The position numbers and the translations under genes were made by a program. This document shows, one piece after another, positions 1 to 64,000 of a stretch of 64,000 bases of DNA (position 1 is the stretch's first letter; each line of letters opens with the position of its first letter). The notes under the pieces were generated by a model that was given only the letters and a program-made list of their open reading frames with translations, was not told the DNA's origin and searched no databases. The stretch lies in assembly GCA_016192145.1 (NCBI GenBank), contig JACPUT010000017.1, positions 1 to 64,000 of the forward strand, given 5' to 3'. The DNA comes from Acidobacteriota bacterium (GTDB lineage: Bacteria; Acidobacteriota; Holophagae; Holophagales; Holophagaceae).

Positions 1-1816
1 CGCCGGTGCCGCCCACGGCATCGATGGCGCGCTGGATGGCGGCGGTGTCATCGGTGACGCCATCGCCCTTGGCGCCATAGGCCGCGTCCTTGACGTTCAC
101 GACGGTGGCGGAGGTGGGGGAAGGTGCGCAGCCGGACTGGACGGTGATGGTGGCCGTGGTGGAGCGGGTGGAGTCGGCCAGGCTGGTGGCCACGAGGACG
201 TGGCTGCCGGCGGTCGTGGGGGCCGTGTAGGTGACGGTGTTTCCGGTGCCGCTCAGGGTGCCGGTGGTGCCGTTGCCGCCGGTGACCCCATCCACCGTCC
301 AGGCGACGCCCGTGTTGGTGGAGCCGCTCACGGTGGCCGTGAAGGACTGCGTACCCGAGACGTTGAGCACCGGGGCCGTGGGAGTGAGTGAGACGCTGAC
401 GACGGGCGCGGGGTTGACCGTGATGGAGGCTGAGGCGGAGCGGGTGGGATCCGCCTGGCTGGTGGCCACGAGGAGGTGGCCGCCAGCGGTGGCGGGGGCC
501 GTGTAGGTGACGGTGTTGCCGGTGCCGCTCAGGGTGCCGGTGGTGGCGTTGCCGCCGGTGACCCCATCCACCGTCCAGGTGATGCCCGTATTCGTGGAGC
601 CGCTCACGGTGGCGGTGAAGGACTGTGAACCCGAGGCGACGAGCACCGGGGCCGTGGGGGTGAGCGAAACGCTGACCACGGTGGGCAGGGGGTTGACGGT
701 GATGGTGGCCGTCGCGGAGCGGGTGGGATCCGCCTGGCTGGTGGCCGTGAGCACGTGGCTGCCGGCGGTGGCGGGGGCCGTGTAGACGGTGGAATTGCCG
801 GTGCCGCTCAGGGTGCCGGTGGTGGTGTTGCCCCCGGTGATTCCATCCACCTTCCAGGTGACGGCCGTGTTGGTGGAGCCGCTCACGGTGGCGGTGAAGG
901 ACTGGGTGCTCGAGGCGAGGATCACCGGCGCCGTGGGGGTGAGCGAGACGCTGACCGGCGCGGGCACGGGGTTGACGGTGAGGGTGGCCGTGCCCTGGGC
1001 GGTGCCGGCGGAATTGGTCACGCTGGCGGTGAGGGTGGAGGAGCCGGCGCTGGTCGGGGTGAACTGGATGCTGGGGGTGCCCTGGCCGGACTGGAGGCTC
1101 CCATTGGAGATCTGCCAGGCGTAGGTGCACCCGCTCTGCGCCGGGATGCTGGCAGCGTAAGTCGTGCCCGCGATGACGGGGGAGGGGGCCGTGATGGCGG
1201 GCGTGGAGGGAGCCACCACGTTGGAGGCGACGGGGATCGACAGGGAACCCGAGCTGGAGCCCGCGGAGTTGCTGACCGCGCACTGTAGCTGGAGGCTGCC
1301 CGGAGTGCCGGCGGCGAAGGTGATGGATCGCGTTCCCTGGCCCGATTGGAGCGTGCCGTTGGTGATCGTCCACGCGTAAGAGGCGCCTGACTGGGACTGC
1401 ACACTGGCGCCATTGCCACTGGAGCCCGCGGTCACCTGGGCGGGGGCGGAGAAGACGGGGGCCACCGGGGCCTTCCTGCGGACCCGGACCGCCGTCTGGG
1501 CGCTGGTGGTCCCGGCGATATTTGTGGCCTTGCAGATGAGAACCACCGGGTCCGTGGCATTCACGTCAAAGGTGATGGCTTCGCTCTGGGCCGGTCCGGC
1601 GAGGACCCCGTCCTGCACGGTCCAGGTGTAGGTCACGCCGGCCTGGGCGTTCACCCGGGCCTCCAGCCCCTTGCTCCCTTCGTCGACCGAGCTCGGGGCG
1701 TTGATCTGGGGGGCTGCGGGAGGCGCCACGGAGGCCGTGGCCGGCTTGGTCTCTCCGCTACCTCCGCAGGCCACGAGCAGGAGGGAGAGGCTGAGGACGG
1801 GAAGGGTGTGTCGCAT
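1..1816 (-). CDS. Ig-like repeat surface lipoprotein with pectate-lyase-like C-terminal domain (partial)
   Basis: This is the N-terminal 605 codons of a minus-strand gene that leaves the window at its left edge. It starts at the ATG complementary to 1814-1816, behind a GAGG Shine-Dalgarno. The product begins MRHTLPVLSLSLLLVACGGS, a lipoprotein signal with the lipidated Cys in LVAC, so it should be anchored in the envelope. It then carries several Ig-like beta-sandwich modules. Two or three diverged ones lie at 990-1700, and three near-identical ones of about 92-93 residues lie at 162-990 (WKVDGITGG, SQADPTRSATATITV). The last readable residues, DAAYGAKGDGVTDDTAAIQ, match the start of the Pectate_lyase_3 right-handed beta-helix family. 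The protein is therefore probably a polysaccharide-binding or polysaccharide-degrading surface protein. Its substrate cannot be judged because the catalytic domain is cut off. Confidence 0.85.
   Translation of the reverse strand, partial: MRHTLPVLSLSLLLVACGGSGETKPATASVAPPAAPQINAPSSVDEGSKGLEARVNAQAGVTYTWTVQDGVLAGPAQSEAITFDVNATDPVVLICKATNIAGTTSAQTAVRVRRKAPVAPVFSAPAQVTAGSSGNGASVQSQSGASYAWTITNGTLQSGQGTRSITFAAGTPGSLQLQCAVSNSAGSSSGSLSIPVASNVVAPSTPAITAPSPVIAGTTYAASIPAQSGCTYAWQISNGSLQSGQGTPSIQFTPTSAGSSTLTASVTNSAGTAQGTATLTVNPVPAPVSVSLTPTAPVILASSTQSFTATVSGSTNTAVTWKVDGITGGNTTTGTLSGTGNSTVYTAPATAGSHVLTATSQADPTRSATATITVNPLPTVVSVSLTPTAPVLVASGSQSFTATVSGSTNTGITWTVDGVTGGNATTGTLSGTGNTVTYTAPATAGGHLLVATSQADPTRSASASITVNPAPVVSVSLTPTAPVLNVSGTQSFTATVSGSTNTGVAWTVDGVTGGNGTTGTLSGTGNTVTYTAPTTAGSHVLVATSLADSTRSTTATITVQSGCAPSPTSATVVNVKDAAYGAKGDGVTDDTAAIQRAIDAVGGTG
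162..990 (-). repeat. Three tandem Ig-module repeats within the lipoprotein gene
   Basis: The motif gagcgggtg begins at 162, 438 and 717, giving periods of 276 and 279 bp. Each unit encodes one Ig-like module of 92-93 residues. The units are nearly identical at the DNA level, unlike the diverged modules at 990-1700, which points to recent duplication or concerted evolution by recombination. The spacing keeps the reading frame. Confidence 0.85.
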
Positions 1817-2118
1817 GGGTACCTCGGCGCCGCTTTGGCGCACCGATGCCCTCCCCGGGCGGGGCTGATGCAGGGACCGTCCCTCCGCGGGTGGGCGGTA
1901 GGGGCGAAGACGGGGATTTGAGCGATTGGCGGAGGCTGACCGTAGATTCGGCGAGCCCACGTGTGGCGCTGGATCCACTATCGGCAGTCGAGGCCGGTTC
2001 CCGAGTCACTGGGACGTCAGTGACCCCCTGGGGATGGCCCGATGCGATGGCCCACTGGCCGAACGGCGGGATTCCTTGGCTAACGGATTCCGGGTCACCG
2101 GGCCGGGGAAAAATGCAG
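1817..2118. other. Non-coding leader upstream of the lipoprotein gene
   Basis: About 300 bp lie between the lipoprotein start and the terminator of the FemAB-like gene. No convincing coding frame was found on either strand. On the minus strand, just before the start codon, a short hairpin (GCGCC, loop AAAGC, GGCGC at about 1824-1840) sits next to the GAGG ribosome binding site. It could affect translation initiation, but no known riboswitch consensus could be fitted. Confidence 0.4.
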
Positions 2119-2155
2119 AAAATCCGCCATGCTCCTGGAGGAGGATGGCGGATTT
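2119..2155 (-). terminator. Intrinsic terminator of the FemAB-like gene
   Basis: A perfect 12-bp inverted repeat (AAAATCCGCCAT at 2119-2130, ATGGCGGATTTT at 2144-2155) with a 13-nt loop lies 36 bp past the stop codon of the minus-strand gene. The stem ends in T residues in both directions, so it could work bidirectionally. Confidence 0.75.
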
Positions 2156-2190
2156 TTCGGCTGCCCTCCAGGTCGGAGGCGGCTCAGTCG

Positions 2191-3246
2191 CTACACGGAA
2201 CGGCGATACACCGGGAAGAACCCCGAGGGGTCTTCAGTGGGGACTCCAGAGCTCCGGGCCAAGGCCTCGTAGGTGTCGGGCAGGAGCACCCTTCGCAGGG
2301 TCCGGAAGGCCCGCGTGTGCTTGGAGAACCGCGACTTGAACTGGAATAGGCCGTCGTCCTGGCTGGCACCGACGCCGCCCCCCATGTTCAGGGTGTGGTG
2401 CCCGCGCTCGATGCCCCAGCGCCGCAGGCCATCCAGGAAGAGCTTGGCGGGGGAGATGGAGGCGTACTTGTCCATGCTGCCCGTGAGGAAGTATTGGATG
2501 AGGCCCCCCACCTCGGAGAAGACGAGGCCGCCGGTCACATGTCCCTCGGGGCTGAGCGTGGTGGCCAGATGGAAGGTGCCGGGCAGGGCCTCGCGCAGGG
2601 CTTCGAAATAGGACTTGGGGAAAAAGTAGAACGGGGATGCCTTGAGCCGGTGCATGGTCTGCGTGTAGGCCTCGATCATGTCGTCGTACTTGGACCAGTC
2701 GTCGAAGGAGACGGTGTGGCCCAGGCGATGGAGCTTGCTGATGGCCTGGCGGTTGGCGGAGTTGATGTTGTGCCAACTCTCCTCGGGGTTGGTGAGGTCC
2801 ATGTAGACCGTGAGGCCGTGCCCGCAAACGGTGGCCTTGCCCTCGAACGCGCTCTCGCGGTGCGGAAGGAAGGGGTTCAGGCGCAGGAAGATGGAGACCA
2901 CTTGCTGGGTGGCCAGGAAGTCCCAGGCCGCATCGACCAGGGCGGGGCCCAGGGCGGGTTCCCCCCAGAAAAGCGGGGAGGGGTAACCGTAGGGCGAGGT
3001 GGCGTCGAGGAACCCCTTGAACTCCGGCCCAAAGCTCTCCAGGGGCCTCAGGATCAATGGAATGAGCATGCCTGCGTTGGGGGTGGCCACGTACAGGGCC
3101 ACGGGGCTCCCGCCTTCATGATCACAAGCGGCCTGGAGGTAACCGGGGAGGTGGAAGAGGTCGTGGGGGGCCCTTCCGAGGGCCGCCTCCCACCGGGGGT
3201 CGCCGGGGCGGAGGAAGGCTTGCTCAAATGGCGCGGGTTCAGTCAT
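2191..3246 (-). CDS. FemAB/GNAT-fold acyltransferase
   Basis: The 351-residue product is a single-chain protein of the FemAB-like, GNAT_6 type. Such proteins transfer aminoacyl or acyl groups to cell-wall or surface-polysaccharide precursors. The N-terminal part (residues 25-130) and the core after about residue 160 (ANRQAISKLHRLGHTV, then AYTQTMHRLKAS and FYFFPKSYFEALRE) match the usual layout of these proteins, and a C-terminal motif GIERGHHTLNMGGG is typical. There is no signal peptide or membrane segment, so it acts in the cytoplasm. It is divergent from the glycan-precursor operon at 3436-5950, with which it shares a 190-bp upstream region, so a role in the same envelope pathway is likely but inferred. 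The exact donor and acceptor are unknown. Confidence 0.75.
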   Translation of the reverse strand: MTEPAPFEQAFLRPGDPRWEAALGRAPHDLFHLPGYLQAACDHEGGSPVALYVATPNAGMLIPLILRPLESFGPEFKGFLDATSPYGYPSPLFWGEPALGPALVDAAWDFLATQQVVSIFLRLNPFLPHRESAFEGKATVCGHGLTVYMDLTNPEESWHNINSANRQAISKLHRLGHTVSFDDWSKYDDMIEAYTQTMHRLKASPFYFFPKSYFEALREALPGTFHLATTLSPEGHVTGGLVFSEVGGLIQYFLTGSMDKYASISPAKLFLDGLRRWGIERGHHTLNMGGGVGASQDDGLFQFKSRFSKHTRAFRTLRRVLLPDTYEALARSSGVPTEDPSGFFPVYRRSV

Positions 3247-3435
3247 GGGCAGTCATGGTAGTGGAAGCTCATTTTTATCACGAAGCCTGAGAGAAAAAAC
3301 AACTTGACCCCATTTGGGCATCTTGATTTTCTAAGGGAGTGCCATCCGTCCCATGGGGCCCGAACTGCCGTGCTCCGAGTTCACGGGGCCTTCCGACGCG
3401 ACGGGCATCCTGGATCCTCCCCGAGAGAACCCCGC

Positions 3436-4647
3436 ATGACGACCCCCGCAATGGCCCCCACCACCCAGACCGCTTTCGCGCCGTGGCCATCCTACGCGCC
3501 GGATGAGATCGAAGCCGTCACCCGGGTCCTGGCCTCGGGCAAGGTCAACTACTGGACGGGGCAGGAAGGCCGGGCCTTCGAACAGGAATACGCCACCTCG
3601 GCCGGGACGAAGCACGCCATCGCGGTGGGGAACGGAACCTCGGCCCTGGAATTGGCCCTGCACGCCCTGGATATCCCGCCCGGATCCGAGGTGATCACGA
3701 CCCCGCGCACCTTCATCGCCTCGGCCTCATGCGTCGTGATGCGCGGCTGCATTCCCGTGCTGGCGGATATCGATCCCGTGAGCCAGAACATCACCGCGGC
3801 GACCATCGAAAAGGTGCTCACGCCGCGCACGAAGGCCATCATTCCCGTCCACCTGGCGGGCTGGCCCTGCGATATGGATCCCATCATGGCCCTCGCGGAA
3901 AAACAGGGCCTCAAGGTGATCGAAGACTGCGCCCAGGCCAATGGCGCCACCTACAAGGGGCGGCCCGTGGGCGGCCTTGGCCACATGGCAGCCTTCTCCT
4001 TCTGCCAGGACAAGATCATCACCACCGGCGGGGAAGGTGGCATGGTGACCACGAACGACGAAAAGCTCTGGGAGCGCGCCTGGAGTTACAAGGACCACGG
4101 CAAGAGCTACGACGCCGTCTATCACCGCCAGCATGGCCCCGGTTTCCGCTGGTTCCACGAATCCTTCGGAACCAATTGGCGCATGACGGAGCTTCAAGCC
4201 GCCATCGGCCGCATCCAACTGCGCAAACTGCCGGAGTGGACCCGCATCCGCAATGCGAACATGCGCCGGCTGAACGAGCTGTTCGCCCGGTTCCCAATCC
4301 TCCGGACGACTCCCGTGCCCGACCACATCGGCCATGCCGCCTACAAGGCCTACGTCTTCGTGCGCCCCGAGAACCTGGCCCCCGGGTGGACCCGCGATCG
4401 CATCTTCGAGGAGATCACGGCCCGGGGCATTCCCGCCTTCAGCGGAAGCTGCAGCGAGATCTACCTGGAGAAGGCCTTCGTGGATGCGGGCTTCGGCCCG
4501 GCGGAGCGCCTGCCCGTGGCACGGGAACTGGGCGAGACCAGCCTGATGTTCCTCGTGCACCCCACCCTCACCGAGACGAATCTAACGGACATGCTGACCG
4601 TGCTTGAACAGGTGTTCACGGAGGCTTCGGCCGCGGTGGCGAGATGA
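3436..4647 (+). CDS. DegT/DnrJ/EryC1/StrS-family nucleotide-sugar aminotransferase
   Basis: This 403-residue PLP enzyme belongs to the family that aminates 4-keto or 3-keto nucleotide sugars with glutamate as donor (PglE, PseC, ArnB and others). The likely Schiff-base lysine is K193 in FCQDKIITTGGEGG. Also seen are the family's ALHALDIPPGSEVITTP segment and the late segment AAYKAYVFV. The start at 3436 (MTTPAMAPTTQ) was preferred over an in-frame upstream ATG at 3304 because family similarity begins only near PWPSYAPDEIEAV. It overlaps the phosphoglycosyl transferase by ATGA and heads a three-gene operon. In Campylobacter the equivalent set makes undecaprenyl-linked diacetylbacillosamine. The 4,6-dehydratase that should supply the keto sugar is not in this window. 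Confidence 0.88.
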   Translation: MTTPAMAPTTQTAFAPWPSYAPDEIEAVTRVLASGKVNYWTGQEGRAFEQEYATSAGTKHAIAVGNGTSALELALHALDIPPGSEVITTPRTFIASASCVVMRGCIPVLADIDPVSQNITAATIEKVLTPRTKAIIPVHLAGWPCDMDPIMALAEKQGLKVIEDCAQANGATYKGRPVGGLGHMAAFSFCQDKIITTGGEGGMVTTNDEKLWERAWSYKDHGKSYDAVYHRQHGPGFRWFHESFGTNWRMTELQAAIGRIQLRKLPEWTRIRNANMRRLNELFARFPILRTTPVPDHIGHAAYKAYVFVRPENLAPGWTRDRIFEEITARGIPAFSGSCSEIYLEKAFVDAGFGPAERLPVARELGETSLMFLVHPTLTETNLTDMLTVLEQVFTEASAAVAR

Positions 4648-5279
4648 CCCTCGAGCGCCCCTTCTACCGGTTCGCCAAACGGGCCTTCGACATCGCAGGA
4701 TCCATCTGCCTGTTGCCGCTCCTGGGCCCGGTGATGGCTGTCACCTGGGTGGTCGTGCGGCGGCGCATGGGCAAACCCGCGCTGTTCCGCCAAGAGCGGG
4801 CCGGCCTGAAGGGGCGGGCCTTCCGGGTGGTGAAGTTCCGCAGCATGATCGACGCCTATGATGCCTCAGGCAAGCCGCTGCCGGACGTGGAGCGCGTCAC
4901 GCCGCTGGGCATCTTCCTCCGGCGCTCCAGCCTGGATGAGCTGCCCCAGCTCTGGAACGTGTTGAAGGGCGATATGAGCTTCGTCGGGCCCCGCCCCTTG
5001 TACCTGGAATACGTTCCGCGCTATTCCCCCGAGCAGCGCCGGCGCCTGGATGTGAAGCCCGGCATCACGGGACTCGCCCAGATCAGCGGCCGCAACACCC
5101 TGGGCTGGAAGGACCGCCTGCGGTTGGATATCGAATACGTGGATCGCGCCAGCCTCAGCCTCGACTTCTGGATCCTCGGGAAGACCGTCTTCAAGGTCCT
5201 CGGCTCGGAAGGGGTCCCCAGCTCCGGGGTGGATCCCAACAAGAAATTCGCCGGGGAAACCCACGAGGACGAAGCATGA
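4644..5279 (+). CDS. Initiating phosphoglycosyl transferase (bacterial sugar transferase family)
   Basis: The 211-residue monotopic membrane enzyme transfers a sugar 1-phosphate from a UDP-sugar to undecaprenyl phosphate. It has one N-terminal membrane segment (about residues 12-34, [20 protein letters not shown]) followed by the catalytic domain. The family signatures are [36 protein letters not shown] and [13 protein letters not shown]. The acidic pair next to the LDELPQ block is the usual catalytic dyad. It lacks the long N-terminal five-helix and CoA-binding-like region of WbaP, so it is the short PglC/EpsL form. It is translationally coupled on both sides (ATGA at 4644 and at 5276), which fits one pathway with the aminotransferase and acetyltransferase. 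Confidence 0.9.
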
Positions 5280-5950
5280 CCGCCTCACCTTCCGAGTGGG
5301 TGATCGTCGGGAGCGGCATCCTGGGGAGGCAGGTCGAAGCCAGCCTCCAGGCCTGCGCGGCCGCCCGGGGGGAGGCCCTGCTGGGATACCTCGACGATGA
5401 TCCCGCCAAGGTCGGGCTGGAGGTGGGGGGTCGTCCGATCCTCGGAGTCACGGACGCCTGGCTCCGATCCCACGGGCGGCCGGTTCACGTGGCGGTGGCC
5501 ATCGGGAATCCCCGGGGCCGGGAAGCCGTCGCCGAGCGCATCCGGGCCTTGGGCGTGGGGGCGCAATTCACGCCCGTCATCAACCCATTCTCCTTCGTGG
5601 GCCCGCGGGTCGTCCTCGAGGAGGGGGTGATCGTCAATGCCGGCTGCGTGTGCCAGTGCGATTTGACCGTGGGGGCCTTCACGATCCTGGCCTCATGCTG
5701 CAGCCTGGCCCATGACAGCAGGGTGGGGTCCTATTCTTGGCTCTCTCCCGGCAGCCGATTGGCGGGCTACGCCTCGGTGGGGGATGAATGCTGGATCGGG
5801 ATGAACACTGCGGTCCTGCCGCACCGAAAGGTCCATGACCGTGCCGAGACCGGCGCGGGCAGCGTGATCCACAAGGATGTGCCCGAGGATGCCGTGGTGG
5901 CCGGCGTTCCCGCCCGTCTCCTGAGGATGCGCGATCCAGCAGGGCCCTGA
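5276..5950 (+). CDS. PglD/NeuD-like sugar O/N-acyltransferase
   Basis: The 224-residue protein has two parts. A Rossmann-like N-terminal domain (residues 1-85, beginning with a VIVGSGILGRQVEASL nucleotide-sugar-binding loop) is followed by a left-handed beta-helix of hexapeptide repeats (about 95-215). The helix includes the probable catalytic His in SLAHDSRVGSY and ends with the typical AVVAGVPARLLR. Family members acetylate amino sugars such as UDP-4-amino sugars, or sialic-acid precursors, using acetyl-CoA. The gene overlaps the phosphoglycosyl transferase by ATGA and is followed by an intrinsic terminator, so it ends the operon. The order aminotransferase, transferase, acetyltransferase supports a bacillosamine-like product. 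Confidence 0.87.
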   Translation: MTASPSEWVIVGSGILGRQVEASLQACAAARGEALLGYLDDDPAKVGLEVGGRPILGVTDAWLRSHGRPVHVAVAIGNPRGREAVAERIRALGVGAQFTPVINPFSFVGPRVVLEEGVIVNAGCVCQCDLTVGAFTILASCCSLAHDSRVGSYSWLSPGSRLAGYASVGDECWIGMNTAVLPHRKVHDRAETGAGSVIHKDVPEDAVVAGVPARLLRMRDPAGP

Positions 5951-5960
5951 TCCCCTCGTC

Positions 5961-5990
5961 GAAAAAGGGCCCCGGTTGGGGCCCCTTTTC
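5961..5990 (+). terminator. Terminator between the convergent acetyltransferase and hbd genes
   Basis: A GC-rich hairpin (GAAAAAGGGCCCC, loop GGTT, GGGGCCCCTTTTC, with one mismatch) lies 11 bp after the acetyltransferase stop and before the end of the opposite gene. Flanking A and T runs on both sides suggest bidirectional use. Confidence 0.75.
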
Positions 5991-6007
5991 GAAGAGGTCG
6001 GAGGAAT

Positions 6008-6895
6008 TCAGCCGCCGATTTTCACGGCCGCCACGGGCTTCTCGCCCCGGTAGTCGTAGAACCCGCGGCCATTTTTCTTGCCGTACCAGCCCGCGTCCAC
6101 GAGTTTCTTCAGCAGGGGGCAGGGGCGGTACTTGGGATCGCCCAGGCCCTCGTGGAGCACGTTGAGGATGAAGAGGCAGGTGTCCAGGCCGATGAAGTCC
6201 GCCAGGGTGAGGGGCCCCATGGGGTGGTTCATGCCGAGCTTCATGATGCCGTCGATGGCCTCCACCTCGGCCACCCCCTCGTACAGGGCGTAGATGGCCT
6301 CGTTGATCATGGGCAGCAGCACGCGGTTGCTCACGAAACCGGGGAAGTCGTTGCAGGCGATGGGGGTCTTTCCGAGCTTGGCGGAGAGCTCCATCACCGT
6401 GGCGTAGGTGGCGTCGCTGGTGGCCAGGCCGCGGATGACCTCGATCAGCTGCATCACGGGCACGGGGTTCATGAAGTGCATGCCGATGAAGGCTTCGGGG
6501 CGCTTGGTGACGGCGGCCAGCTTGGTGATGGAGATGGAGCTGGTGTTGGAGGCCAGGATCGCGCCGGGCTTGCACACGCGATCCAGGGTCTCGAAGAGCT
6601 GCTTCTTCACTTCCCAGCGTTCGGTGGCGGCTTCCACGACGATGTCGCAATTCGCCAGGTCTTCTAGGTTCGTCGTGGTCTGGATGCGGCCCAGCACGGC
6701 GGCCTTCTCCTCGGCCGTCATCTTGCCCTTGTCCACGCCCCGCTGGAGGTTCTTGTCGATGGTGGCCACGCCCTTGGCGGCGAACTCCGCGGAGATGTCC
6801 TGCATGATGACGCTGAATCCGCTCTGGGCGAACACGTGGGCGATGCCGTTGCCCATCTGGCCCGCGCCGATGACACCGATGGTCTGGATGCTCAT
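6008..6895 (-). CDS. hbd: 3-hydroxybutyryl-CoA dehydrogenase
   Basis: The 295-residue NAD(P)-dependent enzyme interconverts acetoacetyl-CoA and 3-hydroxyacyl-CoA in butyrate or fatty-acid metabolism. The N-terminal Rossmann domain carries [16 protein letters not shown]. The catalytic region contains [17 protein letters not shown], which holds the active His, followed by the [19 protein letters not shown] hinge. The C-terminal dimerisation domain ends with [13 protein letters not shown]. The start at 6895 has a strong GGAGG ribosome binding site; an in-frame extension to 7000 lacks family similarity. No thiolase or crotonase lies next to it, so the pathway direction cannot be told from the neighbours. 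Confidence 0.93.
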
Positions 6896-6941
6896 GAACC
6901 CTCCAAGCGTCCAGTCTATCGGGTGACCCTGTGACGGCGGT

Positions 6942-7634
6942 CTAGGTGGTCTGCAGGAACCCGGGGAGATCCGCCAGGGACTCCAGAACCTGGTACCCAT
7001 GGGTCGCGGGGGAGACGCCCTCCACCCGTTCCAGGGCCCAGGTGAGGGGGTAGGGGACGTGGACCGCCCGAGCGCCCAGGCCCCGCACGGGGAGGATGTC
7101 CGATTTGAGGCTGTTGCCCACCATGAGGAAGCGGTCCGGGTGTACCCGGTGCCGTGCCAGCACGGCGCGGTAGGCGGCCTCGGTCTTTTCGCTCACCACT
7201 TCCACCGCTGAGAAGTGCCCGCCGAGCCCGCTCCGGGCCACCTTGCTCTCCTGGTCGAAGAGGTCGCCCTTGGTGATCACCATGAGCTTATGGGACTTCG
7301 CCAGGGTCTCCAGGGTCTCGGCCACCCCCGGCAGGGTTTCCACCGGGCCGTGCACCATGCCTTTGCCCCAGTCCACGATGCGCTGGATCTCCTGGCCCGT
7401 GACGCGGCCTTCCGTGAGCTCCACGGCCGTCTCGATCATGGAGATCACGAAGCCCTTCACGCCGTAGCCGAAGGTGCCCAGGTTGCGGCGCTCCGTCTCC
7501 AGCAGCCGGGCCTCGATCCACTCCCGTTCATGGAAGGCGGACAGGAGCCCCAGGAAGGACTCGTGCACGGCCTGGAAGTCCCGCTCGCAGTGCCAGAGGG
7601 TGTCGTCGGCGTCGAAGGCGATTACATCGAACAT
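6942..7634 (-). CDS. HAD-superfamily hydrolase, subfamily IA
   Basis: The 230-residue cytosolic phosphatase of the haloacid dehalogenase type has all four motifs. The nucleophile loop is FDADDTLW (D8 nucleophile, D10 acid). Motif II is the Thr in [10 protein letters not shown] Lys follows near SEKTEAAY, and motif IV is GNSLKSDI. The region between motifs I and II is the helical cap of subfamily IA. The substrate is not predictable. The start at 7634 was chosen because the fold begins directly at [11 protein letters not shown]. It has only a weak ribosome binding site and sits 46 bp upstream of hbd on the same strand. Confidence 0.87.
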
Positions 7635-7723
7635 GGGAGGGTCATCAGACCACGGATCGGGGCCAAGGGGGAATCCCCGCAGCCCCCTTGGGTAATCCCC
7701 CCCAGATGTGGTGAACTGGGCCC

Positions 7724-8077
7724 ATGTCCTCATCGAATCGAACCGGCTGGGCCCTGCTTCTCCTCCGCGTCGCCGTGGGCGGAGCCGCCATCCTCCAGGG
7801 CTTCACGGCCCTCCGTGCGGCCCACGGGGCCATCACCTTCGCCAACGTGGGCCACTGGGGCCTGGAGCTGGGGGTGATGATCGCGGGCGCCTTCGTGCTG
7901 GTGGGACTCTGGCTTCCCATCACGGCGGGCGCCCTGGCCATCCTCCTGGGCTGGCCCCTGGTGCACGGCTGGCTGCATGGCGCGGGCGCCCTCTCCCAGC
8001 CGGACCGGCTCTTCCGCCTGCTGGCCGCGCTGGCCTCCGCCGTGGGTGGCGCCGGCAAGTGGGGCATGGGGAAGTAG
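7724..8077 (+). CDS. DoxX-family small membrane protein
   Basis: This 117-residue protein has four predicted membrane helices (about residues 8-30, 45-65, 68-85 and 93-112). The first holds LLLRVAVGGAAILQGFTAL, a typical DoxX opening. DoxX-like proteins are linked to thiosulfate:quinone oxidoreductase subunits in archaea and to redox or envelope stress in bacteria, but most have no proven activity. The gene is divergent from the HAD phosphatase, with 89 bp between starts, and lies 6 bp before the exonuclease gene, so these two are probably co-transcribed. Confidence 0.75.
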   Translation: MSSSNRTGWALLLLRVAVGGAAILQGFTALRAAHGAITFANVGHWGLELGVMIAGAFVLVGLWLPITAGALAILLGWPLVHGWLHGAGALSQPDRLFRLLAALASAVGGAGKWGMGK

Positions 8078-8083
8078 GCCGAG

Positions 8084-8902
8084 ATGCTGCGCCCCCCTCA
8101 CTACCTCATCTGGGCCTTCGACGCCGAATGGGTGCCGGATCCTCCCACGGGGCGGCGGGTGTTGGGCCTCCCCAAGGAAATGCCGGATGAAGAGGTGCTC
8201 GCACGCATGTGGGCCTATGGCGGCGCCACCGAGGCCAATCCCCGGCCCTATCTGAAGACCATCCTCTGCCGCCTCGTTTCTATCGCGGCGGTAGTGCGCA
8301 CCGTGAAGGGCGGGGAGGTGAGCCACAAGCTCATGGCCCTGCCGGACCGCCCCGGCGCCATGGCCGAGGATGAATTGCTGCGCCGCTTCCTCACGGCCAT
8401 GGGCGACAAGAAACCCCAGCTGGTGGGCTTCAACAGCCGCGAGGCGGACCTGCCCATCCTGGTGCAGCGGGCCATGACCCACGGCCTCTCCATCCCCGGT
8501 CTGGGGCGGGGTGCGGATCGCTGGGACAAGGCCGATTTCTTCGATCGCTACGGCGCCCAGCACATCGACCTCCGGGAGACCACGGGCGGGTTCGGCAAGG
8601 CGGGCTCCACCCTCCACGAGCTGGCCACGGCCTGCGGCATCCCCGGGAAGCTGGGCACCGATGGCGCGAGCGTCATCGACCTCTGGCAGGCCGGGGACGT
8701 GGAAGGCATCGTCCGCTACAACCAGTTCGACGCGCTCACCACCTTCCTCGTGTGGCTGCGGGCCCAGACCCTCTCAGGGCACATCACGCCGGAGCAGATG
8801 GAGGCCGAGGAGGGCTCCATCCGCGCCCTGGTGCAGGCGAAGGCGGTCGAGGATCCGGGATTCCAGGTCTATCTGGACGGCTGGGATCGCCTGAGGGCCT
8901 GA
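8084..8902 (+). CDS. Predicted PolB-like DEDDy 3'-5' exonuclease
   Basis: The 272-residue protein matches the stand-alone PolB-like 3'-5' exonuclease family (DNA_pol_B_exo2). Exo I is FDAEW with the DxE metal ligands. Exo II is VGFNSREADLPIL, and Exo III is YNQFDA, the Y-x3-D form that defines DEDDy enzymes. There is no polymerase domain. A role in DNA or RNA end trimming is expected from the family; no cellular target is known. It follows the DoxX gene by 6 bp. Confidence 0.85.
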   Translation: MLRPPHYLIWAFDAEWVPDPPTGRRVLGLPKEMPDEEVLARMWAYGGATEANPRPYLKTILCRLVSIAAVVRTVKGGEVSHKLMALPDRPGAMAEDELLRRFLTAMGDKKPQLVGFNSREADLPILVQRAMTHGLSIPGLGRGADRWDKADFFDRYGAQHIDLRETTGGFGKAGSTLHELATACGIPGKLGTDGASVIDLWQAGDVEGIVRYNQFDALTTFLVWLRAQTLSGHITPEQMEAEEGSIRALVQAKAVEDPGFQVYLDGWDRLRA

Positions 8903-9015
8903 CTCCCATCGCGGGGTGCTTTTTGCCGGATTCCAAGCTAGGATGGATTGAATTTTCCATACCATGCCTTGGCATTTTAGCGTTCGGCCAGGGTTGGCAG
9001 TCCTGGAGCAGCACC

Positions 9016-9615
9016 ATGAAGAAGATCGTGATCATCTGCAAGGGCGGCTTTGGTGGCGAGATGCAGATCTACCTCCAGGAGACCTATCCCGAAGGCTCCG
9101 GCTACGTGGTGGATCGCGTCCAGGAACTCTTCCCCGAGGATGACTTCCGGCCGGCCCCGGATGAAGTGTTCGTGGTGGCCAACGGAGAGCCCCGCATCAA
9201 GGCGGCCCTGGTGCGGAAGATCGAAGCCGCCGGCGGCGAGATCATCAGCATGATCCACCCCACGGCCTACGTGGCGCCCAACGCGAAGGTGGGCCATGGC
9301 GCCATCCTGTGCCCCTTCGCCTTCGTCGCCCCCTTCGCGGAGCTGGAACCCCACGTGACCATGAACGTCCATGCGGGCACGGGCCACAACTCGAAACTCG
9401 CCACCTTCGTCGTGCTGTCTCCCTACGCTTCCGTTTCCGGGGCCGCGGAACTGGGCACCGAGGTGTTCATGGGGACCCACAGCTACGTGGCCCCCGTGGT
9501 GAAGATCGGGGCCCGCACCAAGATCTCCACGGGAGCCTTCGCGGTGGTGGACATCCCGGCGAATGCCCTGGCCATCGGCAATCCCGCCAGGGTCTTCCCG
9601 AACTACTTCGACTGA
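9016..9615 (+). CDS. Hexapeptide-repeat sugar acyltransferase
   Basis: The 199-residue protein has the same overall plan as the PglD/NeuD group. A small N-terminal alpha/beta domain (MKKIVIICKGGFGGEMQIY) is followed by a left-handed beta-helix (about residues 80-195, from SMIHPTAYVAPNAKVGHGAI to ALAIGNPARVF). It probably acetylates a sugar or amino sugar. A GGAG ribosome binding site precedes the ATG at 9016. The 113-bp gap upstream suggests its own promoter. No glycosyltransferase lies beside it, so the acceptor is unknown. Confidence 0.82.
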   Translation: MKKIVIICKGGFGGEMQIYLQETYPEGSGYVVDRVQELFPEDDFRPAPDEVFVVANGEPRIKAALVRKIEAAGGEIISMIHPTAYVAPNAKVGHGAILCPFAFVAPFAELEPHVTMNVHAGTGHNSKLATFVVLSPYASVSGAAELGTEVFMGTHSYVAPVVKIGARTKISTGAFAVVDIPANALAIGNPARVFPNYFD

Positions 9616-9672
9616 GGGGGGGACCCGACAGGCTTCGCGGTCCTGGAAGGGCTGGTCCGGCAGTCGAGACGC

Positions 9673-9709
9673 GAAGGGCGCGAAGGACCGATGTCCATTC
9701 GCGCCCTTC
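9673..9709. repeat. Intergenic inverted repeat of the CGCGAA type
   Basis: Perfect 12-bp arms GAAGGGCGCGAA (9673-9684) and TTCGCGCCCTTC (9698-9709) lie between the convergent acyltransferase and tatC genes. The CGCGAA core is shared with the larger repeats at 23926-24016 and 33505-33585. It may act as a bidirectional terminator. Confidence 0.6.
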
Positions 9710-9724
9710 AAACCTCCATCGACC

Positions 9725-10507
9725 TTATTCGGGATCGACCATCACCTGCCTCGGTTGGGCCACCCAGACCACGAGGACGCTGACGAAATAGAGGGCGAGC
9801 AGGATCAGGCTGAAGAACACGGTGGTGGCGAAGATGTCCCCGGGCGTGAAGAGGGCGCTGACCACCACGATGCCCACCGTGGCGTGGCGCCAGAATTTCA
9901 GCATGGTCTTCGCCGTGATGAGCTTGAGCTTGCCCAGGAAGAAGAACAGCACGGGCAGCTCGAACATGGCGCCCGTCATGAGCGTGGTGCCCAGGAACAG
10001 ATCCAGGTAATCCTCGATGTGCAGGTTGGCGCGCAGGCCCGCGTTCCGGGCCTCCTCGAAGAGGATGTCGCCGAGGAACTGGAAGGCGTACTTGTAGGCG
10101 AAGGCGCAGCCCCCGATGAAACAGGCGCTCGTCACCAGCACGAAGGGAATGGCGAAGCGCCGTTCACGGTCGTGGAGGCCGGGCCGGATGAAGGCCCACA
10201 GCTGGTAGAACACCCAGGGCGCGGCCAGGAAGGCGGCCGCCCACAGGCTCAGGCGCATGAGGCTGAAGAAGGGCTCCGTGAGGCTCGTGAAGGCCCAGGG
10301 CTCCAGCTTTTCCATGGGCACCTTCAACTGGCGGGCCATGGCTTCGAGAAAGGGGAGCTGAGCCCAGTACCAGATCTTGAACCGGTAGGCGTAGGTGAGG
10401 GCGAAGGCCACCACGACGCCCAGGAGCACTCGCATGATCCGCAGGCGAAGCTCGTTCAGGTGTTCCCAGAAGGTCATCTGGTGGGACGTTGATTCCGGCT
10501 GGTCCAT
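9725..10507 (-). CDS. tatC: Twin-arginine translocase subunit TatC
   Basis: The 260-residue polytopic membrane protein is the Tat receptor subunit that binds twin-arginine signal peptides. It has the cytoplasmic N-terminal motif TFWEHLNELRLRIMR, and its six helices include LWAAAFLAAPWVFYQLWAFI. The periplasmic loop contains FIRPGLHDRERR and the conserved Phe/Glu region follows. Length and topology are normal. It lies downstream of tatA on the same strand. The adjacent PhoX gene encodes a likely substrate. A terminator-like hairpin separates it from tatA and may lower its expression relative to TatA. Confidence 0.95.
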   Translation of the reverse strand: MDQPESTSHQMTFWEHLNELRLRIMRVLLGVVVAFALTYAYRFKIWYWAQLPFLEAMARQLKVPMEKLEPWAFTSLTEPFFSLMRLSLWAAAFLAAPWVFYQLWAFIRPGLHDRERRFAIPFVLVTSACFIGGCAFAYKYAFQFLGDILFEEARNAGLRANLHIEDYLDLFLGTTLMTGAMFELPVLFFFLGKLKLITAKTMLKFWRHATVGIVVVSALFTPGDIFATTVFFSLILLALYFVSVLVVWVAQPRQVMVDPE

Positions 10508-10524
10508 GAAGGCCTGACAGAGAA

Positions 10525-10552
10525 AGGACGGCCCCGGGAGGGGAGCCGTCCT
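10525..10552 (-). terminator. Hairpin between tatA and tatC, possible attenuator
   Basis: Perfect 8-bp arms (AGGACGGC at 10525-10532, GCCGTCCT at 10545-10552) lie in the 58-bp tatA-tatC gap. On the transcribed minus strand the stem is followed by a short pyrimidine tract. Partial termination here would yield more tatA than tatC message. Confidence 0.55.
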
Positions 10553-10565
10553 GGATCCAGTGGAA

Positions 10566-10745
10566 CTATTGCTTGTCGGAGGTTACGTCGTCCTTGACGG
10601 AGCTCGTGAGCTCCCGGCTGGCCTTCTTGAACTCCTGGATGCCCTTGCCCAGGCTCTTGCCCAGTTCGGGCAGGCGGGAGGGACCGAAGAACAGAAGCAG
10701 CACGAGGCCGATGAGGAGGATTTCGGTGAGACCGAGATTGCCCAT
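10566..10745 (-). CDS. tatA: Twin-arginine translocase subunit TatA/E
   Basis: A 59-residue protein starts MGNLGLTEILLIGLVLLLFF at the ATG complementary to 10743-10745. It has one N-terminal membrane helix, the hinge FFGPSRLPELGKSLGK and an amphipathic helix with charged tail, the classic TatA layout. It forms the translocation pore or membrane-thinning assembly with TatC. No separate TatB is seen here. That fits minimal TatAC systems in which TatA does both jobs, but a TatB could be elsewhere. A small inverted repeat (TTCGGGC/GCCCGAA) sits just upstream of the ribosome binding site. Confidence 0.92.
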   Translation of the reverse strand: MGNLGLTEILLIGLVLLLFFGPSRLPELGKSLGKGIQEFKKASRELTSSVKDDVTSDKQ

Positions 10746-10820
10746 GGGAGACTCCAGTTCGGGCGGAATGGGAGCCCGAATCGATTAGGTGAGGGTAGCA
10801 GAAACGCCCTGTGGACGGCC

Positions 10821-13016
10821 TCAGAGGCCGATGGGACCGCCGTCGTTGCGGGTGATGGCCAGGGTGGCGGAGCGGGGGCGGGCGGTGCCTCCATCGGGCC
10901 AGTGGCTCGGCCAGGCGGACGGGTTGCCGAGGTCCGCCAGGGGGGTGTCTTCACCGGGGTGCTGAATGTTCACGAAGAGGGTCTTGCCATCCGGGCTCTC
11001 GGCGAGGCCCGTGAGCTCGCATTGGGGGGGACCCACCAGGAAGCGGCGGAGGCGGGTGCCGGGCTGGGCGCCCACGCGGGTGGGCACGGCCTTGGTGGCG
11101 CCGCCAGCGTCGGTGTTCGTGATGGTCACGGCGGATCCGTCGCCCACGGTGCCGGGCAGGGCGGCGAGGAGCATGCAGTTGGTCACGTCGGTGTACGCGC
11201 CGTCATCCGTCTGGATCCAGCAGATGTTGGTGGCTCGGCTGAACCAAAGTCCATCGGGGCTGGAGAAGTCGTTGTCCGCGGTGAGGCCGGAGAGGTTCAC
11301 CGATGCCGGATCGCTGCCGGCGCGGGAGCCGAAGAGGAAGATATCCCACTGGAAGGACGTCGCGCCCGTCTCCATCCAGCGGATGACGTGGCCGTTGGGG
11401 TTGCCCCGCTGGGCGGCACCGGTGGTGCGCGGGTCGTTGTAGTGGCGCGGGTTGGCGGCGTCGGTGGCGGCGAGGCTGCGCAGGGAGCCGCTGTTGTTGG
11501 TGAGGGTCATGTACACGGCCCCGGTGACGGGGTCCACGGCCCCCCATTCGGGCCGGTCCATCTTCGTGGCGCCCTGGGCGTCGGCGGCCAATCGGGCATG
11601 GATGAGCACGTCCGCCTGATCCGCGAAGGCGTAGGCGGGGGTGGAGGCCGAGACGTTGCCCACGCCGAAGGCGAGCTCCAGCCAGGTCCCCGTGCCATCG
11701 GCATTGAACTTGGCGACGTAGAGGCGGCCGTGATCCATGTACTTGTCGCCGGCGGCGAGCCCGCCCGTGGCATCCGCGGGATCCCACAGGGCCGTGGACA
11801 CGAACTTGTAGATGTACTCGTTGCGCGAATCGCAGCCCATGTAGAAGGTCAGGGGCTTGCCCGTCTCCACTTTCCCGATCCAGGCTCCCTCGTGGGCGAA
11901 GCGGCCGAGCGCCGTGCGCTTGCGGGGGGTGCTGCCGGGATCGTAGGGATCGATCTCCACCACCCAGCCGTAGGTGTTCGCCACATTGCGGTAGTCCTCG
12001 GAGGCGGAGGCCCCTTTGACCTCGGCCACCCACCGGCCGTAGAGGTCGTCGGGGGTGTCGGGGGTGACGGTGCCCCAGAGCTCACGCCCCGCGCCGGCCA
12101 CGCCGTAGCGGGCGAGGGCCGTCAGCTCCTTCGCGCTCCGGTTGGCGTTGTCGGTGGCCGTGACGCGGCGGAAGTAGCCGCCCCAGTTCTCTTCGCAGGT
12201 GAGGTAGGTGCCCCAGGGGGTGTAGCCGTTGGCGCAGTTGTTCACCGTGCCGCGCGTGCGGGTGCCGTTCGGGGAATACCGGGTGACCAGGTAGGAGGTC
12301 CCCGAGGCGGGGCCGGATAGCACCATGTCCGTGAGCGTGTGGACCCTCCGGTTGAAGGCCGAATCCTGTTTCAGGGCCCAACCCCCGGCGCCCTTCTGGA
12401 TCTCCGAGATGCTCACGCCGTGGGCGTAGAACTCCCGGAGCACTTCCTCGGGTACGGTACGGACGCCGCCCACGATGGTCTGCCCCGCGGGGTGGAGGAA
12501 GGAGGGGGTGATGGCCTCGTGGTTGACCGCCAGGAGGGCCCGCGTGGAAGCGGAGGCATCCGCCTTGCCGGAGGCATCCAGCCCGAAGTAGTGCATGCCG
12601 TCGTGGTGGTCGCCCACGCGGTAGGCGAAGCCCGCGGCGGCGTCGGTGCCGAGGTTGGAATAGGCGGGGAGGCTGGCGGCCAGGGGGTCGCCCAGGCGGT
12701 GGACCACCTGGACGGAATAGCCCGCGGGCACCGAGACCGCATCCGCCAGGCTCTTGGCCACGGCGGTGAAGCCGAGGGCGGCCGGGCGCACGGGGGCGGG
12801 GCTGGAAGGCGTGCCCGGCGTCTCCTCCGTGGTTCCACCCCCGCAGGCCGTGAGCAGGGTCGCGGCGCCGCCCCCCAGGAAGGAAAGGGCCATGAACCCG
12901 ACGCTGCCCTTGAGGACCTCGCGCCGGCTCGTGCCCTGGGCCCGCGCCTGGATGACGTCATCCAAGGTGGGATGGGTCGAAGGGTTGGAATCGAGGACTT
13001 CGTCCGCGTGCGACAT
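10821..13016 (-). CDS. phoX: PhoX-family alkaline phosphatase, Tat-exported
   Basis: The 731-residue protein is of the PhoX (DUF839) type, calcium- and iron-dependent secreted phosphatases that release phosphate from organic esters. It has a twin-arginine signal SRREVLKGSVGFMALSFLGG (R31-R32) followed by LLTACGGG, a possible Tat lipoprotein site at about C58. Family segments visible are NHEAITPSFLHP, GYTPWGTYLTCEENWGGYF, FMGCDSRNEYIYKFVS, SPDGLWF and near the end GLAESPDGKTLFVNIQHPGE. The start at 13016 has a GGAG ribosome binding site; an upstream in-frame ATG at 13043 lacks one. It lies directly upstream of tatA, so the exporter and substrate may be co-transcribed. No Pho box was identified. 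Confidence 0.93.
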   Translation of the reverse strand: MSHADEVLDSNPSTHPTLDDVIQARAQGTSRREVLKGSVGFMALSFLGGGAATLLTACGGGTTEETPGTPSSPAPVRPAALGFTAVAKSLADAVSVPAGYSVQVVHRLGDPLAASLPAYSNLGTDAAAGFAYRVGDHHDGMHYFGLDASGKADASASTRALLAVNHEAITPSFLHPAGQTIVGGVRTVPEEVLREFYAHGVSISEIQKGAGGWALKQDSAFNRRVHTLTDMVLSGPASGTSYLVTRYSPNGTRTRGTVNNCANGYTPWGTYLTCEENWGGYFRRVTATDNANRSAKELTALARYGVAGAGRELWGTVTPDTPDDLYGRWVAEVKGASASEDYRNVANTYGWVVEIDPYDPGSTPRKRTALGRFAHEGAWIGKVETGKPLTFYMGCDSRNEYIYKFVSTALWDPADATGGLAAGDKYMDHGRLYVAKFNADGTGTWLELAFGVGNVSASTPAYAFADQADVLIHARLAADAQGATKMDRPEWGAVDPVTGAVYMTLTNNSGSLRSLAATDAANPRHYNDPRTTGAAQRGNPNGHVIRWMETGATSFQWDIFLFGSRAGSDPASVNLSGLTADNDFSSPDGLWFSRATNICWIQTDDGAYTDVTNCMLLAALPGTVGDGSAVTITNTDAGGATKAVPTRVGAQPGTRLRRFLVGPPQCELTGLAESPDGKTLFVNIQHPGEDTPLADLGNPSAWPSHWPDGGTARPRSATLAITRNDGGPIGL

Positions 13017-13084
13017 GCCAGTCTCCTGAGGTGTGGACCTCAAGGGTTGATGCCGCAGGTAACGCGGGGACGAACACGCTGGAA

Positions 13085-13107
13085 CGGGCGGGGGAAAAGC
13101 CCGCCCC
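13085..13107 (-). terminator. Terminator-like hairpin after the UDP-sugar dehydrogenase gene
   Basis: GC-rich arms GGGCGGG (13086-13092) and CCCGCCC (13100-13106) lie 15 bp past the minus-strand stop codon. The loop is T-rich on that strand, but the downstream T run is poor, so termination efficiency is uncertain. Confidence 0.45.
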
Positions 13108-13121
13108 TTCGGGGTGACTCG

Positions 13122-14468
13122 TCAGTCGATGATCGGAGTCCGGCCCAGGGAGTGGTAGGACCAGCCCTTGGCATGCATGGCCTCGGGGCGGAAGAGGTTG
13201 CGGCCGTCGAACATGAGCTTGGCCTTCACGCCCAGGGCATCCAGATCCACGGCCTTGTACTGGGGCCACTCGGTGGCCACGAGCACGGCATCGGCACCCT
13301 GGGCGGCCGCTTCGGGGCTGTCGGCGAAGGCGCACTTGTCGCCGACCTTGGCCTTCACGGCGTCCATGGCGGCGTAATCATGGGCCACCACTTCGGCGCC
13401 GAGCTGACGCAGTCCCTCGATGAGTTCCAGAGCCATGCTTTCCCGGATGTCATCCGTGTTGGCCTTGAAGGCCAGGCCCCACAGGGCGAAGCGCTTGCCC
13501 TTGAGCGGCGCGGGCATGCCGGCCTTCACGCCGAAGTGGGTCTTGAGCTTGCGCAGCAGCACCTGCTTCTGGTGGCGGTTCACCTCCACCGTGGCGGAGA
13601 GGGTGAGCATGGGCTGGTTGTGCTCCCGGCCCGTTTTTAGCAGGGCCTGCAGATCCTTGGGGAAGCAGGAGCCGCCGAAGCCGGGGCCCGGATTCAGGAA
13701 GGCGGGGCCGATGCGGTGGTCCGCCCCGATGGCCACCTTCACATGGTCCACGTCCGCGCCCACGGCCTCGGCCAGGTTGGCGATCTCGTTGATGAAGCTG
13801 ATGCGCAGGGCCAGCATGGCGTTGGCGGCGTACTTGGTGAGCTCGGCCGAGGCGGGATCCATGCGGAACCACTTCCCCTTGGAGGCTTCCAGGAATGGCG
13901 CGTACAGGGCCTTCATGACGGCCTCGGCGTGATCGGTGCGGCAGCCCACCACCACGCGGTCGGGCCTGAGGAAGTCCTCGATGGCGCTGCCTTCGCGGAG
14001 GAATTCGGGATTGCTCACCACCTCGAAGGCCTTCGTGGTCTGGGCCGCCACCTCCGCGTGCACCCGCGCGGCGGTGCCCACGGGCACGGTGCTCTTGTCC
14101 ACGATGACGAGGGGCTTGGCGGTGTCGGGGCGGAGGGCCATGGCCTGCCCGATCTGGGCCCCCACGGCCAACACGAAGCGCAGATCGGCGCTGCCGTCCT
14201 CGCTCTGGGGGGTGCCCACGCAGATGAAGGCGGCGTCGGCATCGGCGATGCCCTCCTTCAGATCGGTGGTGAATTTCAGGCGGCCCGAGGCCAGGTGCTT
14301 GCGAAAGAGATCGTCCAGGCCCGGCTCGAAGATGGGGCTCTCGCCCTGGCGGAGGCGGGCCACCTTGGCGGCGTCTACGTCGACCCCCAGCACCTCGTTG
14401 CCGCCTTCAGCGAAACAGGCGGCCGCCACGAGACCCACGTACCCGGAACCGATGACCAGCACCCTCAT
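13122..14468 (-). CDS. ugd: UDP-glucose/GDP-mannose 6-dehydrogenase family protein
   Basis: The 448-residue NAD-dependent enzyme most likely oxidises UDP-glucose to UDP-glucuronate for surface polysaccharides. Its N-terminal Rossmann motif is VIGSGYVGLVAAACFAEGG. The catalytic Cys is C268 in GPGFGGSCFPKDLQ, and the central helical domain includes ELTKYAANAMLALRISFINE. The C-terminal NAD/UDP domain has LWGLAFKANTDDIRES. Length and motif order are normal. UDP-GlcNAc or GDP-mannose specificity cannot be excluded. It is divergent from the tolQ operon and monocistronic here. Confidence 0.92.
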   Translation of the reverse strand: MRVLVIGSGYVGLVAAACFAEGGNEVLGVDVDAAKVARLRQGESPIFEPGLDDLFRKHLASGRLKFTTDLKEGIADADAAFICVGTPQSEDGSADLRFVLAVGAQIGQAMALRPDTAKPLVIVDKSTVPVGTAARVHAEVAAQTTKAFEVVSNPEFLREGSAIEDFLRPDRVVVGCRTDHAEAVMKALYAPFLEASKGKWFRMDPASAELTKYAANAMLALRISFINEIANLAEAVGADVDHVKVAIGADHRIGPAFLNPGPGFGGSCFPKDLQALLKTGREHNQPMLTLSATVEVNRHQKQVLLRKLKTHFGVKAGMPAPLKGKRFALWGLAFKANTDDIRESMALELIEGLRQLGAEVVAHDYAAMDAVKAKVGDKCAFADSPEAAAQGADAVLVATEWPQYKAVDLDALGVKAKLMFDGRNLFRPEAMHAKGWSYHSLGRTPIID

Positions 14469-14554
14469 TACGACTCCAAAGACAATGCGCCAGTTTAGCC
14501 TGGACGGCTCCCTCCACGAGGCTTGCTATCATTCAGCATCCAATTGGAGGCCCC

Positions 14555-15247
14555 ATGCCCTTGACGTTCGCCCTGGCGGGGCCGGAACTGAACCTGTGGG
14601 AGGCGGTGCTCCACGCGAGCCCCCTCTCCAAGGCCGTGATGGGGCTGCTGATGGTCTTTTCACTCTCCAGCTGGGTGGTGATCGTGCGGAAGGCCATGCT
14701 CCTGTCCCGTTGCCGCGCCATGTCCGACCGGTTCCGGCTCGCCTTCAAGAAGGCCACCGACTGGCGAGACTTGCGCCACCAGGCGGAAACTTGGGCCGCC
14801 AGCCCCCTGCTGGGCCTCTTCGTGGCCGGCTACTCCGAAGTCACCTACCAACTGCGCAATCCAGGGGATGGCAAGGCCCAACTCAAGAGCATGGAGGCCG
14901 TGGAGCGCAGCCTGCAGCGCGCCTCCGTCGTGGAGATGGGCCGCATGGAGCGCTCCCTGGGCATCCTCGCCACCATCGCCAGCGTGAGCCCCTTCGTGGG
15001 CCTCCTGGGCACCGTGTGGGGCATCATCGTCGCCTTCAAGGGCATCGGCGCCACGGGCAACGCCAACCTGGCCACCGTGGCCCCCGGCATCGCCGAGAGC
15101 CTCATCGCCACGGCGGTGGGCCTCATCGCCGCCATTCCCGCCCTCATGGCCTACAACTTCTTCCAGGGGCAGTTGAAGAACTGGCAGGTTGAGCTGGATG
15201 ATTTCGCGTTGGAGTTCATCACCCTGAGTGAGCGGAATTTCACTTGA
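14555..15247 (+). CDS. MotA/TolQ/ExbB proton channel family protein
   Basis: The 230-residue inner-membrane protein has a membrane helix at about residues 28-48 and two more in the C-terminal half. The core signature is LGILATIASVSPFVGLLGTV, followed by WGIIVAFKGIG and IAESLIATAVGLIAAIPALMAY. This is the stator channel family that couples proton flow to TonB or Tol. The usual partner ExbD/TolR does not follow; instead a polysaccharide deacetylase begins in the stop codon (TTGA). It could power the TonB-dependent receptor at 19174-21360, but that is inference. Confidence 0.9.
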   Translation: MPLTFALAGPELNLWEAVLHASPLSKAVMGLLMVFSLSSWVVIVRKAMLLSRCRAMSDRFRLAFKKATDWRDLRHQAETWAASPLLGLFVAGYSEVTYQLRNPGDGKAQLKSMEAVERSLQRASVVEMGRMERSLGILATIASVSPFVGLLGTVWGIIVAFKGIGATGNANLATVAPGIAESLIATAVGLIAAIPALMAYNFFQGQLKNWQVELDDFALEFITLSERNFT

Positions 15248-16110
15248 GGCTGGAGACTGGAGACGGGAGGCTGGAGGCACGGCTTCCCCTATCCATCGAC
15301 TGGGAAGACTGGTACCAACTCTGCCTTCCCGGCTTCGAGCGCCACGAAGCCTTCGAAGATCGCCTCGCTCGCGCCACGGACCTGACCCTGGAGCTGTGTT
15401 CGGATCTCGGCGGCAAGGCCACTTGGTTCTGCCTCGCGGATCAGGCCAAGCGCCATCCCGGGTTGGTGAAACGCATTTCAGATGCCGGCCACGCCATCAG
15501 CGTCCATGGCCTCACCCACGTGCGCGCCTTCGAGCTTCCCCGGGGGACCTGGCGCCAGAACCTCACCGAGGCCCGGGCCTATCTGCAGGACCTAAGCGGC
15601 CAGCCCGTGCTCGGCTACCGGGCCGCCGAGTGGAGCCTGCGGGGGGCAGCTGAAACCTGGTGGGAGGACCTGCCGGAGCTGGGTTTCACCTTCGATGCCA
15701 GCCGGGCGCCCCTGAAGGTGTTGGGCGACCCCGCCTGGCCGCATCGTCCGCACCGTTTTTCCAACGGCCTGTGGGAGCTGCCGCCGCCCGTCTTCGGGCC
15801 CATGCCCCTCTGGGGCTGGGGGCTGCGGAGCCTGCCTGTGAACTTCACCCGGACCCTGATGCACCGGCTGGCGGAAGCCGACGCGGGCACGCCCCTCGTG
15901 CTGCATCCCTGGGAATTGGACGAGGGGCAGCCGCCCCTGCCGGAGGTCCCCTGGGGGCACGCGTTCGTGCACAAGGCGGGGTTGGGGGGCTACGGCTCCC
16001 GGCTCCGGCGCATCCTCCGAGGGCTGGAGCTGGTGCCTCTGGAAGCCTGGGTGAAAGACGCGGAGGCCCGCCATCGTTATTCTGGTGGGCTGGAACCGAC
16101 CGCCCCGTGA
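15244..16110 (+). CDS. Polysaccharide deacetylase (NodB-homology)
   Basis: The 288-residue protein shows the NodB-type carbohydrate esterase 4 layout. LSIDWEDWYQL is the first metal and base motif, HGLTHVRAFELPRG carries the metal-binding histidines, and GYRAAEWSL corresponds to the GYRAPxFS block of the exosortase-associated (DUF3473) group. LVLHPWELDEGQP holds the late His. No signal peptide is visible, so it probably acts in the cytoplasm or on membrane-linked glycans. The only plausible start is the TTG at 15244, which overlaps the tolQ stop. The first 15 codons read through a repetitive CTGGAG-type sequence. Confidence 0.85.
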   Translation: MRLETGDGRLEARLPLSIDWEDWYQLCLPGFERHEAFEDRLARATDLTLELCSDLGGKATWFCLADQAKRHPGLVKRISDAGHAISVHGLTHVRAFELPRGTWRQNLTEARAYLQDLSGQPVLGYRAAEWSLRGAAETWWEDLPELGFTFDASRAPLKVLGDPAWPHRPHRFSNGLWELPPPVFGPMPLWGWGLRSLPVNFTRTLMHRLAEADAGTPLVLHPWELDEGQPPLPEVPWGHAFVHKAGLGGYGSRLRRILRGLELVPLEAWVKDAEARHRYSGGLEPTAP

Positions 16111-16823
16111 AGCCCCTCATCCTCCTCGCTCCCTCCGAAGACAAGGCCCCCGGCGGCAAGCCGGGCCTGCTCCCCGAAACGCCCGCCCAACGCTGGGTGC
16201 GGGAGAAGCTCCACGAGCTGGTGGTCCACGCCCCCGAAGCCGCCCAGCGCAAGGCCTTCGACGTCAAGGAAGCCCTGTTGGAAAAGGCCAAGGCCGAGGC
16301 CCTGGCCCTGCACGGCCCCGTGCCGCGGCTGCCCGCCCTGCAGCGCTACACCGGCGTGGCCTTCGGGGCCCTGGATGCCACCACGCTGCCCAAGGCCGCC
16401 TGGAAGCAGGTCTACGTGCTCTCCAACCTCCGGGGCCTGGTGCGGGGCGACGAGCTGGTGCCCCCCTACAAGCTCAAGCTCACCGGGGTTCCCGGCCTCA
16501 AGGCCCACTGGCAGAAGGCCCTGCCGCCCTTGTTGGAGAAGCTGCCCGTGGGCGCCGTCTGGGCCCTACTGCCCAACGAACACGCGGACTTCCTCAAGAC
16601 CTGGGATCGCCCCCGCCACACCGCCGAGATCGTGGATGGCCGCGGCAAGGCCATCAGCCACTGGTCCAAGCTCTACCGGGGCAAGCTGGCCCGCTGGATC
16701 CTCGAGCATGGCGAAGGGGATCCGAAGAAGGTGGCCAAGGCGAAGCTGGAGGGGATCAAGCTGGAGGGCCTGACGCCCAACGCCTTCGGCGGCATGGAAC
16801 TTCGGATGGTGGTACTGGCATGA
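16107..16823 (+). CDS. yaaA: YaaA-family peroxide stress protein
   Basis: The 238-residue protein matches the YaaA/UPF0246 family. It opens MKPLILLAPSEDKAPGGKPG. Characteristic middle blocks are LPALQRYTGVAFGALDATTL and YKLKLTGVPGLKAHWQKAL, and the end is NAFGGMELRMVVLA. E. coli YaaA limits free iron and DNA damage during hydrogen peroxide stress and binds DNA. The start is a GTG that overlaps the deacetylase stop (GTGA), and its own stop overlaps the next ATG, so the five genes from tolQ to nadB form one coupled unit. Confidence 0.87.
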   Translation: MKPLILLAPSEDKAPGGKPGLLPETPAQRWVREKLHELVVHAPEAAQRKAFDVKEALLEKAKAEALALHGPVPRLPALQRYTGVAFGALDATTLPKAAWKQVYVLSNLRGLVRGDELVPPYKLKLTGVPGLKAHWQKALPPLLEKLPVGAVWALLPNEHADFLKTWDRPRHTAEIVDGRGKAISHWSKLYRGKLARWILEHGEGDPKKVAKAKLEGIKLEGLTPNAFGGMELRMVVLA

Positions 16824-17599
16824 GCGAGTGCGGGAACGGACACATCGACACCCCGTTTTGGCAACGCCAGCCGGTGCTGCCCTTGGAGGTACAGCGCTTC
16901 CTGAGAGCCCGCCTGGAAGCGGCCCTGGAGAACCCCGAGCACCGCGCGGATCTCGCCTGGCCCACGGTGCTCGGCGCGCCGCGCCTGCGGCAGCTGCATC
17001 CCGAAGGCCTGCCCGAAACGGAGCTCTTCAATCACACGGCGCGCATGCTCCGCGCCGTGGGTGTGGAAGATCCCGCCGCCGCCTGGGCCGGCCACCTGCT
17101 GGCGCATCCCGACACGGCGGAAGCGGGCGCCACGGGCTGGCGTCCATCGCCCGCCTGGGGCGCCTTCGGCCCGCTCGTCTCCCTGCGTTGCGGATGGCAG
17201 CTCGCGGCCCTCACGCCGCTGCCTTTGGGCGATCGATACCTCTTCGCCTGCGGCGTGAGCCTCTTCAACCACGCCCTCTTCCACGAATGCCATGACGCCC
17301 TGGAGCCCCTGTGGTTGGAGGCGTCCGGCGCCCTCAAACAGGGCCTGCAGGGGCTCATCCTCCTCACGGCGGGATACCACCACCAGCAGCTCCACAACGC
17401 CGCGGGCATGCAGGCCGTGTGGGAGGAAGCCCTGGCCAAGCTGCCCGAGGATGGCCGGCTCCCCACGCCCTGGGGGCCACTGGATGCCCGACTGGCGGTG
17501 GAGGTGACCCGCACCCGCCTCGCTTTGGTGCAGGATGAAGCTGCGGATCTGGAGCCCCTCTGGGCCCTGGATCGACCCTACTGGACCTTGGAGCTCTAA
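16820..17599 (+). CDS. DUF309 domain protein
   Basis: The 259-residue protein has a C-terminal DUF309 helical domain recognised by GVSLFNHALFHECHDALEPL, where the His-Glu-x-His-Asp-x-x-Glu pattern is conserved, and GLQGLILLTAGYHHQQLHN. The N-terminal 110 residues are not recognised. DUF309 has no known activity; the conserved His/Glu set looks like a metal site. It overlaps yaaA by ATGA and nadB by TAATG. Confidence 0.72.
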   Translation: MSECGNGHIDTPFWQRQPVLPLEVQRFLRARLEAALENPEHRADLAWPTVLGAPRLRQLHPEGLPETELFNHTARMLRAVGVEDPAAAWAGHLLAHPDTAEAGATGWRPSPAWGAFGPLVSLRCGWQLAALTPLPLGDRYLFACGVSLFNHALFHECHDALEPLWLEASGALKQGLQGLILLTAGYHHQQLHNAAGMQAVWEEALAKLPEDGRLPTPWGPLDARLAVEVTRTRLALVQDEAADLEPLWALDRPYWTLEL

Positions 17600-19167
17600 T
17601 GCGGCGTGATACGGACATCCTCGTCCTGGGCGGCGGCATCGCGGGATGCACGGCGGCCTTGCGGGCGGCCGACCTGGGCGCCAGCGTCACGCTGGTGAGC
17701 AAGGACGCCTTGGGCGAGAGCAACACCGCCTGGGCCCAGGGCGGCATCATCGGGCTGCCCGGCGAGGACGAGGGCGATAGCCCCGCGCTCCTGGCCTCGG
17801 ACATCCTCGCCGCCGGCGCGGGCCTCTGCCGGCCCGAGGCCGTGCAATTGCTCGCGGAGCAGGGGCCCAAGCTCTGTCGCAGCTTCCTGTGGGAACGCCT
17901 CGGCGTGTCCTTCGACCTCGACGCGGCCGGTCAGCCCGCCCCGACTGCCGAGGCCGCGCACAGCGCCCGTCGCATCTACCACGCCAAGGATGCGACCGGT
18001 GCCGCCATCCAGAGGGCCATGACGGACGCGGTGCGCGCGCACCCGCGCATCACCGTGCGCGAAGGGCTCTGCCTCGTGGACCTCCTCACGAGTCCCCACC
18101 ACGCGGCGGATCCCGTGAGGCTCTACGATCCCATCACGGTGCACGGCGCCTACCTGCTGGATCCCGCCACGGGCGCCGTGGAGGCCTGCCGCGCAGGGCG
18201 CACGGTGCTCGCCACGGGCGGCCTGGGCTACATCTTCATGCACACCACGAACCCGCCCAGCGCCACCGGGGATGGCCTCGCGGCGGCCTTCCGGGCGAAC
18301 GCGCGGATCGTGAACTGCGAGTTCGTCCAATTCCACCCCACGGCCCTCTACATCCCCGGCAAGCCCCGGCAGCTCCTGACGGAGGCCCTGCGGGGCGAAG
18401 GCGCCCACCTCCTCAACAAGCGGGGCGAGCGCTTCATGGCCCGCTTCGCGCCGGAGCAGATGGAGCTGGCCCCCCGTGACGTGGTGAGCCGCAGCATCTT
18501 CCAGGAGCTGGGCGCCACCCGGGAGGCCTGCGTCTATCTGGATCTCAAGCCTGTCGCCGCGAAGCTGGATCTGGAGGAGCGCTTCCCCGCGATCCTCGCC
18601 GCCTGCCGTGCCGAAGGCATCGAACCGACGGAGGAACCCATCCCCGTGGTGCCCGCCGCCCACTATTTCTGCGGCGGCGTGCTGGTGGATCTCGAAGGCC
18701 GCAGCAGCCTGCCGGGCCTCTACGCCGTGGGCGAGGTGGCCTGCACGGGCCTCCACGGTGCCAATCGCCTGGCCTCCACGAGCCTCCTCGAGGGCCTGCT
18801 CTGGGGCCATCGGGCCGCCGAGGCCGCCGTGGGCGAGCTGGGGGGCCTGCCCACGCCGCCGCCCTTCAAGGAATGGACGAGCCCCGTGGACGGGGAGCCC
18901 GTGGATCCCCTCCTCATCGAGCAGGATTGGAACCTCATCCGATCCACGCTCTGGAACTACGCGGGCATCCTCCGCAAGCGGGATCGCCTGGAACGCGCGT
19001 ACAGCGATTTCGGCTACCTCTTTCACCGCATCGAGGCCTTCTACCGGGAGACGCCCCTCACCCGGTCCCAGGTGGAACTCCGCAGCGCCATGATCTGCGC
19101 GCGATTGATCGTAAAAGCGGCGCTTCTCAATCCGGAGTCCCGCGGGTGTCACTACCGCGTCGATTGA
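17599..19167 (+). CDS. nadB: L-aspartate oxidase
   Basis: The 522-residue FAD enzyme oxidises L-aspartate to iminoaspartate, the first step of de novo NAD synthesis. The N-terminal FAD-binding motif is DILVLGGGIAGCTAALRAAD. The substrate region has NTAWAQGGIIG. GRTVLATGGLGYIFMHTTNP and NCEFVQFHPTALYIPG follow, then AHYFCGGVLVDLEGRSSLPG and GLHGANRLASTSLLEGL. The C-terminal helical domain is complete. It is the last gene of the tolQ operon, sharing its first A with the previous stop. nadA and nadC are not in this window. Confidence 0.94.
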   Translation: MRRDTDILVLGGGIAGCTAALRAADLGASVTLVSKDALGESNTAWAQGGIIGLPGEDEGDSPALLASDILAAGAGLCRPEAVQLLAEQGPKLCRSFLWERLGVSFDLDAAGQPAPTAEAAHSARRIYHAKDATGAAIQRAMTDAVRAHPRITVREGLCLVDLLTSPHHAADPVRLYDPITVHGAYLLDPATGAVEACRAGRTVLATGGLGYIFMHTTNPPSATGDGLAAAFRANARIVNCEFVQFHPTALYIPGKPRQLLTEALRGEGAHLLNKRGERFMARFAPEQMELAPRDVVSRSIFQELGATREACVYLDLKPVAAKLDLEERFPAILAACRAEGIEPTEEPIPVVPAAHYFCGGVLVDLEGRSSLPGLYAVGEVACTGLHGANRLASTSLLEGLLWGHRAAEAAVGELGGLPTPPPFKEWTSPVDGEPVDPLLIEQDWNLIRSTLWNYAGILRKRDRLERAYSDFGYLFHRIEAFYRETPLTRSQVELRSAMICARLIVKAALLNPESRGCHYRVD

Positions 19168-19173
19168 CGCTCC

Positions 19174-21360
19174 TCAGCGCGTGAACCCGAGGGTCACCTC
19201 GATGGCGCGGCCGGGCTGGGCCAGCAAGGAGCTGTAGTATCCCGTCGAGGTCCCCGGAGCGACCCCGGCATCGGCCTGGCTGTAGCCCGGATGGAAGACG
19301 GTGCGGTCGAGGAGGTTGGTCACCCGGAAGCCCAGAAAAAAATCGGTGAGGCCCAGGGGCTGGCGCCACCGGCCGACCAGATCGAGGGTCGTGGCCGAGG
19401 GAACCCGGCCGGCGGGATTGGTGGCCACGGTATCCCGGGAACCGCGATGCCGGGCCAGCAGGGTCAAGGTGCTGCCGCGGAAGGTCTCCGCGGTGAGGCC
19501 CGCCCAATACTGCTGTTTGGCCAGGTCCCCCACCCGGTGATCCGGGGTGAGGCCCTCCATGGAGGGTGTCCCACTGGCGGGAAGGCGATTGTCCCCCTCG
19601 TTCTGGAGCAGGAAGGAGGCGTAGGCCCAGGCCTTCACCTGGAGGATCCGCTCCGGCGCGAACCGGGCCTCGGCGTGGAGGTCCAGCCCCCGCAGGCGGC
19701 TCTCGCCCAAGTTCACGGCGCCCCCCGGGATGGGCACGAAGATGTCCCGATTACGAACCTGCCATAGGGAAGCGAGCAGGGCGCCCCGGGCGCGGGTCCA
19801 TCCGAGGCTCGCCTCGGCGGTCCAGGAGCGCTCCGGCTTGAGGGTGGGATCGAAGCCGCCGCCACTCCAACCGAGGTAGAGCACGCGGGGGCTGGGTTCC
19901 TGGTAGGACTGGCCGAAAAATCCCTTCAGGGTCCAATCCCCCTGATGGGCCGTGTAGCCCAGTCGGAGGGTGCGCGCGTCCCTGTATCGGGAGTTCCAGT
20001 CCCAGCGGCCTCCCAGGACCACCCGGTGGCCCTCGGCGGGAGCCCAGCTGGCCTGGGCGAAGATCCCCCGATCCTCCGTCTGGGTTCGGGCGATGGGGGA
20101 ATCTCCCAGGCTCGGGGCCGGGGGAAAAGGGTAGGTGGCCGGGTCGATGGAACCTACGGGGAGGTAGGGTCCATAGGTGACGGCGAACAGGCGCTGGAGG
20201 TCCTTGCGAACATACGAGATCCCCCCATTCACGGTGAGCCTTCCGTCGGGCCGGTAGTCCATCGAACTCTGAATTTCCAGGGCCGAGTTGCGGACATGGT
20301 ACCGGGAGACGGCGGCCACCCTGCCCGTGCCGGGGAGATCGAATCCGTCCACGAAATAGGACTCGGGTTGGAGGATGTCGTCCCGGGTGCGGATTTGGGT
20401 CTCCAACCTCAATGAAGGGGCAAGGGCCTGATGGAATCGGAGGAACAGGTTCCGCTGCTCGAGGTCCCAGATCGCGTCGTTCTGCGCCTTGTCCGCGGCG
20501 TACTCGTTGCCGTAGCCCGTCCGCGACCGGAGGCTTTGGAAACCCAGCTCCACGGCGCCGGACTGGAGCCGGAGGTCGAAGCCCCGGTTGTCGTTGAGGC
20601 TGCGATGGCGACCGCCGAGGCCATCCCCGGATGCGAATCCACCCCAGAGGGACGGATTGGAATAATAGGCGTCTCGCGTGAACTCGTAGGCCTGGGCCGT
20701 GCGGGGGTCCACCTGGCTGCGCTCGAGGCGCGTGGCGAAGCTCCAGGCCACGGCTTCCTGGCCGCTGGCGGTGTAGGCATCGGCGAGGGCCAGCCCCCGG
20801 GAGCCCCCCGTGAGCGTGGCGCTGGATTGGGCCCGGTCGCGCTTGGATCGCGCCTGGGTGATGACGTGGATGACCCCCATGAAGGCCGCGTTTCCGTAGA
20901 CGGCGGAGGCGGGCCCGTACACGATCTCCACCCGTTCGATGGCGCGAAGCGGAAGCACCGTGAAGGGCACGCCCGTCGAGTAGCTGCCGAGCCAGTTCAT
21001 GGACTGGCCATCCACGAGCAAGAGGAAGGGATCGCTGGGAAAGGCCCTGAACCCGCGCATGTAGTTCTGGAAGGGGTAGTCGCCGAAGGCGCGGGCGGGC
21101 TGCATGCCCGGGAGGTCGTCCAGGATTTCCGAGAGGGTCGTGTAGCCCCGGCTCTCGAAATCCTCCTGGGTCAGGATGAGGATCGTGGCCGGCGCTTCCC
21201 GGAGGGGTTCGGAGACGCGGCTGGCGGTGACCACCGAAGTGTTCAGGAGCGTGCGGAGGTCGGGGATGGCCGGCTCCTCCTGGGCCCAAAGCGGCAGCCC
21301 CAGCACGGCGGAGGCAAGGCCAAGGGGCCAGCTGCGCCTGAAGGGGCCCGCGGTGGTCAT
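19174..21360 (-). CDS. TonB-dependent outer-membrane receptor
   Basis: The 728-residue protein starts with a signal peptide (cleavage after PLWA, about residue 26). A plug domain follows (about 45-160: VVTASRVSEPLREAPATILI, RGFRAFPSDPFLLLVDGQSM, AIERVEIVYGPASAVYGNAAF). The rest is the beta-barrel, ending GRAIEVTLGFTR. Such receptors import siderophores, cobalamin or oligosaccharides with TonB energy. The ligand cannot be read from sequence, and no periplasmic binding protein or ABC transporter sits beside it. It is convergent with nadB, with only 6 bp between stops, and divergent from the formyltransferase gene. Confidence 0.9.
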   Translation of the reverse strand: MTTAGPFRRSWPLGLASAVLGLPLWAQEEPAIPDLRTLLNTSVVTASRVSEPLREAPATILILTQEDFESRGYTTLSEILDDLPGMQPARAFGDYPFQNYMRGFRAFPSDPFLLLVDGQSMNWLGSYSTGVPFTVLPLRAIERVEIVYGPASAVYGNAAFMGVIHVITQARSKRDRAQSSATLTGGSRGLALADAYTASGQEAVAWSFATRLERSQVDPRTAQAYEFTRDAYYSNPSLWGGFASGDGLGGRHRSLNDNRGFDLRLQSGAVELGFQSLRSRTGYGNEYAADKAQNDAIWDLEQRNLFLRFHQALAPSLRLETQIRTRDDILQPESYFVDGFDLPGTGRVAAVSRYHVRNSALEIQSSMDYRPDGRLTVNGGISYVRKDLQRLFAVTYGPYLPVGSIDPATYPFPPAPSLGDSPIARTQTEDRGIFAQASWAPAEGHRVVLGGRWDWNSRYRDARTLRLGYTAHQGDWTLKGFFGQSYQEPSPRVLYLGWSGGGFDPTLKPERSWTAEASLGWTRARGALLASLWQVRNRDIFVPIPGGAVNLGESRLRGLDLHAEARFAPERILQVKAWAYASFLLQNEGDNRLPASGTPSMEGLTPDHRVGDLAKQQYWAGLTAETFRGSTLTLLARHRGSRDTVATNPAGRVPSATTLDLVGRWRQPLGLTDFFLGFRVTNLLDRTVFHPGYSQADAGVAPGTSTGYYSSLLAQPGRAIEVTLGFTR

Positions 21361-21488
21361 GCAAGTCTCCGGATGACCCCACCTCTATCGTCTTGACAGG
21401 CCGGAGGATGAAAACGGGATCGAATCGGAGGGCCGGAGCGATGGAATGGGAGTTGGAACTCTGCGGCCCTTCAGGATTGAATGGGTTC

Positions 21489-22382
21489 ATGAACCTGATT
21501 TTTTATGGGATCTACCAATTGGGCGAAGCCAGCCTCTCCGCGCTGCTGGAGGCGGGCTTCGAGGTGGCCTTGGTGATCACCAAGCCGGATGATCCCAACG
21601 GGAAGCCCCAACCCGTGCGGATGCTGGCGGAGGCCATGGGGATTCCATGCCTCGCTCCGGACCGGATGTCGGATCCGGCGCTGGAAGCCGGCTACCGGAA
21701 AACCGGGGCCGGTGCCGCCCTGGTGGCGGGCTTCCACCGGAAGATCCCCCTGAATCTGCTCACGATCCCGCCCATGGGCACGGTGAACGTGCACGGGTCG
21801 CTGTTGCCGGCCTATCGCGGACCGACGCCTTGGAAGCATGCGTTGCTCTACGGTGAGCGGGAGACGGGAGCCACGGCCCATGTCATGAACGAGGTCATGG
21901 ACACGGGAGACATCCTCCATCAGGAGCGGATTCCCATTTTCGACGACGACACGGCCGGCACTCTCTTCGACCGCACCTGCGCGGTGGCCGCCCGGGTCTC
22001 CGTGGCCGTCTGCCGCGACCTCGCGGCAGGCACCCTGCGGCGCCGGGAGCAAGACGAGAGCCGGGCCTTCTACTATCCCAACCTCACCGACCCGCAGTGT
22101 CGAATCCACTGGGATTGGCCCTCGGAGCGCATCCACAACTGGGTGAGGGGCCTGAATCCCCGCCCCGGAGCCTGGACGATGGCGGCTGGCCACCGTCACC
22201 GGGTCTGGGCCGTGGCCCGTTCGGCCGAGCCGGCCTTCGGAGCGCCGGGGAGCCTCCGTGTGAATGGGGAACGGGGTTGGCTCGTGTCCACGGGCGATGG
22301 CACCCTTCGAATCCTGGAGATCACGGTGGAGGGGGGCGGGCCCAACCTGGCCCGGATGGCGCCCGGTGGCGCGTTCACCTAA
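21489..22382 (+). CDS. Formyltransferase family protein (ArnA/Fmt-like)
   Basis: The 297-residue protein has the N-terminal formyltransferase fold with the catalytic triad region VNVHGSLLPAYRGPTPW (Asn, His) and the Asp in VMDTGDIL. A C-terminal Fmt_C-like domain (about 205-295, WDWPSERIHNWVRGLNPRPG) follows. The opening MNLIFYGIYQLGEASLSALL resembles the formyltransferase half of ArnA more than true methionyl-tRNA formyltransferase. A sugar N-formyltransferase is therefore favoured, but Fmt remains possible. The start at 21489 was set by homology; its ribosome binding site is weak. serine deaminase follows after 60 bp on the same strand. Confidence 0.75.
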   Translation: MNLIFYGIYQLGEASLSALLEAGFEVALVITKPDDPNGKPQPVRMLAEAMGIPCLAPDRMSDPALEAGYRKTGAGAALVAGFHRKIPLNLLTIPPMGTVNVHGSLLPAYRGPTPWKHALLYGERETGATAHVMNEVMDTGDILHQERIPIFDDDTAGTLFDRTCAVAARVSVAVCRDLAAGTLRRREQDESRAFYYPNLTDPQCRIHWDWPSERIHNWVRGLNPRPGAWTMAAGHRHRVWAVARSAEPAFGAPGSLRVNGERGWLVSTGDGTLRILEITVEGGGPNLARMAPGGAFT

Positions 22383-22442
22383 CCCCCGTAGGCTCCACAA
22401 CCTCACCTGACCGTGGGTAGAAGGCCCTGGCACAATGGTCGG

Positions 22443-23918
22443 ATGGGCATCAGCGTCTTCGACATCTTCAAAATCGGCATCGGTCCGAGCTCCAGTCACA
22501 CGGTGGGGCCCATGCGGGCCGCCCGCATGTTCCTCGATGGCCTGAAGGCGGAGGGCCTGCTGCCCCTGGTCACCGCGGTGCGGACGGAGCTGTACGGCTC
22601 CCTCTCGGCCACGGGCAAGGGCCATGGGTCGGATAAGGCCGTGATCCTCGGACTGCTGGGACACACCCCGGAGAGCGTGCCGGTGGAAGAAGTGGAGCGC
22701 TTCCTGGCGGAGGTGCGCTTCGCTCAGAAGGTGAACCTCCTGGGCGAGCACGAGGTGGTTTTCATCGAGAAGGACCATTTGAAGTTCGAGCGCAAGACGC
22801 TGCCCTTCCACGCCAACGGCTTGCGCTTCGTCGCCTACGGGGAGAACGGCTATGAGCTGCGGGCCCGCTTCTACTACAGCGTGGGCGGGGGCTTCGTGGT
22901 GGACGGAGGCTCCAGGTCCGAGGGCGGCGGCAACCGGGAACAGACGGAGGAGGGGCCTGGAACGGGTGGAGGCGCCGCGACGGGCCCGGATGCCTCGAAG
23001 GTGGAGGGAAGGACCCGGCCCTATCCCTTCCGGAGCGGCCAGGAACTCCTGGCGATCTGCCGGGAAAAGGGCCTGCGCATCAGCGACGTGATGCTGGCCA
23101 ACGAGGCCGCCTGGCGGCCCGAGGCTGAGACCCGCGAGGGGCTCATGAAGATCTGGGAGGTGATGCAGGCCTGCGTGAACCGGGGCTGCCGAACGGAAGG
23201 CATCCTGCCCGGGGGCTTGAAGGTGAAGCGCCGCGCCCCGGACCTCTACCAGCAGCTGCTGGCCAATCCCGAAGCGGGATTGCGGGATCCGCTCACGGCC
23301 ATGGATTGGGTGAGCCTCTACGCCCTGGCCGTGAACGAGGAGAACGCGGCGGGTGGCCGCATCGTCACCGCCCCCACCAACGGCGCCGCGGGCATCATCC
23401 CCGCCGTGCTGCACTACTACCGCCGCTTCGTGCCGGGCGCCGACGATGACGGGGTGCAGCGCTTCCTGCTCACCGCCGCGGCCATCGGCGTGCTCTACAA
23501 GGAGAACGCCTCCATCAGCGGGGCGGAGGTGGGTTGCCAGGGCGAAGTGGGCAGCGCCTGTTCCATGGCGGCAGGAGCGATCTGCGAAGTGATGGGTGGC
23601 ACCCCGGAGCAGGTGGAGAACGCCGCGGAGATCGGCATGGAGCACAACCTGGGCCTCACCTGCGATCCCATCGGCGGCCTCGTGCAGGTGCCCTGCATCG
23701 AGCGCAACGCCATGGCCTCCGTGAAGGCCATCCACGCCTCGCGCATGGCCCTGCGCGGTGACGGCCAGCACTTCGTCAGCCTCGACAAGGTCATCAGGAC
23801 CATGCGGGATACCGGCGCCGATATGAAGGCCAAGTACAAGGAGACCGCCCGCGGCGGCCTGGCCGTCAACGTCATCGAGGCGCCCATCGACCTCAGCGTC
23901 GGCCTGCCGGAGTGCTGA
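22443..23918 (+). CDS. sdaA: L-serine ammonia-lyase, one-chain iron-sulfur type
   Basis: The 491-residue enzyme deaminates L-serine to pyruvate and ammonia. The N-terminal beta domain opens [20 protein letters not shown]. The alpha domain has [20 protein letters not shown] and the cluster cysteines in [15 protein letters not shown] and [18 protein letters not shown]. It is longer than the usual 455 or so residues. The excess is a Gly/Glu/Arg-rich, low-complexity stretch at about residues 155-190, between the two domains. Start at 22443 (MGISVFDIF) by family alignment. Confidence 0.93.
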
Positions 23919-23925
23919 CCAAGAT

Positions 23926-24016
23926 GGATCGCGAATGACGCGAATGGAGCGAATGACGCGAATGAATGCCAATTCTTCATTCGCGCTATTAGCCCTATTC
24001 GCGTCATTCGCGATCC
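23926..24016. repeat. Intergenic long inverted repeat of CGCGAATG units
   Basis: A perfect 20-bp pair of arms (23926-23945 and 23997-24016) encloses a second hairpin (CGCGAATGAA and TTCATTCGCG). The arms are made of direct CGCGAATG-like units. The element fills the gap between sdaA and the aminotransferase and closely resembles the one at 33505-33585. Confidence 0.8.
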
Positions 24017-24041
24017 CACCCATGCCCTTGGAAGGTGCCAG

Positions 24042-25187
24042 ATGAATCTCGTCTCCAAACTCCCCCACGTGGGTACGACGATCTTCACGGTGATGAGCCA
24101 GCTGGCGGCGAAGCACGGGGCCGTGAACCTGGGGCAGGGGTTCCCGGATTTCGAGGGGCCCCAGGCGCTGCGGGACGCCCTGACGGAGGCCATGGCTTCG
24201 GGGGCGAACCAGTACGCGCCGATGCCGGGGTTGCTGGCCCTGCGGGAGCAGGTGGCGGCGAAGGCGCTGCGCACCTACGGCCGCGCCGTGGATGCGGATG
24301 CGGAGGTGACCATCACCTCCGGCGGCACCGAGGCGCTCTTCGCTGCCCTCGCGGCCGTGGTTTCGCCGGGTGACGAGGTGATCCTGCTGGACCCCTGCTA
24401 CGACTGCTACGATCCGGCGGTGCGCCTGCAGGGCGGGGTGCCCGTGCACGTGCCCTTGGAACCCCGGGACTTCAGCGTGGACTGGGATCGGGTGAAGGCG
24501 GCGCTGACACCCCGTACGCGGATGATCCTCGTGAACAGCCCCCATAACCCCACGGGGGCCGTGCTCACGGCTGCCGATCTCCAGGCCCTCGCCGACCTCA
24601 TCCGCGACACGGGGATCCTGGTGCTCTCGGACGAGGTCTACGAGCACCTCACCTTCGACGGGGATCCCCACCAGAGCGTGCTGCGGCATCCGGAGCTGGC
24701 GGCCCGCAGCTTCGTCATCGGCTCCTTCGGCAAGACGTTCCACTGCACCGGTTGGAAGGTGGGCTCCTGCATCGCGCCCGCCGCCCTCACCGCCGAGTTC
24801 CGCAAGGTGCATCAGTACCTCACCTTCTGCACCTTCCATCCGGCCCAGGTGGCCTTGGCCAAAGTGCTAGCCGAGCAACCCGACCATGTGTCCAGCCTGC
24901 CCGGGTTCTTTCAAGCCAAGCGGGACCGGTTCCGGGCCCTGCTCGCGGATTCCCGGTTCGAACTGCTGCCCGTGAAGGGCGCCTACTTCCAAGTGGCGGC
25001 CTTTGATCGCATCCGCGAAGGGAACGACCGGGCCTTCTGCGAGTGGCTCGTGAAGGAGGCGGGCGTGGCGGCCATTCCCGTATCGGCCTTCTGTGAGCAC
25101 CCGCTCCCGCGGCCCTTGATCCGCTTCTGTTTCGCGAAGGAGGAGGCGACCCTGCAAGCGGCCGCGGCGCGCCTGGTGGGCCTCTGA
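24042..25187 (+). CDS. Class I/II PLP aminotransferase (methionine/kynurenine aminotransferase-like)
   Basis: The 381-residue fold-type I aminotransferase resembles YbdL. Early motifs are AVNLGQGFPDF and QYAPMPGLLALRE. The glycine-rich cofactor loop is TSGGTEALFAAL. Substrate-contact motifs are NSPHNPTGAVL and LSDEVYEHLTFDG. The PLP lysine is K231 in GSFGKTFHCTGWKVG, and the carboxylate-binding Arg lies in PLIRFCFAKEE. YbdL-like enzymes prefer methionine, with activity on aromatic amino acids. A methionine-salvage or general transamination role is inferred. Confidence 0.85.
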   Translation: MNLVSKLPHVGTTIFTVMSQLAAKHGAVNLGQGFPDFEGPQALRDALTEAMASGANQYAPMPGLLALREQVAAKALRTYGRAVDADAEVTITSGGTEALFAALAAVVSPGDEVILLDPCYDCYDPAVRLQGGVPVHVPLEPRDFSVDWDRVKAALTPRTRMILVNSPHNPTGAVLTAADLQALADLIRDTGILVLSDEVYEHLTFDGDPHQSVLRHPELAARSFVIGSFGKTFHCTGWKVGSCIAPAALTAEFRKVHQYLTFCTFHPAQVALAKVLAEQPDHVSSLPGFFQAKRDRFRALLADSRFELLPVKGAYFQVAAFDRIREGNDRAFCEWLVKEAGVAAIPVSAFCEHPLPRPLIRFCFAKEEATLQAAAARLVGL

Positions 25188-25285
25188 AGGTGACGGTGAT
25201 CGGCGGGTTGGGCGCTTGCCTCATGGGAAGCCGAACCCTTCCCACTCAGCCCGGTTGCATTCCGGTGGTTCCGATTGGAGTTCCC

Positions 25286-25462
25286 ATGCGTTCCCGAACG
25301 GTCCTGCTCGCCTTGCTCCTGGTGGCCGGCCTCCCTGCCGCCGCCCAATCCGCCACCTTCGGCCTTGCTGCGGGGTTCGTGACCCCGGGTGGGGACATGA
25401 CCAAATCCGTCGGCAGCGACATGACCCTGGGCCTGGGGGTTCAAGTGCGTGTGAAGTTCTAG
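25286..25462 (+). CDS. Small secreted protein, possible beta-barrel remnant
   Basis: A 58-residue frame starts at the ATG at 25286 behind GGAG. It has a clear signal peptide (MRSRTVLLALLLVAGLPAAA) and a mature part of about 35 residues that looks like the first and last strands of an outer-membrane barrel (ATFGLAAGFVTPGGDM, then LGLGVQVRVKF). It may be an OmpW-like gene with an internal deletion or a real small envelope protein. A terminator follows directly. It is not related to the blaI gene downstream by coupling. Confidence 0.5.
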   Translation: MRSRTVLLALLLVAGLPAAAQSATFGLAAGFVTPGGDMTKSVGSDMTLGLGVQVRVKF

Positions 25463-25495
25463 GCCCTCCTCGAAGGGCCCAAATTCTTTTTTGAT
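25463..25495 (+). terminator. Intrinsic terminator before the blaI promoter
   Basis: The stem GGCCCT/AGGGCC with a short loop directly follows the stop of the small secreted protein. It is followed by AAATTCTTTTTTG, a good U tract. It insulates the blaI promoter from upstream reading. Confidence 0.7.
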
Positions 25496-25503
25496 TTGGG
25501 GGC

Positions 25504-25541
25504 TTGACTCGTCCTAACAGAGTAGTACTAATTTGTTAGTA
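25504..25541 (+). promoter_or_regulatory. blaI promoter with BlaI-type operator
   Basis: A -35 element TTGACT (25504-25509) is spaced 16 bp from TACTAA (25526-25531). That -10 element is the left half of a perfect 16-bp palindrome TACTAATTTGTTAGTA (25526-25541). A second symmetric pair, CTAACA (25514-25519) and TGTTAG (25534-25539), is interleaved. BlaI/MecI operators are short TA-rich palindromes over promoters, so autorepression of blaI and the protease gene is likely. Confidence 0.65.
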
Positions 25542-25555
25542 GATCGGAGAACCCC

Positions 25556-25945
25556 GTGTCTGACCCCCGTCCCACCGAAGGTGAACTGGCCATTTTGCGC
25601 GTCCTCTGGGCGCAGGGGGCGTGCACGGTGCGCGAAGTTCACGAGGCCCTCAGCCAAACCAAGGACACGGCGTATACGACCGTGCTGAAGATGATGACGA
25701 TCATGGCGGACAAGGGCCTGCTGGCGCGTGACGAATCGGAGCGCAGCCACCGCTATGCGGCCCTGCATCCGGAACCCGTGGTGCAGGCCAGCCTGCTTCG
25801 GGACCTCATGCACAAGGCCTTCGGCGGGTCGGCGCTGCAGCTGGTGCAGCGGGCCATCGATGGGGAAGGCGCTTCCCCGGAAGAGCTGGATGCCATCGGC
25901 CGCATGATCGCCGAGGCCAAGAAGGCCAAGGGGGCCAAGCCGTGA
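25556..25945 (+). CDS. BlaI/MecI/CopY-family transcriptional repressor
   Basis: The 129-residue protein has the N-terminal winged helix of the Penicillinase_R family (PTEGELAILRVLWAQGACTV, then AYTTVLKMMTIMADKGLL and the wing RDESERSHRYAAL). A C-terminal helical dimerisation region covers residues 78-120. The start is GTG at 25556 after CGGAGA. It overlaps the M56 gene by GTGA, the standard repressor-sensor arrangement. The palindrome over its own promoter is the probable binding site. Beta-lactam, copper or cell-wall signals are all possible inducers. Confidence 0.88.
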   Translation: MSDPRPTEGELAILRVLWAQGACTVREVHEALSQTKDTAYTTVLKMMTIMADKGLLARDESERSHRYAALHPEPVVQASLLRDLMHKAFGGSALQLVQRAIDGEGASPEELDAIGRMIAEAKKAKGAKP

Positions 25946-27582
25946 GCCCCGCCGAGGCCCTGGGCCAGGCCCTGCTCCACGCCCTCTGGCAGGGGGCGTT
26001 ATTGGCCCTCGCCGCGGCCGTGGCGCTGGGCCTGACGGCCCGGGCCTCAGCCGCGTTCCGGCACGGGGTGGGCATGGTCTTCCTGTGCCTGATGGCCCTG
26101 GTGCCCATCCTCACCTTCTGGCTGTTGTTGAGCCCGGATGCTTCACTGGAATCGGCCCCCACGGTCGGGGCCACGATGGCCCCCCAGGTGCTGGCGCATG
26201 CGGGCGGTTCCTTTTCCAATCTCTGCATGGAGTGGCTGCCCTGGGCCTGGGTCACGGGCCTGAGCCTGATGTTGGCGCGCCTGGCGGGGGGCTGGTGGGT
26301 GGTGCGGGACCTGCTCCGGCAGGAGCATCACGCCCCGCCTGCGGAATGGCTGGATCGCATCGAACATCTGGCGGCGCGGATGGGGTTGCATCGCGCCTTC
26401 GAGGTGCGCCTCACGGCGTCCCTGGGCCTGCCCTGCAGCGCCCGGGCCTGGCGGCCCGTCATCTGGATACCCCTCGCGATGTTGTCGAACCTGTCGCCGC
26501 TCCACCTCGAGGCCGTGCTCCTGCATGAGATGGCCCACGTGAAGCGGTTGGATTGGATCTGGAATGGCCTGCAGTCCTTCATCGAATCGCTGTTGTTCTT
26601 CCATCCTGGCGTGTGGTGGCTCAGCCGCCGCGTTCGCATCGAGCGCGAGCATGCCTGTGACGATCTCGCGGTGGCCCTGTGTGGGGACGCCATCGCCCTG
26701 GCCGAGGCCCTCGCCACACTCGAGGGTCTCCACTCCCAACCCCGCATGTTGGCGCTCGCAGCCAACGGAGGTTCACTCATGAACCGCATCAAACGACTCC
26801 TGAACCCGGAGCTGCCGCCCCGCTTCCCCGCGCGGGCCGCCCTCCTCACCCTGATCTGCGCCGGGGGCGTGTTCGCCGCCGCCCGCCTGGAGGCCCGGCA
26901 GACGCCGAAGGCCACGCCCATCGTTCCAGTGCCCCCCAAAGCCGGTCTGAGCCCCACGGGCGATTCCCAGACGATCACGATCGTCGAAGACGATGGCCAG
27001 CGCCGGGAGTACAGGACCTGGACCGACCGCAACGGCCAGGTGCAGGAATCCTATTCGGAGAACGGTATATCCAAGCCCGTGGATGCGAAGGTGCACCAGT
27101 GGCTGGCCGATGAACGCAAACGGGAAGCCGAGGAGGAGGCCCGCGCCCAGGTGGAGGAAGCGAAGGCGGAACTGGAATCCCGCCGGGCTGAGCTGGAGGC
27201 CCTGAAAGCCCGGGAGCATGAGCTTCGCAGCACGCTGGAATCGGAACGGCATCGGCTGGGCGCCCAGGCGGCCCGCCTGAACCAGGAACTGGATCGTTTC
27301 CGCGCCGAATCGGACAAGCTCGCGCAGGAGACCGAAAAGCTGGAAGAGGCCGCCTTCGAGCAGCGCCAGGATTCGCTCGATGGCATGCTCGATCGCATCG
27401 AAGAGGGCCTGGAGCCCGCGGATGAGGATTGCGCGCCTCCCGCGCCACCGGCGCCCCCCAAGCCGCCCAGGGCGCCAGCACCTCCCCCGCCGCCACCCGC
27501 TCCCCGCAGGCAGGGCAGCCGGGTTCCCCCTGCGCCGCCCGCGCCTCCGGCCCCTCCAGCGGCGCCAGCTCCGAGAATCTGA
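25942..27582 (+). CDS. BlaR1-like M56 membrane metalloprotease with coiled-coil and Pro/Ala-rich tail
   Basis: The 546-residue protein has N-terminal membrane helices (about residues 12-30, 36-56 and 95-110). A zinc protease domain follows, with HEMAH (H195, E196, H199) and the downstream EREHACDDLAV motif. The last membrane helix is at about 292-312 (AALLTLICAGGVFAAA). Unlike BlaR1 it has no penicillin-binding sensor domain. Instead it has a periplasmic region with a beta-rich strip (QTITIVEDDGQRREYRTW), a long charged coiled coil (about 385-475) and a tail of repeated proline and alanine. The protease should cleave the BlaI-type repressor when the outer part senses a signal. What it senses is unknown. 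Confidence 0.85.
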   Translation: MSPAEALGQALLHALWQGALLALAAAVALGLTARASAAFRHGVGMVFLCLMALVPILTFWLLLSPDASLESAPTVGATMAPQVLAHAGGSFSNLCMEWLPWAWVTGLSLMLARLAGGWWVVRDLLRQEHHAPPAEWLDRIEHLAARMGLHRAFEVRLTASLGLPCSARAWRPVIWIPLAMLSNLSPLHLEAVLLHEMAHVKRLDWIWNGLQSFIESLLFFHPGVWWLSRRVRIEREHACDDLAVALCGDAIALAEALATLEGLHSQPRMLALAANGGSLMNRIKRLLNPELPPRFPARAALLTLICAGGVFAAARLEARQTPKATPIVPVPPKAGLSPTGDSQTITIVEDDGQRREYRTWTDRNGQVQESYSENGISKPVDAKVHQWLADERKREAEEEARAQVEEAKAELESRRAELEALKAREHELRSTLESERHRLGAQAARLNQELDRFRAESDKLAQETEKLEEAAFEQRQDSLDGMLDRIEEGLEPADEDCAPPAPPAPPKPPRAPAPPPPPPAPRRQGSRVPPAPPAPPAPPAAPAPRI

Positions 27583-27611
27583 ACCCGGCGGACGGGCGCC
27601 TCGGATCCCAC

Positions 27612-27655
27612 CCCATTCCCGGGACACGGCCATTGCGCCGTGTCCCGGGAATGGG
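27612..27655. terminator. Perfect 19-bp inverted repeat between convergent genes
   Basis: Arms at 27612-27630 and 27637-27655 are perfectly complementary with the 6-nt loop CATTGC. The repeat abuts the stop codon of the carbamoyltransferase. No U tract follows on either strand, so termination by this stem alone is uncertain, although its position between two converging genes fits that role. Confidence 0.6.
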
Positions 27656-29389
27656 TCATCTGGATACGCTCCCGGAGGCCTTCGCGGGTTTGGAGATCAG
27701 GAACGGGCCCAATGCGAGGTGGACGAGCCCCGAGCGCTGCATCACGTCGATGGCTTCATCCGGTGAGGAGACGATGGGCTCGCCGTGGATGTTGAAGGAG
27801 GTGTTGAGCAGGGCCCCGCGTCCGGTCTTCTCCTGGAACAGTTCCAGGACCCGGTGATAGGAGGCGTTGCTTTCGCGGGTGACCACCTGGGGGCGGATCG
27901 TTCCGTCCTCCGGGTGGCAGGCGGCTTTCACTTCCTCGGTGTGGAGGGAGTCGAAGGCGAGGATCATGTAGGGGGCCTCGATCCGCTTGGGATTGTGGAT
28001 GTAGCGGTCCGCGTGTTCCGCCATGACGGAAGGCGCGAAGGGCATCCAGAAATCGCGGCTCTTGATGGCCTTGTTCACGACCTTCACGACGTCGGGTCGG
28101 GTGGGATCTCCGAGGATGGCCCGGTTGCCCAGGGAACGGGCGCCGAATTCCTCCCGGCCCGCCGCGCGGGCGACGACCTCCCCCCGGGTGAGGAGCTCGG
28201 CGATGGACGCCTCGATGCTGGCGGGGCGGCTCACCTCCCAACCGAGTTCGCGGGCCCGGGAGGCCGCCTGTACGTAGGATTCCGGCGTGGGCTCCGGCCC
28301 GAGGTAGAGGGTTTGCAGCGGCTCGATGAGGTGGGCCTCGCCACGGTCGGCCATGAAGGCCCAGGCCGCGCCGAAGGCGTTGGTCTCATCCCCGCAGGAC
28401 GGAAAGACGAACAGGTCGTCCACCTCGGGGAGTTCGCCGATGCACTTGTTGAGCTTCACATTCATGAACACCCCGCCGGAGAGGCGGAGCTTGCGGCGCC
28501 CGGTCCGGCGCAACCAGCCCTGGACCCATGCGGTGAGGAACTCCTCCGTGAAGGCCTGAAGCCCCGCGCAGACGTGATCGAAGCGGGTGAACTCCAGGCG
28601 GTCCCGCCAGTACTCGTAGGAGAACATCATGGTTGGAACGCCCGGAGCCAGGCTCCAGGTGCCGTCCTCCTTGAGCTGGAAGGCGCTCCGGAAGATCGCC
28701 TGCGCCTTCTCTGCCGGGGCGCCGCCGGCATAGGGGGCCATTCCCATGAGCTTGTACTCATGCTCCAGGGGCACCATCGACAGGAGCGCCGTGAGAACCG
28801 ACCAGAGGTTCCCGACGGAGTGGGCCTCCCCCACTGAGGCGAGGCGCTTGAGCCGCCCATCCGCCTCCGGGATGGAAACGGTGGCGCACAGGGAATCCCC
28901 CGCGCCGTCGATCGTCACCACGAGGGCCGCCGGATCGGCCCCTGGGCCGAAGTAGGCCGAGGTCGCATGGCAGAGGTGGTGATCGATGCTGTGGATCCGC
29001 GCCCGCGGCACGCCGTGCGCCATCAGAATCCCAATGTGGGCTTCCCGCCGCATCCGATGCGCCCGGGCGCGCAAGGGGGTGCTCCGGAGCAACCGCCTGA
29101 GCTGGCCCATGGGTTTCACCATCTGTTTGTAGCTGCGGATGCGGGCGGAGCGGTCCGCCTCCTGGAGCCCATGCTCGTGGTAGGTCTCCAGACCGCCGAA
29201 GACCCAGGCATCCACCTCCTGCCAGGAGAGCCCCTCCCCGGCTAGGAGCCGCTCGATGGCCACACCCGGGAAGCCGCTCTTGTTCTTGACTCGCGTGGGT
29301 CGCTCTTCCTGCAGGCCGGAGAGTACACGGCCATCCCGGATCAGAACGGCGGAGGCGGTGTGGCTGGCGTTGATGCCGCAGATCAGCAT
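27656..29389 (-). CDS. NodU/CmcH-family carbamoyltransferase
   Basis: The 577-residue enzyme belongs to the family that moves the carbamoyl group from carbamoyl phosphate, through a carbamoyladenylate, onto sugars or antibiotics. The N-terminal Kae1-like domain has MLICGINASHTASAVLIRDG, the iron-binding DHHLCHATSAYF and VTIDGAGDS. HEYKLMGMAPY follows. The C-terminal YrdC-like domain has GREEFGARSLGNRAILGDP and ALLNTSFNIHGEPIVSSPDE. Length is normal. It is monocistronic between two convergent or divergent neighbours. Carbamoylation of a surface glycan is the most likely role given the many envelope genes, but no glycosyltransferase is adjacent. Confidence 0.9.
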   Translation of the reverse strand: MLICGINASHTASAVLIRDGRVLSGLQEERPTRVKNKSGFPGVAIERLLAGEGLSWQEVDAWVFGGLETYHEHGLQEADRSARIRSYKQMVKPMGQLRRLLRSTPLRARAHRMRREAHIGILMAHGVPRARIHSIDHHLCHATSAYFGPGADPAALVVTIDGAGDSLCATVSIPEADGRLKRLASVGEAHSVGNLWSVLTALLSMVPLEHEYKLMGMAPYAGGAPAEKAQAIFRSAFQLKEDGTWSLAPGVPTMMFSYEYWRDRLEFTRFDHVCAGLQAFTEEFLTAWVQGWLRRTGRRKLRLSGGVFMNVKLNKCIGELPEVDDLFVFPSCGDETNAFGAAWAFMADRGEAHLIEPLQTLYLGPEPTPESYVQAASRARELGWEVSRPASIEASIAELLTRGEVVARAAGREEFGARSLGNRAILGDPTRPDVVKVVNKAIKSRDFWMPFAPSVMAEHADRYIHNPKRIEAPYMILAFDSLHTEEVKAACHPEDGTIRPQVVTRESNASYHRVLELFQEKTGRGALLNTSFNIHGEPIVSSPDEAIDVMQRSGLVHLALGPFLISKPAKASGSVSR

Positions 29390-29708
29390 GGGGCTCCTGT
29401 TCTCAGATCGGTCGGGGCCTGGAGGTGGCTGGAGGATTCCTTTTGGAAAGTAGACTTAGTTTAGGATGAATATCTGTTATTTCCATCACAGATCGCGGGT
29501 GACTTGCGACTGAACCGGACTCGGCGTGCCGCAGGGAGTTGCCCTCCCCCTGGGCGGTGGCATGCCGGGCGGGCGCAGCGCGACGAGGGCGCCGCGGGGG
29601 CCTTCAGGGCGGCCTGAAGCCTGACAGGGAGGGGGCCGCCGGGTACCCTGGAAGGGGGGCCCGGGGCGCGGTGATTCGACGGCGCGACGGTCTCCGCCTG
29701 AGGGGGCC
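29390..29708. other. Divergent upstream region of carbamoyltransferase and purL
   Basis: This 319-bp stretch has no supported gene. An AT-rich patch at about 29441-29490 probably holds the promoter of the minus-strand carbamoyltransferase. A small inverted repeat (CTTCAGG, loop GCGG, CCTGAAG at about 29604-29621) lies 90 bp before purL. No purine-type riboswitch core was found. Confidence 0.4.
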
Positions 29709-32700
29709 ATGGCCGTGATCCGCCGTCTGTTCGTCCAGAAGAAGTCCGAGTTCGCCGTGGAGGCGAGGCACATCCTCCATGACCTCCGGGACAACCTGGG
29801 CGTGAACACCCTGCAGGACCTCCGCCTCGTCATCCGATACGACGTGCAGGGTCTGGAGCCCGCGGCCCTCACTGCCGCCACCTGGACGGTGTTCGCCGAA
29901 GCCCCCCTGGACGACGTCTTCGAGGAAAGCCTCCCCCTCGCCGCCGATGAAATCGCCTTCGCCGTGGAGTACCTGCCCGGCCAGTACGACCAGCGCGCCG
30001 ACAGCGCCGCCCAGTGCCTCCAGCTCCTCCTCCACGGCCAGCGGCCCGTCGTGGCGGCCGCGAAGGTCTTCGTGCTCAAGGGTGCCGTGGCCGCCGAGGA
30101 GGTGGCCCGCATCAAGGCATATCTCGTGAACCCGGTGGACAGCCGCGAGGCGGCCGCCGCCAAGCCCGCCACCCTCACCCCCGCCGCGCCCCCGCCGGAC
30201 GAGGTGCCCGTGATGACGGGCTTCCGCACGGCCGACGATGCGGCGCTGCTGGGTTTCCAGTCCCAGCTGGGCATGGCCATGAGCCTCGCGGACCTCAAGC
30301 ACACCCAGACGTACTTCCGCGACGAGGAGCAGCGCGATCCCAGCGAAACCGAGCTGCGCATGCTCGACACCTACTGGTCCGACCACTGCCGCCACACCAC
30401 CTTCCTCACGGAGCTGAAGGATGTCGCCGTAGATCCGTCTCCCCTTGCCGCGCCCATCGCCCGCGCCTATTCGGAGTACCAAGCCCTGCGCGCCAAGGCC
30501 TTCGGGGAAAAGCTCGGCCAGAAACCCGAGTGCCTCATGGACATGGCCCTCCTGCCGGCCCGCGTGCTGCGCCAGCAGGGCAAGCTGGATGACCAGGAGA
30601 TCAGCAGCGAGATCAATGCCTGCTCGGTGATCGTGGACGTGGACAACACCGCCGCCCCTGGAGGTAGGGAGGAATGGTTGTTCATGTTCAAGAACGAGAC
30701 CCACAACCACCCCACGGAGATCGAGCCCTTCGGCGGCGCGGCCACCTGCCTGGGCGGCGCCATCCGCGATCCCCTCAGCGGCCGCAGCTACGTGTACCAG
30801 TCCATGCGCGTCACGGGCTGCGCCGACCCCCGCCAGGCCGTGAAGGACACGCTGCCGGGCAAGCTGCCCCAGCGGAAGATCACCACCGAGGCCGCCAACG
30901 GCTTCGCCTCCTACGGCAACCAGATCGGCCTCACCACCGGGCAGGTCACCGAGATCTACGACCCCGGCTACGTGGCCAAGCGCATGGAGATCGGCGCCGT
31001 GGTGGGGGCCGCCCCCCGCGCGCAGGTGCGCCGCGAAGAGCCCCTGCCCGGCGACATCATCGTGCTGGTGGGCGGGCGCACGGGCCGCGATGGCGTCGGC
31101 GGCGCCACGGGCAGCTCCAAGTCCCACACGGAAGAGAGCCTTGAGAAAAGCGGCGCCGAGGTGCAGAAGGGCGACGCCCCCATGGAGCGCAAGCTCCAGC
31201 GCCTCTTCCGCAATCCCGACTTCTGCCACCTCGTGAAGAAGTGCAACGACTTCGGCGCCGGCGGTGTGAGCGTCGCCATCGGCGAGCTGGCGGACGGCCT
31301 CGACATCAACCTCGACGTGGTGCCCAAGAAGTACGACGGCCTCAATGGCACCGAGCTCGCCATCGCCGAGAGCCAGGAGCGCATGGCCGTGGTGGTGGCC
31401 GCCGCGGACCGGGACGCCATCCTCGCTTTCGCGGACGCGGAGAACCTGGAGGCCACGGTGGTGGCCACGGTCACGGAGGAGAAGCGCCTGCGCATGACCT
31501 GGCGCGGCCAGCGCCTCGTGGACCTCTCCCGGGAGTTCCTGGACAGCAACGGTGCCCCCCAGACGGCCACGGCCCGCATCATGGCCCCCGCGGCCGCCAC
31601 CCCCTTCGAGGCCAAGCCCGTGGACGGCGACCTCGCCGCCGCATGGGCCGCCGCCCTGCAGGACCTCAACAGCTGCTCCCAGCGGGGCCTCGTGGAGAAG
31701 TTCGACAGCACCATCGGCGCGGCCACGGTGCTCCTGCCCTACGGCGGTCGCCGCCGCCGCACGCCCAGCGACACCATGGTCGCCAAGTTCCCCGTGCTGG
31801 GCGGCGAGACGCGCACGGCCTCGGCCATGAGCCACGCCTTCTTCCCGGCCATCAGCCGCTGGAGCCCCTTCCACGGCTCCGTGTGGGCCCACGTGCAAGC
31901 CGCCGCCAAGCTCGTGGCCATCGGCGCCGACCGCCGGATGCTGCGCTTCACCCTGCAGGAGTACTTCGGCAAGCTGCTCCAGGACCCCCAGCGCTGGGGC
32001 CAGCCCACGGCCGCCCTGCTGGGCGCCCTGCACGCCGAGATGGCCCTGGAGACTCCGGCCATCGGCGGCAAGGACAGCATGAGCGGCACCTTCAAGGACA
32101 TCGACGTGCCGCCCACCCTCGTGGCCTTCGCCGCCACCACCGTGAAGGCGGATCAGGTGGTGAGCTGCGAGTTCAAGCGAGCCGGCAGCGACGTGGTGAT
32201 GCTCGAGCTGCCCCGCACGGCCGACCAGCTCCCCCACTGGACGAGCCTCTACCCCCTCTACGGGCGCATGAGCGCCCTCGTCCGCGAGGGCCACGTGCTC
32301 GCCGCCCGCGCCCTGGGCATGGATGGTCTCGCCCCGGCCCTCAGCGTCATGGCCTTCGGCAACGCCCTCGGCCTGGAGCTGGAGGCCATGGATGCCAGCG
32401 ACTGGTTCGCCCCTCGCCCCGGCTGCTTCGTGGCCGAGTTCCCCGCGGGCTCCAACCTGGACGGCCTCCTCAAGGGCCTCATCTGGCGCCGCCTGGGCCG
32501 CACCGTGGCCGAGCCCGTGGTCAAAGTGGGCAAGGTCGCCATGGATCTCATGAAGCTGGAGCAGGCCTGGGAGGCCCCCCTGGAGCCCATCTTCCCCACC
32601 CGGATCACCGAGCCCGTTCCTGCCCTCCCGGCCTTTCAACCCTGCACTGCGGCGGAACGCCGCAGTGCAGCTGTGAAGGTCGCAAGGCCGAAGGTGGTTC

Positions 32701-33479
32701 TCACGGTCTTCCCCGGCACCAACTGCGAGTACGACTGCGCCGAGGCCTTCCGCCGCGCGGGCGCCGAGACGGAGACCCTGGTCTTCCGCAACCTCACGGC
32801 CGCGGCCGTGGAGGAGAGCCTGGAGGCCTTCAGCGCCGCCATCCGCCGCAGCCAGATCGTGATGATCCCCGGCGGCTTCTCCGCGGGTGACGAGCCCGAG
32901 GGCAGCGGCAAGTTCATCGCCGCCGCCTTCCGCAACGCCAAGCTCAAGGACGCCGTGCATGAGCTGCTGCAGCGGCGGGATGGCCTCGTGCTGGGCATCT
33001 GCAACGGCTTCCAGGCCCTCATCAAGCTGGGCCTCGTGCCCCATGGTGAGATCCGCGAGCAGGATCCCGGCAGCCCCACCCTCACCTTCAACAACCTCCG
33101 CTACACGAGCCGCATGGCCACCACCCGCGTCACCTCCAACCAGAGCCCCTGGTTCAGCAAGCTGCAGGCAGGCGACACCCACACCGTGGCCATCGCCCAC
33201 GGCGAGGGCCGTATCGTGGGCCCCGACGCCACCCTGCGCCAGCTGCTCGCTTCAGGCCAAGTGGCCACCCAGTACGTGGATCCCACGGGCCAGCCCACCC
33301 TCGACAGCGAGTACAACCCCAATGGCAGCGCCTTCGGCATCGAAGCCCTCACCAGCCCCGACGGCCGCGTCCTCGGCAAGATGGCCCATGCCGAACGCTT
33401 CACGGCGAATGTCTGGAAGAACGCTTACGGGGAATTCGATATGAAGCTGTTCGAAGCGGGCGTCGAGTACTTCAAGTAA
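29709..33479 (+). CDS. purL: Phosphoribosylformylglycinamidine synthase, single-chain
   Basis: The 1256-residue enzyme converts FGAR to FGAM with glutamine and ATP in purine synthesis. It is the large type that fuses the PurS-like, synthase and glutaminase parts. Visible segments are the N-terminal linker domain, MLDTYWSDHCRHTTFLTEL, FKNETHNHPTEIEPFGGAAT and VGGRTGRDGVGGATGSS. The C-terminal class I glutaminase starts at about residue 995 (VVLTVFPGTNCEYDCAEAF). Its nucleophile Cys is in LGICNGFQAL and its His in IAHGEGRIVG. At the linker before the glutaminase a perfect 13-bp palindrome encodes CTAAERRSAAV, apparently an in-frame insertion. A run of alternative smaller PurS and PurQ genes is absent, consistent with the fused form. 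Confidence 0.96.
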   Translation: MAVIRRLFVQKKSEFAVEARHILHDLRDNLGVNTLQDLRLVIRYDVQGLEPAALTAATWTVFAEAPLDDVFEESLPLAADEIAFAVEYLPGQYDQRADSAAQCLQLLLHGQRPVVAAAKVFVLKGAVAAEEVARIKAYLVNPVDSREAAAAKPATLTPAAPPPDEVPVMTGFRTADDAALLGFQSQLGMAMSLADLKHTQTYFRDEEQRDPSETELRMLDTYWSDHCRHTTFLTELKDVAVDPSPLAAPIARAYSEYQALRAKAFGEKLGQKPECLMDMALLPARVLRQQGKLDDQEISSEINACSVIVDVDNTAAPGGREEWLFMFKNETHNHPTEIEPFGGAATCLGGAIRDPLSGRSYVYQSMRVTGCADPRQAVKDTLPGKLPQRKITTEAANGFASYGNQIGLTTGQVTEIYDPGYVAKRMEIGAVVGAAPRAQVRREEPLPGDIIVLVGGRTGRDGVGGATGSSKSHTEESLEKSGAEVQKGDAPMERKLQRLFRNPDFCHLVKKCNDFGAGGVSVAIGELADGLDINLDVVPKKYDGLNGTELAIAESQERMAVVVAAADRDAILAFADAENLEATVVATVTEEKRLRMTWRGQRLVDLSREFLDSNGAPQTATARIMAPAAATPFEAKPVDGDLAAAWAAALQDLNSCSQRGLVEKFDSTIGAATVLLPYGGRRRRTPSDTMVAKFPVLGGETRTASAMSHAFFPAISRWSPFHGSVWAHVQAAAKLVAIGADRRMLRFTLQEYFGKLLQDPQRWGQPTAALLGALHAEMALETPAIGGKDSMSGTFKDIDVPPTLVAFAATTVKADQVVSCEFKRAGSDVVMLELPRTADQLPHWTSLYPLYGRMSALVREGHVLAARALGMDGLAPALSVMAFGNALGLELEAMDASDWFAPRPGCFVAEFPAGSNLDGLLKGLIWRRLGRTVAEPVVKVGKVAMDLMKLEQAWEAPLEPIFPTRITEPVPALPAFQPCTAAERRSAAVKVARPKVVLTVFPGTNCEYDCAEAFRRAGAETETLVFRNLTAAAVEESLEAFSAAIRRSQIVMIPGGFSAGDEPEGSGKFIAAAFRNAKLKDAVHELLQRRDGLVLGICNGFQALIKLGLVPHGEIREQDPGSPTLTFNNLRYTSRMATTRVTSNQSPWFSKLQAGDTHTVAIAHGEGRIVGPDATLRQLLASGQVATQYVDPTGQPTLDSEYNPNGSAFGIEALTSPDGRVLGKMAHAERFTANVWKNAYGEFDMKLFEAGVEYFK
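32642..32670. repeat. In-frame palindromic insertion in purL
   Basis: The arms CTGCACTGCGGCG (32642-32654) and CGCCGCAGTGCAG (32658-32670) are perfectly complementary around GAA. They lie in the interdomain linker and preserve the frame. Flanking codons fit normal purL composition, so this looks like a small palindromic element tolerated at a loop. Confidence 0.7.
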
Positions 33480-33504
33480 TGAGTAGCTCGCTGGGACTTA
33501 GGAC

Positions 33505-33585
33505 GTTAACCGCGAATGGCGCGAATGTACGCGAATGAAGATTTGGATTTTTGCTTCGCGTACATTCGCGTCATTCGCGGTTAAC
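33505..33585. repeat. Intergenic long inverted repeat of CGCGAATG units
   Basis: The outer arms GTTAACCGCGAATG (33505-33518) and CATTCGCGGTTAAC (33572-33585) and the inner 16-bp arms (33520-33535, 33555-33570) are perfect. The element lies between the converging purL and glutaminase genes. Units match those of the repeat at 23926-24016. Confidence 0.8.
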
Positions 33586-33592
33586 TTCCATT

Positions 33593-34504
33593 TCAGAACA
33601 CCGACCAGCCCGTCTTCGTCGTGAAGCGGTCCAGCGCCTCGACGCCCGCCACGCTGTTGCCGTGGCTGTCCAGGGCGGGGCCCCAGGCGCAGAGGACGCC
33701 GCGCTCGGGGAGGATGGCGAGGAGGCCGCCGCCGACGCCGCTCTTGCCGGGGAGGCCCACGCGGTAGGCGAAGTCGCCGGCGGCGTCATAGGTGCCGCAG
33801 GTGAGCATGACGGAGTTGACGCGCTTGGCTTCGCTGCGGCTGAAGAGGCGGGTGCCGTCGGCGCGGAGGCCGTGGTTGGCGAGGAAGAGGGCGGCTTGGG
33901 CGAGCCCTTCACAGGTCATGGCGATGGAGCATTGGTCGAAGTAGGCCTGCAGCACCGTGTCCACCGGGTTCACCAGGCGGTTGTGGCTGGCGAGGAAGTG
34001 GGCGAGGGCGGCGTTGCGGTGGCCCTTCTCAGCTTCGGAGGCGGCCACGGCCTCATCCACGTGGGCGGCGCCGGCGCCGGCCTCGGCGTTCAGGAACGAG
34101 ACCAGCTCGGTGGAGGCATTCCCGCGGAGGGAGATCAGCCGGTCCGTCACCACCAACGCGCCCGCGTTGATGAAGGGGTTGCGGGGCAGGCCCTTCTCGT
34201 ACTCCAGCTGCACGAGGGAGTTGAAGGGGTTGCCGGAGGGTTCGCGGCCGACGCGATCCCAGAGGGCTTCCCCGTCCCGGGCGAGCACGAGGGCCAGCGT
34301 GAACACCTTGGAGATGCTCTGGATGGAGAAGGGCGTTTGCCAGTCACCGGTGCCGAGGACCTGGCCATCCATGGTGGCCAGGGCGAGGCCGAAGCGCCGG
34401 GGATCCACCGAAGCCAGGGCCGGGATGTAATCGGCCACCTTGCCCTCCCCCAGGACGGGGGCCGTTTCGCGGGCGATATCGGTTAGGAGGGACTGGAGAT
34501 CCAT
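33593..34504 (-). CDS. glsA: Glutaminase A
   Basis: The 303-residue enzyme hydrolyses glutamine to glutamate and ammonia. The beta-lactamase-like serine-lysine site is in FSIQSISKVFTLALVL (S-x-x-K). Other family blocks are VGREPSGNPFNSL, LPRNPFINAGALVVTD and TCGTYDAAGDFAYRVGLPGK, then SGVGGGLLAILP near the C terminus. Length is normal. It is convergent with purL and lies 26 bp downstream of the barrel gene on the same strand. Confidence 0.94.
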   Translation of the reverse strand: MDLQSLLTDIARETAPVLGEGKVADYIPALASVDPRRFGLALATMDGQVLGTGDWQTPFSIQSISKVFTLALVLARDGEALWDRVGREPSGNPFNSLVQLEYEKGLPRNPFINAGALVVTDRLISLRGNASTELVSFLNAEAGAGAAHVDEAVAASEAEKGHRNAALAHFLASHNRLVNPVDTVLQAYFDQCSIAMTCEGLAQAALFLANHGLRADGTRLFSRSEAKRVNSVMLTCGTYDAAGDFAYRVGLPGKSGVGGGLLAILPERGVLCAWGPALDSHGNSVAGVEALDRFTTKTGWSVF

Positions 34505-34530
34505 GCCCCCTGTGTATCACGGCACCGGGG

Positions 34531-35358
34531 TCAGAATCGGTAAGTTGCCCCCAATTCCACGCTGAGGGCCCGCTTGAGACCGTCGGTGTTATCGGGGCGT
34601 TTGAAGAGGGGCAGGGCCAAGCGGGTTTCCAGGGACCACCCCCGATCGAGGGGCAGGCTGAGGCCGCCCACCAGGTTCACCTGCAGGCGGTCGCTGTCGG
34701 GCAGGGTGCGGATGGACCCATCGGGTTCCCGCAGATCGGACCGGCCCAGGCGTTGGATGGCCACGGCCTTGAGGCTACCGCCGACTTGGCCGAGGCTGCC
34801 TCGGGCACCCAGGTGGAAAAGCAGGTCATCCCCCCGCTTCAGGGGCTCCTGGCCGTTCGCGCTGCGGGCCCCCGCCTTTTGATAGCCCAGACCCAGCTCC
34901 CAGCTGGGCGCGTCGAGCCGTAAGCCCACCAGGGGATCCGTGCTCCCCAGGCCCAGCTGATACCGCTGGGGAAGGGCGGCGGCGTCGTCCTCGCCCGTGG
35001 CGAATCGGGCGCCAAGCTGGCCTGAGAGGCGGCCCCAGGATCCTTCTGCGAGGGACTGCTCCACCACGAGGATGGCGTCCCCCAGGCCCGAGGTGGAGCC
35101 GTAGGGGCCGCTCACTCGGCCGAAGGGAAGCACGGCCGTGACAGAAGTGCGGGGCCCCAGTCGGAACTGCCCCTCCAGTCGCAGGGATTGAAACGTGAGG
35201 TCATCCGGCGATCCGCTTCGGCCGTACTGCCCGACGAGCGATATCCGATGGCCGGATGTCGGGGTGGCGCGTTCCAAGGCGCAGACGCCGGCATCGGAGC
35301 ACTGGGCGAAGAGCGGAAGGGCGAGCATCGGGAAGACGATGGGTCGGAGGACGGGCAA
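34531..35358 (-). CDS. Outer-membrane beta-barrel protein with an N-terminal CxxxxxC motif
   Basis: The 275-residue protein has a signal peptide (about residues 1-18, cleaved near LFAQ). The mature end then shows CSDAGVC, a pair of cysteines five residues apart. The rest alternates polar and hydrophobic residues as in a barrel (RISLVGQYGRSG, ARFATGEDDAAAL, RLALPLFKRPDN) and ends ELGATYRF with a terminal Phe. It resembles transport-type barrels of the phenol-degradation family in layout, but the function is not recognised. It may be co-transcribed with the HtrA-like protease gene just upstream (66 bp). Confidence 0.65.
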   Translation of the reverse strand: MPVLRPIVFPMLALPLFAQCSDAGVCALERATPTSGHRISLVGQYGRSGSPDDLTFQSLRLEGQFRLGPRTSVTAVLPFGRVSGPYGSTSGLGDAILVVEQSLAEGSWGRLSGQLGARFATGEDDAAALPQRYQLGLGSTDPLVGLRLDAPSWELGLGYQKAGARSANGQEPLKRGDDLLFHLGARGSLGQVGGSLKAVAIQRLGRSDLREPDGSIRTLPDSDRLQVNLVGGLSLPLDRGWSLETRLALPLFKRPDNTDGLKRALSVELGATYRF

Positions 35359-35423
35359 GGGGGCTCCCTGGGGATTCCCCAGTTAGGTGCCCATCCCTGG
35401 AAGGCCGTGACGGGGCCGCTCTT

Positions 35424-36617
35424 CTACCGTTCCCAGAATCGGTGGTCCATTTCGTGGCGGGCTTTGACCTCCCGGCGGGTGCCGGGATAGACGTCGGCCT
35501 TGCGGGCGTCGTCCTCGGCGGCCTGGAGGAGCTCGCGCAGCTGCTCCAGGTTGCGCCGGTAGTCGCCCAGGCGGGCCTCGGTACCCTGGACGAAGCTGCC
35601 CTGGTAGGCGTTCCGCTCAGCCAGCGCGAAAAGGGGCCGGTCGTAGGTGCCGTTGACCCGCCCCTCGAAATAGTTGGCGAGGAATCGCTGAAGGCTGGAT
35701 TCCAGCTGGTTGGCGCCTTTGGCGATGGCGGCGATGCGGGCCTCGTAGATCCGGGCGGCCTGGTCCCGCTGGTGATCCGCCTCCGTGGCCGTGGAAGGCG
35801 TGGGGAGGCGGCGGGTGTCACTCTCCTTGTCGTCCAGTTTCACGTTGGGCAGCACCGGGGTGCGGCCCTCCAGCAGGGCCTGGGCATGGTCCGCGGCCAC
35901 GGCGAAATTGAGGCCCTGGGTTCCCCGGAAGCTGGCGGTGTTGATGCCGATGACGGCGCCGTCGCGATCCAGCAGGGGGCCGCCGCTGTTGCCGGGATTC
36001 AGGGCCGCATCCGTCTGGAGCACCACCACGGGGCCCATCTGGCGAAGCCCGCTGACGATGCCCCGGGTGACGGAGTTCTGGAATACGCCCAAGGGGCTGC
36101 CGATGGCCACGGCCTCCTGGCCCGTGCGGGTCTGCAGGGCCGAGCCCAAGCGGAGGAAGGGCTGGTCCTCCTTCGTGCCCGAGGCCTGCAGGATGGCGAT
36201 GTCGTAATCGGGCGCCTTGGCCGCCACCGTGGCCGTGAAGGTGCGGCCACCCTGGCCCTTGAGGGTGACCCAGGAGCTGCCACCCACCACGTGGACGTTG
36301 GTGACGAGGCGATCCTTGGAGACGAAGAAGGCGCTGCCGCGACCCTGAGGAGTCTCCACCAGGACGACGGAGGGGAGGGCCTTGGCGATGATGTCCTCCA
36401 GGGAGGCCGGAGGCACGGGCACCGAAACCGCTTGCGGAGCGGCGAGGGTGGCTGGCGCGACGTCGGGGGACGGGGCCGGGGCCGGGGCCGGAAGGAGTGC
36501 GGGGGCGGGGGCCCTGTGGCTCTGGATCCACAGCACGGCGCCCGCGCCCAGGCCTCCCGCGAGCAACAGGGCGGCGGTCAGGGTCAGAAGGTTGGTACGG
36601 GGGGCTTCGCTGGACAT
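35424..36617 (-). CDS. HtrA-like trypsin-family serine protease
   Basis: The 397-residue protein has an N-terminal membrane anchor (about residues 10-31) and a Pro/Ala-rich linker to about residue 70. A chymotrypsin-fold domain follows, with the triad H109 (VTNVHVVGG), D139 (YDIAILQ) and S211 (NPGNSGGPLLD). It should act in the periplasm. No PDZ domain is visible after the protease; the last 120 residues are charged and helical instead. Members of the family degrade or cut misfolded envelope proteins. The next gene downstream encodes a barrel protein, possibly a substrate or client. Start at 36617 by the anchor. Confidence 0.85.
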   Translation of the reverse strand: MSSEAPRTNLLTLTAALLLAGGLGAGAVLWIQSHRAPAPALLPAPAPAPSPDVAPATLAAPQAVSVPVPPASLEDIIAKALPSVVLVETPQGRGSAFFVSKDRLVTNVHVVGGSSWVTLKGQGGRTFTATVAAKAPDYDIAILQASGTKEDQPFLRLGSALQTRTGQEAVAIGSPLGVFQNSVTRGIVSGLRQMGPVVVLQTDAALNPGNSGGPLLDRDGAVIGINTASFRGTQGLNFAVAADHAQALLEGRTPVLPNVKLDDKESDTRRLPTPSTATEADHQRDQAARIYEARIAAIAKGANQLESSLQRFLANYFEGRVNGTYDRPLFALAERNAYQGSFVQGTEARLGDYRRNLEQLRELLQAAEDDARKADVYPGTRREVKARHEMDHRFWER

Positions 36618-36836
36618 GGAATTCTCTCAGGGGGCCACGAGCTTGGATGGACACCGCTTACTCGATCGGCAGGGAACGGCACCAGCACGAGGTTGACGCC
36701 TGCGAAGGGAAGGCGGTGGGGTGGCCCCAGTCTCAAGCCGAGCCAAGAGCGCGGTCAATCCCCGCGAGGCGGGGATGGGGTTCCCACCGTTGCCCCTTGC
36801 CGCAAGGGCTACACTCGGACCGTTCTGGGAGGCTCC

Positions 36837-38087
36837 GTGAACCTGCTCAGTACTTCCAAAGGGAGGAAGGCCCTATTCGGGGCCCTCTACCTCTCGGAAG
36901 GGGCACCCAACGGGTTCATCTGGTGGGCGCTGCCCACTTGGCTTCGACCGAAGGGCGTGCCCCTCGACGTCATCACCGCCCTTACGGCCTCGCTCACCCT
37001 GATGTGGACGCTGAAATTCCTGTGGGCCCCCCTGGTGGATGTGCTTCGGGTGCGGGGGCCGGGTCTACGTGCCTGGATCCTTGGGTGCCAGGCCCTCATG
37101 GGGCTCACCCTCCTGCCCCTGCTGTTCATGGACGAAGGCCCGATGCGGCTCCTCTTCGTACCCCTGATGCTCCTTCATGCCCTGGCGGCGGCCACCCAGG
37201 ATGTGGCCATCGATGCCCTCGCGATCCTCAGGGTCCCCGAGGCGGAGCGCGGGGCCATCAATGGTTGGATGCAGGTGGGCATGCTTCTGGGGCGTTCGCT
37301 CTTCGGTGGCGGCGCCCTGCTGATGGCCACACGCATCGGAGAAAAGGGCGTGCTGGCGGCCCTGGTGCTCGTCATCTGGGCATCGGGAAGCCTGCTGGTG
37401 TTGTCGAAGGAGTCTCCCACTCCCAGGGATCGTTCGGCCTGGGATACCGGTCTTGGGTCCGCCTTCCTTCAGCGACTGAAGGGGGTGGTCCTGAGGCGGG
37501 GGAGCCTGGTGGGCCTCGCCTTCGCCCTGACCAGCGGCGCGGCCTTCGAAGGCGTAGGTGCCGTGGCGGGGCCCATGCTCGTGGACATGGGGGCCACGAA
37601 GGAGACCGCGGGCTGGTTCTTCGCCGTGCCCGCGGTGGGGGCGATGCTCGGGGGAGCGTTGGTGGGGGGGGCCCTCTCGGATCGGTGGGGGCGGAGGCGC
37701 TGCGCCGGCCTCTTCCTCTTGGTGATCGTGGTGCAGGTGCTCGGGCTCGCGCTCCTGATGGGCTCGTTCCACCCCGTTCCCTTGAAACCCCTCATGGCGA
37801 TGCTCGGAGGGCTCTATGCCGGCATCGGGCTCTTTACGGCCGCCTCCTACGCCCTATTCATGGACCTCACGGACCCCGCCCTCGGAGCCACCCAGTTCAG
37901 CCTCTTCATGGGTGCCGCGAACGGATGCGAAGCTTGGGCGGGCTTCATGGCGGGTGTGCTTATCGTGGGCCGGGGCTATGCCATCGCCATGCTCATCCTG
38001 GCGCTGATCTCGTTCCTCGCTTTGCCGCTCTTGATGTTCCTGCCCTCGCGTCAGTCAGCTTGGCAAAGGGAAGGGCCCGGAATCTAG
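36837..38087 (+). CDS. AmpG-like major facilitator transporter
   Basis: The 416-residue protein has about 12 membrane helices. Its first loop, LYLSEGAPNGFIWWALPTWL, and the segment LTLMWTLKFLWAPLVD match the AmpG/PAT1 branch that imports muropeptides or solutes. A second-half motif is GGALVGGALSDRWGRRR. The start is GTG at 36837 after GGGAGG. Upstream lies a small hairpin (CCCCGCGAGGCGGGG at 36763-36777). Muropeptide recycling is possible, but the homology also covers siderophore and acetyl-CoA transporters. Confidence 0.8.
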   Translation: MNLLSTSKGRKALFGALYLSEGAPNGFIWWALPTWLRPKGVPLDVITALTASLTLMWTLKFLWAPLVDVLRVRGPGLRAWILGCQALMGLTLLPLLFMDEGPMRLLFVPLMLLHALAAATQDVAIDALAILRVPEAERGAINGWMQVGMLLGRSLFGGGALLMATRIGEKGVLAALVLVIWASGSLLVLSKESPTPRDRSAWDTGLGSAFLQRLKGVVLRRGSLVGLAFALTSGAAFEGVGAVAGPMLVDMGATKETAGWFFAVPAVGAMLGGALVGGALSDRWGRRRCAGLFLLVIVVQVLGLALLMGSFHPVPLKPLMAMLGGLYAGIGLFTAASYALFMDLTDPALGATQFSLFMGAANGCEAWAGFMAGVLIVGRGYAIAMLILALISFLALPLLMFLPSRQSAWQREGPGI

Positions 38088-38104
38088 AATAGATCCGGGC
38101 CCTT
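38071..38104. terminator. Bidirectional terminator between MFS gene and ahcY
   Basis: Arms AAGGGCCCGGA (38071-38081) and TCCGGGCCCTT (38094-38104) are perfect. The stem includes the end of the MFS gene and its stop codon lies in the loop. T residues follow the plus-strand stem (CCCTTTGG), and the minus side ends with CTTTGCC. Confidence 0.7.
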
Positions 38105-38120
38105 TGGTAATCAGAGGAAC

Positions 38121-39530
<1,410 letters not shown>

Positions 39531-39598
39531 GATGACCTCCTCAGTTGGCCGGGTGCGAAGGGCGGGAATCTCACCTCATCGGACCCGAAAAGGGTTGA

Positions 39599-39671
39599 GG
39601 TGAGCGCCGTTCAAGCATCCGGTCCGGCCGGCGTCCGAGCCTGGGAGGGGCCTCTCGCAACGCTCCTCGGA
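39599..39671 (-). promoter_or_regulatory. S-adenosylhomocysteine (SAH) riboswitch
   Basis: On the minus strand the ahcY leader reads CCGAGGAGCGTTGC, then CAGGCTCGG, and ends in AACGGCGCTCACC. These are the conserved cores of the SAH riboswitch, with CCGAG/CTCGG pairing and GAGCG/CGCTC pairing. The 3' GCTCACC is also the left arm of a perfect hairpin, CTCACCTCA/TGAGGTGAG (39596-39604 with 39570-39578). Ligand binding and hairpin formation are thus likely mutually exclusive. Known members act as on-switches for ahcY. Confidence 0.9.
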
Positions 39672-39678
39672 CTTCAAG

Positions 39679-39707
39679 ATTGTACCTGTATTCCCAGGAC
39701 TTGAATG
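39679..39707 (-). promoter_or_regulatory. Putative ahcY promoter
   Basis: A -10 element TACAAT (complement of 39679-39684) lies about 8 bp before the first riboswitch base, which fits a start at about 39672. The -35 region is poor (ATTCAA, 16-bp spacing). Confidence 0.45.
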
Positions 39708-39763
39708 CGAGGCCTTGAGGCCGATAGGCTTCCGGACCTCCTCCATCCAAGGGAACACGATAA

Positions 39764-42043
39764 ATGTCAGCATTCCAGCATCCGGCGGATGCCGATTTCA
39801 ATCCGCTCACGGCCCTGCAAGCCATCTTGGCTGGCACGGGGGACGGGGCGTGGTATTTCGACTTCCGGGAGGGGAGTGTCCGCTGCAGTGAGGCCTGGCA
39901 CCAAATGCTTGGCTACAAGGAAGGGGAGGTGGACACCACCGCGGAAGGCCTGCTGGGCCTCGTTCACCCCGAGGATTTGCAGATGGTCCGCCAAATGATG
40001 GAGGACCACCTGGCTGGCCGGGCTCCGGAGTTCCGCTCGGAGCACCGGCTTCGCACCCGCCTGGGAGGTTGGGTTTGGGTCCTGGGCAGGGGCCGGGTGC
40101 TGCTCCGGGATGAGGCCGGCGCGCCGGTCATCGCCGCGGGCGCCAACATGGACATCACCCACCAAAAAGCCGTGGAAATGGCCCTCCGGGCGAGCGAGGC
40201 ACGATTCCGGGCCTTGGCCGAGCTCTCCCCGGTGGGGATATTCCTGGCCGATGAGAGCGGTTGCACCTTCGCGAATGAGGCCTGGGCCCGAATCACCGGG
40301 TGGCCCCTCTCCGAGTCCTTGGGGATGCGATGGGCCCAGGCCATTCACCCGGAGGATCGGGCCAGGGCCCGGGTGGCTTGGGAGGAGGCGGCCCGGGACG
40401 CCCGGGGATTCACGATGGAAACCCGCTACCTCACACAAGAGGGGCAGGTGCGTTGGGGAGAAGTCCAGGTTCGCCCCTTTCCAGGAATCGGGCCCCGGGG
40501 GGAAGGCGGTTTCCTGGGGGTGGTGACGGATACCACCGCGCGGCATGAGGCGGAACAACTGCTGGCCCAGAGGCTCAAGGAGTTAGGCGATATCAAATTC
40601 GCCCTGGATCGGAGCGCCATCGTGGCGCTGACGGATGCATCGGGGACGATCCTCGAAGCCAATGATAAATTTTCGGAGATCTCCGGCTATTCCCGAGGGG
40701 AGTTGGTGGGACGCACCCATCGCATCGTGAAATCCGGTCACCACACCGGCGCCTTTTTCCAGGAGATGTGGGGGACGATCTCCGAGGGTCGCGTGTGGCA
40801 TGGAGAGATCCAAAACCGGGCCAAGGATGGCCATGCCTATTGGGTGGACACCACGATCACGCCCTTCCTCGGAGAAGACGGCCATCCCGATCACTATCTG
40901 GCGATCCGCTTCGACATCTCCGAGCGACATCGGGTGGAGGAGCAGTTGAGGACGGCCGAGCGCTTCCTGGCCCATGCGCTCGAGAGCATTCCCGACACCT
41001 TTGTATTACTGGATGCCGAAGACCGGCTCGTCCTGTTGAATCAGTCGGCCCGGGACCTGCTGCCCGAACCGTACCGGGAGGGGGCTCTGGGGCTTCCCTA
41101 CGGCGTGCTTCTGCGGGCGACCCTCGAGTACCACCTGGGTTTGGAAGGGGAGTCGCTGGAGGCGGCTGTCCGCGCCTGGCAGGAAGGCCACCGGAACCCA
41201 GGGAACCCCATGGTCTTCCATGCGAAGGACGGGCGGTTGATCCGCGTGCAGGAGCGCCTCCTGAAGGATGGTTCCCATCTGATCCTGGGGACGGACGTCA
41301 CGAGCGACATGGAACGCCAGGATGAACTCTCCAAGGCCTACCTCGCCGCGGAGTCCGCCAATGCGGGGAAGGACCAATTCCTCGCCGCGGTCGGGCACGA
41401 GTTGAAGGCACCGCTCCACGCCATCCTCGGCCATGCGGAATTAATGTTGATGGAGGATGAGGGAACCCTCACGGCGTCCCAGAAACGCCACGTGCAGACC
41501 ATCCTCGATTGCGGGGAACGACAGGCACGGCTCATCCAGGATCTTCAAGACCTCGCCATTCTGGAATCAGGTCGGATGGTTTTTCATCCGACTCCGGTGG
41601 CCTTGACTCCCATCCTCGAAGGAGTGGCGTCCATCCTCTCCACGGAGGTGGGGAGGCGGGGCTTGTCCATCTCCACGGAGGGTGGTGGGCTCGGGATGTT
41701 CGTCGACGGGCGCCGGTTGGATCAGGTGCTCTTGAACCTGGTCTCCAACGCGGTGAAGTACAACGTGGCAGGTGGCCGGGTGGATATCCGGGCCTCACGG
41801 GTGGACGGGGGGCGGGTTCGCCTGGAGGTGTCCGACACCGGCCGGGGCATCCCCCTGGACCGTCAAGGCGAAGTCTTCGAAGCCTACAACCGCCTTGGCC
41901 GGGAGGGGGGAACCATCGGCGGGTCCGGGCTGGGCCTGAGCCTCACCCGGAAGCTGGTTGAGGCCATGGGCGGGAGGATCGGATTCCGGAGCGTCCCCGA
42001 GCAGGGCAGCACGTTCTGGGTGGAACTCCCGGCCTCGGGGTAA
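39764..42043 (+). CDS. Multi-PAS sensor histidine kinase
   Basis: The 759-residue protein has no membrane segment and contains four PAS domains in tandem (about residues 15-130, 140-270, 275-395 and 400-525). The third, with TDASGTILEANDKFSEISGY and GRTHRIVKSGHH, resembles aerotaxis-type sensors. A HisKA domain (H545 in AVGHELKAPLHAILG) and a HATPase domain (N box in LNLVSNAVKYN, then DTGRGIPLD and GGSGLGLSLT) follow. It ends without a receiver. It should sense cytoplasmic redox or ligand signals. No response regulator gene is adjacent, so the partner is unknown. Confidence 0.9.
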   Translation: MSAFQHPADADFNPLTALQAILAGTGDGAWYFDFREGSVRCSEAWHQMLGYKEGEVDTTAEGLLGLVHPEDLQMVRQMMEDHLAGRAPEFRSEHRLRTRLGGWVWVLGRGRVLLRDEAGAPVIAAGANMDITHQKAVEMALRASEARFRALAELSPVGIFLADESGCTFANEAWARITGWPLSESLGMRWAQAIHPEDRARARVAWEEAARDARGFTMETRYLTQEGQVRWGEVQVRPFPGIGPRGEGGFLGVVTDTTARHEAEQLLAQRLKELGDIKFALDRSAIVALTDASGTILEANDKFSEISGYSRGELVGRTHRIVKSGHHTGAFFQEMWGTISEGRVWHGEIQNRAKDGHAYWVDTTITPFLGEDGHPDHYLAIRFDISERHRVEEQLRTAERFLAHALESIPDTFVLLDAEDRLVLLNQSARDLLPEPYREGALGLPYGVLLRATLEYHLGLEGESLEAAVRAWQEGHRNPGNPMVFHAKDGRLIRVQERLLKDGSHLILGTDVTSDMERQDELSKAYLAAESANAGKDQFLAAVGHELKAPLHAILGHAELMLMEDEGTLTASQKRHVQTILDCGERQARLIQDLQDLAILESGRMVFHPTPVALTPILEGVASILSTEVGRRGLSISTEGGGLGMFVDGRRLDQVLLNLVSNAVKYNVAGGRVDIRASRVDGGRVRLEVSDTGRGIPLDRQGEVFEAYNRLGREGGTIGGSGLGLSLTRKLVEAMGGRIGFRSVPEQGSTFWVELPASG

Positions 42044-42062
42044 GGATCCGCGAAGCGAGCGC

Positions 42063-42095
42063 CCCCCCTGGAGTCACCCTCGCCCTCCAGGGGGG
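42063..42095. terminator. Terminator-like hairpin between kinase and convergent gene
   Basis: The 11-bp arms CCCCCCTGGAG (42063-42073) and CTCCAGGGGGG (42085-42095) lie 19 bp after the kinase stop and 16 bp before the end of the opposite gene. The tail on the plus strand is A-rich rather than T-rich, so it is only a partial match to an intrinsic terminator. Confidence 0.5.
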
Positions 42096-42111
42096 AAACA
42101 GGGGTGGTCCC

Positions 42112-42951
42112 TCAATTGGCCGGTTTTGCGGCCCCACGCGAAGGGGGCTTCGGCGCCCAGAAAGCCGGGTCGCTGGCGACGACGAAGGGCGGCGGGAAGC
42201 TGAGCTTCGGGTTGAACGCGAAGATCTGATTTTCCACGAACCCGAAGGCTTCGATGCTGGCCTTCTGCATGGCCTTGCGGCCCTCCTCGCCAAGCGCGTC
42301 GTTCATGGCCTTGTCGCTCATGCCAAGGGTGTCCATGTCCGCCAGCGACTTCATGGGGCGGATGGAGAGGAAGGTGGGCTGGCCCATCCCGGCCTGCACT
42401 TCATAAAACGCGAAGGGAAGGTTCACCTGGCTCTTTTCGTAGGCGCTCTTGGCTACCTTCACGGCTTCCTCGAAGACGCCGATCTGGCCTTGTTTGATGC
42501 GGAAGATGCGGATCCGCATGAAGCGCATCTTCCCGATCTCCACGTCCGGTCCGTAGCTCAGGTCCTTCCGGTGGGCCGCCAGGAAGCTGCGGGCGGTGGA
42601 GATGTGCTCGCCATCCTGGGCGCTGATGCGGTCGACTTCCGCTTTCAGGGCCGGGTTCTTCTCCATCTCCCCCTGCTTGGCCTCCCAATCGGCGAAGGTG
42701 CGGTAGCCGAACAGGAACCAGGCTTCGCCCGGCCCCGTCATGGCCATCATGCCAAGGTAGTGATCCGTGGATTTGCCCTTGATGAGGGCCTGCGTCCAGG
42801 CCGCCTCGGTCTTATCGTGGGCGGAGCCGTGGCCGGGTTTGACCTCTTCCCGGACGATCCAGAGCAGGGGGGGCGGCGGCATGGGCCCGCCTTGCGCGAG
42901 CAGGGCCGGTGCGAGCACCAGGGAGAGCAGGTAGGGGGGTGTCAGCTTCAT
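42112..42951 (-). CDS. Secreted protein of unknown function
   Basis: The 279-residue protein has a signal peptide (MKLTPPYLLSLVLAPALLAQ) and a mature part with two similar-looking segments. One reads LLWIVREEVKPGHGSAHDKT and the other IRIFRIKQGQIGVFEEAVKV. Both fit the short beta-alpha-beta style of NIPSNAP or ABM dimeric alpha/beta-barrel proteins. There are no cysteines in the mature part. Function is not known; it is convergent with the kinase gene. Confidence 0.55.
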   Translation of the reverse strand: MKLTPPYLLSLVLAPALLAQGGPMPPPPLLWIVREEVKPGHGSAHDKTEAAWTQALIKGKSTDHYLGMMAMTGPGEAWFLFGYRTFADWEAKQGEMEKNPALKAEVDRISAQDGEHISTARSFLAAHRKDLSYGPDVEIGKMRFMRIRIFRIKQGQIGVFEEAVKVAKSAYEKSQVNLPFAFYEVQAGMGQPTFLSIRPMKSLADMDTLGMSDKAMNDALGEEGRKAMQKASIEAFGFVENQIFAFNPKLSFPPPFVVASDPAFWAPKPPSRGAAKPAN

Positions 42952-43077
42952 GGGGGCCCACCTCCAGGGGGCTTCCGTCCGAGGACGAACGACCCGAGCC
43001 TGCCCCTGAATTCAAGGCCGTGAAAGCCCATTTATTTCCCAGGAAACCCTAGGGCTGATCGGTATTCTGCGACTGGT

Positions 43078-43692
43078 TCAAATGGGCCAAGGCCCCGCGC
43101 CTTCGCGGATCAGGGCGGGCTCGTCGCCGGTGAAGTCGATGATCGTGCTGCCCTCACCGAGGGGTTCACCGCAGTCGATCACCATGTCCAGGGCGTGGCC
43201 CAGTTCTTCCTCGATCTCCCAGGCGGTGTTGAGGGTGGGATCCCCGGAGAGGTTGGCGGAGGTCGTGATGATGGGCTCGCCCAGGAGCTTGGTGAGTTCC
43301 AGGCAGAAGGCGTGATCGGGGATGCGCAGGCCCACCACCGCGTGGAGCTTGCCTCTGCTGGCCAGGTGGTTGGGCACCTCGCGGCTGGCGGGCAGGAGGG
43401 CCGTGTAGGGGCCAGGGAACAGGTGCTTCAGCACCCGGAAGGTGGGCGTGTCGAGGTGCCGGGTGTACTTGCAGAGCATCTCCATGTCCGCGCAGAGGAG
43501 GCTCATGGGCTTCTTGGCGTCGCGGCGCTTGAGCTCGCGGATGCGATCCACGGCCTTCTTGCGGGAGGCCAGACAACCGAGGCCGAAGAGGGTGTCCGTG
43601 GGGTAGGCGATGACGCCGTCCTTGCGCAGCAGCTCGGCGATCCGCTCGAGGTGGCGGACCTGGGGAGTCTCGGGGTGGAGGGTGAGGATCAT
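43078..43692 (-). CDS. YciO/Sua5-family threonylcarbamoyl-AMP synthase-like protein
   Basis: The 204-residue protein has the YrdC fold, with GVIAYPTDTLFGLGC (substrate loop), the KRRDAKKPMSLLCADM block, LFPGPYTALLPAS and IITTSANLSGDPTLN. Sua5/YrdC makes threonylcarbamoyl-AMP for t6A modification of tRNA. YciO paralogs have the same fold with weaker proven activity, and the KRRD block here looks closer to YciO. It lies 10 bp past the Nudix gene on the same strand, suggesting co-transcription. Confidence 0.85.
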   Translation of the reverse strand: MILTLHPETPQVRHLERIAELLRKDGVIAYPTDTLFGLGCLASRKKAVDRIRELKRRDAKKPMSLLCADMEMLCKYTRHLDTPTFRVLKHLFPGPYTALLPASREVPNHLASRGKLHAVVGLRIPDHAFCLELTKLLGEPIITTSANLSGDPTLNTAWEIEEELGHALDMVIDCGEPLGEGSTIIDFTGDEPALIREGAGPWPI

Positions 43693-43702
43693 GGGTGGCC
43701 CA

Positions 43703-44374
43703 TCAACGGGGGATGTCCTTCCATCGGGCGCGGCCGGGGCTGGGATGATCCTGGGGACGCTGGAAGAAGCGTTCGGCCAGGGTGGGGGCCATGGGCTCGG
43801 CGAGGCCGCTGCGGCGGGCCTGGAGGGCCAGCAGGGCCACCACGGTGAGGCCGTCGCTGATCTCCCCGGAGAGCACGCGCCGCACGCAATCGGTGAAGGG
43901 CTCCCGGTGGACGTGCAGCTCCTCGTCGTCGTCGGCCTGGCCGGGAGCTTCCGCGAGGCCGGTGGCGACCATGATGAAGGACTCCTCATCGGTGCTGCTG
44001 TTGGAGGGGTGGTGGAAGACGAGGGGCTCCCACACGCGGGCCTCGATCCCGGCTTCTTCCGCCAGCTCGCGCTTCAAGGTGTCGAAGGGACTCTCACCGG
44101 GCTCGCCGCCGCCTTCGGGGATCTCCCAGGAATAGGTTTCCAGCGGATAGCGCCACTGGCCCACGAGCACCACGCGATCCTGCTCGTCCAAGGCCACCAC
44201 GCCGCAGGCGGTCTTGTGGAAGCCCACCACGCTGTAGCGGCGCTGCTCCGCGCCGGAGCGGTGGCTCACGATATCCTCGCGGACGCGGATCCACGGGTTG
44301 TCGTAGATGGGCCGCCGGGTGTGGACGGTGTAGGGATCCGGGTGCTCGGGGCGGGGAAGGGGAGGCAGGGGCAT
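43703..44374 (-). CDS. Nudix hydrolase, ADP-ribose pyrophosphatase-like
   Basis: The 223-residue protein contains the Nudix box GGGEPGESPFDTLKRELAEE followed by AGI. The start of the Nudix fold is WIRVREDIVSHRSGAEQRRY and the fold includes VVLVGQWRYPLETYSWEIPE, which resembles ADP-ribose pyrophosphatases. The E-rich loop (TDEESFIMVATGL) and the following helical tail complete it. It probably hydrolyses ADP-ribose or a related nucleoside diphosphate compound. It is upstream of the YciO gene. Confidence 0.85.
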   Translation of the reverse strand: MPLPPLPRPEHPDPYTVHTRRPIYDNPWIRVREDIVSHRSGAEQRRYSVVGFHKTACGVVALDEQDRVVLVGQWRYPLETYSWEIPEGGGEPGESPFDTLKRELAEEAGIEARVWEPLVFHHPSNSSTDEESFIMVATGLAEAPGQADDDEELHVHREPFTDCVRRVLSGEISDGLTVVALLALQARRSGLAEPMAPTLAERFFQRPQDHPSPGRARWKDIPR

Positions 44375-44384
44375 TCGTGACTCT

Positions 44385-44470
44385 GGGCTTTGGGCTTTTG
44401 GCTCTGGCTGGGTACGGCCTACGGCACGGGTCGCACTCAGCCAAAGCCTAAAGCCTAACGCCCAAAGCCC
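44385..44470. repeat. Low-complexity inverted repeat, GGGCTTTGGGC type
   Basis: Arms GGGCTTTGGGC (44385-44395) and GCCCAAAGCCC (44460-44470) are perfect, with related GCTTTTGGCT and AGCCAAAGCC units inside. The block lies between the Nudix gene start and the rpsO terminator. It is a repetitive intergenic element of unknown role. Confidence 0.6.
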
Positions 44471-44510
44471 AAACGCAAAGAAGCCCGCGGACGCGGGCTT
44501 CTTTGCGTTT
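44471..44510 (-). terminator. rpsO intrinsic terminator
   Basis: An 18-bp perfect stem (44471-44488 and 44493-44510) with the loop GGAC lies 8 bp past the rpsO stop. On the minus strand it ends with a T-rich tail (the run of A before GCAAAG in plus orientation). It is the strongest terminator in the window. Confidence 0.85.
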
Positions 44511-44518
44511 GATCGGGC

Positions 44519-44788
44519 TTAGCGGCGGAGGCCGAGGCGCTCGATGAGCTTGGCGTAACGCTCCTTGCTCTTCTTCTTGAGGTAGTCGAGCAGGCGGCGG
44601 CGCTGGCCGACCATGATCATGAGACCGCGGCGGCTGTGGTAGTCCTTGGTGTGCAGCTTGAAGTGCTCGGTGAGGTCGTTGATCCGCTTGGTGAGGATCG
44701 CGACCTGCACTTCAGGGGAGCCCGTGTCGGACTCGTGCGTCTTGAAGTCATCGATGATGATCTTTTTCTGATCAACGTTCAGGGCCAT
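44519..44788 (-). CDS. rpsO: 30S ribosomal protein S15
   Basis: The 89-residue protein matches bacterial S15. Motifs are [38 protein letters not shown] and [21 protein letters not shown]15 binds the central domain of 16S rRNA. The start at 44788 is preceded by AGGAGCC. It lies downstream of tRNA-Leu on the same strand, with a 128-bp structured leader, and may autoregulate there, which is known for S15 in other bacteria. No pnp gene is seen downstream. Confidence 0.97.
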
Positions 44789-44916
44789 GGTGGCTCCTAT
44801 TTCGGGGGTTATGCCCGTCACCCGTCCCGAAGTCCCGCGCCTCGTGGAGGGTCGATCCCGGTATCGGCCGGGCGCCGTGGGAAAGGGCGAGTCCCTGACG
44901 GGAACGCCCTTCGAAT

Positions 44917-45002
44917 TGGTGGGGATAGAGGGAGTCGAACCCCCACGTCTTGTGAACACTAGTACCTGAAACTAGCGCGTCTACCAATTCCGCCATATCC
45001 CC
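44917..45002 (-). tRNA. tRNA-Leu (anticodon CAG)
   Basis: The cloverleaf reads from GGGGATATGGCGG to ATCCCC, then ACCA is encoded. The anticodon loop is TTCAGGT between CTAGT and ACTAG, giving CAG. A long variable arm (TGTTCACAAGACG) marks it as class II. Total 86 nt including CCA. Confidence 0.95.
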
Positions 45003-45047
45003 ATTCAAGGAACCGCCCGAAGCCCGTGAGCCGCGGGGCGAACCTCA

Positions 45048-45076
45048 AGCCTAGCGCGGGTATGGATGTGTTGCAA
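45048..45076 (-). promoter_or_regulatory. Putative promoter of tRNA-Leu and rpsO
   Basis: On the minus strand TTGCAA (complement of 45071-45076) and TAGGCT (complement of 45048-45053) are spaced by 17 bp and lie 45 bp before the tRNA 5' end. This suits a sigma-70-type promoter of a tRNA, possibly continuing into rpsO. Confidence 0.4.
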
Positions 45077-45108
45077 GCAGGATTGCTCCGGGGCACACGG
45101 CAGCGGGA

Positions 45109-45615
45109 TCACCACTCCTTGTAGGGGGCGCCGTTCATGCCATTGCCCTGGGCGAGGCTGTAGACGTCGAAGACATGGCCACCGCCCCAGCTGGTGCTCG
45201 TGGGGTCGTCACTGGAGCTGCGCATGCCCCACTCGGGGCGGCCGGTGAAGGGATCCAGGGGAATGCGGCGGAGGTACTTGATCTTCCGGCTGGCGCTGCC
45301 CGTGGCGGCGACGCCTTCGATGAGCTGTTCGAGGCTCTCGGGGCAGAAGTTGGCTTCCACGGGAGGGGCCTTGATCTTCTGGGCCTGGGCATCGGCGCGG
45401 AAGGCATCGATGGCCATGCGCATCTCGCGCAGGTCCCGGCGCAGCTCCAGCTCCTTCTGCCGTTGGATGGCATTCTTCATGATGGGGACCGTGGCCGAGG
45501 CGAGCACCATGAGCACCGTCGCGGTGACGAGGAGCTCCATCAGCGTGAAGCCACGCTGGCGCAGGGTTCGGGTTCCGTCCCGGAGGCCTGCGGCGGCTGC
45601 GGCGAGCCCGGCCAT
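45109..45615 (-). CDS. GspG-like type II secretion / type IV pseudopilin
   Basis: The 168-residue protein has the type III-style prepilin cleavage site RGFTLMELL (cut between G22 and F23, with E27 as the conserved fifth residue). A hydrophobic helix follows (to about residue 45), then a globular GspG-like domain ending with DVYSLAQGNGMNGAPYKEW, where GspG usually has a calcium site and an aromatic end. It is the last gene of the pil-like operon and its start overlaps the secretin stop (ATGA). It is the only pilin-like gene seen in this window. Confidence 0.85.
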   Translation of the reverse strand: MAGLAAAAAGLRDGTRTLRQRGFTLMELLVTATVLMVLASATVPIMKNAIQRQKELELRRDLREMRMAIDAFRADAQAQKIKAPPVEANFCPESLEQLIEGVAATGSASRKIKYLRRIPLDPFTGRPEWGMRSSSDDPTSTSWGGGHVFDVYSLAQGNGMNGAPYKEW

Positions 45616-47933
45616 CACTCCACCGTGACGAGCGCGTTCACCCAGCGGCCACTGACGGGAATGCTCCCGGCCATGAAGCTGCCGCCCTGGATGATGACGG
45701 TGCCGTTGCCGGCGGCCAGGGCTTCCAGTTCCATGGTGACGAGGGTCCCGCTGTCGGAGCCGCTGCCGTTGCGCTTGAAGGAGAGCTTGGTGCCCTCGGG
45801 GGCCGCCTTCTGTTCCAAGGTCCCCGATTCCGCGGAGAGCCACTCGGAAGCGGAGGTGGATAGGAGCTTGAGGTTCGGGCTCACCCGCACATCCAGGCTG
45901 CCGGCGGAAATCCCCTGACCCCCGCTGACGAGGAAGCTCACCTGGACCTTGTCGCCCTGCCTGGCCTGCTGCACCACGGGGCTCACGTAGATCACGAGGT
46001 CGGAAGCCTGGGGGGACCGCGCCGCCTGGGTTTCCACCGTGGGCGGCACCTCGGTGATGTCCTTCGACTTGGGCGCTTCGGCCGGGGCCGGGGGTTGGGT
46101 TGGGGTGGAGGGCGTGGTCAGGGCCGGGGCCTGGGGAGTGGAGGGCGTGACGGGCTGGGGTCCGGCCTTGGCTGGGGTGGGTTTCGGTTTGGGGGCGAAG
46201 GGGCCCGCCTGGTTGAAGGCTTCGTCGGGGTTGTAGGCCTGCAGATCCCGCTCGGTGAGGTTGGGCTTGCGCACGAGCACGGCGCGCACCGTGAGGATCA
46301 CGTCCGTCTTGGCCTTCTGGGTGCGGGTGTTGGAGGTGAGCTGCCGGATGATGGGCAGGTCCGCGAGGCCCCAGATGCCCTGAAGGCTCTTCTGCTCCTC
46401 ATCTTTCAGGAGGCCACCGAAGATGGCCGTTTCGCCATCTCGCAGGCGGGTGTAGGTCTCGATGGAGCGCAGGCCCAGGTCAGGGCGGCCCGGCGTGGAT
46501 CCGGACTTGAGCGTGGTCACCTCGGTCTTGAGCTTGAGGGTCACCTCGCCGTTGTAGTGGACGCGGGGCTCCACCTCGATCTTCACGCCTACGTTCTCGT
46601 AGCTGTAGTTGGTCTGGCCCACGCCGCCGAGCCCGGCGGGCAGCTGGGTCGAGGCTCCGGTGGCGCCGGTGCTGGGTAGGCTGAGGCTGCTCTGGGTGGT
46701 GCTGATCTTCTCGCCGATGTTGACGGTGGCCTTCTCGCCGCTGACGGCGCGCACATTGGGGCTCGCCACCAGCTTCGCATCCCCGTCGGCCTTGAGGGCG
46801 TCCAGGGCGAGGCTGGGGAAGAGGAAGCGCACGTCGGACTTGCTGATGCGGATGGCGCCCTTGTTCTGGTTGGGGCCACCGGTGTTGTCGATGGTGGCGC
46901 CGATGCGGAAGATGCCGGATTCATCGCCGGGTCCCAGCACGGGCAGGAGGCCCACCTTCTCGAGGCTGTTCTCGGTGACTTCCATGAGTTCGAGGTAGAC
47001 CATCACCTCGGCCTTGGGTTTGTCCATCTGGTTGATCACGCGATCCACGACGGCGAGTTCCTCCCGCTTGGCCCGGACGCTGATGGCGCTCATGCGTTTG
47101 TCCTGCACGATCTTGAGCAGGGGGTTCAGCGTGACGAGCATCTGCCGGATGGGCTCGGGCTCCGCGTAGCTGAGGTAGTAGGTCTTGATGATGACGTTGT
47201 CGTATTTCTCGCGGTTTTGCTGGGTGTCCTTGAAGACCATGATGGTGTTCTTGTCCATCACCCGGTAGAAGAGGTCGTTTTGAAGCATCAGGGTGTCCAG
47301 GGCGCGCTGGAAGGTGAGGCCCTGGAGGTCGATGGCGACGCTTTGATCCTGATAGCTGGTGTGCATGATGATGTTCACGCCCGTGGCGCGGCTGAGGGTG
47401 GCGAGGATCTCGCGCAGGCTCGTGCGGGTGCGGAAGGTGGCGCCCATGGGCGCGTCGCTGTTGGGAACGATCTGGATGACGGAGTGACCGTCCGCCTTGG
47501 CCTTCAGGGTGTCCACGTCCTCCGTGGCCGCGTCGGACTCCTGCTGGCGCTTGACCTTGCCTTCGAGCTCCACGTACCAGTCGGCGGCCGCCTGGTTGTC
47601 GGGATCGAGGACCACGGCCTTGCGGAGGATGTCGAGCACCACCTTGTCCTCGAATCCCTTGCGCTCGGCCTCCCGGGCCTTGGCCAGGTGGACTTCCGCG
47701 GCGCGCATCTTGGCGCGCTGTAGGCCGATGCGGGCCTTCACGTTGGTGGGGTCGCCCTTGAGCACCTGCCGATAGGCGGCGAGCGCCTCCTCGTAGCGTT
47801 CCTCCTTGTAGGCGGTGTTGGCCCGGTGGAGGTTGCAGCCGACGACGAGGAGGACCAGGGCGAGGGCCGAGGCCGCGCGGGCGAACCGCGCGACCGGGGC
47901 GTTGGAGGTGAAGGGGAGCCGCATCATGCCCAT
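45615..47933 (-). CDS. Secretin lipoprotein (PilQ/GspD-like) with C-terminal cohesin-like domain
   Basis: The 772-residue protein has a lipoprotein signal ending LLVVGC (C33). TPR-like helices follow (about 37-130), then a short N0 domain with a SLREILATLSRATGVNIIMH motif (STN-type), an N1-type domain (YYLSYAEPEPIRQMLVTLN), and the secretin barrel (about 360-590). The barrel includes VRAVSGEKATVNIGEK, VGVKIEVEPRVHYNGEVTL and TAIFGGLLKDEEQK. After a Pro/Ala-rich linker (about 605-665) comes a cohesin-like beta-sandwich (about 670-772, VVQQARQGDKVQVSFLVSGG). It should form an outer-membrane channel. The cohesin fusion is the main oddity; its partner (dockerin-like or other) is unknown. Confidence 0.9.
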   Translation of the reverse strand: MGMMRLPFTSNAPVARFARAASALALVLLVVGCNLHRANTAYKEERYEEALAAYRQVLKGDPTNVKARIGLQRAKMRAAEVHLAKAREAERKGFEDKVVLDILRKAVVLDPDNQAAADWYVELEGKVKRQQESDAATEDVDTLKAKADGHSVIQIVPNSDAPMGATFRTRTSLREILATLSRATGVNIIMHTSYQDQSVAIDLQGLTFQRALDTLMLQNDLFYRVMDKNTIMVFKDTQQNREKYDNVIIKTYYLSYAEPEPIRQMLVTLNPLLKIVQDKRMSAISVRAKREELAVVDRVINQMDKPKAEVMVYLELMEVTENSLEKVGLLPVLGPGDESGIFRIGATIDNTGGPNQNKGAIRISKSDVRFLFPSLALDALKADGDAKLVASPNVRAVSGEKATVNIGEKISTTQSSLSLPSTGATGASTQLPAGLGGVGQTNYSYENVGVKIEVEPRVHYNGEVTLKLKTEVTTLKSGSTPGRPDLGLRSIETYTRLRDGETAIFGGLLKDEEQKSLQGIWGLADLPIIRQLTSNTRTQKAKTDVILTVRAVLVRKPNLTERDLQAYNPDEAFNQAGPFAPKPKPTPAKAGPQPVTPSTPQAPALTTPSTPTQPPAPAEAPKSKDITEVPPTVETQAARSPQASDLVIYVSPVVQQARQGDKVQVSFLVSGGQGISAGSLDVRVSPNLKLLSTSASEWLSAESGTLEQKAAPEGTKLSFKRNGSGSDSGTLVTMELEALAAGNGTVIIQGGSFMAGSIPVSGRWVNALVTVE

Positions 47934-47951
47934 CCTGTTACAGGTGTTCGT

Positions 47952-48623
47952 TCAGTATTCGTTGGTCACGGTGCCCGCGCCGTTCGCGGGATTCCCCGAG
48001 CCGTCGCGGGTGGCGAGTTCAAAGCGGAGATCCTGGAAGCGCAGGTTCTGGAACACGGCCTTGCGGTCGGTGAGTTCCGCCAGCTTCCACTTATCCTTGA
48101 GGATCGTCCCGAGGGTGAGGGGCTGGGCCTCCTCGCCCTTCATGAAGGCGCCGATCTGGCCCGCGGGGCTGCCCTTGAGGAAACCGAGGTAACGGAGTTC
48201 CTGGGGGCGGGAGTTGTTCTCATCGGACTTCTGCTGGGCGAGGAGCTCTGCGTCGATCTGGGTCTGGGTCTTGGGCGGAGGGGGCTCCACCTTGAGGGGC
48301 TTCGGCGGTGGCGGCGGTGGCTTCGGTGCCTCGAAGAGGAAGGGGTCCCGCAGCAGCTTCGGGATGGCGGGGATCTCACCCGCCTGATCCAGCATCGCGA
48401 GATCGGGCAGCTTGCGAAGGGATACCAGCGCCTTGGGATCCAGGAAGGTGGTGTTGGCGGCGGTCGACGTGCCGCCCCTCCGGGCCTTGGGAGCCTCGGG
48501 CCAGAACATCCAGACGAGGATCCCGGCGAAGACCACGAGGGCCACCTGGGTCTGGCGGTTGGCCTTCAGCTCCGCGAGCATGGCCTTGGGATCGAAGGAG
48601 GACTTGGAAGCGGGCGTGGACAT
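47952..48623 (-). CDS. PilP-like inner-membrane lipoprotein/anchor protein
   Basis: The 223-residue protein has a single membrane helix (about residues 27-41, VALVVFAGILVWMF) and a Pro/Lys-rich stretch (about 100-118). A beta domain follows (about 135-223, LRYLGFLKGSPAGQIG, then LTLGTILKDKWKLAELT). This is the PilP or GspC homology-region plan that contacts the secretin N0 domain. It lies between the secretin and PilO genes. There is no lipobox, so PilP lipidation is absent. Confidence 0.75.
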   Translation of the reverse strand: MSTPASKSSFDPKAMLAELKANRQTQVALVVFAGILVWMFWPEAPKARRGGTSTAANTTFLDPKALVSLRKLPDLAMLDQAGEIPAIPKLLRDPFLFEAPKPPPPPPKPLKVEPPPPKTQTQIDAELLAQQKSDENNSRPQELRYLGFLKGSPAGQIGAFMKGEEAQPLTLGTILKDKWKLAELTDRKAVFQNLRFQDLRFELATRDGSGNPANGAGTVTNEY

Positions 48624-49189
48624 TACGCTTCCTCCTCGGCCTTGGCCCCATCCCGGGGCTTGAAGGCCCTGAGGACGATGGTGAGGCGGGCGCCTTCGGG
48701 GCTCTCCTCCAGGCGGGCATCCCGCACGGCGAAGGGCAGGCCGGAGCTTTCGAGGCTGCGCAGGTAGGCCCGCAGGGGGGCGTAGATGCCCAGGGCCGTG
48801 AACTCCACTTCCACCGCGTCCAGATCCCCCTCCTTGGTGGCAGGGCTGTACTTGATGGTGGAGAGTCGCACGTTGTCCTTGGCGGCCAGCTCGTGCAGGG
48901 CCTTGCTCAGCTTCCACTGGAGATCGCCGGCGCTGCCCTGGGGCAGGCGGGCTTCCAAGGCGGCCAAGGTGGCTTGGCCCCGTTCCAACTTGCTGGCATC
49001 CGTCTGCAGGGACTTGAGGCGATCATCCTGCTGCTGTTTGAGCTGCTTGGCCTGATCGCGCACCCGGCGCTGGCGGCTGAGGGAATCCGAGGCATCCGGC
49101 AGCACGAAGGTGAGGAGGGCGAGCCCGATGAGCAGGGCCACGGCGCCGCCCAGGGCGCGGTAGCGGCTGTCGCGAAGGGAGGTGCTCAT
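48623..49189 (-). CDS. PilO/GspM-like inner-membrane protein
   Basis: The 188-residue protein has an N-terminal membrane helix (about residues 13-30, ALGGAVALLIGLALLTFVL), a charged coiled coil (about 35-75) and a ferredoxin-like periplasmic domain (about 95-180) with the pattern SGLPFAVRDARLEESPEGA. This is the PilO plan. It starts in the PilN stop (ATGA) and its own stop shares a base with the next start. Confidence 0.8.
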   Translation of the reverse strand: MSTSLRDSRYRALGGAVALLIGLALLTFVLPDASDSLSRQRRVRDQAKQLKQQQDDRLKSLQTDASKLERGQATLAALEARLPQGSAGDLQWKLSKALHELAAKDNVRLSTIKYSPATKEGDLDAVEVEFTALGIYAPLRAYLRSLESSGLPFAVRDARLEESPEGARLTIVLRAFKPRDGAKAEEEA

Positions 49190-49872
49190 GGCTTCCTCCG
49201 GGGCGTGGCGCGCATGGGAACGGGCGCGCTGCGGGCGCCGATCGGCTTGAGGGGAGCGGGGTCAGCGGCGGTCTTCACGGCGGGCTGGGGGTGGGCCTTG
49301 AAGGGGGCCGGCGTGCCGGTGGCCGCCAGGGTGAGCTCGAAATCCCAGCCCGCGCCCTGGCGCTCGCTCTCGCGCTCGAGGCCCACCTGGGTGAACACGG
49401 GAGCCTGCTGCAGCGCTTCGATGAAGGCCACTTCGGCCTCCCGGGATTTGGCTTCGGCCTTGATCTTCATCTGCACGCGATCGCGCCCCCGGGAACGCTG
49501 GATTCCCTTCATCCGGACACCATCCGGCATGCACTGCTCCACCTCGGAGAGGAGGCGGGAGAGGGGCAGGGCGCGCTCTTGGAGGATGCGCTCCGCATTG
49601 CGCCATCGGGGCGTCTCCTTGGCGACATCGAACGCGGCCAGCTGGGCCAGCAACTGCTGCTCCCGCTTCGCGGATTTCCGGGCCTCCTCATTGAGCATGA
49701 AGGCTTCGCGGCCCGCGCGGCGGGCCTCCCAGTAGGCCCTGCCGGTGAGCCCGGCGACCAGGATGAGGACGCCCAGGCCGAGGCCGAGGATGCCCCAGCC
49801 CAGGTGCAGGTGACGCTGACGCCAGAGCGTGGGTTGGGGGGCCAGGTTCAGTTCGAGGCGCGGAAGGCTCAT
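49186..49872 (-). CDS. PilN/GspL-like inner-membrane protein
   Basis: The 228-residue protein starts MSLPRLELNLAPQP, the PilN N-terminal motif (the LNLAP type, which binds the cytoplasmic PilM). It has one membrane helix (about residues 25-45) followed by a coiled coil and a ferredoxin-like periplasmic domain (about 85-185). A Pro/Ala-rich tail ends it. It lies between the PilM-like and PilO genes with ATGA overlaps. Confidence 0.8.
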   Translation of the reverse strand: MSLPRLELNLAPQPTLWRQRHLHLGWGILGLGLGVLILVAGLTGRAYWEARRAGREAFMLNEEARKSAKREQQLLAQLAAFDVAKETPRWRNAERILQERALPLSRLLSEVEQCMPDGVRMKGIQRSRGRDRVQMKIKAEAKSREAEVAFIEALQQAPVFTQVGLERESERQGAGWDFELTLAATGTPAPFKAHPQPAVKTAADPAPLKPIGARSAPVPMRATPRRKP

Positions 49873-50597
49873 GGGCGGGCCTCCTGTCCGGCATCTTCAT
49901 GGAGGATCCGCACGGGCAGTTCAGGGCAGGCCCAATCAGGGGCGCCATGCACGTGAAGGGCCTGGGGGCTGCGGCTTTCCCGCTGGAGGTAGGCGATGGT
50001 CGGGGCCAGGCGCTCATCCTGCCAGGTGGACATGTCGGCGGGTTCGGCCCAGGCCCGCAGGAGGGAGAGGGTGCGGCCCCAGGCCGCGAGGGTGCCCGTC
50101 CAGCGACCAGGGCCCGCGGGGCTCAGGCTGAGGAGCAGGCCCGGCGCGTCCATGTCGGCGGCGAGCCGGTTGTAGAGGTGGAGCCACCGGGGCTGGAGGC
50201 TGTGGATGGGGCGCTCCAGCCGCTGGGCCAGGGCCATCCAAGCATCGCGCCGATCCTCGCGGATGCCCGAGGCCAACCAGAGGCCGGGCTCCACGAGCAG
50301 CGCCTGCACGGCGTGGGGAGCGTCCAGGGCCATGGATTGCTGGAACTTCCACCGCCAGAAGGCCTCGCGGGCCTCGGTGCCCTCAGGCAGCTCGGCCACG
50401 TCCCGGAGGAGGATGGAGGGGGCGAGGAGATCATCGAGGATCCAGGCGGTGGGGCCTGGGTCCAATGCCGTGAGGGCCTGGGCCAGCTGATCTTCGGTGG
50501 GAAGGCCGGAGAGGGGGCGATCCCATCGGATTTCGGGAGGCTCGCCGGCCCTCAGCCGGTGGCTCTCCACCCAGAGGGGCCGCATGGGGCTGCTCAT
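49869..50597 (-). CDS. PilM/GspL-cytoplasmic-domain-like protein
   Basis: The 242-residue protein has no membrane helix and is placed exactly where PilM stands, before PilN. Its sequence is highly diverged: no clear actin-like nucleotide motif was found, and it is shorter than PilM (about 350). The segment FQQSMALDAPHAVQALLVE resembles the middle of PilM-type proteins. The call rests mostly on gene order and on the LNLAP motif of the next gene. Start at 50597 by the ATGA overlap with the small membrane protein. Confidence 0.6.
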   Translation of the reverse strand: MSSPMRPLWVESHRLRAGEPPEIRWDRPLSGLPTEDQLAQALTALDPGPTAWILDDLLAPSILLRDVAELPEGTEAREAFWRWKFQQSMALDAPHAVQALLVEPGLWLASGIREDRRDAWMALAQRLERPIHSLQPRWLHLYNRLAADMDAPGLLLSLSPAGPGRWTGTLAAWGRTLSLLRAWAEPADMSTWQDERLAPTIAYLQRESRSPQALHVHGAPDWACPELPVRILHEDAGQEARP

Positions 50598-50770
50598 CGA
50601 CGATCCTGGTCCCGGCCCTCCTGGGCCTCCTTGAACCGCTTCACGAAATGCCGCTCGGCCCGATTCTGCCCCACGTACCATCCGAAGCAGAAAATCCCCA
50701 CGGCGCTGAAGACATGGATCCACCACCAGCCGGAGCCGAGAAAGCGCATGGACTCTGGGAGGGGGGGCAC
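50594..50770 (-). CDS. Small single-pass membrane protein heading the pil-like operon
   Basis: A 58-residue frame starts at GTG 50770 behind AGGAG. One membrane helix is clear (about residues 16-33, WIHVFSAVGIFCFGWYV), followed by a charged basic tail (RAERHFVKRFKEAQE). It overlaps the PilM-like gene by ATGA. It has no recognised family. A later ATG at 50749 is possible but has a weaker ribosome binding site. It is too short for most gene callers. Confidence 0.6.
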   Translation of the reverse strand: MPPLPESMRFLGSGWWWIHVFSAVGIFCFGWYVGQNRAERHFVKRFKEAQEGRDQDRR

Positions 50771-50969
50771 GGCAACTCCTGGAACAATGGGAAAAACCCA
50801 GTTTAGCGGCAGGGGGCTGGGAGTGGGGCCCCCAATCGCGGCCCAGGCGCCGCCTGGGAGGCCGTGAGCCATGGTTTCCGAGGTCGGGTGGACCCTGCGC
50901 ATGGCATGATGCAAGGAATCGAAATGTTCCCCAAGCCACCCCTCAAGCCCCGGAAGCGGAGCCTCATCC

Positions 50970-53900
50970 TTGCGTCTCATCTCCCTCGAACTGAACGGTT
51001 TCAAGAGCTTCGCGGATCCCCAGATCCTGCGATTCCCCCAGGGAATGACGGCCGTGGTGGGGCCCAACGGCTGCGGCAAATCGAACATCAGCGATAGCCT
51101 CGCCTGGGTGCTGGGGGAGCAGCGGGCCTCGATGTTGCGCGGCTCCGAAATGGCGGATGTGATCTTCGCCGGAACCTCCACCCGGAAGCCCATGGGGCTG
51201 GCGGAGGTGAAGCTCACGCTTGAGATGCCGGATCCCGCGCTGCCCGGTGCCTTCAAGGAGATGGTGATCCAGCGCCGCCTCTACCGCAGCGAGGGGAGCG
51301 AGTACCGCATCAACGGCCGGGAATCGCGTCTGAAGGATGTGCAGGACATGCTGCTGGACACGGGCATGGGCACGCGCGCCTACAGTTTCATCCAGCAGGG
51401 CCAGATCGATCTGATCCTCAGCACCAAACCCAAGGATCGCCGTTCCCTCATCGAAGAAGCCGCCGGCATCACCCGCTACAAGCTGCGCCGCCAGGAGGCC
51501 GAGCGCCGCCTGGACGAGACCAAGGCGAACCTGCAGCGACTGGAGGACATCCTCTTCGAGCTGAACAAGCAGATGGACAGCCTCAAGCGCCAGGCCGCCA
51601 AGGCCCGTCGTGCCGTGGAGCTGGATCATCAGATCAAGGCCACCCAGCGGGTCCTGCTGGCGGGCAAGGCCACGGAACTGGAGAGCGCCAAGCAGCGGAT
51701 CCTGGATGGCCTGGATGCCCTGGAGCGCCGGGTGGCGGAACTCACGGCCCAGGCCGCGGAGAAGGCCTCGGAAGTGGAGCAGCTGCGCCTGGAGGCGGGT
51801 GAGCTCGAATCCGCCCAGATGCGCCGCAGCCGCAGCATCGAAGGCCTGGCCCAGCGCCTGGAGATGAACCAGCAGGGTCGCCTCTTCGAATCCGAGAAGA
51901 AGGAGGAGGCGGCCTCCAACCGCGAGCGGCTGCAGGGTCGCCTGGATGAACTCAGCGGCCGCCTCACGGAGTCCGGAGCGGGCCTGGAGGCCCTGGAGGA
52001 TCAGCACCGCCAGGCGGGTGCCGCCCTGGAGGCCCGGGAAGCCCTGCTGGCCGAGACCGATGAAGGGCTCGCCCTCTCCCAGGGTTCCCTCCGCCACGCG
52101 GAAGGGGAATTGCGCAACCTGAAGCAGAAGCGGGCCGAGGCCGAGGCCGCCTCCGTGCAGCGCCGCCGTCAGAAGGAGGGCATCCTCAACCAGATCGCCC
52201 AGATCGAAGGCCGCCTCGACGCGCTGAATCACGACGAGGCCGTGCGGGCCCCGCGCCTGGAGAGCCTCCAGAGCGAAGTCGGCACCTTGGATCGGCAGGC
52301 CGAAGGGGCGCTGGAGCTGCTCGAGCAGGCCGAGGAGGCCGCGCGCGTCCAGCGGGCCACCGCGGAGCGCCTGGAACTCAGCCAGCGGGAGGGCGCCACC
52401 GCCCTGCATAAGGCCGAGGCGGATCTCGAAGCTGCGGAGCGCAGCCTGCGCCACCTCTCCGACTTGTTGAACCAGGGCAGCACGGACCTGGAGCTGCGCA
52501 AGGGCGTGGCCTGGTTCCAGGAGCGCTTCGGAAAGGCCCAGACGATCGCGGACCTGCTCAAGGTGGATGAATCCGTGCGCCCCGACGTGGAGCGCATCCT
52601 CGGCTCCTGGTTGCAGACTGCCGCCGCCACGGAGGAGGGGCTGAAGACTTCGAAGGAGGCCCCGGGCCACCTGCTGCTGGCGCCGGATACGGATAGCCAT
52701 GCGCCCTCCGCGCCCTTTGGCGCCGTGCCCCTCCGGAACCACCTCCGCTGGTCGGGCTCCTCGGCTCCGCTCCGCGCCCTGCTGGATCGCGCCTTCCAAT
52801 GCAAGGACGATGACTTCGCCCCCCTGGCCAAGAAGCACCCCGAGTTCGCCCTCGTGAGCCCGGCCTTCCTCAAGCTGCCCTTCGGGCCCGCGCAGGTGGG
52901 CATCTCCGCGCCGGCCGCCAGCCCCCTGAAACTGCGAGCCGAGTTCGAGGAAGCCAAGGCCCAGCGCGAAGCGCTGCTCACCCGCCTGGAGGAACTGGAA
53001 TCCTCCGTGAAGAAGGGCGTCAACGAGGCCCAGGAGGCCCGGGAGCGGTCCCGCGAAATCGACGAGGACCTCCGGTCCGCCCGCCAGAAGGCCGAAAGCC
53101 TCCGGGCCCAGCGGGCCCATGCCCAGGTGCAGCTGGACGAGATCCGGCAGGCCCAGGATCGGGCCGACCAGCAGTGGGAGCAATTCGAGGCCGAGATCGA
53201 GCGGCTGCGCGCCCTGCTTCGGGAGCTGGATGCCGTCCCCGAGGAACACACCGACGAGGCCCTGCTCGAAGCCATCACCAAGGCCGAAGGCGCCGTGCTC
53301 GCCGCCCAGGCGGCCATGGAGGAACGCCGCGAAGCCAAGTTCGAGGCCGCCCGCGTGCGAGACGCCGCCTGGGCCGAGCGGGACGGGCTCCAGCGCCAGC
53401 TACAGCTCTTCCAGCGCAGCCGCTTCGATCTGGAGGCCGAGGTCCAGCGGGTGGAGACCGAGCGCGCCGACCTGCTCGAACGCGTCCAGGCCTGCGATCG
53501 CAAGCTCGAGGAGCTGGAGGCGGAAGCGCAGACCTACCTGGATGAGCGGGCCCGCCTCCAAGCCGCGCTGCAGGAGCATCAGCCTCGCCTTGAGGAGCTG
53601 CAGGATCGCCTCCGGGTGGAGGAACGTGCCGGCCGCGAATTCCAAGGCGCCCTGGAGAACGCCCGCACCCAGCACCAGGAGGTCCTCCTCCACGGGGCGC
53701 AGGTGCAAGGCTCCATGGAAGCCATGGCCAAGGAAGTGGAACTGGCCCTGGGCCTCGAGGTTCCCGCCTTCCTGGCCTCGATCAGTGATGAAGAACGCGA
53801 GGCCTGGGGCGAAGGCGAGATCGTCCACCAGACGAAGCTCAATGAGCTGCAAGGCAAACGGCTGGATCTGGGCGGCGTGAACCCCCTGGCCATCCAGGAA

Positions 53901-54479
53901 CTGCAGGAGGCCGAGGAGCGGCTCTCCTTCATGAACATCCAGCGGGATGACGTGCTCACGGCCATCAAGAACCTCGAGACCACCATCTCGGAGATCAACC
54001 AGACCTCCGAGGAGCGGTTCCGGGAGGCCTTCGACTACGTGAACGCCAAGTTCGGGGAGGTGTTCCGCGAGGTGTTCGGCGGTGGCAGCGCCCACCTGAG
54101 CCTGCAGGATCCGAAGGAGATCCTGGAGTGCGGCATCGAGATCACCGCCCAGCCCCCCGGCAAGAGCGCCAAGGCCCTCACCTTGCTCTCCGGCGGTGAG
54201 AAGGCCCTCACGGCGATCTCCCTCCTCTTCGCCATCTTCCATTTCAAACCCAGCCCCTTCTGCGTGCTCGACGAGGTGGATGCCCCCCTCGACGAAGCCA
54301 ACGTGGCCCGCTTCGCCGGCCTGGTGCAGAAGATGAAGACGGAGACCCAGTTCATCGTCATCACCCACCAGAAGCCCACCATGGTCGCCAGCGACACGCT
54401 CTACGGCGTCACGCAGGAAGAACCGGGTGTGTCCAAGTTGGTGAGCGTGCAGCTCAAGGAAGCGGAACAGCTGGTTTGA
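50970..54479 (+). CDS. smc: Chromosome segregation protein SMC
   Basis: The 1169-residue protein has the SMC plan. The N-terminal head opens MRLISLELNGFKSFADP, with Walker A GPNGCGKS at residues 31-38. Two long coiled coils flank a hinge (about 500-650). The C-terminal head has LLSGGEKALTAISLLFA (signature) and CVLDEVDAPLDEANVARF (Walker B). It condenses and resolves chromosomes with ScpAB, which are not here. The start is TTG at 50970, after GGAGCC, set by the family opening. The hinge is hard to recognise, apparently more diverged than usual. Confidence 0.95.
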   Translation: MRLISLELNGFKSFADPQILRFPQGMTAVVGPNGCGKSNISDSLAWVLGEQRASMLRGSEMADVIFAGTSTRKPMGLAEVKLTLEMPDPALPGAFKEMVIQRRLYRSEGSEYRINGRESRLKDVQDMLLDTGMGTRAYSFIQQGQIDLILSTKPKDRRSLIEEAAGITRYKLRRQEAERRLDETKANLQRLEDILFELNKQMDSLKRQAAKARRAVELDHQIKATQRVLLAGKATELESAKQRILDGLDALERRVAELTAQAAEKASEVEQLRLEAGELESAQMRRSRSIEGLAQRLEMNQQGRLFESEKKEEAASNRERLQGRLDELSGRLTESGAGLEALEDQHRQAGAALEAREALLAETDEGLALSQGSLRHAEGELRNLKQKRAEAEAASVQRRRQKEGILNQIAQIEGRLDALNHDEAVRAPRLESLQSEVGTLDRQAEGALELLEQAEEAARVQRATAERLELSQREGATALHKAEADLEAAERSLRHLSDLLNQGSTDLELRKGVAWFQERFGKAQTIADLLKVDESVRPDVERILGSWLQTAAATEEGLKTSKEAPGHLLLAPDTDSHAPSAPFGAVPLRNHLRWSGSSAPLRALLDRAFQCKDDDFAPLAKKHPEFALVSPAFLKLPFGPAQVGISAPAASPLKLRAEFEEAKAQREALLTRLEELESSVKKGVNEAQEARERSREIDEDLRSARQKAESLRAQRAHAQVQLDEIRQAQDRADQQWEQFEAEIERLRALLRELDAVPEEHTDEALLEAITKAEGAVLAAQAAMEERREAKFEAARVRDAAWAERDGLQRQLQLFQRSRFDLEAEVQRVETERADLLERVQACDRKLEELEAEAQTYLDERARLQAALQEHQPRLEELQDRLRVEERAGREFQGALENARTQHQEVLLHGAQVQGSMEAMAKEVELALGLEVPAFLASISDEEREAWGEGEIVHQTKLNELQGKRLDLGGVNPLAIQELQEAEERLSFMNIQRDDVLTAIKNLETTISEINQTSEERFREAFDYVNAKFGEVFREVFGGGSAHLSLQDPKEILECGIEITAQPPGKSAKALTLLSGGEKALTAISLLFAIFHFKPSPFCVLDEVDAPLDEANVARFAGLVQKMKTETQFIVITHQKPTMVASDTLYGVTQEEPGVSKLVSVQLKEAEQLV

Positions 54480-54814
54480 GGTGCGTGGCACCGCGACCCT
54501 GACTCAGGAGGTGCCCGCCTCCACGGGAACGGTGGGTCCAGCGGGTGAGCGAACGGGCCCCGGGAGACGATTCGGCCCGTTGACCCTCGTCTTCAGGGTT
54601 CAAACCTGTAGCCAAGCACAGGGAATCCCTGTCAGTGGACCAGTTGCGGGGGCTTGACTGCCGTAGATCCACCAGGGGCAAGGGTTTTCGCCTTTTCCAC
54701 GAGTAATTCCGGCCTTTTTGCCCTGTCAACACGAAAGAAAACAGGAAGTGTGGAAAACCACGTGACTCGCAAAACTTTAGCGATTTGAGTAAAAAAGATT
54801 CAATTACTGAAAAC
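54480..54814. other. Non-coding region downstream of smc, upstream part
   Basis: This stretch has no supported gene. Composition drops from GC-rich to AT-rich after about 54680 (AAAACTTTAGCG, GAGTAAAAAAGATTC). TTTTCCAC-type motifs occur at 54693-54701 (TTTTCCACG) and, inverted, at 54749-54757 (TGTGGAAAA). A third lies downstream at 54910-54918. They differ from the DnaA-box consensus TTATCCACA by one or two bases. Confidence 0.45.
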
Positions 54815-54952
54815 AGAGTTGGTTGCTAACGGACTTTTCAAGGTCTCTGAGGGCAGAAGTTACATCCTGGTAACTCGCAACCCCATGTGGATGGAGGAAA
54901 TCCGCAGGGTTTTCCACAGGCCGAAGGCCCCCTTGGGAGAGGGCCTTCTTCA
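54815..54952 (+). ncRNA. Candidate structured small RNA
   Basis: The segment can fold into nested stems. GGTTGC (about 54821-54826) pairs with GCAACC (about 54876-54881) around an inner AGTTAC/GTAACT hairpin. A TGTGGA/TCCACA pairing follows near 54887-54917, and it ends with a terminator-like stem GAAGGCCC/GGGCCTTC (54923-54930 and 54941-54948) and T residues. It is AT-rich compared with neighbouring genes. No known RNA family could be assigned from the sequence alone, and no clean promoter was found. Confidence 0.35.
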
Positions 54953-55029
54953 TCGCACTGGGAGGTGGTGTGAGGAGCCTATCGGAGCGAGGGCCTACCT
55001 CGCAACGAAAAAGAACGATCCCTTGGCAT

Positions 55030-56544
55030 CTAAATCGTAGGGGTCGCCTCGTGGTTCACCCACCGGAGGATCTGCTCCTCCGTCACGCCCAGGTTCTTGA
55101 GGTGGTCCGTGGACTTCTTCAGGCTCTGGCCTTCGTCACGACAGATGAGGAGGCGGCGCTTCCAGGCCTCCACGGCGCGTTCGCGGAGAGCCGTCTCACC
55201 CTTTTCCATGCGCTTCTCGAGCACGTAGCCCAGGTTGTTGGCGGCCTTGCGCAGGGAGGGGTCCAGGGCCAGGGCCTTGTCGTAGGACTCGGTGGCGGCT
55301 TCCAGGTTTCCCTGCACCTCCAGGGCCACGCCCTGGGCATTCCAAACGTCGGCATCATCGGGCGCGAGCGCCATGGCTTCCTTCACCATGAGCGCCTGAT
55401 CCTCGGTGCGGCCGGCGAGGCGATAGCACTCGGAGAGGCCCAGGTAGGCGCTGTACTCCGCGGGGTCGCTCTCGAGGGCCTGGAGGAAGGCCTGCTCCGC
55501 GGACTGCGGCTGTTCCCCATCCAGGAGGACGTAGCCCATCTGCACCTGGATGTCGGCGGCTTCGGGATCCCGGGCCAGCGCCTCGCGGTAGCAGCGGAGC
55601 GCATCCTCGACGCGGGAATCCTCGCGGGCCATGTCCCCGAGGGCGGCCCAGGGATTGGCGGCCTGGGGATCGGTGTCCGCGGCGAGGGTGAAGTAGGAGG
55701 TGGCGCCTTCGGGATCGCCGAGATCGCGGCGGTACTCACCCAGCAGGCATTGGGCCTCGGCGAGCACATGGGCCTCGGGGGCCATGAGCATGAGCATGTG
55801 GAGCTGGCCCTGGGCGATGTCCAGGTGACCGTGCTCGGCCATGAGCTCCGCCAGGATGAAGTAGCTGGCGGGCTCGAGGCTGTTCAGGCTGCGGGCCTTG
55901 GCGATGCAGCGGAGACCATCCCCGAAGCGGCTGCGGCGGATGAGCTGCTCCCCGAGGGTGTGCCAGCCCCAGAAATACTCGGGGTCGGCTTCGAGGGCGG
56001 CGCTGAGCTGAGCTTCGGCGCCCTGCAGATCGTCCATGGCTTCGAGCGTAAGGGCCAGGAGGCGCAGGGTGTGGGGGTCCTTGGGCTGCAGCGTGAGGGC
56101 TTTCAGCAGCCAGGTCTTGGCCTCTTCGGGCTTATCGGAGTTGAGGCAGAGCAGGCCCATGAGTTCGAGGGTGCGGGCGTCGGCGCCCTCCAGCTTGAGC
56201 GCCTGGAGCAGGCTGCGCTCGGCCCCATCCAGATCGAAGAGGACCAGACGGAGGTGCCCCAGGTTGCGGTGGACGGCCGACGCTTCGGGGTGCTCGTCGC
56301 GCACGGATTCGAGCTGCATGAGCATGTCCTGGGCGGCATCTTCGCTCATGCCATCGCCCAAGGTCAGCAGTCGCTCGAACCAGGCGTCGAAGTCGGCGCG
56401 GTTCTCCGCCAGGTGGCGATCCAGAAGCTCGGCCGCTTCCGTGTTGTGGCCGCGCGCGTTGAGGCGCCGGGCCTGGGCCAGCAGTCCGCCGGGCTGGGCC
56501 GCGTCCAGGGGGGGGTCGATCAGGGAGCGCCAGGAGCGGGACAT
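55030..56544 (-). CDS. TPR-repeat protein
   Basis: The 504-residue protein is made of about 11-12 tetratricopeptide repeats from about residue 30 to 450. Examples are ALRCYREALARDPEAADIQV, ATESYDKALALDPSLRKAAN and AEQAFLQALESDPAEYSAYL. No signal peptide or membrane helix is present, so it is probably a cytoplasmic scaffold. The start at 56544 (MSRSWRSLIDPP) has a GAGG ribosome binding site. Function is unknown. Confidence 0.85.
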   Translation of the reverse strand: MSRSWRSLIDPPLDAAQPGGLLAQARRLNARGHNTEAAELLDRHLAENRADFDAWFERLLTLGDGMSEDAAQDMLMQLESVRDEHPEASAVHRNLGHLRLVLFDLDGAERSLLQALKLEGADARTLELMGLLCLNSDKPEEAKTWLLKALTLQPKDPHTLRLLALTLEAMDDLQGAEAQLSAALEADPEYFWGWHTLGEQLIRRSRFGDGLRCIAKARSLNSLEPASYFILAELMAEHGHLDIAQGQLHMLMLMAPEAHVLAEAQCLLGEYRRDLGDPEGATSYFTLAADTDPQAANPWAALGDMAREDSRVEDALRCYREALARDPEAADIQVQMGYVLLDGEQPQSAEQAFLQALESDPAEYSAYLGLSECYRLAGRTEDQALMVKEAMALAPDDADVWNAQGVALEVQGNLEAATESYDKALALDPSLRKAANNLGYVLEKRMEKGETALRERAVEAWKRRLLICRDEGQSLKKSTDHLKNLGVTEEQILRWVNHEATPTI

Positions 56545-56607
56545 GGAAACCTCGGTGAGCAGGGGACAGGTTACCACCCGGAGCCATCTTAGGCCTCGGC
56601 CCAGGGC

Positions 56608-57525
56608 TCAGTTTCCGAGAGCTTCGCGGATTCCACTACAGACTTGCCGGGCCATGGCGGAGCGCGTTTCAACCGTGGCGCTGCCAAGGTGGGGCAGCAG
56701 CACGGTGCGTGGCGCGGAGAGCCAGCGTTGGTCCAGAGCGGGCTCCCCGGCATACACATCCAGCCCCGCGCCTCCCAGGTGGCCTTCGTGGAGCAGGTCG
56801 ATGGCGGCGGCTTCGTCCACGATCCCGCCCCGGGCGGTGTTGATGAGCACCGCGCCACGCGCCATCTGCCGGAGCCTCCTGGCATCGAGCAGATTCCGGG
56901 TATCGCTCGTCAAGGGGCAGTGGAGACTCACCACGGAACTGCGCGCCAGCAGGGCATCCAAGGGGATTCGCGGACCGGAGCTGGGCCCGAAGTCCACCGT
57001 GCCGCCAGAACCTTCGCGATCCCAGAAGGCGACCTCCATTCCAAGGGCCCATGCCCGCGTGGCGAAGGCGCGTCCGATGGCCCCGGCCCCGAAGATGCCG
57101 CACGTGCGGCCCCGCAGACCCATGCCCAGGAGCTGATCCGGCGCCCAGCCCTTCCAGTGGCCGCTTCTGACGAGGGCCTCTCCTTCCGCCAATCGGCGGG
57201 TGAGGGCCAGGAGCAGGGCCAGCGCAAGATCCGCGGTGGCGTCGGTGAGGGTGCCCGGAGTGCTGATCACGCGGATGCCGCGAGCTTCGCATTCCGCCAG
57301 GGGAAGGTGGTTGACGCCCACCGAGTAGGTGGCCACGGCCCGCAGGTTCGGCGCGCGCCCCAGGTCCTCAGGGGTGAGGGGCTCCGAGAGCAGCACGAGG
57401 AGGGCCCTGGCCTCGGGCAGGGCCGCGGTCCAGGCCTCGGAGCGGAAGGGGATGATGCGGACCTCGTGGGTGGCGCCCAACTCCTCCAGGGCCGATCCCA
57501 CCATCGGGGACGTCGCGAGGATCAT
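56608..57525 (-). CDS. D-isomer-specific 2-hydroxyacid dehydrogenase
   Basis: The 305-residue enzyme has an N-terminal half with AVATYSVGVNHLPLAECEAR and a NAD domain with GLRGRTCGIFGAGAIGRAFA. Conserved substrate residues lie in SLHCPLTSDTRNLLDARRL (family Arg region), NTARGGIVDEAAAIDLL and LLPHLGSATVETR (active His). Hydroxypyruvate, glyoxylate or another 2-oxoacid could be the substrate. It overlaps ruvA by ATGA. Confidence 0.88.
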   Translation of the reverse strand: MILATSPMVGSALEELGATHEVRIIPFRSEAWTAALPEARALLVLLSEPLTPEDLGRAPNLRAVATYSVGVNHLPLAECEARGIRVISTPGTLTDATADLALALLLALTRRLAEGEALVRSGHWKGWAPDQLLGMGLRGRTCGIFGAGAIGRAFATRAWALGMEVAFWDREGSGGTVDFGPSSGPRIPLDALLARSSVVSLHCPLTSDTRNLLDARRLRQMARGAVLINTARGGIVDEAAAIDLLHEGHLGGAGLDVYAGEPALDQRWLSAPRTVLLPHLGSATVETRSAMARQVCSGIREALGN

Positions 57526-58112
57526 CGCTGCAGGGCCTTGAGGGCCTGCCGGATGGCCTCGGGCAGGGGGGGCTTGTCGGTACGCATCCTCTCGATCACC
57601 GGCATCACGGAGTCCTCCTTGAACCCGAGGTTGGTGAGCGCCGATCGCAGATCGGATTCCCAGCGATCCACCGGTGTGGCCGAGGCTCCCAGGCCCTCCA
57701 GGCCCGAGAGACCGCCCATCTTCTCACTGAGCTCGAAGCAGAGTTTCTCGGCCGTCTTCTTCCCTACGCCCGGGATGCGGGTCAGGCGCGTGACCTCGCG
57801 GCTGCGAAGGGCCGCGATCAGTTCCTCGCCGGGCATGGATCCCAGGGCGGCCAGCGCGAGCTTGGGGCCCACTCCATCGACCTTCACCAGCAGGCGGTAT
57901 AGCTCCCTTTCCTGGGCGCTGCTGAATCCGATGAGGCTGAGGTCGTTCTCCCGGAGGATGGTCTCCGTGTGGATGACGACCTCCTGTCCCGGCTCCGGGA
58001 GGAGCCCGTAGGTGCTGAGGCTGATGGCGCAGGCGTAGCCCACGCCGCCGCACTCGACCACCGCCAGGTGGGGTAGTTTCTGGATCAGTTCGCCGCGGAG
58101 CCTGGAGATCAT
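57522..58112 (-). CDS. ruvA: Holliday junction branch migration protein RuvA
   Basis: The 196-residue DNA-binding protein opens MISRLRGELIQKLPHLAVVE. It has the two HhH motifs (LYRLLVKVDGVGPKLALAAL and LTRIPGVGKKTAEKLCFEL), and domain III is at the C terminus (SDLRSALTNLGFKEDSVMPV). RuvA targets RuvB to Holliday junctions. ruvB is not next to it; a hydroxyacid dehydrogenase follows instead. Start at 58112. Confidence 0.95.
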   Translation of the reverse strand: MISRLRGELIQKLPHLAVVECGGVGYACAISLSTYGLLPEPGQEVVIHTETILRENDLSLIGFSSAQERELYRLLVKVDGVGPKLALAALGSMPGEELIAALRSREVTRLTRIPGVGKKTAEKLCFELSEKMGGLSGLEGLGASATPVDRWESDLRSALTNLGFKEDSVMPVIERMRTDKPPLPEAIRQALKALQR

Positions 58113-58256
58113 ATTCCAAACTATCGCATCCTGCCCCGCAGGATGCTCCCCTCGGTTGACCACTGGGCCCGGGCTCCGGGCCCGATCCCGCCCCAGGCCG
58201 TTGGCCCCTCGCCCCGTGGGGTTAGCATCCCCGGGGGTTTGCCCCACAATCAAGGC

Positions 58257-59417
58257 ATGTTCGAGGATCGTCGGCAGTGGTGGTGGTACTGGGGGGCTTG
58301 GGCCCTCCTCGCGGTCTATAACACCACCTGGGACCTGGCCCTCCGGACCTCCAAGACCAACTGGTGGTCGGACTGGTTCATGCTCCTTCAGATGAACGTC
58401 GCCCAGATCCTCGTCTGGGCCCTCCTTGGATTCGGTTTGCTGGCGGTGGCCCGGCGCTTCCCCATCGAGGGGTTCGAGTGGGCCAACTGGCGCAGCTGGC
58501 GGGTGCTCAGCCTCCATTTCGGTGCGAGCTTCCTGGCGACACTGGCGGGCCTGTTCGGGACCTTTCTCGTGGCGATCGCCTTTTCTCGCTTGGAGCGGGG
58601 CACCTTTTACGAATGGAACCTTTTGGAATCCCTGCGGACCCCCCGATTCTGGCTGGGCTATGAGGACTTCCTGAAACGGTACTTCCATACCAATTTCCTG
58701 GTGATGCTGGCCCTGCTCGGCGCCTACCACATGGTCCTGGCCCACCGTCGCTACAAGCGGAGGGAAGTCGAGGCCGCCCAGCTGGAGAAGGCTTTCATGC
58801 AGGCCCAGAACCAGGCCCTCCGCATGCAGTTGCAACCGCACTTCCTCTTCAACACCCTCAACTCCATCGCGGCGCTCGTGCACATCGACCCCGACATGGC
58901 CGATCGCATGATCGCCCGCCTGGGAGACCTGCTGCGCCTGAGCCTGGACCAGAGCGGGCAGCAGGAAGTCACCCTCGCCCAGGAGGCCCAGTTCCTGGAG
59001 CGCTACCTGGCCATCGAGCGCCTGCGCTTCCAGGATCGTCTCACCATCGGCATCGAGATCCCCGAGGAACTCACCCGGTGCAAGGTGCCCAGCTTCGTCC
59101 TGCAGCCCCTCGTGGAAAACGCCATCAAGCACGGCGTGGGCGCTAGCGCCACGGGCGGGCACATCGCCGTTCGTGCCCGGACGGAGGATGGGATGCTCTG
59201 CCTTGAGGTGGAGGATGATGGCCCCGGCTTCGTGACGAGCCCGCGCCCGGGTCACGGTATCGGAACCGGGAACACGCGTCAGCGTCTCCAGTTGTTGTAT
59301 GGCGAGGCCCAGAGCTTCGAGCTGCTGAGCATCCCCGGCAAGGGCACCCTTGCCCGGGTTCGCCTCCCGCTTTCCTTCTCCTCACCTGAATCGGGTGAGA
59401 TCGAGGTGGTCGCATGA
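58257..59417 (+). CDS. LytS/YehU-type sensor histidine kinase
   Basis: The 386-residue membrane protein has about four helices (about residues 8-24, 44-65, 80-105 and 140-158), then a His_kinase domain with QLQPHFLFNTLNSIAALVHI (phosphorylated His) and a HATPase domain (LQPLVENAIKHGVG, then VEDDGPGF and GTGNTRQRLQLLYG). It is coupled by ATGA to the LytTR regulator. It probably senses envelope or nutrient signals. Start at 58257 by the membrane topology; the region before it is non-coding. Confidence 0.88.
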   Translation: MFEDRRQWWWYWGAWALLAVYNTTWDLALRTSKTNWWSDWFMLLQMNVAQILVWALLGFGLLAVARRFPIEGFEWANWRSWRVLSLHFGASFLATLAGLFGTFLVAIAFSRLERGTFYEWNLLESLRTPRFWLGYEDFLKRYFHTNFLVMLALLGAYHMVLAHRRYKRREVEAAQLEKAFMQAQNQALRMQLQPHFLFNTLNSIAALVHIDPDMADRMIARLGDLLRLSLDQSGQQEVTLAQEAQFLERYLAIERLRFQDRLTIGIEIPEELTRCKVPSFVLQPLVENAIKHGVGASATGGHIAVRARTEDGMLCLEVEDDGPGFVTSPRPGHGIGTGNTRQRLQLLYGEAQSFELLSIPGKGTLARVRLPLSFSSPESGEIEVVA

Positions 59418-60163
59418 GCCTCCGAGCCCTGATCGTGGATGATGAAATCCTGGCCCGCCAGCGCATCCGACAGATGCTGCAGGGCGAGGCGGATATCGAG
59501 GTATCGCAGGAATGCTCCAATGGGCTGGAGGCGGTGGAAGCCATCGAAAAGCTCCGTCCCGACCTCGTCTTCCTCGATATCCAGATGCCCGAACTGGATG
59601 GCTTCGGCGTATTGGAGGCGGTGGGCCCGGATCGCATGCCCGCCACCATCTTCATCACGGCCTACGATCAGTACGCGGTCCACGCCTTCGACGTGAACGC
59701 CGTGGACTACCTCCTCAAGCCCTTCGATAAGGAACGCTTCCAGCGCACGCTGCAGCGCATCCGCGAGGGGAAGGGGAAATCCAACGAGGATCCCCAGAAG
59801 ATGGAGGATCTCCTCTCGGAGGTCCGGAAGGATCAGCCCTTCCTCGAGCGGATCCTCGTCCGCGTGGGTGAGCGGCAGGCCCTGCTGAAGGTGAGCCAGG
59901 TGCAGTGGGTGGAAGCCGAGGACAACTACGTCCGGCTCCACGTCGAAGGCGGCAGCCATCTCCTGCGGCAGACCATGAACGCCATGTCCAAAAAACTGGA
60001 TCCCCACCAGTTCCGCCGGATCCACCGCAGCGCGATCGTGAACATGGACTACATCAAGGAACTGCAACCCTGGAGCAGCGGCGACTACCTCGTGATCATG
60101 CGCGATGGCACCCGCCTCACCCTCAGCCGCACCTATCGCCCCCAGTTCAGCGAGTTGAAATAG
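59414..60163 (+). CDS. LytTR-family response regulator
   Basis: The 249-residue regulator has a receiver domain (residues 1-120, phosphoacceptor D55 in LVFLDIQMPELDG, with NAVDYLLKPF) and a C-terminal LytTR DNA-binding domain (about 145-245, with VQWVEAEDNYVRLHVEG and FRRIHRSAIVNMDYI). It forms a pair with the upstream LytS-like kinase. No lrgAB or other classic target gene is adjacent. marC follows on the opposite strand. Confidence 0.92.
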   Translation: MSLRALIVDDEILARQRIRQMLQGEADIEVSQECSNGLEAVEAIEKLRPDLVFLDIQMPELDGFGVLEAVGPDRMPATIFITAYDQYAVHAFDVNAVDYLLKPFDKERFQRTLQRIREGKGKSNEDPQKMEDLLSEVRKDQPFLERILVRVGERQALLKVSQVQWVEAEDNYVRLHVEGGSHLLRQTMNAMSKKLDPHQFRRIHRSAIVNMDYIKELQPWSSGDYLVIMRDGTRLTLSRTYRPQFSELK

Positions 60164-60166
60164 GCC

Positions 60167-60769
60167 CTACTTCGCTCGAGCCAAATATTCTGCCAAGCCG
60201 TTCAAGAACATCTGCACGGACATGGTCACCAACGTCATGCCCATGAGGCGTTCCAGGGCCACCAGGCCCCGTTCCCGCAGCAGCCGATGCAGGGCGGAAC
60301 TGGAGAGCAGGATCACCACCGAGGCCCCCCAGGCCGCCGTCATGGCCCCCCACCACTCCACCATCCGGTGGGGCTCCCGCGACACGAGCAGCAGCAGTGC
60401 CGCCAGCAACGAAGGCCCCGCCACCAAGGGGATCGCCAGGGGCACGATGAAGGGCTCCGATTCCGCCGCCTCGTCCGCCTTCTCCCGCTTCTCCTCCTCC
60501 GGCGGGAAGATCATCTTCAGCGCAATCAGGAACAGGATGATCCCCCCGGCGATGCTGATGGATTCGTGCTTCAGCTGCAGCGCATCCAGCATCCCCTGCC
60601 CGAAGAACAGGAACAGCGTCATCACCCCATAGGCGATCACCAGCTCTCGGATGATGATCTTCCGCCGCCGCTCTGAGGACAGGTGACGCAGGGTGGACAG
60701 GAACAGAGGGATGTTCCCAAGCGGGTCCATGATCAGGAACAGCATGATCGCCGCTGAATAGAGCTTCAC
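60167..60769 (-). CDS. MarC/YhgN-family membrane protein
   Basis: The 200-residue protein has about six membrane helices. The MarC pattern is visible in LFLIMDPLGNIPLFLSTLRH, IAGGIILFLIALKMIF and FIVPLAIPLVAGPSLLAALL. Function is unknown; MarC was once linked to multidrug resistance but later work did not support it. It is convergent with the LytTR gene by 3 bp. Confidence 0.87.
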   Translation of the reverse strand: MKLYSAAIMLFLIMDPLGNIPLFLSTLRHLSSERRRKIIIRELVIAYGVMTLFLFFGQGMLDALQLKHESISIAGGIILFLIALKMIFPPEEEKREKADEAAESEPFIVPLAIPLVAGPSLLAALLLLVSREPHRMVEWWGAMTAAWGASVVILLSSSALHRLLRERGLVALERLMGMTLVTMSVQMFLNGLAEYLARAK

Positions 60770-60831
60770 GGACCCTCCAAGACTTCCTTAACGACCCCGA
60801 AATCCATTTCCTTAGTTAACTGGAACACGGC

Positions 60832-60846
60832 AGCTGATCGGGATCG
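60832..60846. repeat. 15-bp copy of the tRNA-Ala 3' segment
   Basis: AGCTGATCGGGATCG occurs here and at 61012-61026, inside the T-arm and acceptor end of tRNA-Ala(CGC). The copies are 180 bp apart in the same orientation and enclose a structured, non-coding segment. This looks like a trace of tRNA duplication or integration. Confidence 0.6.
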
Positions 60847-60895
60847 GAGGCTCCAGCTCCGAGAGCGCCGGACCGGTAGGTCCAAGCGAGCGGGA

Positions 60896-60916
60896 GCACC
60901 CTGCGGGGCAGGGTGC
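60896..60916. repeat. Perfect hairpin in the tRNA-Ala downstream region
   Basis: GCACCCTGC (60896-60904) and GCAGGGTGC (60908-60916) form a perfect 9-bp stem with a GGG loop. It lies inside the segment bounded by the tRNA-Ala fragment copies. No U tract follows. Confidence 0.55.
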
Positions 60917-60971
60917 GATAGCTGGAGGGACGACCTCGAACTTAAAAATGGTGAGGTCATCCCCTAAACGA

Positions 60972-60997
60972 AGTACGGCAGCCGAAGCCGCCGTACT
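60972..60997 (-). terminator. Terminator-like hairpin after tRNA-Ala
   Basis: AGTACGGC (60972-60979) and GCCGTACT (60990-60997) make a perfect 8-bp stem 9 bp past the tRNA 3' end. It is followed on the minus strand by TCGTTTAGG, a short T run, so it is a plausible tRNA terminator. Confidence 0.55.
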
Positions 60998-61005
60998 GAT
61001 TACCT

Positions 61006-61081
<76 letters not shown>

Positions 61082-61107
61082 AAGGGAAGAACCAGTCTAC
61101 CAACAAA

Positions 61108-61132
61108 AACGCCGCCCGGGGAGGGCGGCGTT
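61108..61132 (-). terminator. korB intrinsic terminator
   Basis: On the minus strand the stem AACGCCGCCC/GGGCGGCGTT with a 5-nt loop is followed by TTTTTG. It lies 18 bp after the korB stop and before tRNA-Ala. Confidence 0.85.
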
Positions 61133-61150
61133 CAAGGAAGGCAGGAGGGT

Positions 61151-62194
61151 CTACTTCAGGGATTCCATGATCTCGTCCAGCACGGCCTTGGAGGGGCGCA
61201 GGGTCTCGAGATCCTGGTTCACCAGGGGGGTGTCCACGGTGTTCAGGAGGGTGTTGAAGTCGGGCTTCTCGGGGTTGATGTAGAGCAGTCCCGTGAGGAA
61301 TTCGCCACGGGCGTGGCTGTCCTTGATGGCCTTCATGGCCGAGAGGGCATCGGTGGCGTCGTAGTCGTCCTTCACGTTGCGGAAGGTGACCCTGGATCCG
61401 TCGGGGAAGGTGACGGTCTCGGCGGTGCCGGGCTCGATATCCACCTGCTCCAACTCCGCGAACTGAACGAAGTTCAATTCGTGGAGGGGCATCTCGTGGT
61501 CCTTGACGTTCTTGTAGGACTTGGTCGAGCTGTCGTGGTTGTTGAAGGTGACGCAGGGGCTGATGATGTCGATGATCGCGGTGCCCTTGTAGGCCATGGC
61601 GGCCTTCATGATCGCGTTCATCTGCTTGGGGTTGCCGCTGAAGGAGCGGGCCACGAAGCCGCAGCCCAGCTCGATGGCGAGGGTGACGGGATCGATGGGT
61701 TCCAGGCGGTTCACGGCGCCATGCTTGAGCACGGAGCCCTTGTCGGCCGTGGCGGAGAACTGGCCCTTGGTGAGGCCGTACACGCCGTTGTCCTCGATGA
61801 TGTAGATCATCGGCACGTTGCGGCGGATCATGTGGCAGAGCTGGCCCAGGCCGATGCTCATGGAGTCGCCGTCGCCGGAGACGCCGATGTTCATGAGGCC
61901 CTTGTTCGCCATGGAGGCGCCGGTGGCCACGGCGGGCATGCGGCCGTGGACGCTGTTGAAGCCCCAGGCCTGGTTGAAGAAGTAGGCGGGAGTCTTGGAG
62001 GAACAGCCGATGCCGGAGTACTTGCCGACCTTGTGGGCCTCGATGTTCATTTCCCAGGCGGCGTTGATCAGCTGCGCGGTGATGGAATCGTGGCCGCAGC
62101 CGGCGCACAGGGTGGACTTGCCACCCACGTACTCCTGCTTGGTGAGGCCGATCTTGTTGATGGGAGCGGTAGGGGCGGGGGTCGCGGTCGTCAT
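61151..62194 (-). CDS. korB: 2-oxoacid:ferredoxin oxidoreductase, beta subunit
   Basis: The 347-residue thiamine-diphosphate subunit pairs with KorA to oxidise 2-oxoglutarate or another 2-oxoacid to acyl-CoA with ferredoxin as acceptor. It has the iron-sulfur and ThDP region STLCAGCGHDSITAQLINAA, then YSGIGCSSKTPAYFF, HGRMPAVATGASMA and GVSGDGDSMSIGLGQ with IYIIEDNGVYGLTKGQ. The start at 62194 has GAGGAG. It follows korA by 14 bp in the same operon. Confidence 0.94.
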   Translation of the reverse strand: MTTATPAPTAPINKIGLTKQEYVGGKSTLCAGCGHDSITAQLINAAWEMNIEAHKVGKYSGIGCSSKTPAYFFNQAWGFNSVHGRMPAVATGASMANKGLMNIGVSGDGDSMSIGLGQLCHMIRRNVPMIYIIEDNGVYGLTKGQFSATADKGSVLKHGAVNRLEPIDPVTLAIELGCGFVARSFSGNPKQMNAIMKAAMAYKGTAIIDIISPCVTFNNHDSSTKSYKNVKDHEMPLHELNFVQFAELEQVDIEPGTAETVTFPDGSRVTFRNVKDDYDATDALSAMKAIKDSHARGEFLTGLLYINPEKPDFNTLLNTVDTPLVNQDLETLRPSKAVLDEIMESLK

Positions 62195-62208
62195 CTCAAA
62201 CTCCTCGC

Positions 62209-64000
62209 TTACTTGCCAGACTTTTCGAAGGCGTTGATCTGATCCACCACGGTCTTGGCATCGAGGGCCAAGCCGTCGTAGTGGAGGACGGATTTGAACT
62301 TGGTGGCGGCTTCGGGGTAGAACTCCTTCAGCAGCGCGGCCATCTGGGCGTCGCGGTTCTGCTCCACCACGTAGATGACCTTTTTCTCCTGGATGAAGGT
62401 GTCCACTTCGGCGGTGAAGGGCAGGGCGCGCAGGCGCAGGTAATCGGTCTTCAGGCCGGCCTGGGCCAAAAGGTCCTGGGCTTCGATCACCGCGGGATCG
62501 CTGGAGCCGAAGGCGAGGACGCCCTTGTCGGAACCGAGGTTCCGGGAGAGGGGCTTGGGCACGTAGGACTTGGCGACCTCGTACTTCTTGCGGAGGCGAT
62601 CCACGAGGGCGACATAATCCTCGGGCTTCTCGGAGTACTGGGCGTAGCCGTTGTGGCCGGAGCCGCGGGTAAAGTAGGCGCCCTTGCCACCGGGGGTGCC
62701 GGGCAGGGTACGGAAGGGGATGCCGTCGCCGTCCACGTCCTTGTAGCGGCCCCAATCCTTGACCTCGTTCAGTTCCTTCTCGCCCAGCACCTTGCCGCGG
62801 TCGTAGGGCTTGGTGGGGTAGGGGAAGGGATCGCTGGCCCAGTTCTGCATGCCCAGATCGAGGTCGGTGACGACGAAGATCGGGGTCTGGAAGCGCTCGG
62901 CCAGGTTGAAGGCCTCGGAGGAGAACTCGAAGCACTCCTGCATAGTGCCGGGGTAGAGGTTGATGTGGAGGGTGTCACCGTGGCTGCACTTGGCGCAGAT
63001 CTCGATGTCGCCCTGCATGGTGCGGGTGGGCAGGCCGGTGGAGGGGCCCGTGCGCGCCACGTTGAAGAACACGCCGGGGATCTCGGTGAAGTAGCCGAGG
63101 CCGATGAACTCGCTCATGAGGGAGATGCCGGGGCCCGAGGTGGTGGTCATGGAGCGGGCACCGGCCCAGCCCGCGCCGAACACGGCGCCGGCGGAGGCGA
63201 GCTCGTCTTCCATCTGGACGACGGCGTAGGTGGCCTTGCCGTCCTTGTCGTGCCGGTACTCCTCAAGGTAGTCGATGAGGGTCTCGGAGAGGCTGGAGGC
63301 GGGGGTGATGGGGTACCAGGCCAGCACTTCGACCCCGGCGAACAGGGCGCCCAGGGCGCAGGCCGCGTTGCCATCGAGGATGATCTTCCCGGCGGTCTTG
63401 TTGTCACGGGCGACTTTGATCCCCGTCTGGTTGAGGCCGCTCTCCTTCGCCCAGGCGTGGCCGGCTTCGACGGCGCCCTGGTTGATCTCGATGGCCTTCT
63501 GCTTGCCCTTGAGCTGCTTGGTGATGGACTTCTTGGTCTCTTCGAGATCGATGTCGAGCATGAACGCGGCGACGCCCACGTAGATCATGTTCTTCACGAG
63601 CTTGTGGAGCTTGGGCTCGGGGCAGCAGGCCGTGACGATCTTCTGGAAGGGCACGGGGATGAAGGTGAGGTCGCTGCGCAGGGCATCGAGCTTCAAGGGC
63701 TCGTCATAGATCACGAGGCAGCCGGCGTCGGCCTTGGCGATGTCTTCCTTCGCCGTCTCGGGATTCATGAGGATCAACAGCTCGTTGCCGGCCTTTCGGG
63801 CCACGTAGCCGTCCTTGTTGGCGCGGATGGTGAACCACGTGGGCAAACCCGCGATGTTGGAGGGGAAGAGGTTCTTGCCACTCACGGGAACGCCCATCTG
63901 GAAGATGGAACGCATGAGGACGGTGTTGGCCGTCTGCGACCCGGAACCATTTACGGTGGCCACCTGGATCGAGAAATCATTGATCTTCGTGGCCGCAAGC
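62209..64000 (-). CDS. korA: 2-oxoacid:acceptor oxidoreductase, alpha (fused gamma-alpha) subunit (partial)
   Basis: At least 597 codons of the large KorA subunit are present, running off the right edge by its N terminus. The gamma domain is at the N-terminal part (TVNGSGSQTANTVLMRSIFQ, then GKNLFPSNIAGLPTWFTIRA). The pyrimidine-binding domain contains LAWYPITPASSLSETLIDYL, EDELASAGAVFGAGWAGARS and TTTSGPGISLMSEFIGLGYF. The true start is probably just beyond 64000, because the reading frame continues at the edge as AATKINDFSIQVATV. It precedes korB by 14 bp. Confidence 0.95.
   Translation of the reverse strand, partial: LAATKINDFSIQVATVNGSGSQTANTVLMRSIFQMGVPVSGKNLFPSNIAGLPTWFTIRANKDGYVARKAGNELLILMNPETAKEDIAKADAGCLVIYDEPLKLDALRSDLTFIPVPFQKIVTACCPEPKLHKLVKNMIYVGVAAFMLDIDLEETKKSITKQLKGKQKAIEINQGAVEAGHAWAKESGLNQTGIKVARDNKTAGKIILDGNAACALGALFAGVEVLAWYPITPASSLSETLIDYLEEYRHDKDGKATYAVVQMEDELASAGAVFGAGWAGARSMTTTSGPGISLMSEFIGLGYFTEIPGVFFNVARTGPSTGLPTRTMQGDIEICAKCSHGDTLHINLYPGTMQECFEFSSEAFNLAERFQTPIFVVTDLDLGMQNWASDPFPYPTKPYDRGKVLGEKELNEVKDWGRYKDVDGDGIPFRTLPGTPGGKGAYFTRGSGHNGYAQYSEKPEDYVALVDRLRKKYEVAKSYVPKPLSRNLGSDKGVLAFGSSDPAVIEAQDLLAQAGLKTDYLRLRALPFTAEVDTFIQEKKVIYVVEQNRDAQMAALLKEFYPEAATKFKSVLHYDGLALDAKTVVDQINAFEKSGK

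Follow-up and report, generated by a model that had tools for sequence, protein, structure and literature searches.

A probable Pul/Oxp-like type II secretion operon of Acidobacteriota with a cohesin domain on its secretin and motor genes apparently encoded elsewhere

The window, a stretch of 64,000 nucleotides, lies on contig C17 (155,563 bp) of a 3.8-Mb genome assembled in 19 contigs, whose closest relatives among the matches listed are Geothrix and other Holophagaceae of the phylum Acidobacteriota. Seven genes run from position 50770 to 45109 on the minus strand, with smc upstream in divergent orientation and a tRNA-Leu/rpsO pair downstream. The start and stop codons of the M, N, O, and P genes overlap, the secretin gene starts 18 nt past the P gene, and the ATG of the pseudopilin gene overlaps the secretin stop codon; third-position GC is 0.83-0.92 across all seven. 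The original prediction of seven coupled genes for a small membrane protein, PilM-, PilN-, PilO-, and PilP-like proteins, a lipoprotein secretin, and a GspG-like pseudopilin was borne out, in the case of the M and P proteins by way of operon position and relatives.

The first gene (50597..50770) has a GTG start after AGGAG and encodes a 58-aa membrane protein with one hydrophobic stretch, 39-56% identical to its relatives at the same place. It is followed by the genes of the 242-aa PilM-position protein (49869..50597), which is shorter than PilM, a PilN-like protein (49186..49872; PF05137, 3.5e-7), a PilO/GspM-like protein (48623..49189), and the PilP/GspC-position protein (47952..48623), which has a transmembrane segment and a Pro-rich linker. 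The O protein resembles T2SSM_b (0.0015) and XpsM (NF040576, 6.9e-8), and that of relatives matches PilO (5.5e-4). The M and P proteins have no Pfam or NCBIfam match of their own. In hhalign comparisons with the same operon positions in relatives, N reached 99.6%, O 97.9%, P 98.3%, and M 43.8%, so that P, placed by operon position, is backed by its profile and may be assigned as PilP/GspC-like, and M, likewise placed by position, is only weakly backed and is a tentative PilM equivalent; relatives' M proteins match PilM_2 (1e-10). The last gene (45109..45615) encodes a GspG-type major pseudopilin of 168 aa with the motif G/FTLMELLV (N_methyl, 1.4e-6), which matches TIGR01710 (GspG) at 3.8e-8, under the cut-off. 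No minor pseudopilins of the H-I-J-K type lie within the operon, and relatives' operons carry one or two further pseudopilins; a motif scan for prepilin peptidase, confined to the retrieved loci, gave none.

The secretin (45615..47933, 772 aa) is a lipoprotein with the lipobox LVVGC and a channel domain at 46272..46799 (PF00263, 8.5e-29), and its best NCBIfam model is GspD (TIGR02517, 2.6e-31, under the equivalog cut-off). TPR repeats follow the lipidated Cys at the N-terminus (47535..47837; PF13414, 5.1e-5), with a profile that matches TPR structures, as had been proposed. At the C-terminus, joined through a Pro-rich linker of about 80 residues, is a cohesin domain (45618..46007). The profile of this domain matches PDB cohesins (3l8q, 1.3e-12), its AlphaFold (AF2) model has a pLDDT of 93.6, and the best 28 Foldseek matches of that model are all cohesins, the first being 2xdh (1.4e-8, TM 0.87). 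The domain is thus a true cohesin by both sequence profile and fold, in agreement with the original prediction, and the structure prediction returned no other fold. The view of the cohesin as an annotation artefact was ruled out by the PDB profile match and the Foldseek result. The domain profile has a single match in the genome, the secretin itself; a Pfam cohesin search of the same genome gave no match because this copy is divergent. PF00963 is found on this secretin in 12 of 20 diverse relatives (best 1.4e-13), and many of the PF00963 matches of the phylum sit on the secretin. The domain shares fold and sequence profile with non-cellulosomal cohesins (Archaeoglobus 2xdh), but differs from them in being fused to a secretin, and the literature searched yielded no account of secretins that carry a cohesin. 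An export channel fused to a cohesin is a conserved feature across a whole, poorly studied soil phylum.

The secretin is matched in 137 of 149 Acidobacteriota genomes, so the operon type is not a product of chance. Relatives' genomes were scanned with a 7-sequence alignment as seed, and 80 loci were kept. The operon order over Acidobacteriota is F-E-M-N-O-P-Q-G-(H), with F and E in front of the window-type operon in less closely related Acidobacteriota; in the Holophagaceae, the family of the window, E and F have moved out of the operon to solitary loci. One Holophagaceae MAG keeps M-N-O-P-Q-G with E directly upstream of M and F alongside; its contig (L137) has two N runs, or scaffold gaps, within E (L137:5719-6444), and the 3' half of E is contiguous with M. 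In two further loci, L067 (G123) and L066 (G025), the operon is cut down to F-E-Q-G-H, and nothing recognisable as M-N-O-P lies between the E and secretin genes.

The original prediction also held that a motor ATPase and platform protein are lacking, which is correct for contig C17, where domain searches found no E, no F, and no second secretin, but fails for the genome as a whole. All T2SSE and T2SSF proteins are encoded on other contigs, and the suggested search for unlinked genes located a solitary E at C7:531810-533408, beside nuo genes, and a solitary F at C1:122207-123391; two other E/F sets are those of a type IV pilus (C7) and of a T2SS-like cluster (C3). The solitary E scores 509 bits against TIGR02533 (GspE; cut-off 630), and the solitary F matches TIGR02120 (GspF) at 8.2e-79, under the cut-off. 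Operon-encoded E proteins of relatives share 57-64% identity with the solitary E and about 36-44% with PilB. In maximum-likelihood trees that included the PilB/PilC and C3 T2SS copies, the solitary E groups with operon E (100/99), away from PilB and the C3 T2SS, and the solitary F groups with operon copies (99/97), away from PilC and the C3 T2SS, being nested in operon F and sister to the same class (100/99). The solitary E and F are accordingly placed by phylogeny as orthologues of the operon's own E and F.

Of 61 Holophagaceae genomes, 59 retain the solitary E, at about 80-85%. Two 1.2-Mb Holophagaceae genomes, 96-97% complete, retain the window-type secretin with its cohesin domain, the solitary E, and a single F that is of the solitary type; searches of both gave no further secretin or F. 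A third reduced genome (0.9 Mb, 84% complete) has kept E and F, and no secretin was found in it. The trees, the retention, the reduced genomes, and the MAG with linked E and F together indicate that the motor is dispersed, not lost. A motor-less system was ruled out by the finding of unlinked E and F genes elsewhere in the genome and by the two trees. It is highly improbable that the operon instead borrows PilB/PilC of the type IV pilus or the E/F of the C3 T2SS, or works passively: the genome does possess full pilus and C3 T2SS motor sets, but the solitary E and F are orthologous to the operon's own and survive where other F proteins and secretins have been lost. Type IV filament operons that seem to be "motor-less" can thus reflect gene dispersal, which bears on the automated detection of such systems. 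Since the streamlined 1.2-Mb relatives appear to have no other secretin system left, this machine probably serves something basic.

With regard to its class, the best-scoring families for the secretin, E, F, and pseudopilin are GspD, GspE, GspF, and GspG, respectively, so that a GspD-type secretin, a dedicated GspE, a dedicated GspF, and a GspG pseudopilin are all present, with E and F unlinked. A type IVa pilus would combine PilB, PilT, and PilC with PilMNOPQ and PilA in a single system; the window operon is not part of such a set, the pilus genes of the genome being separate and the E and F trees standing apart from PilB/PilC. Type IVa pili and T2SSs are closely related members of one superfamily, and this kinship, with the PilMNOP type of the inner-membrane proteins, would accommodate a pilus or adhesive filament in place of a secretion machine; such a filament is unlikely, however, in view of the best matches to Gsp components, the lack of a retraction ATPase alongside the operon in relatives, and the separate type IV pilus set that the genome carries on C7 and C18. 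The second T2SS-like cluster of the genome (C3:106000-124000, L015) comprises E, F, pseudopilins, and a 546-aa secretin.

The window system shares GspD-, GspE-, GspF-, and GspG-like parts with the canonical T2SS (GspC-M), but has PilMNOP-type proteins where GspL, GspM, and GspC would be, lacks a detectable H-I-J-K set, adds TPR repeats and a cohesin to its secretin, and has no part that reaches an NCBIfam equivalog cut-off. The closest described system, likened here on the basis of its literature description, is the atypical Pul/Oxp T2SS of Geobacter, which secretes the multicopper oxidase OmpB and is described with the pseudopilins PulG and OxpG, and with TklG (PMC3543383). PulG and OxpG of that system have a parallel in the two pseudopilins that follow the secretin in relatives of the window operon, whereas the Holophagaceae have E and F at separate loci and a single pseudopilin left in the operon. 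Geobacter loci were not among the 80 loci kept in the scan of relatives. The window system is best regarded as a genuine and conserved variant of T2SS-like machinery, and the operon quite probably represents the envelope-spanning part of a Pul/Oxp-like T2SS within the type IV filament superfamily, ancestral to the Acidobacteriota and supplied with E and F in trans.

In such a machine, the solitary E and F would power the PilMNOP-like proteins in trans, a short pseudopilus would be built from the GspG-type pilin, and this pseudopilus would drive folded proteins out through the secretin. Like lipidated secretins of the HxcQ type, the window secretin is itself a lipoprotein and so may need no pilotin, but it departs from them in its TPR repeats and cohesin domain. 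The TPR lipoproteins TadD and PilF are pilotins in other systems, and the secretin N-terminus of one relative shows a weak match to the Myxococcus TPR lipoprotein Tgl (0.0021). The window secretin, being a lipoprotein equipped with TPR repeats as such pilotins are, may thus get to the outer membrane with no separate pilotin, its lipidated TPR N-terminus possibly standing in for one.

The position of the cohesin can be judged by analogy with other secretins, whose C-terminal S-domain is bound by pilotins on the periplasmic side (PMC10499894). The cohesin would for this reason most likely sit in the periplasm, which makes an extracellular position at the channel mouth, and surface display through it, unlikely. 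It was suggested originally that the domain captures or displays dockerin-bearing proteins at the channel, and the identity of the domain as a cohesin lends itself to that suggestion. The accompanying proposal to search the genome for dockerins did yield one above the Pfam cut-off (9.4e-6), located at the very C-terminal end of a secreted protein of 1206 aa. A dockerin is present in 57 of the 149 genomes, and among 12 Holophagaceae sampled, 11 carry 1-2 each, on thermolysin-like and papain-like proteases and on beta-propeller proteins. In family f9, however, all 14 genomes have a Pfam cohesin, on cohesin-secretins, and none of the 14 has a Pfam dockerin, which argues against dockerin binding as the general role of the secretin cohesin. 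With the likely periplasmic C-terminus and the lipoprotein that adjoins each dockerin gene examined, described below, this renders dockerin capture at the channel improbable, and that part of the original prediction is not upheld. Within the preferred Pul/Oxp-like T2SS, the likely periplasmic cohesin probably has as its ligand a conserved partner or cargo, which need not be a dockerin. In four genomes of family f17 (G016, G030, G043, and G068), 13-40 dockerin matches each were found, with almost no Pfam cohesin and with either no match to the secretin or a weak one.

The dockerin of the window's own genome adjoins a cohesin-like lipoprotein of its own. In all 6 Holophagaceae loci examined (L021:8653-12866 on C7 of this genome, L245, L247, L248, L249, and L250), the gene immediately after the dockerin gene encodes a "CGGGGGG" lipoprotein of about 185-202 aa. 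This lipoprotein has no Pfam match, and was modelled with a cohesin fold at a pLDDT of 83.4 from an input alignment that itself contained cohesins, half of its 12 rows being small lipoproteins of other families, most of which match Pfam cohesin. In hhalign it scored an insignificant 1.3% against the secretin cohesin and, against dockerin-adjacent Pfam cohesins, 96.9% with the lipobox linker and a borderline 49% (E 1.7e-4) without it. The lipoprotein is thus a predicted cohesin-like protein, mainly on its fold. Outside the Holophagaceae, a lipoprotein gene of about 175-212 aa adjoins the dockerin gene in L252, L253, L254, L255, and L258, and 6 of the 7 dockerin-adjacent small proteins aligned from other families match PF00963, a count biased by the selection of most of these loci for nearby dockerin and cohesin matches. 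Each dockerin protein and its lipoprotein may possibly form a one-to-one surface anchoring cassette, and this phylum-wide pair is the best new lead. It is distinctly doubtful that the periplasmic secretin cohesin recruits exoproteins tagged with a dockerin, or otherwise tagged, and then passes them to surface cohesin lipoproteins; such a hand-over, if true, would couple secretion to anchoring. Culturable Geothrix strains put both the cargo and the cohesin ligand within direct experimental reach. At L245 (G087 C1:588000-607000), a dockerin-bearing thermolysin-like protease adjoins pseudopilin genes and a second secretin, and its gene neighbourhood suggests that it may be exported by a different T2SS.
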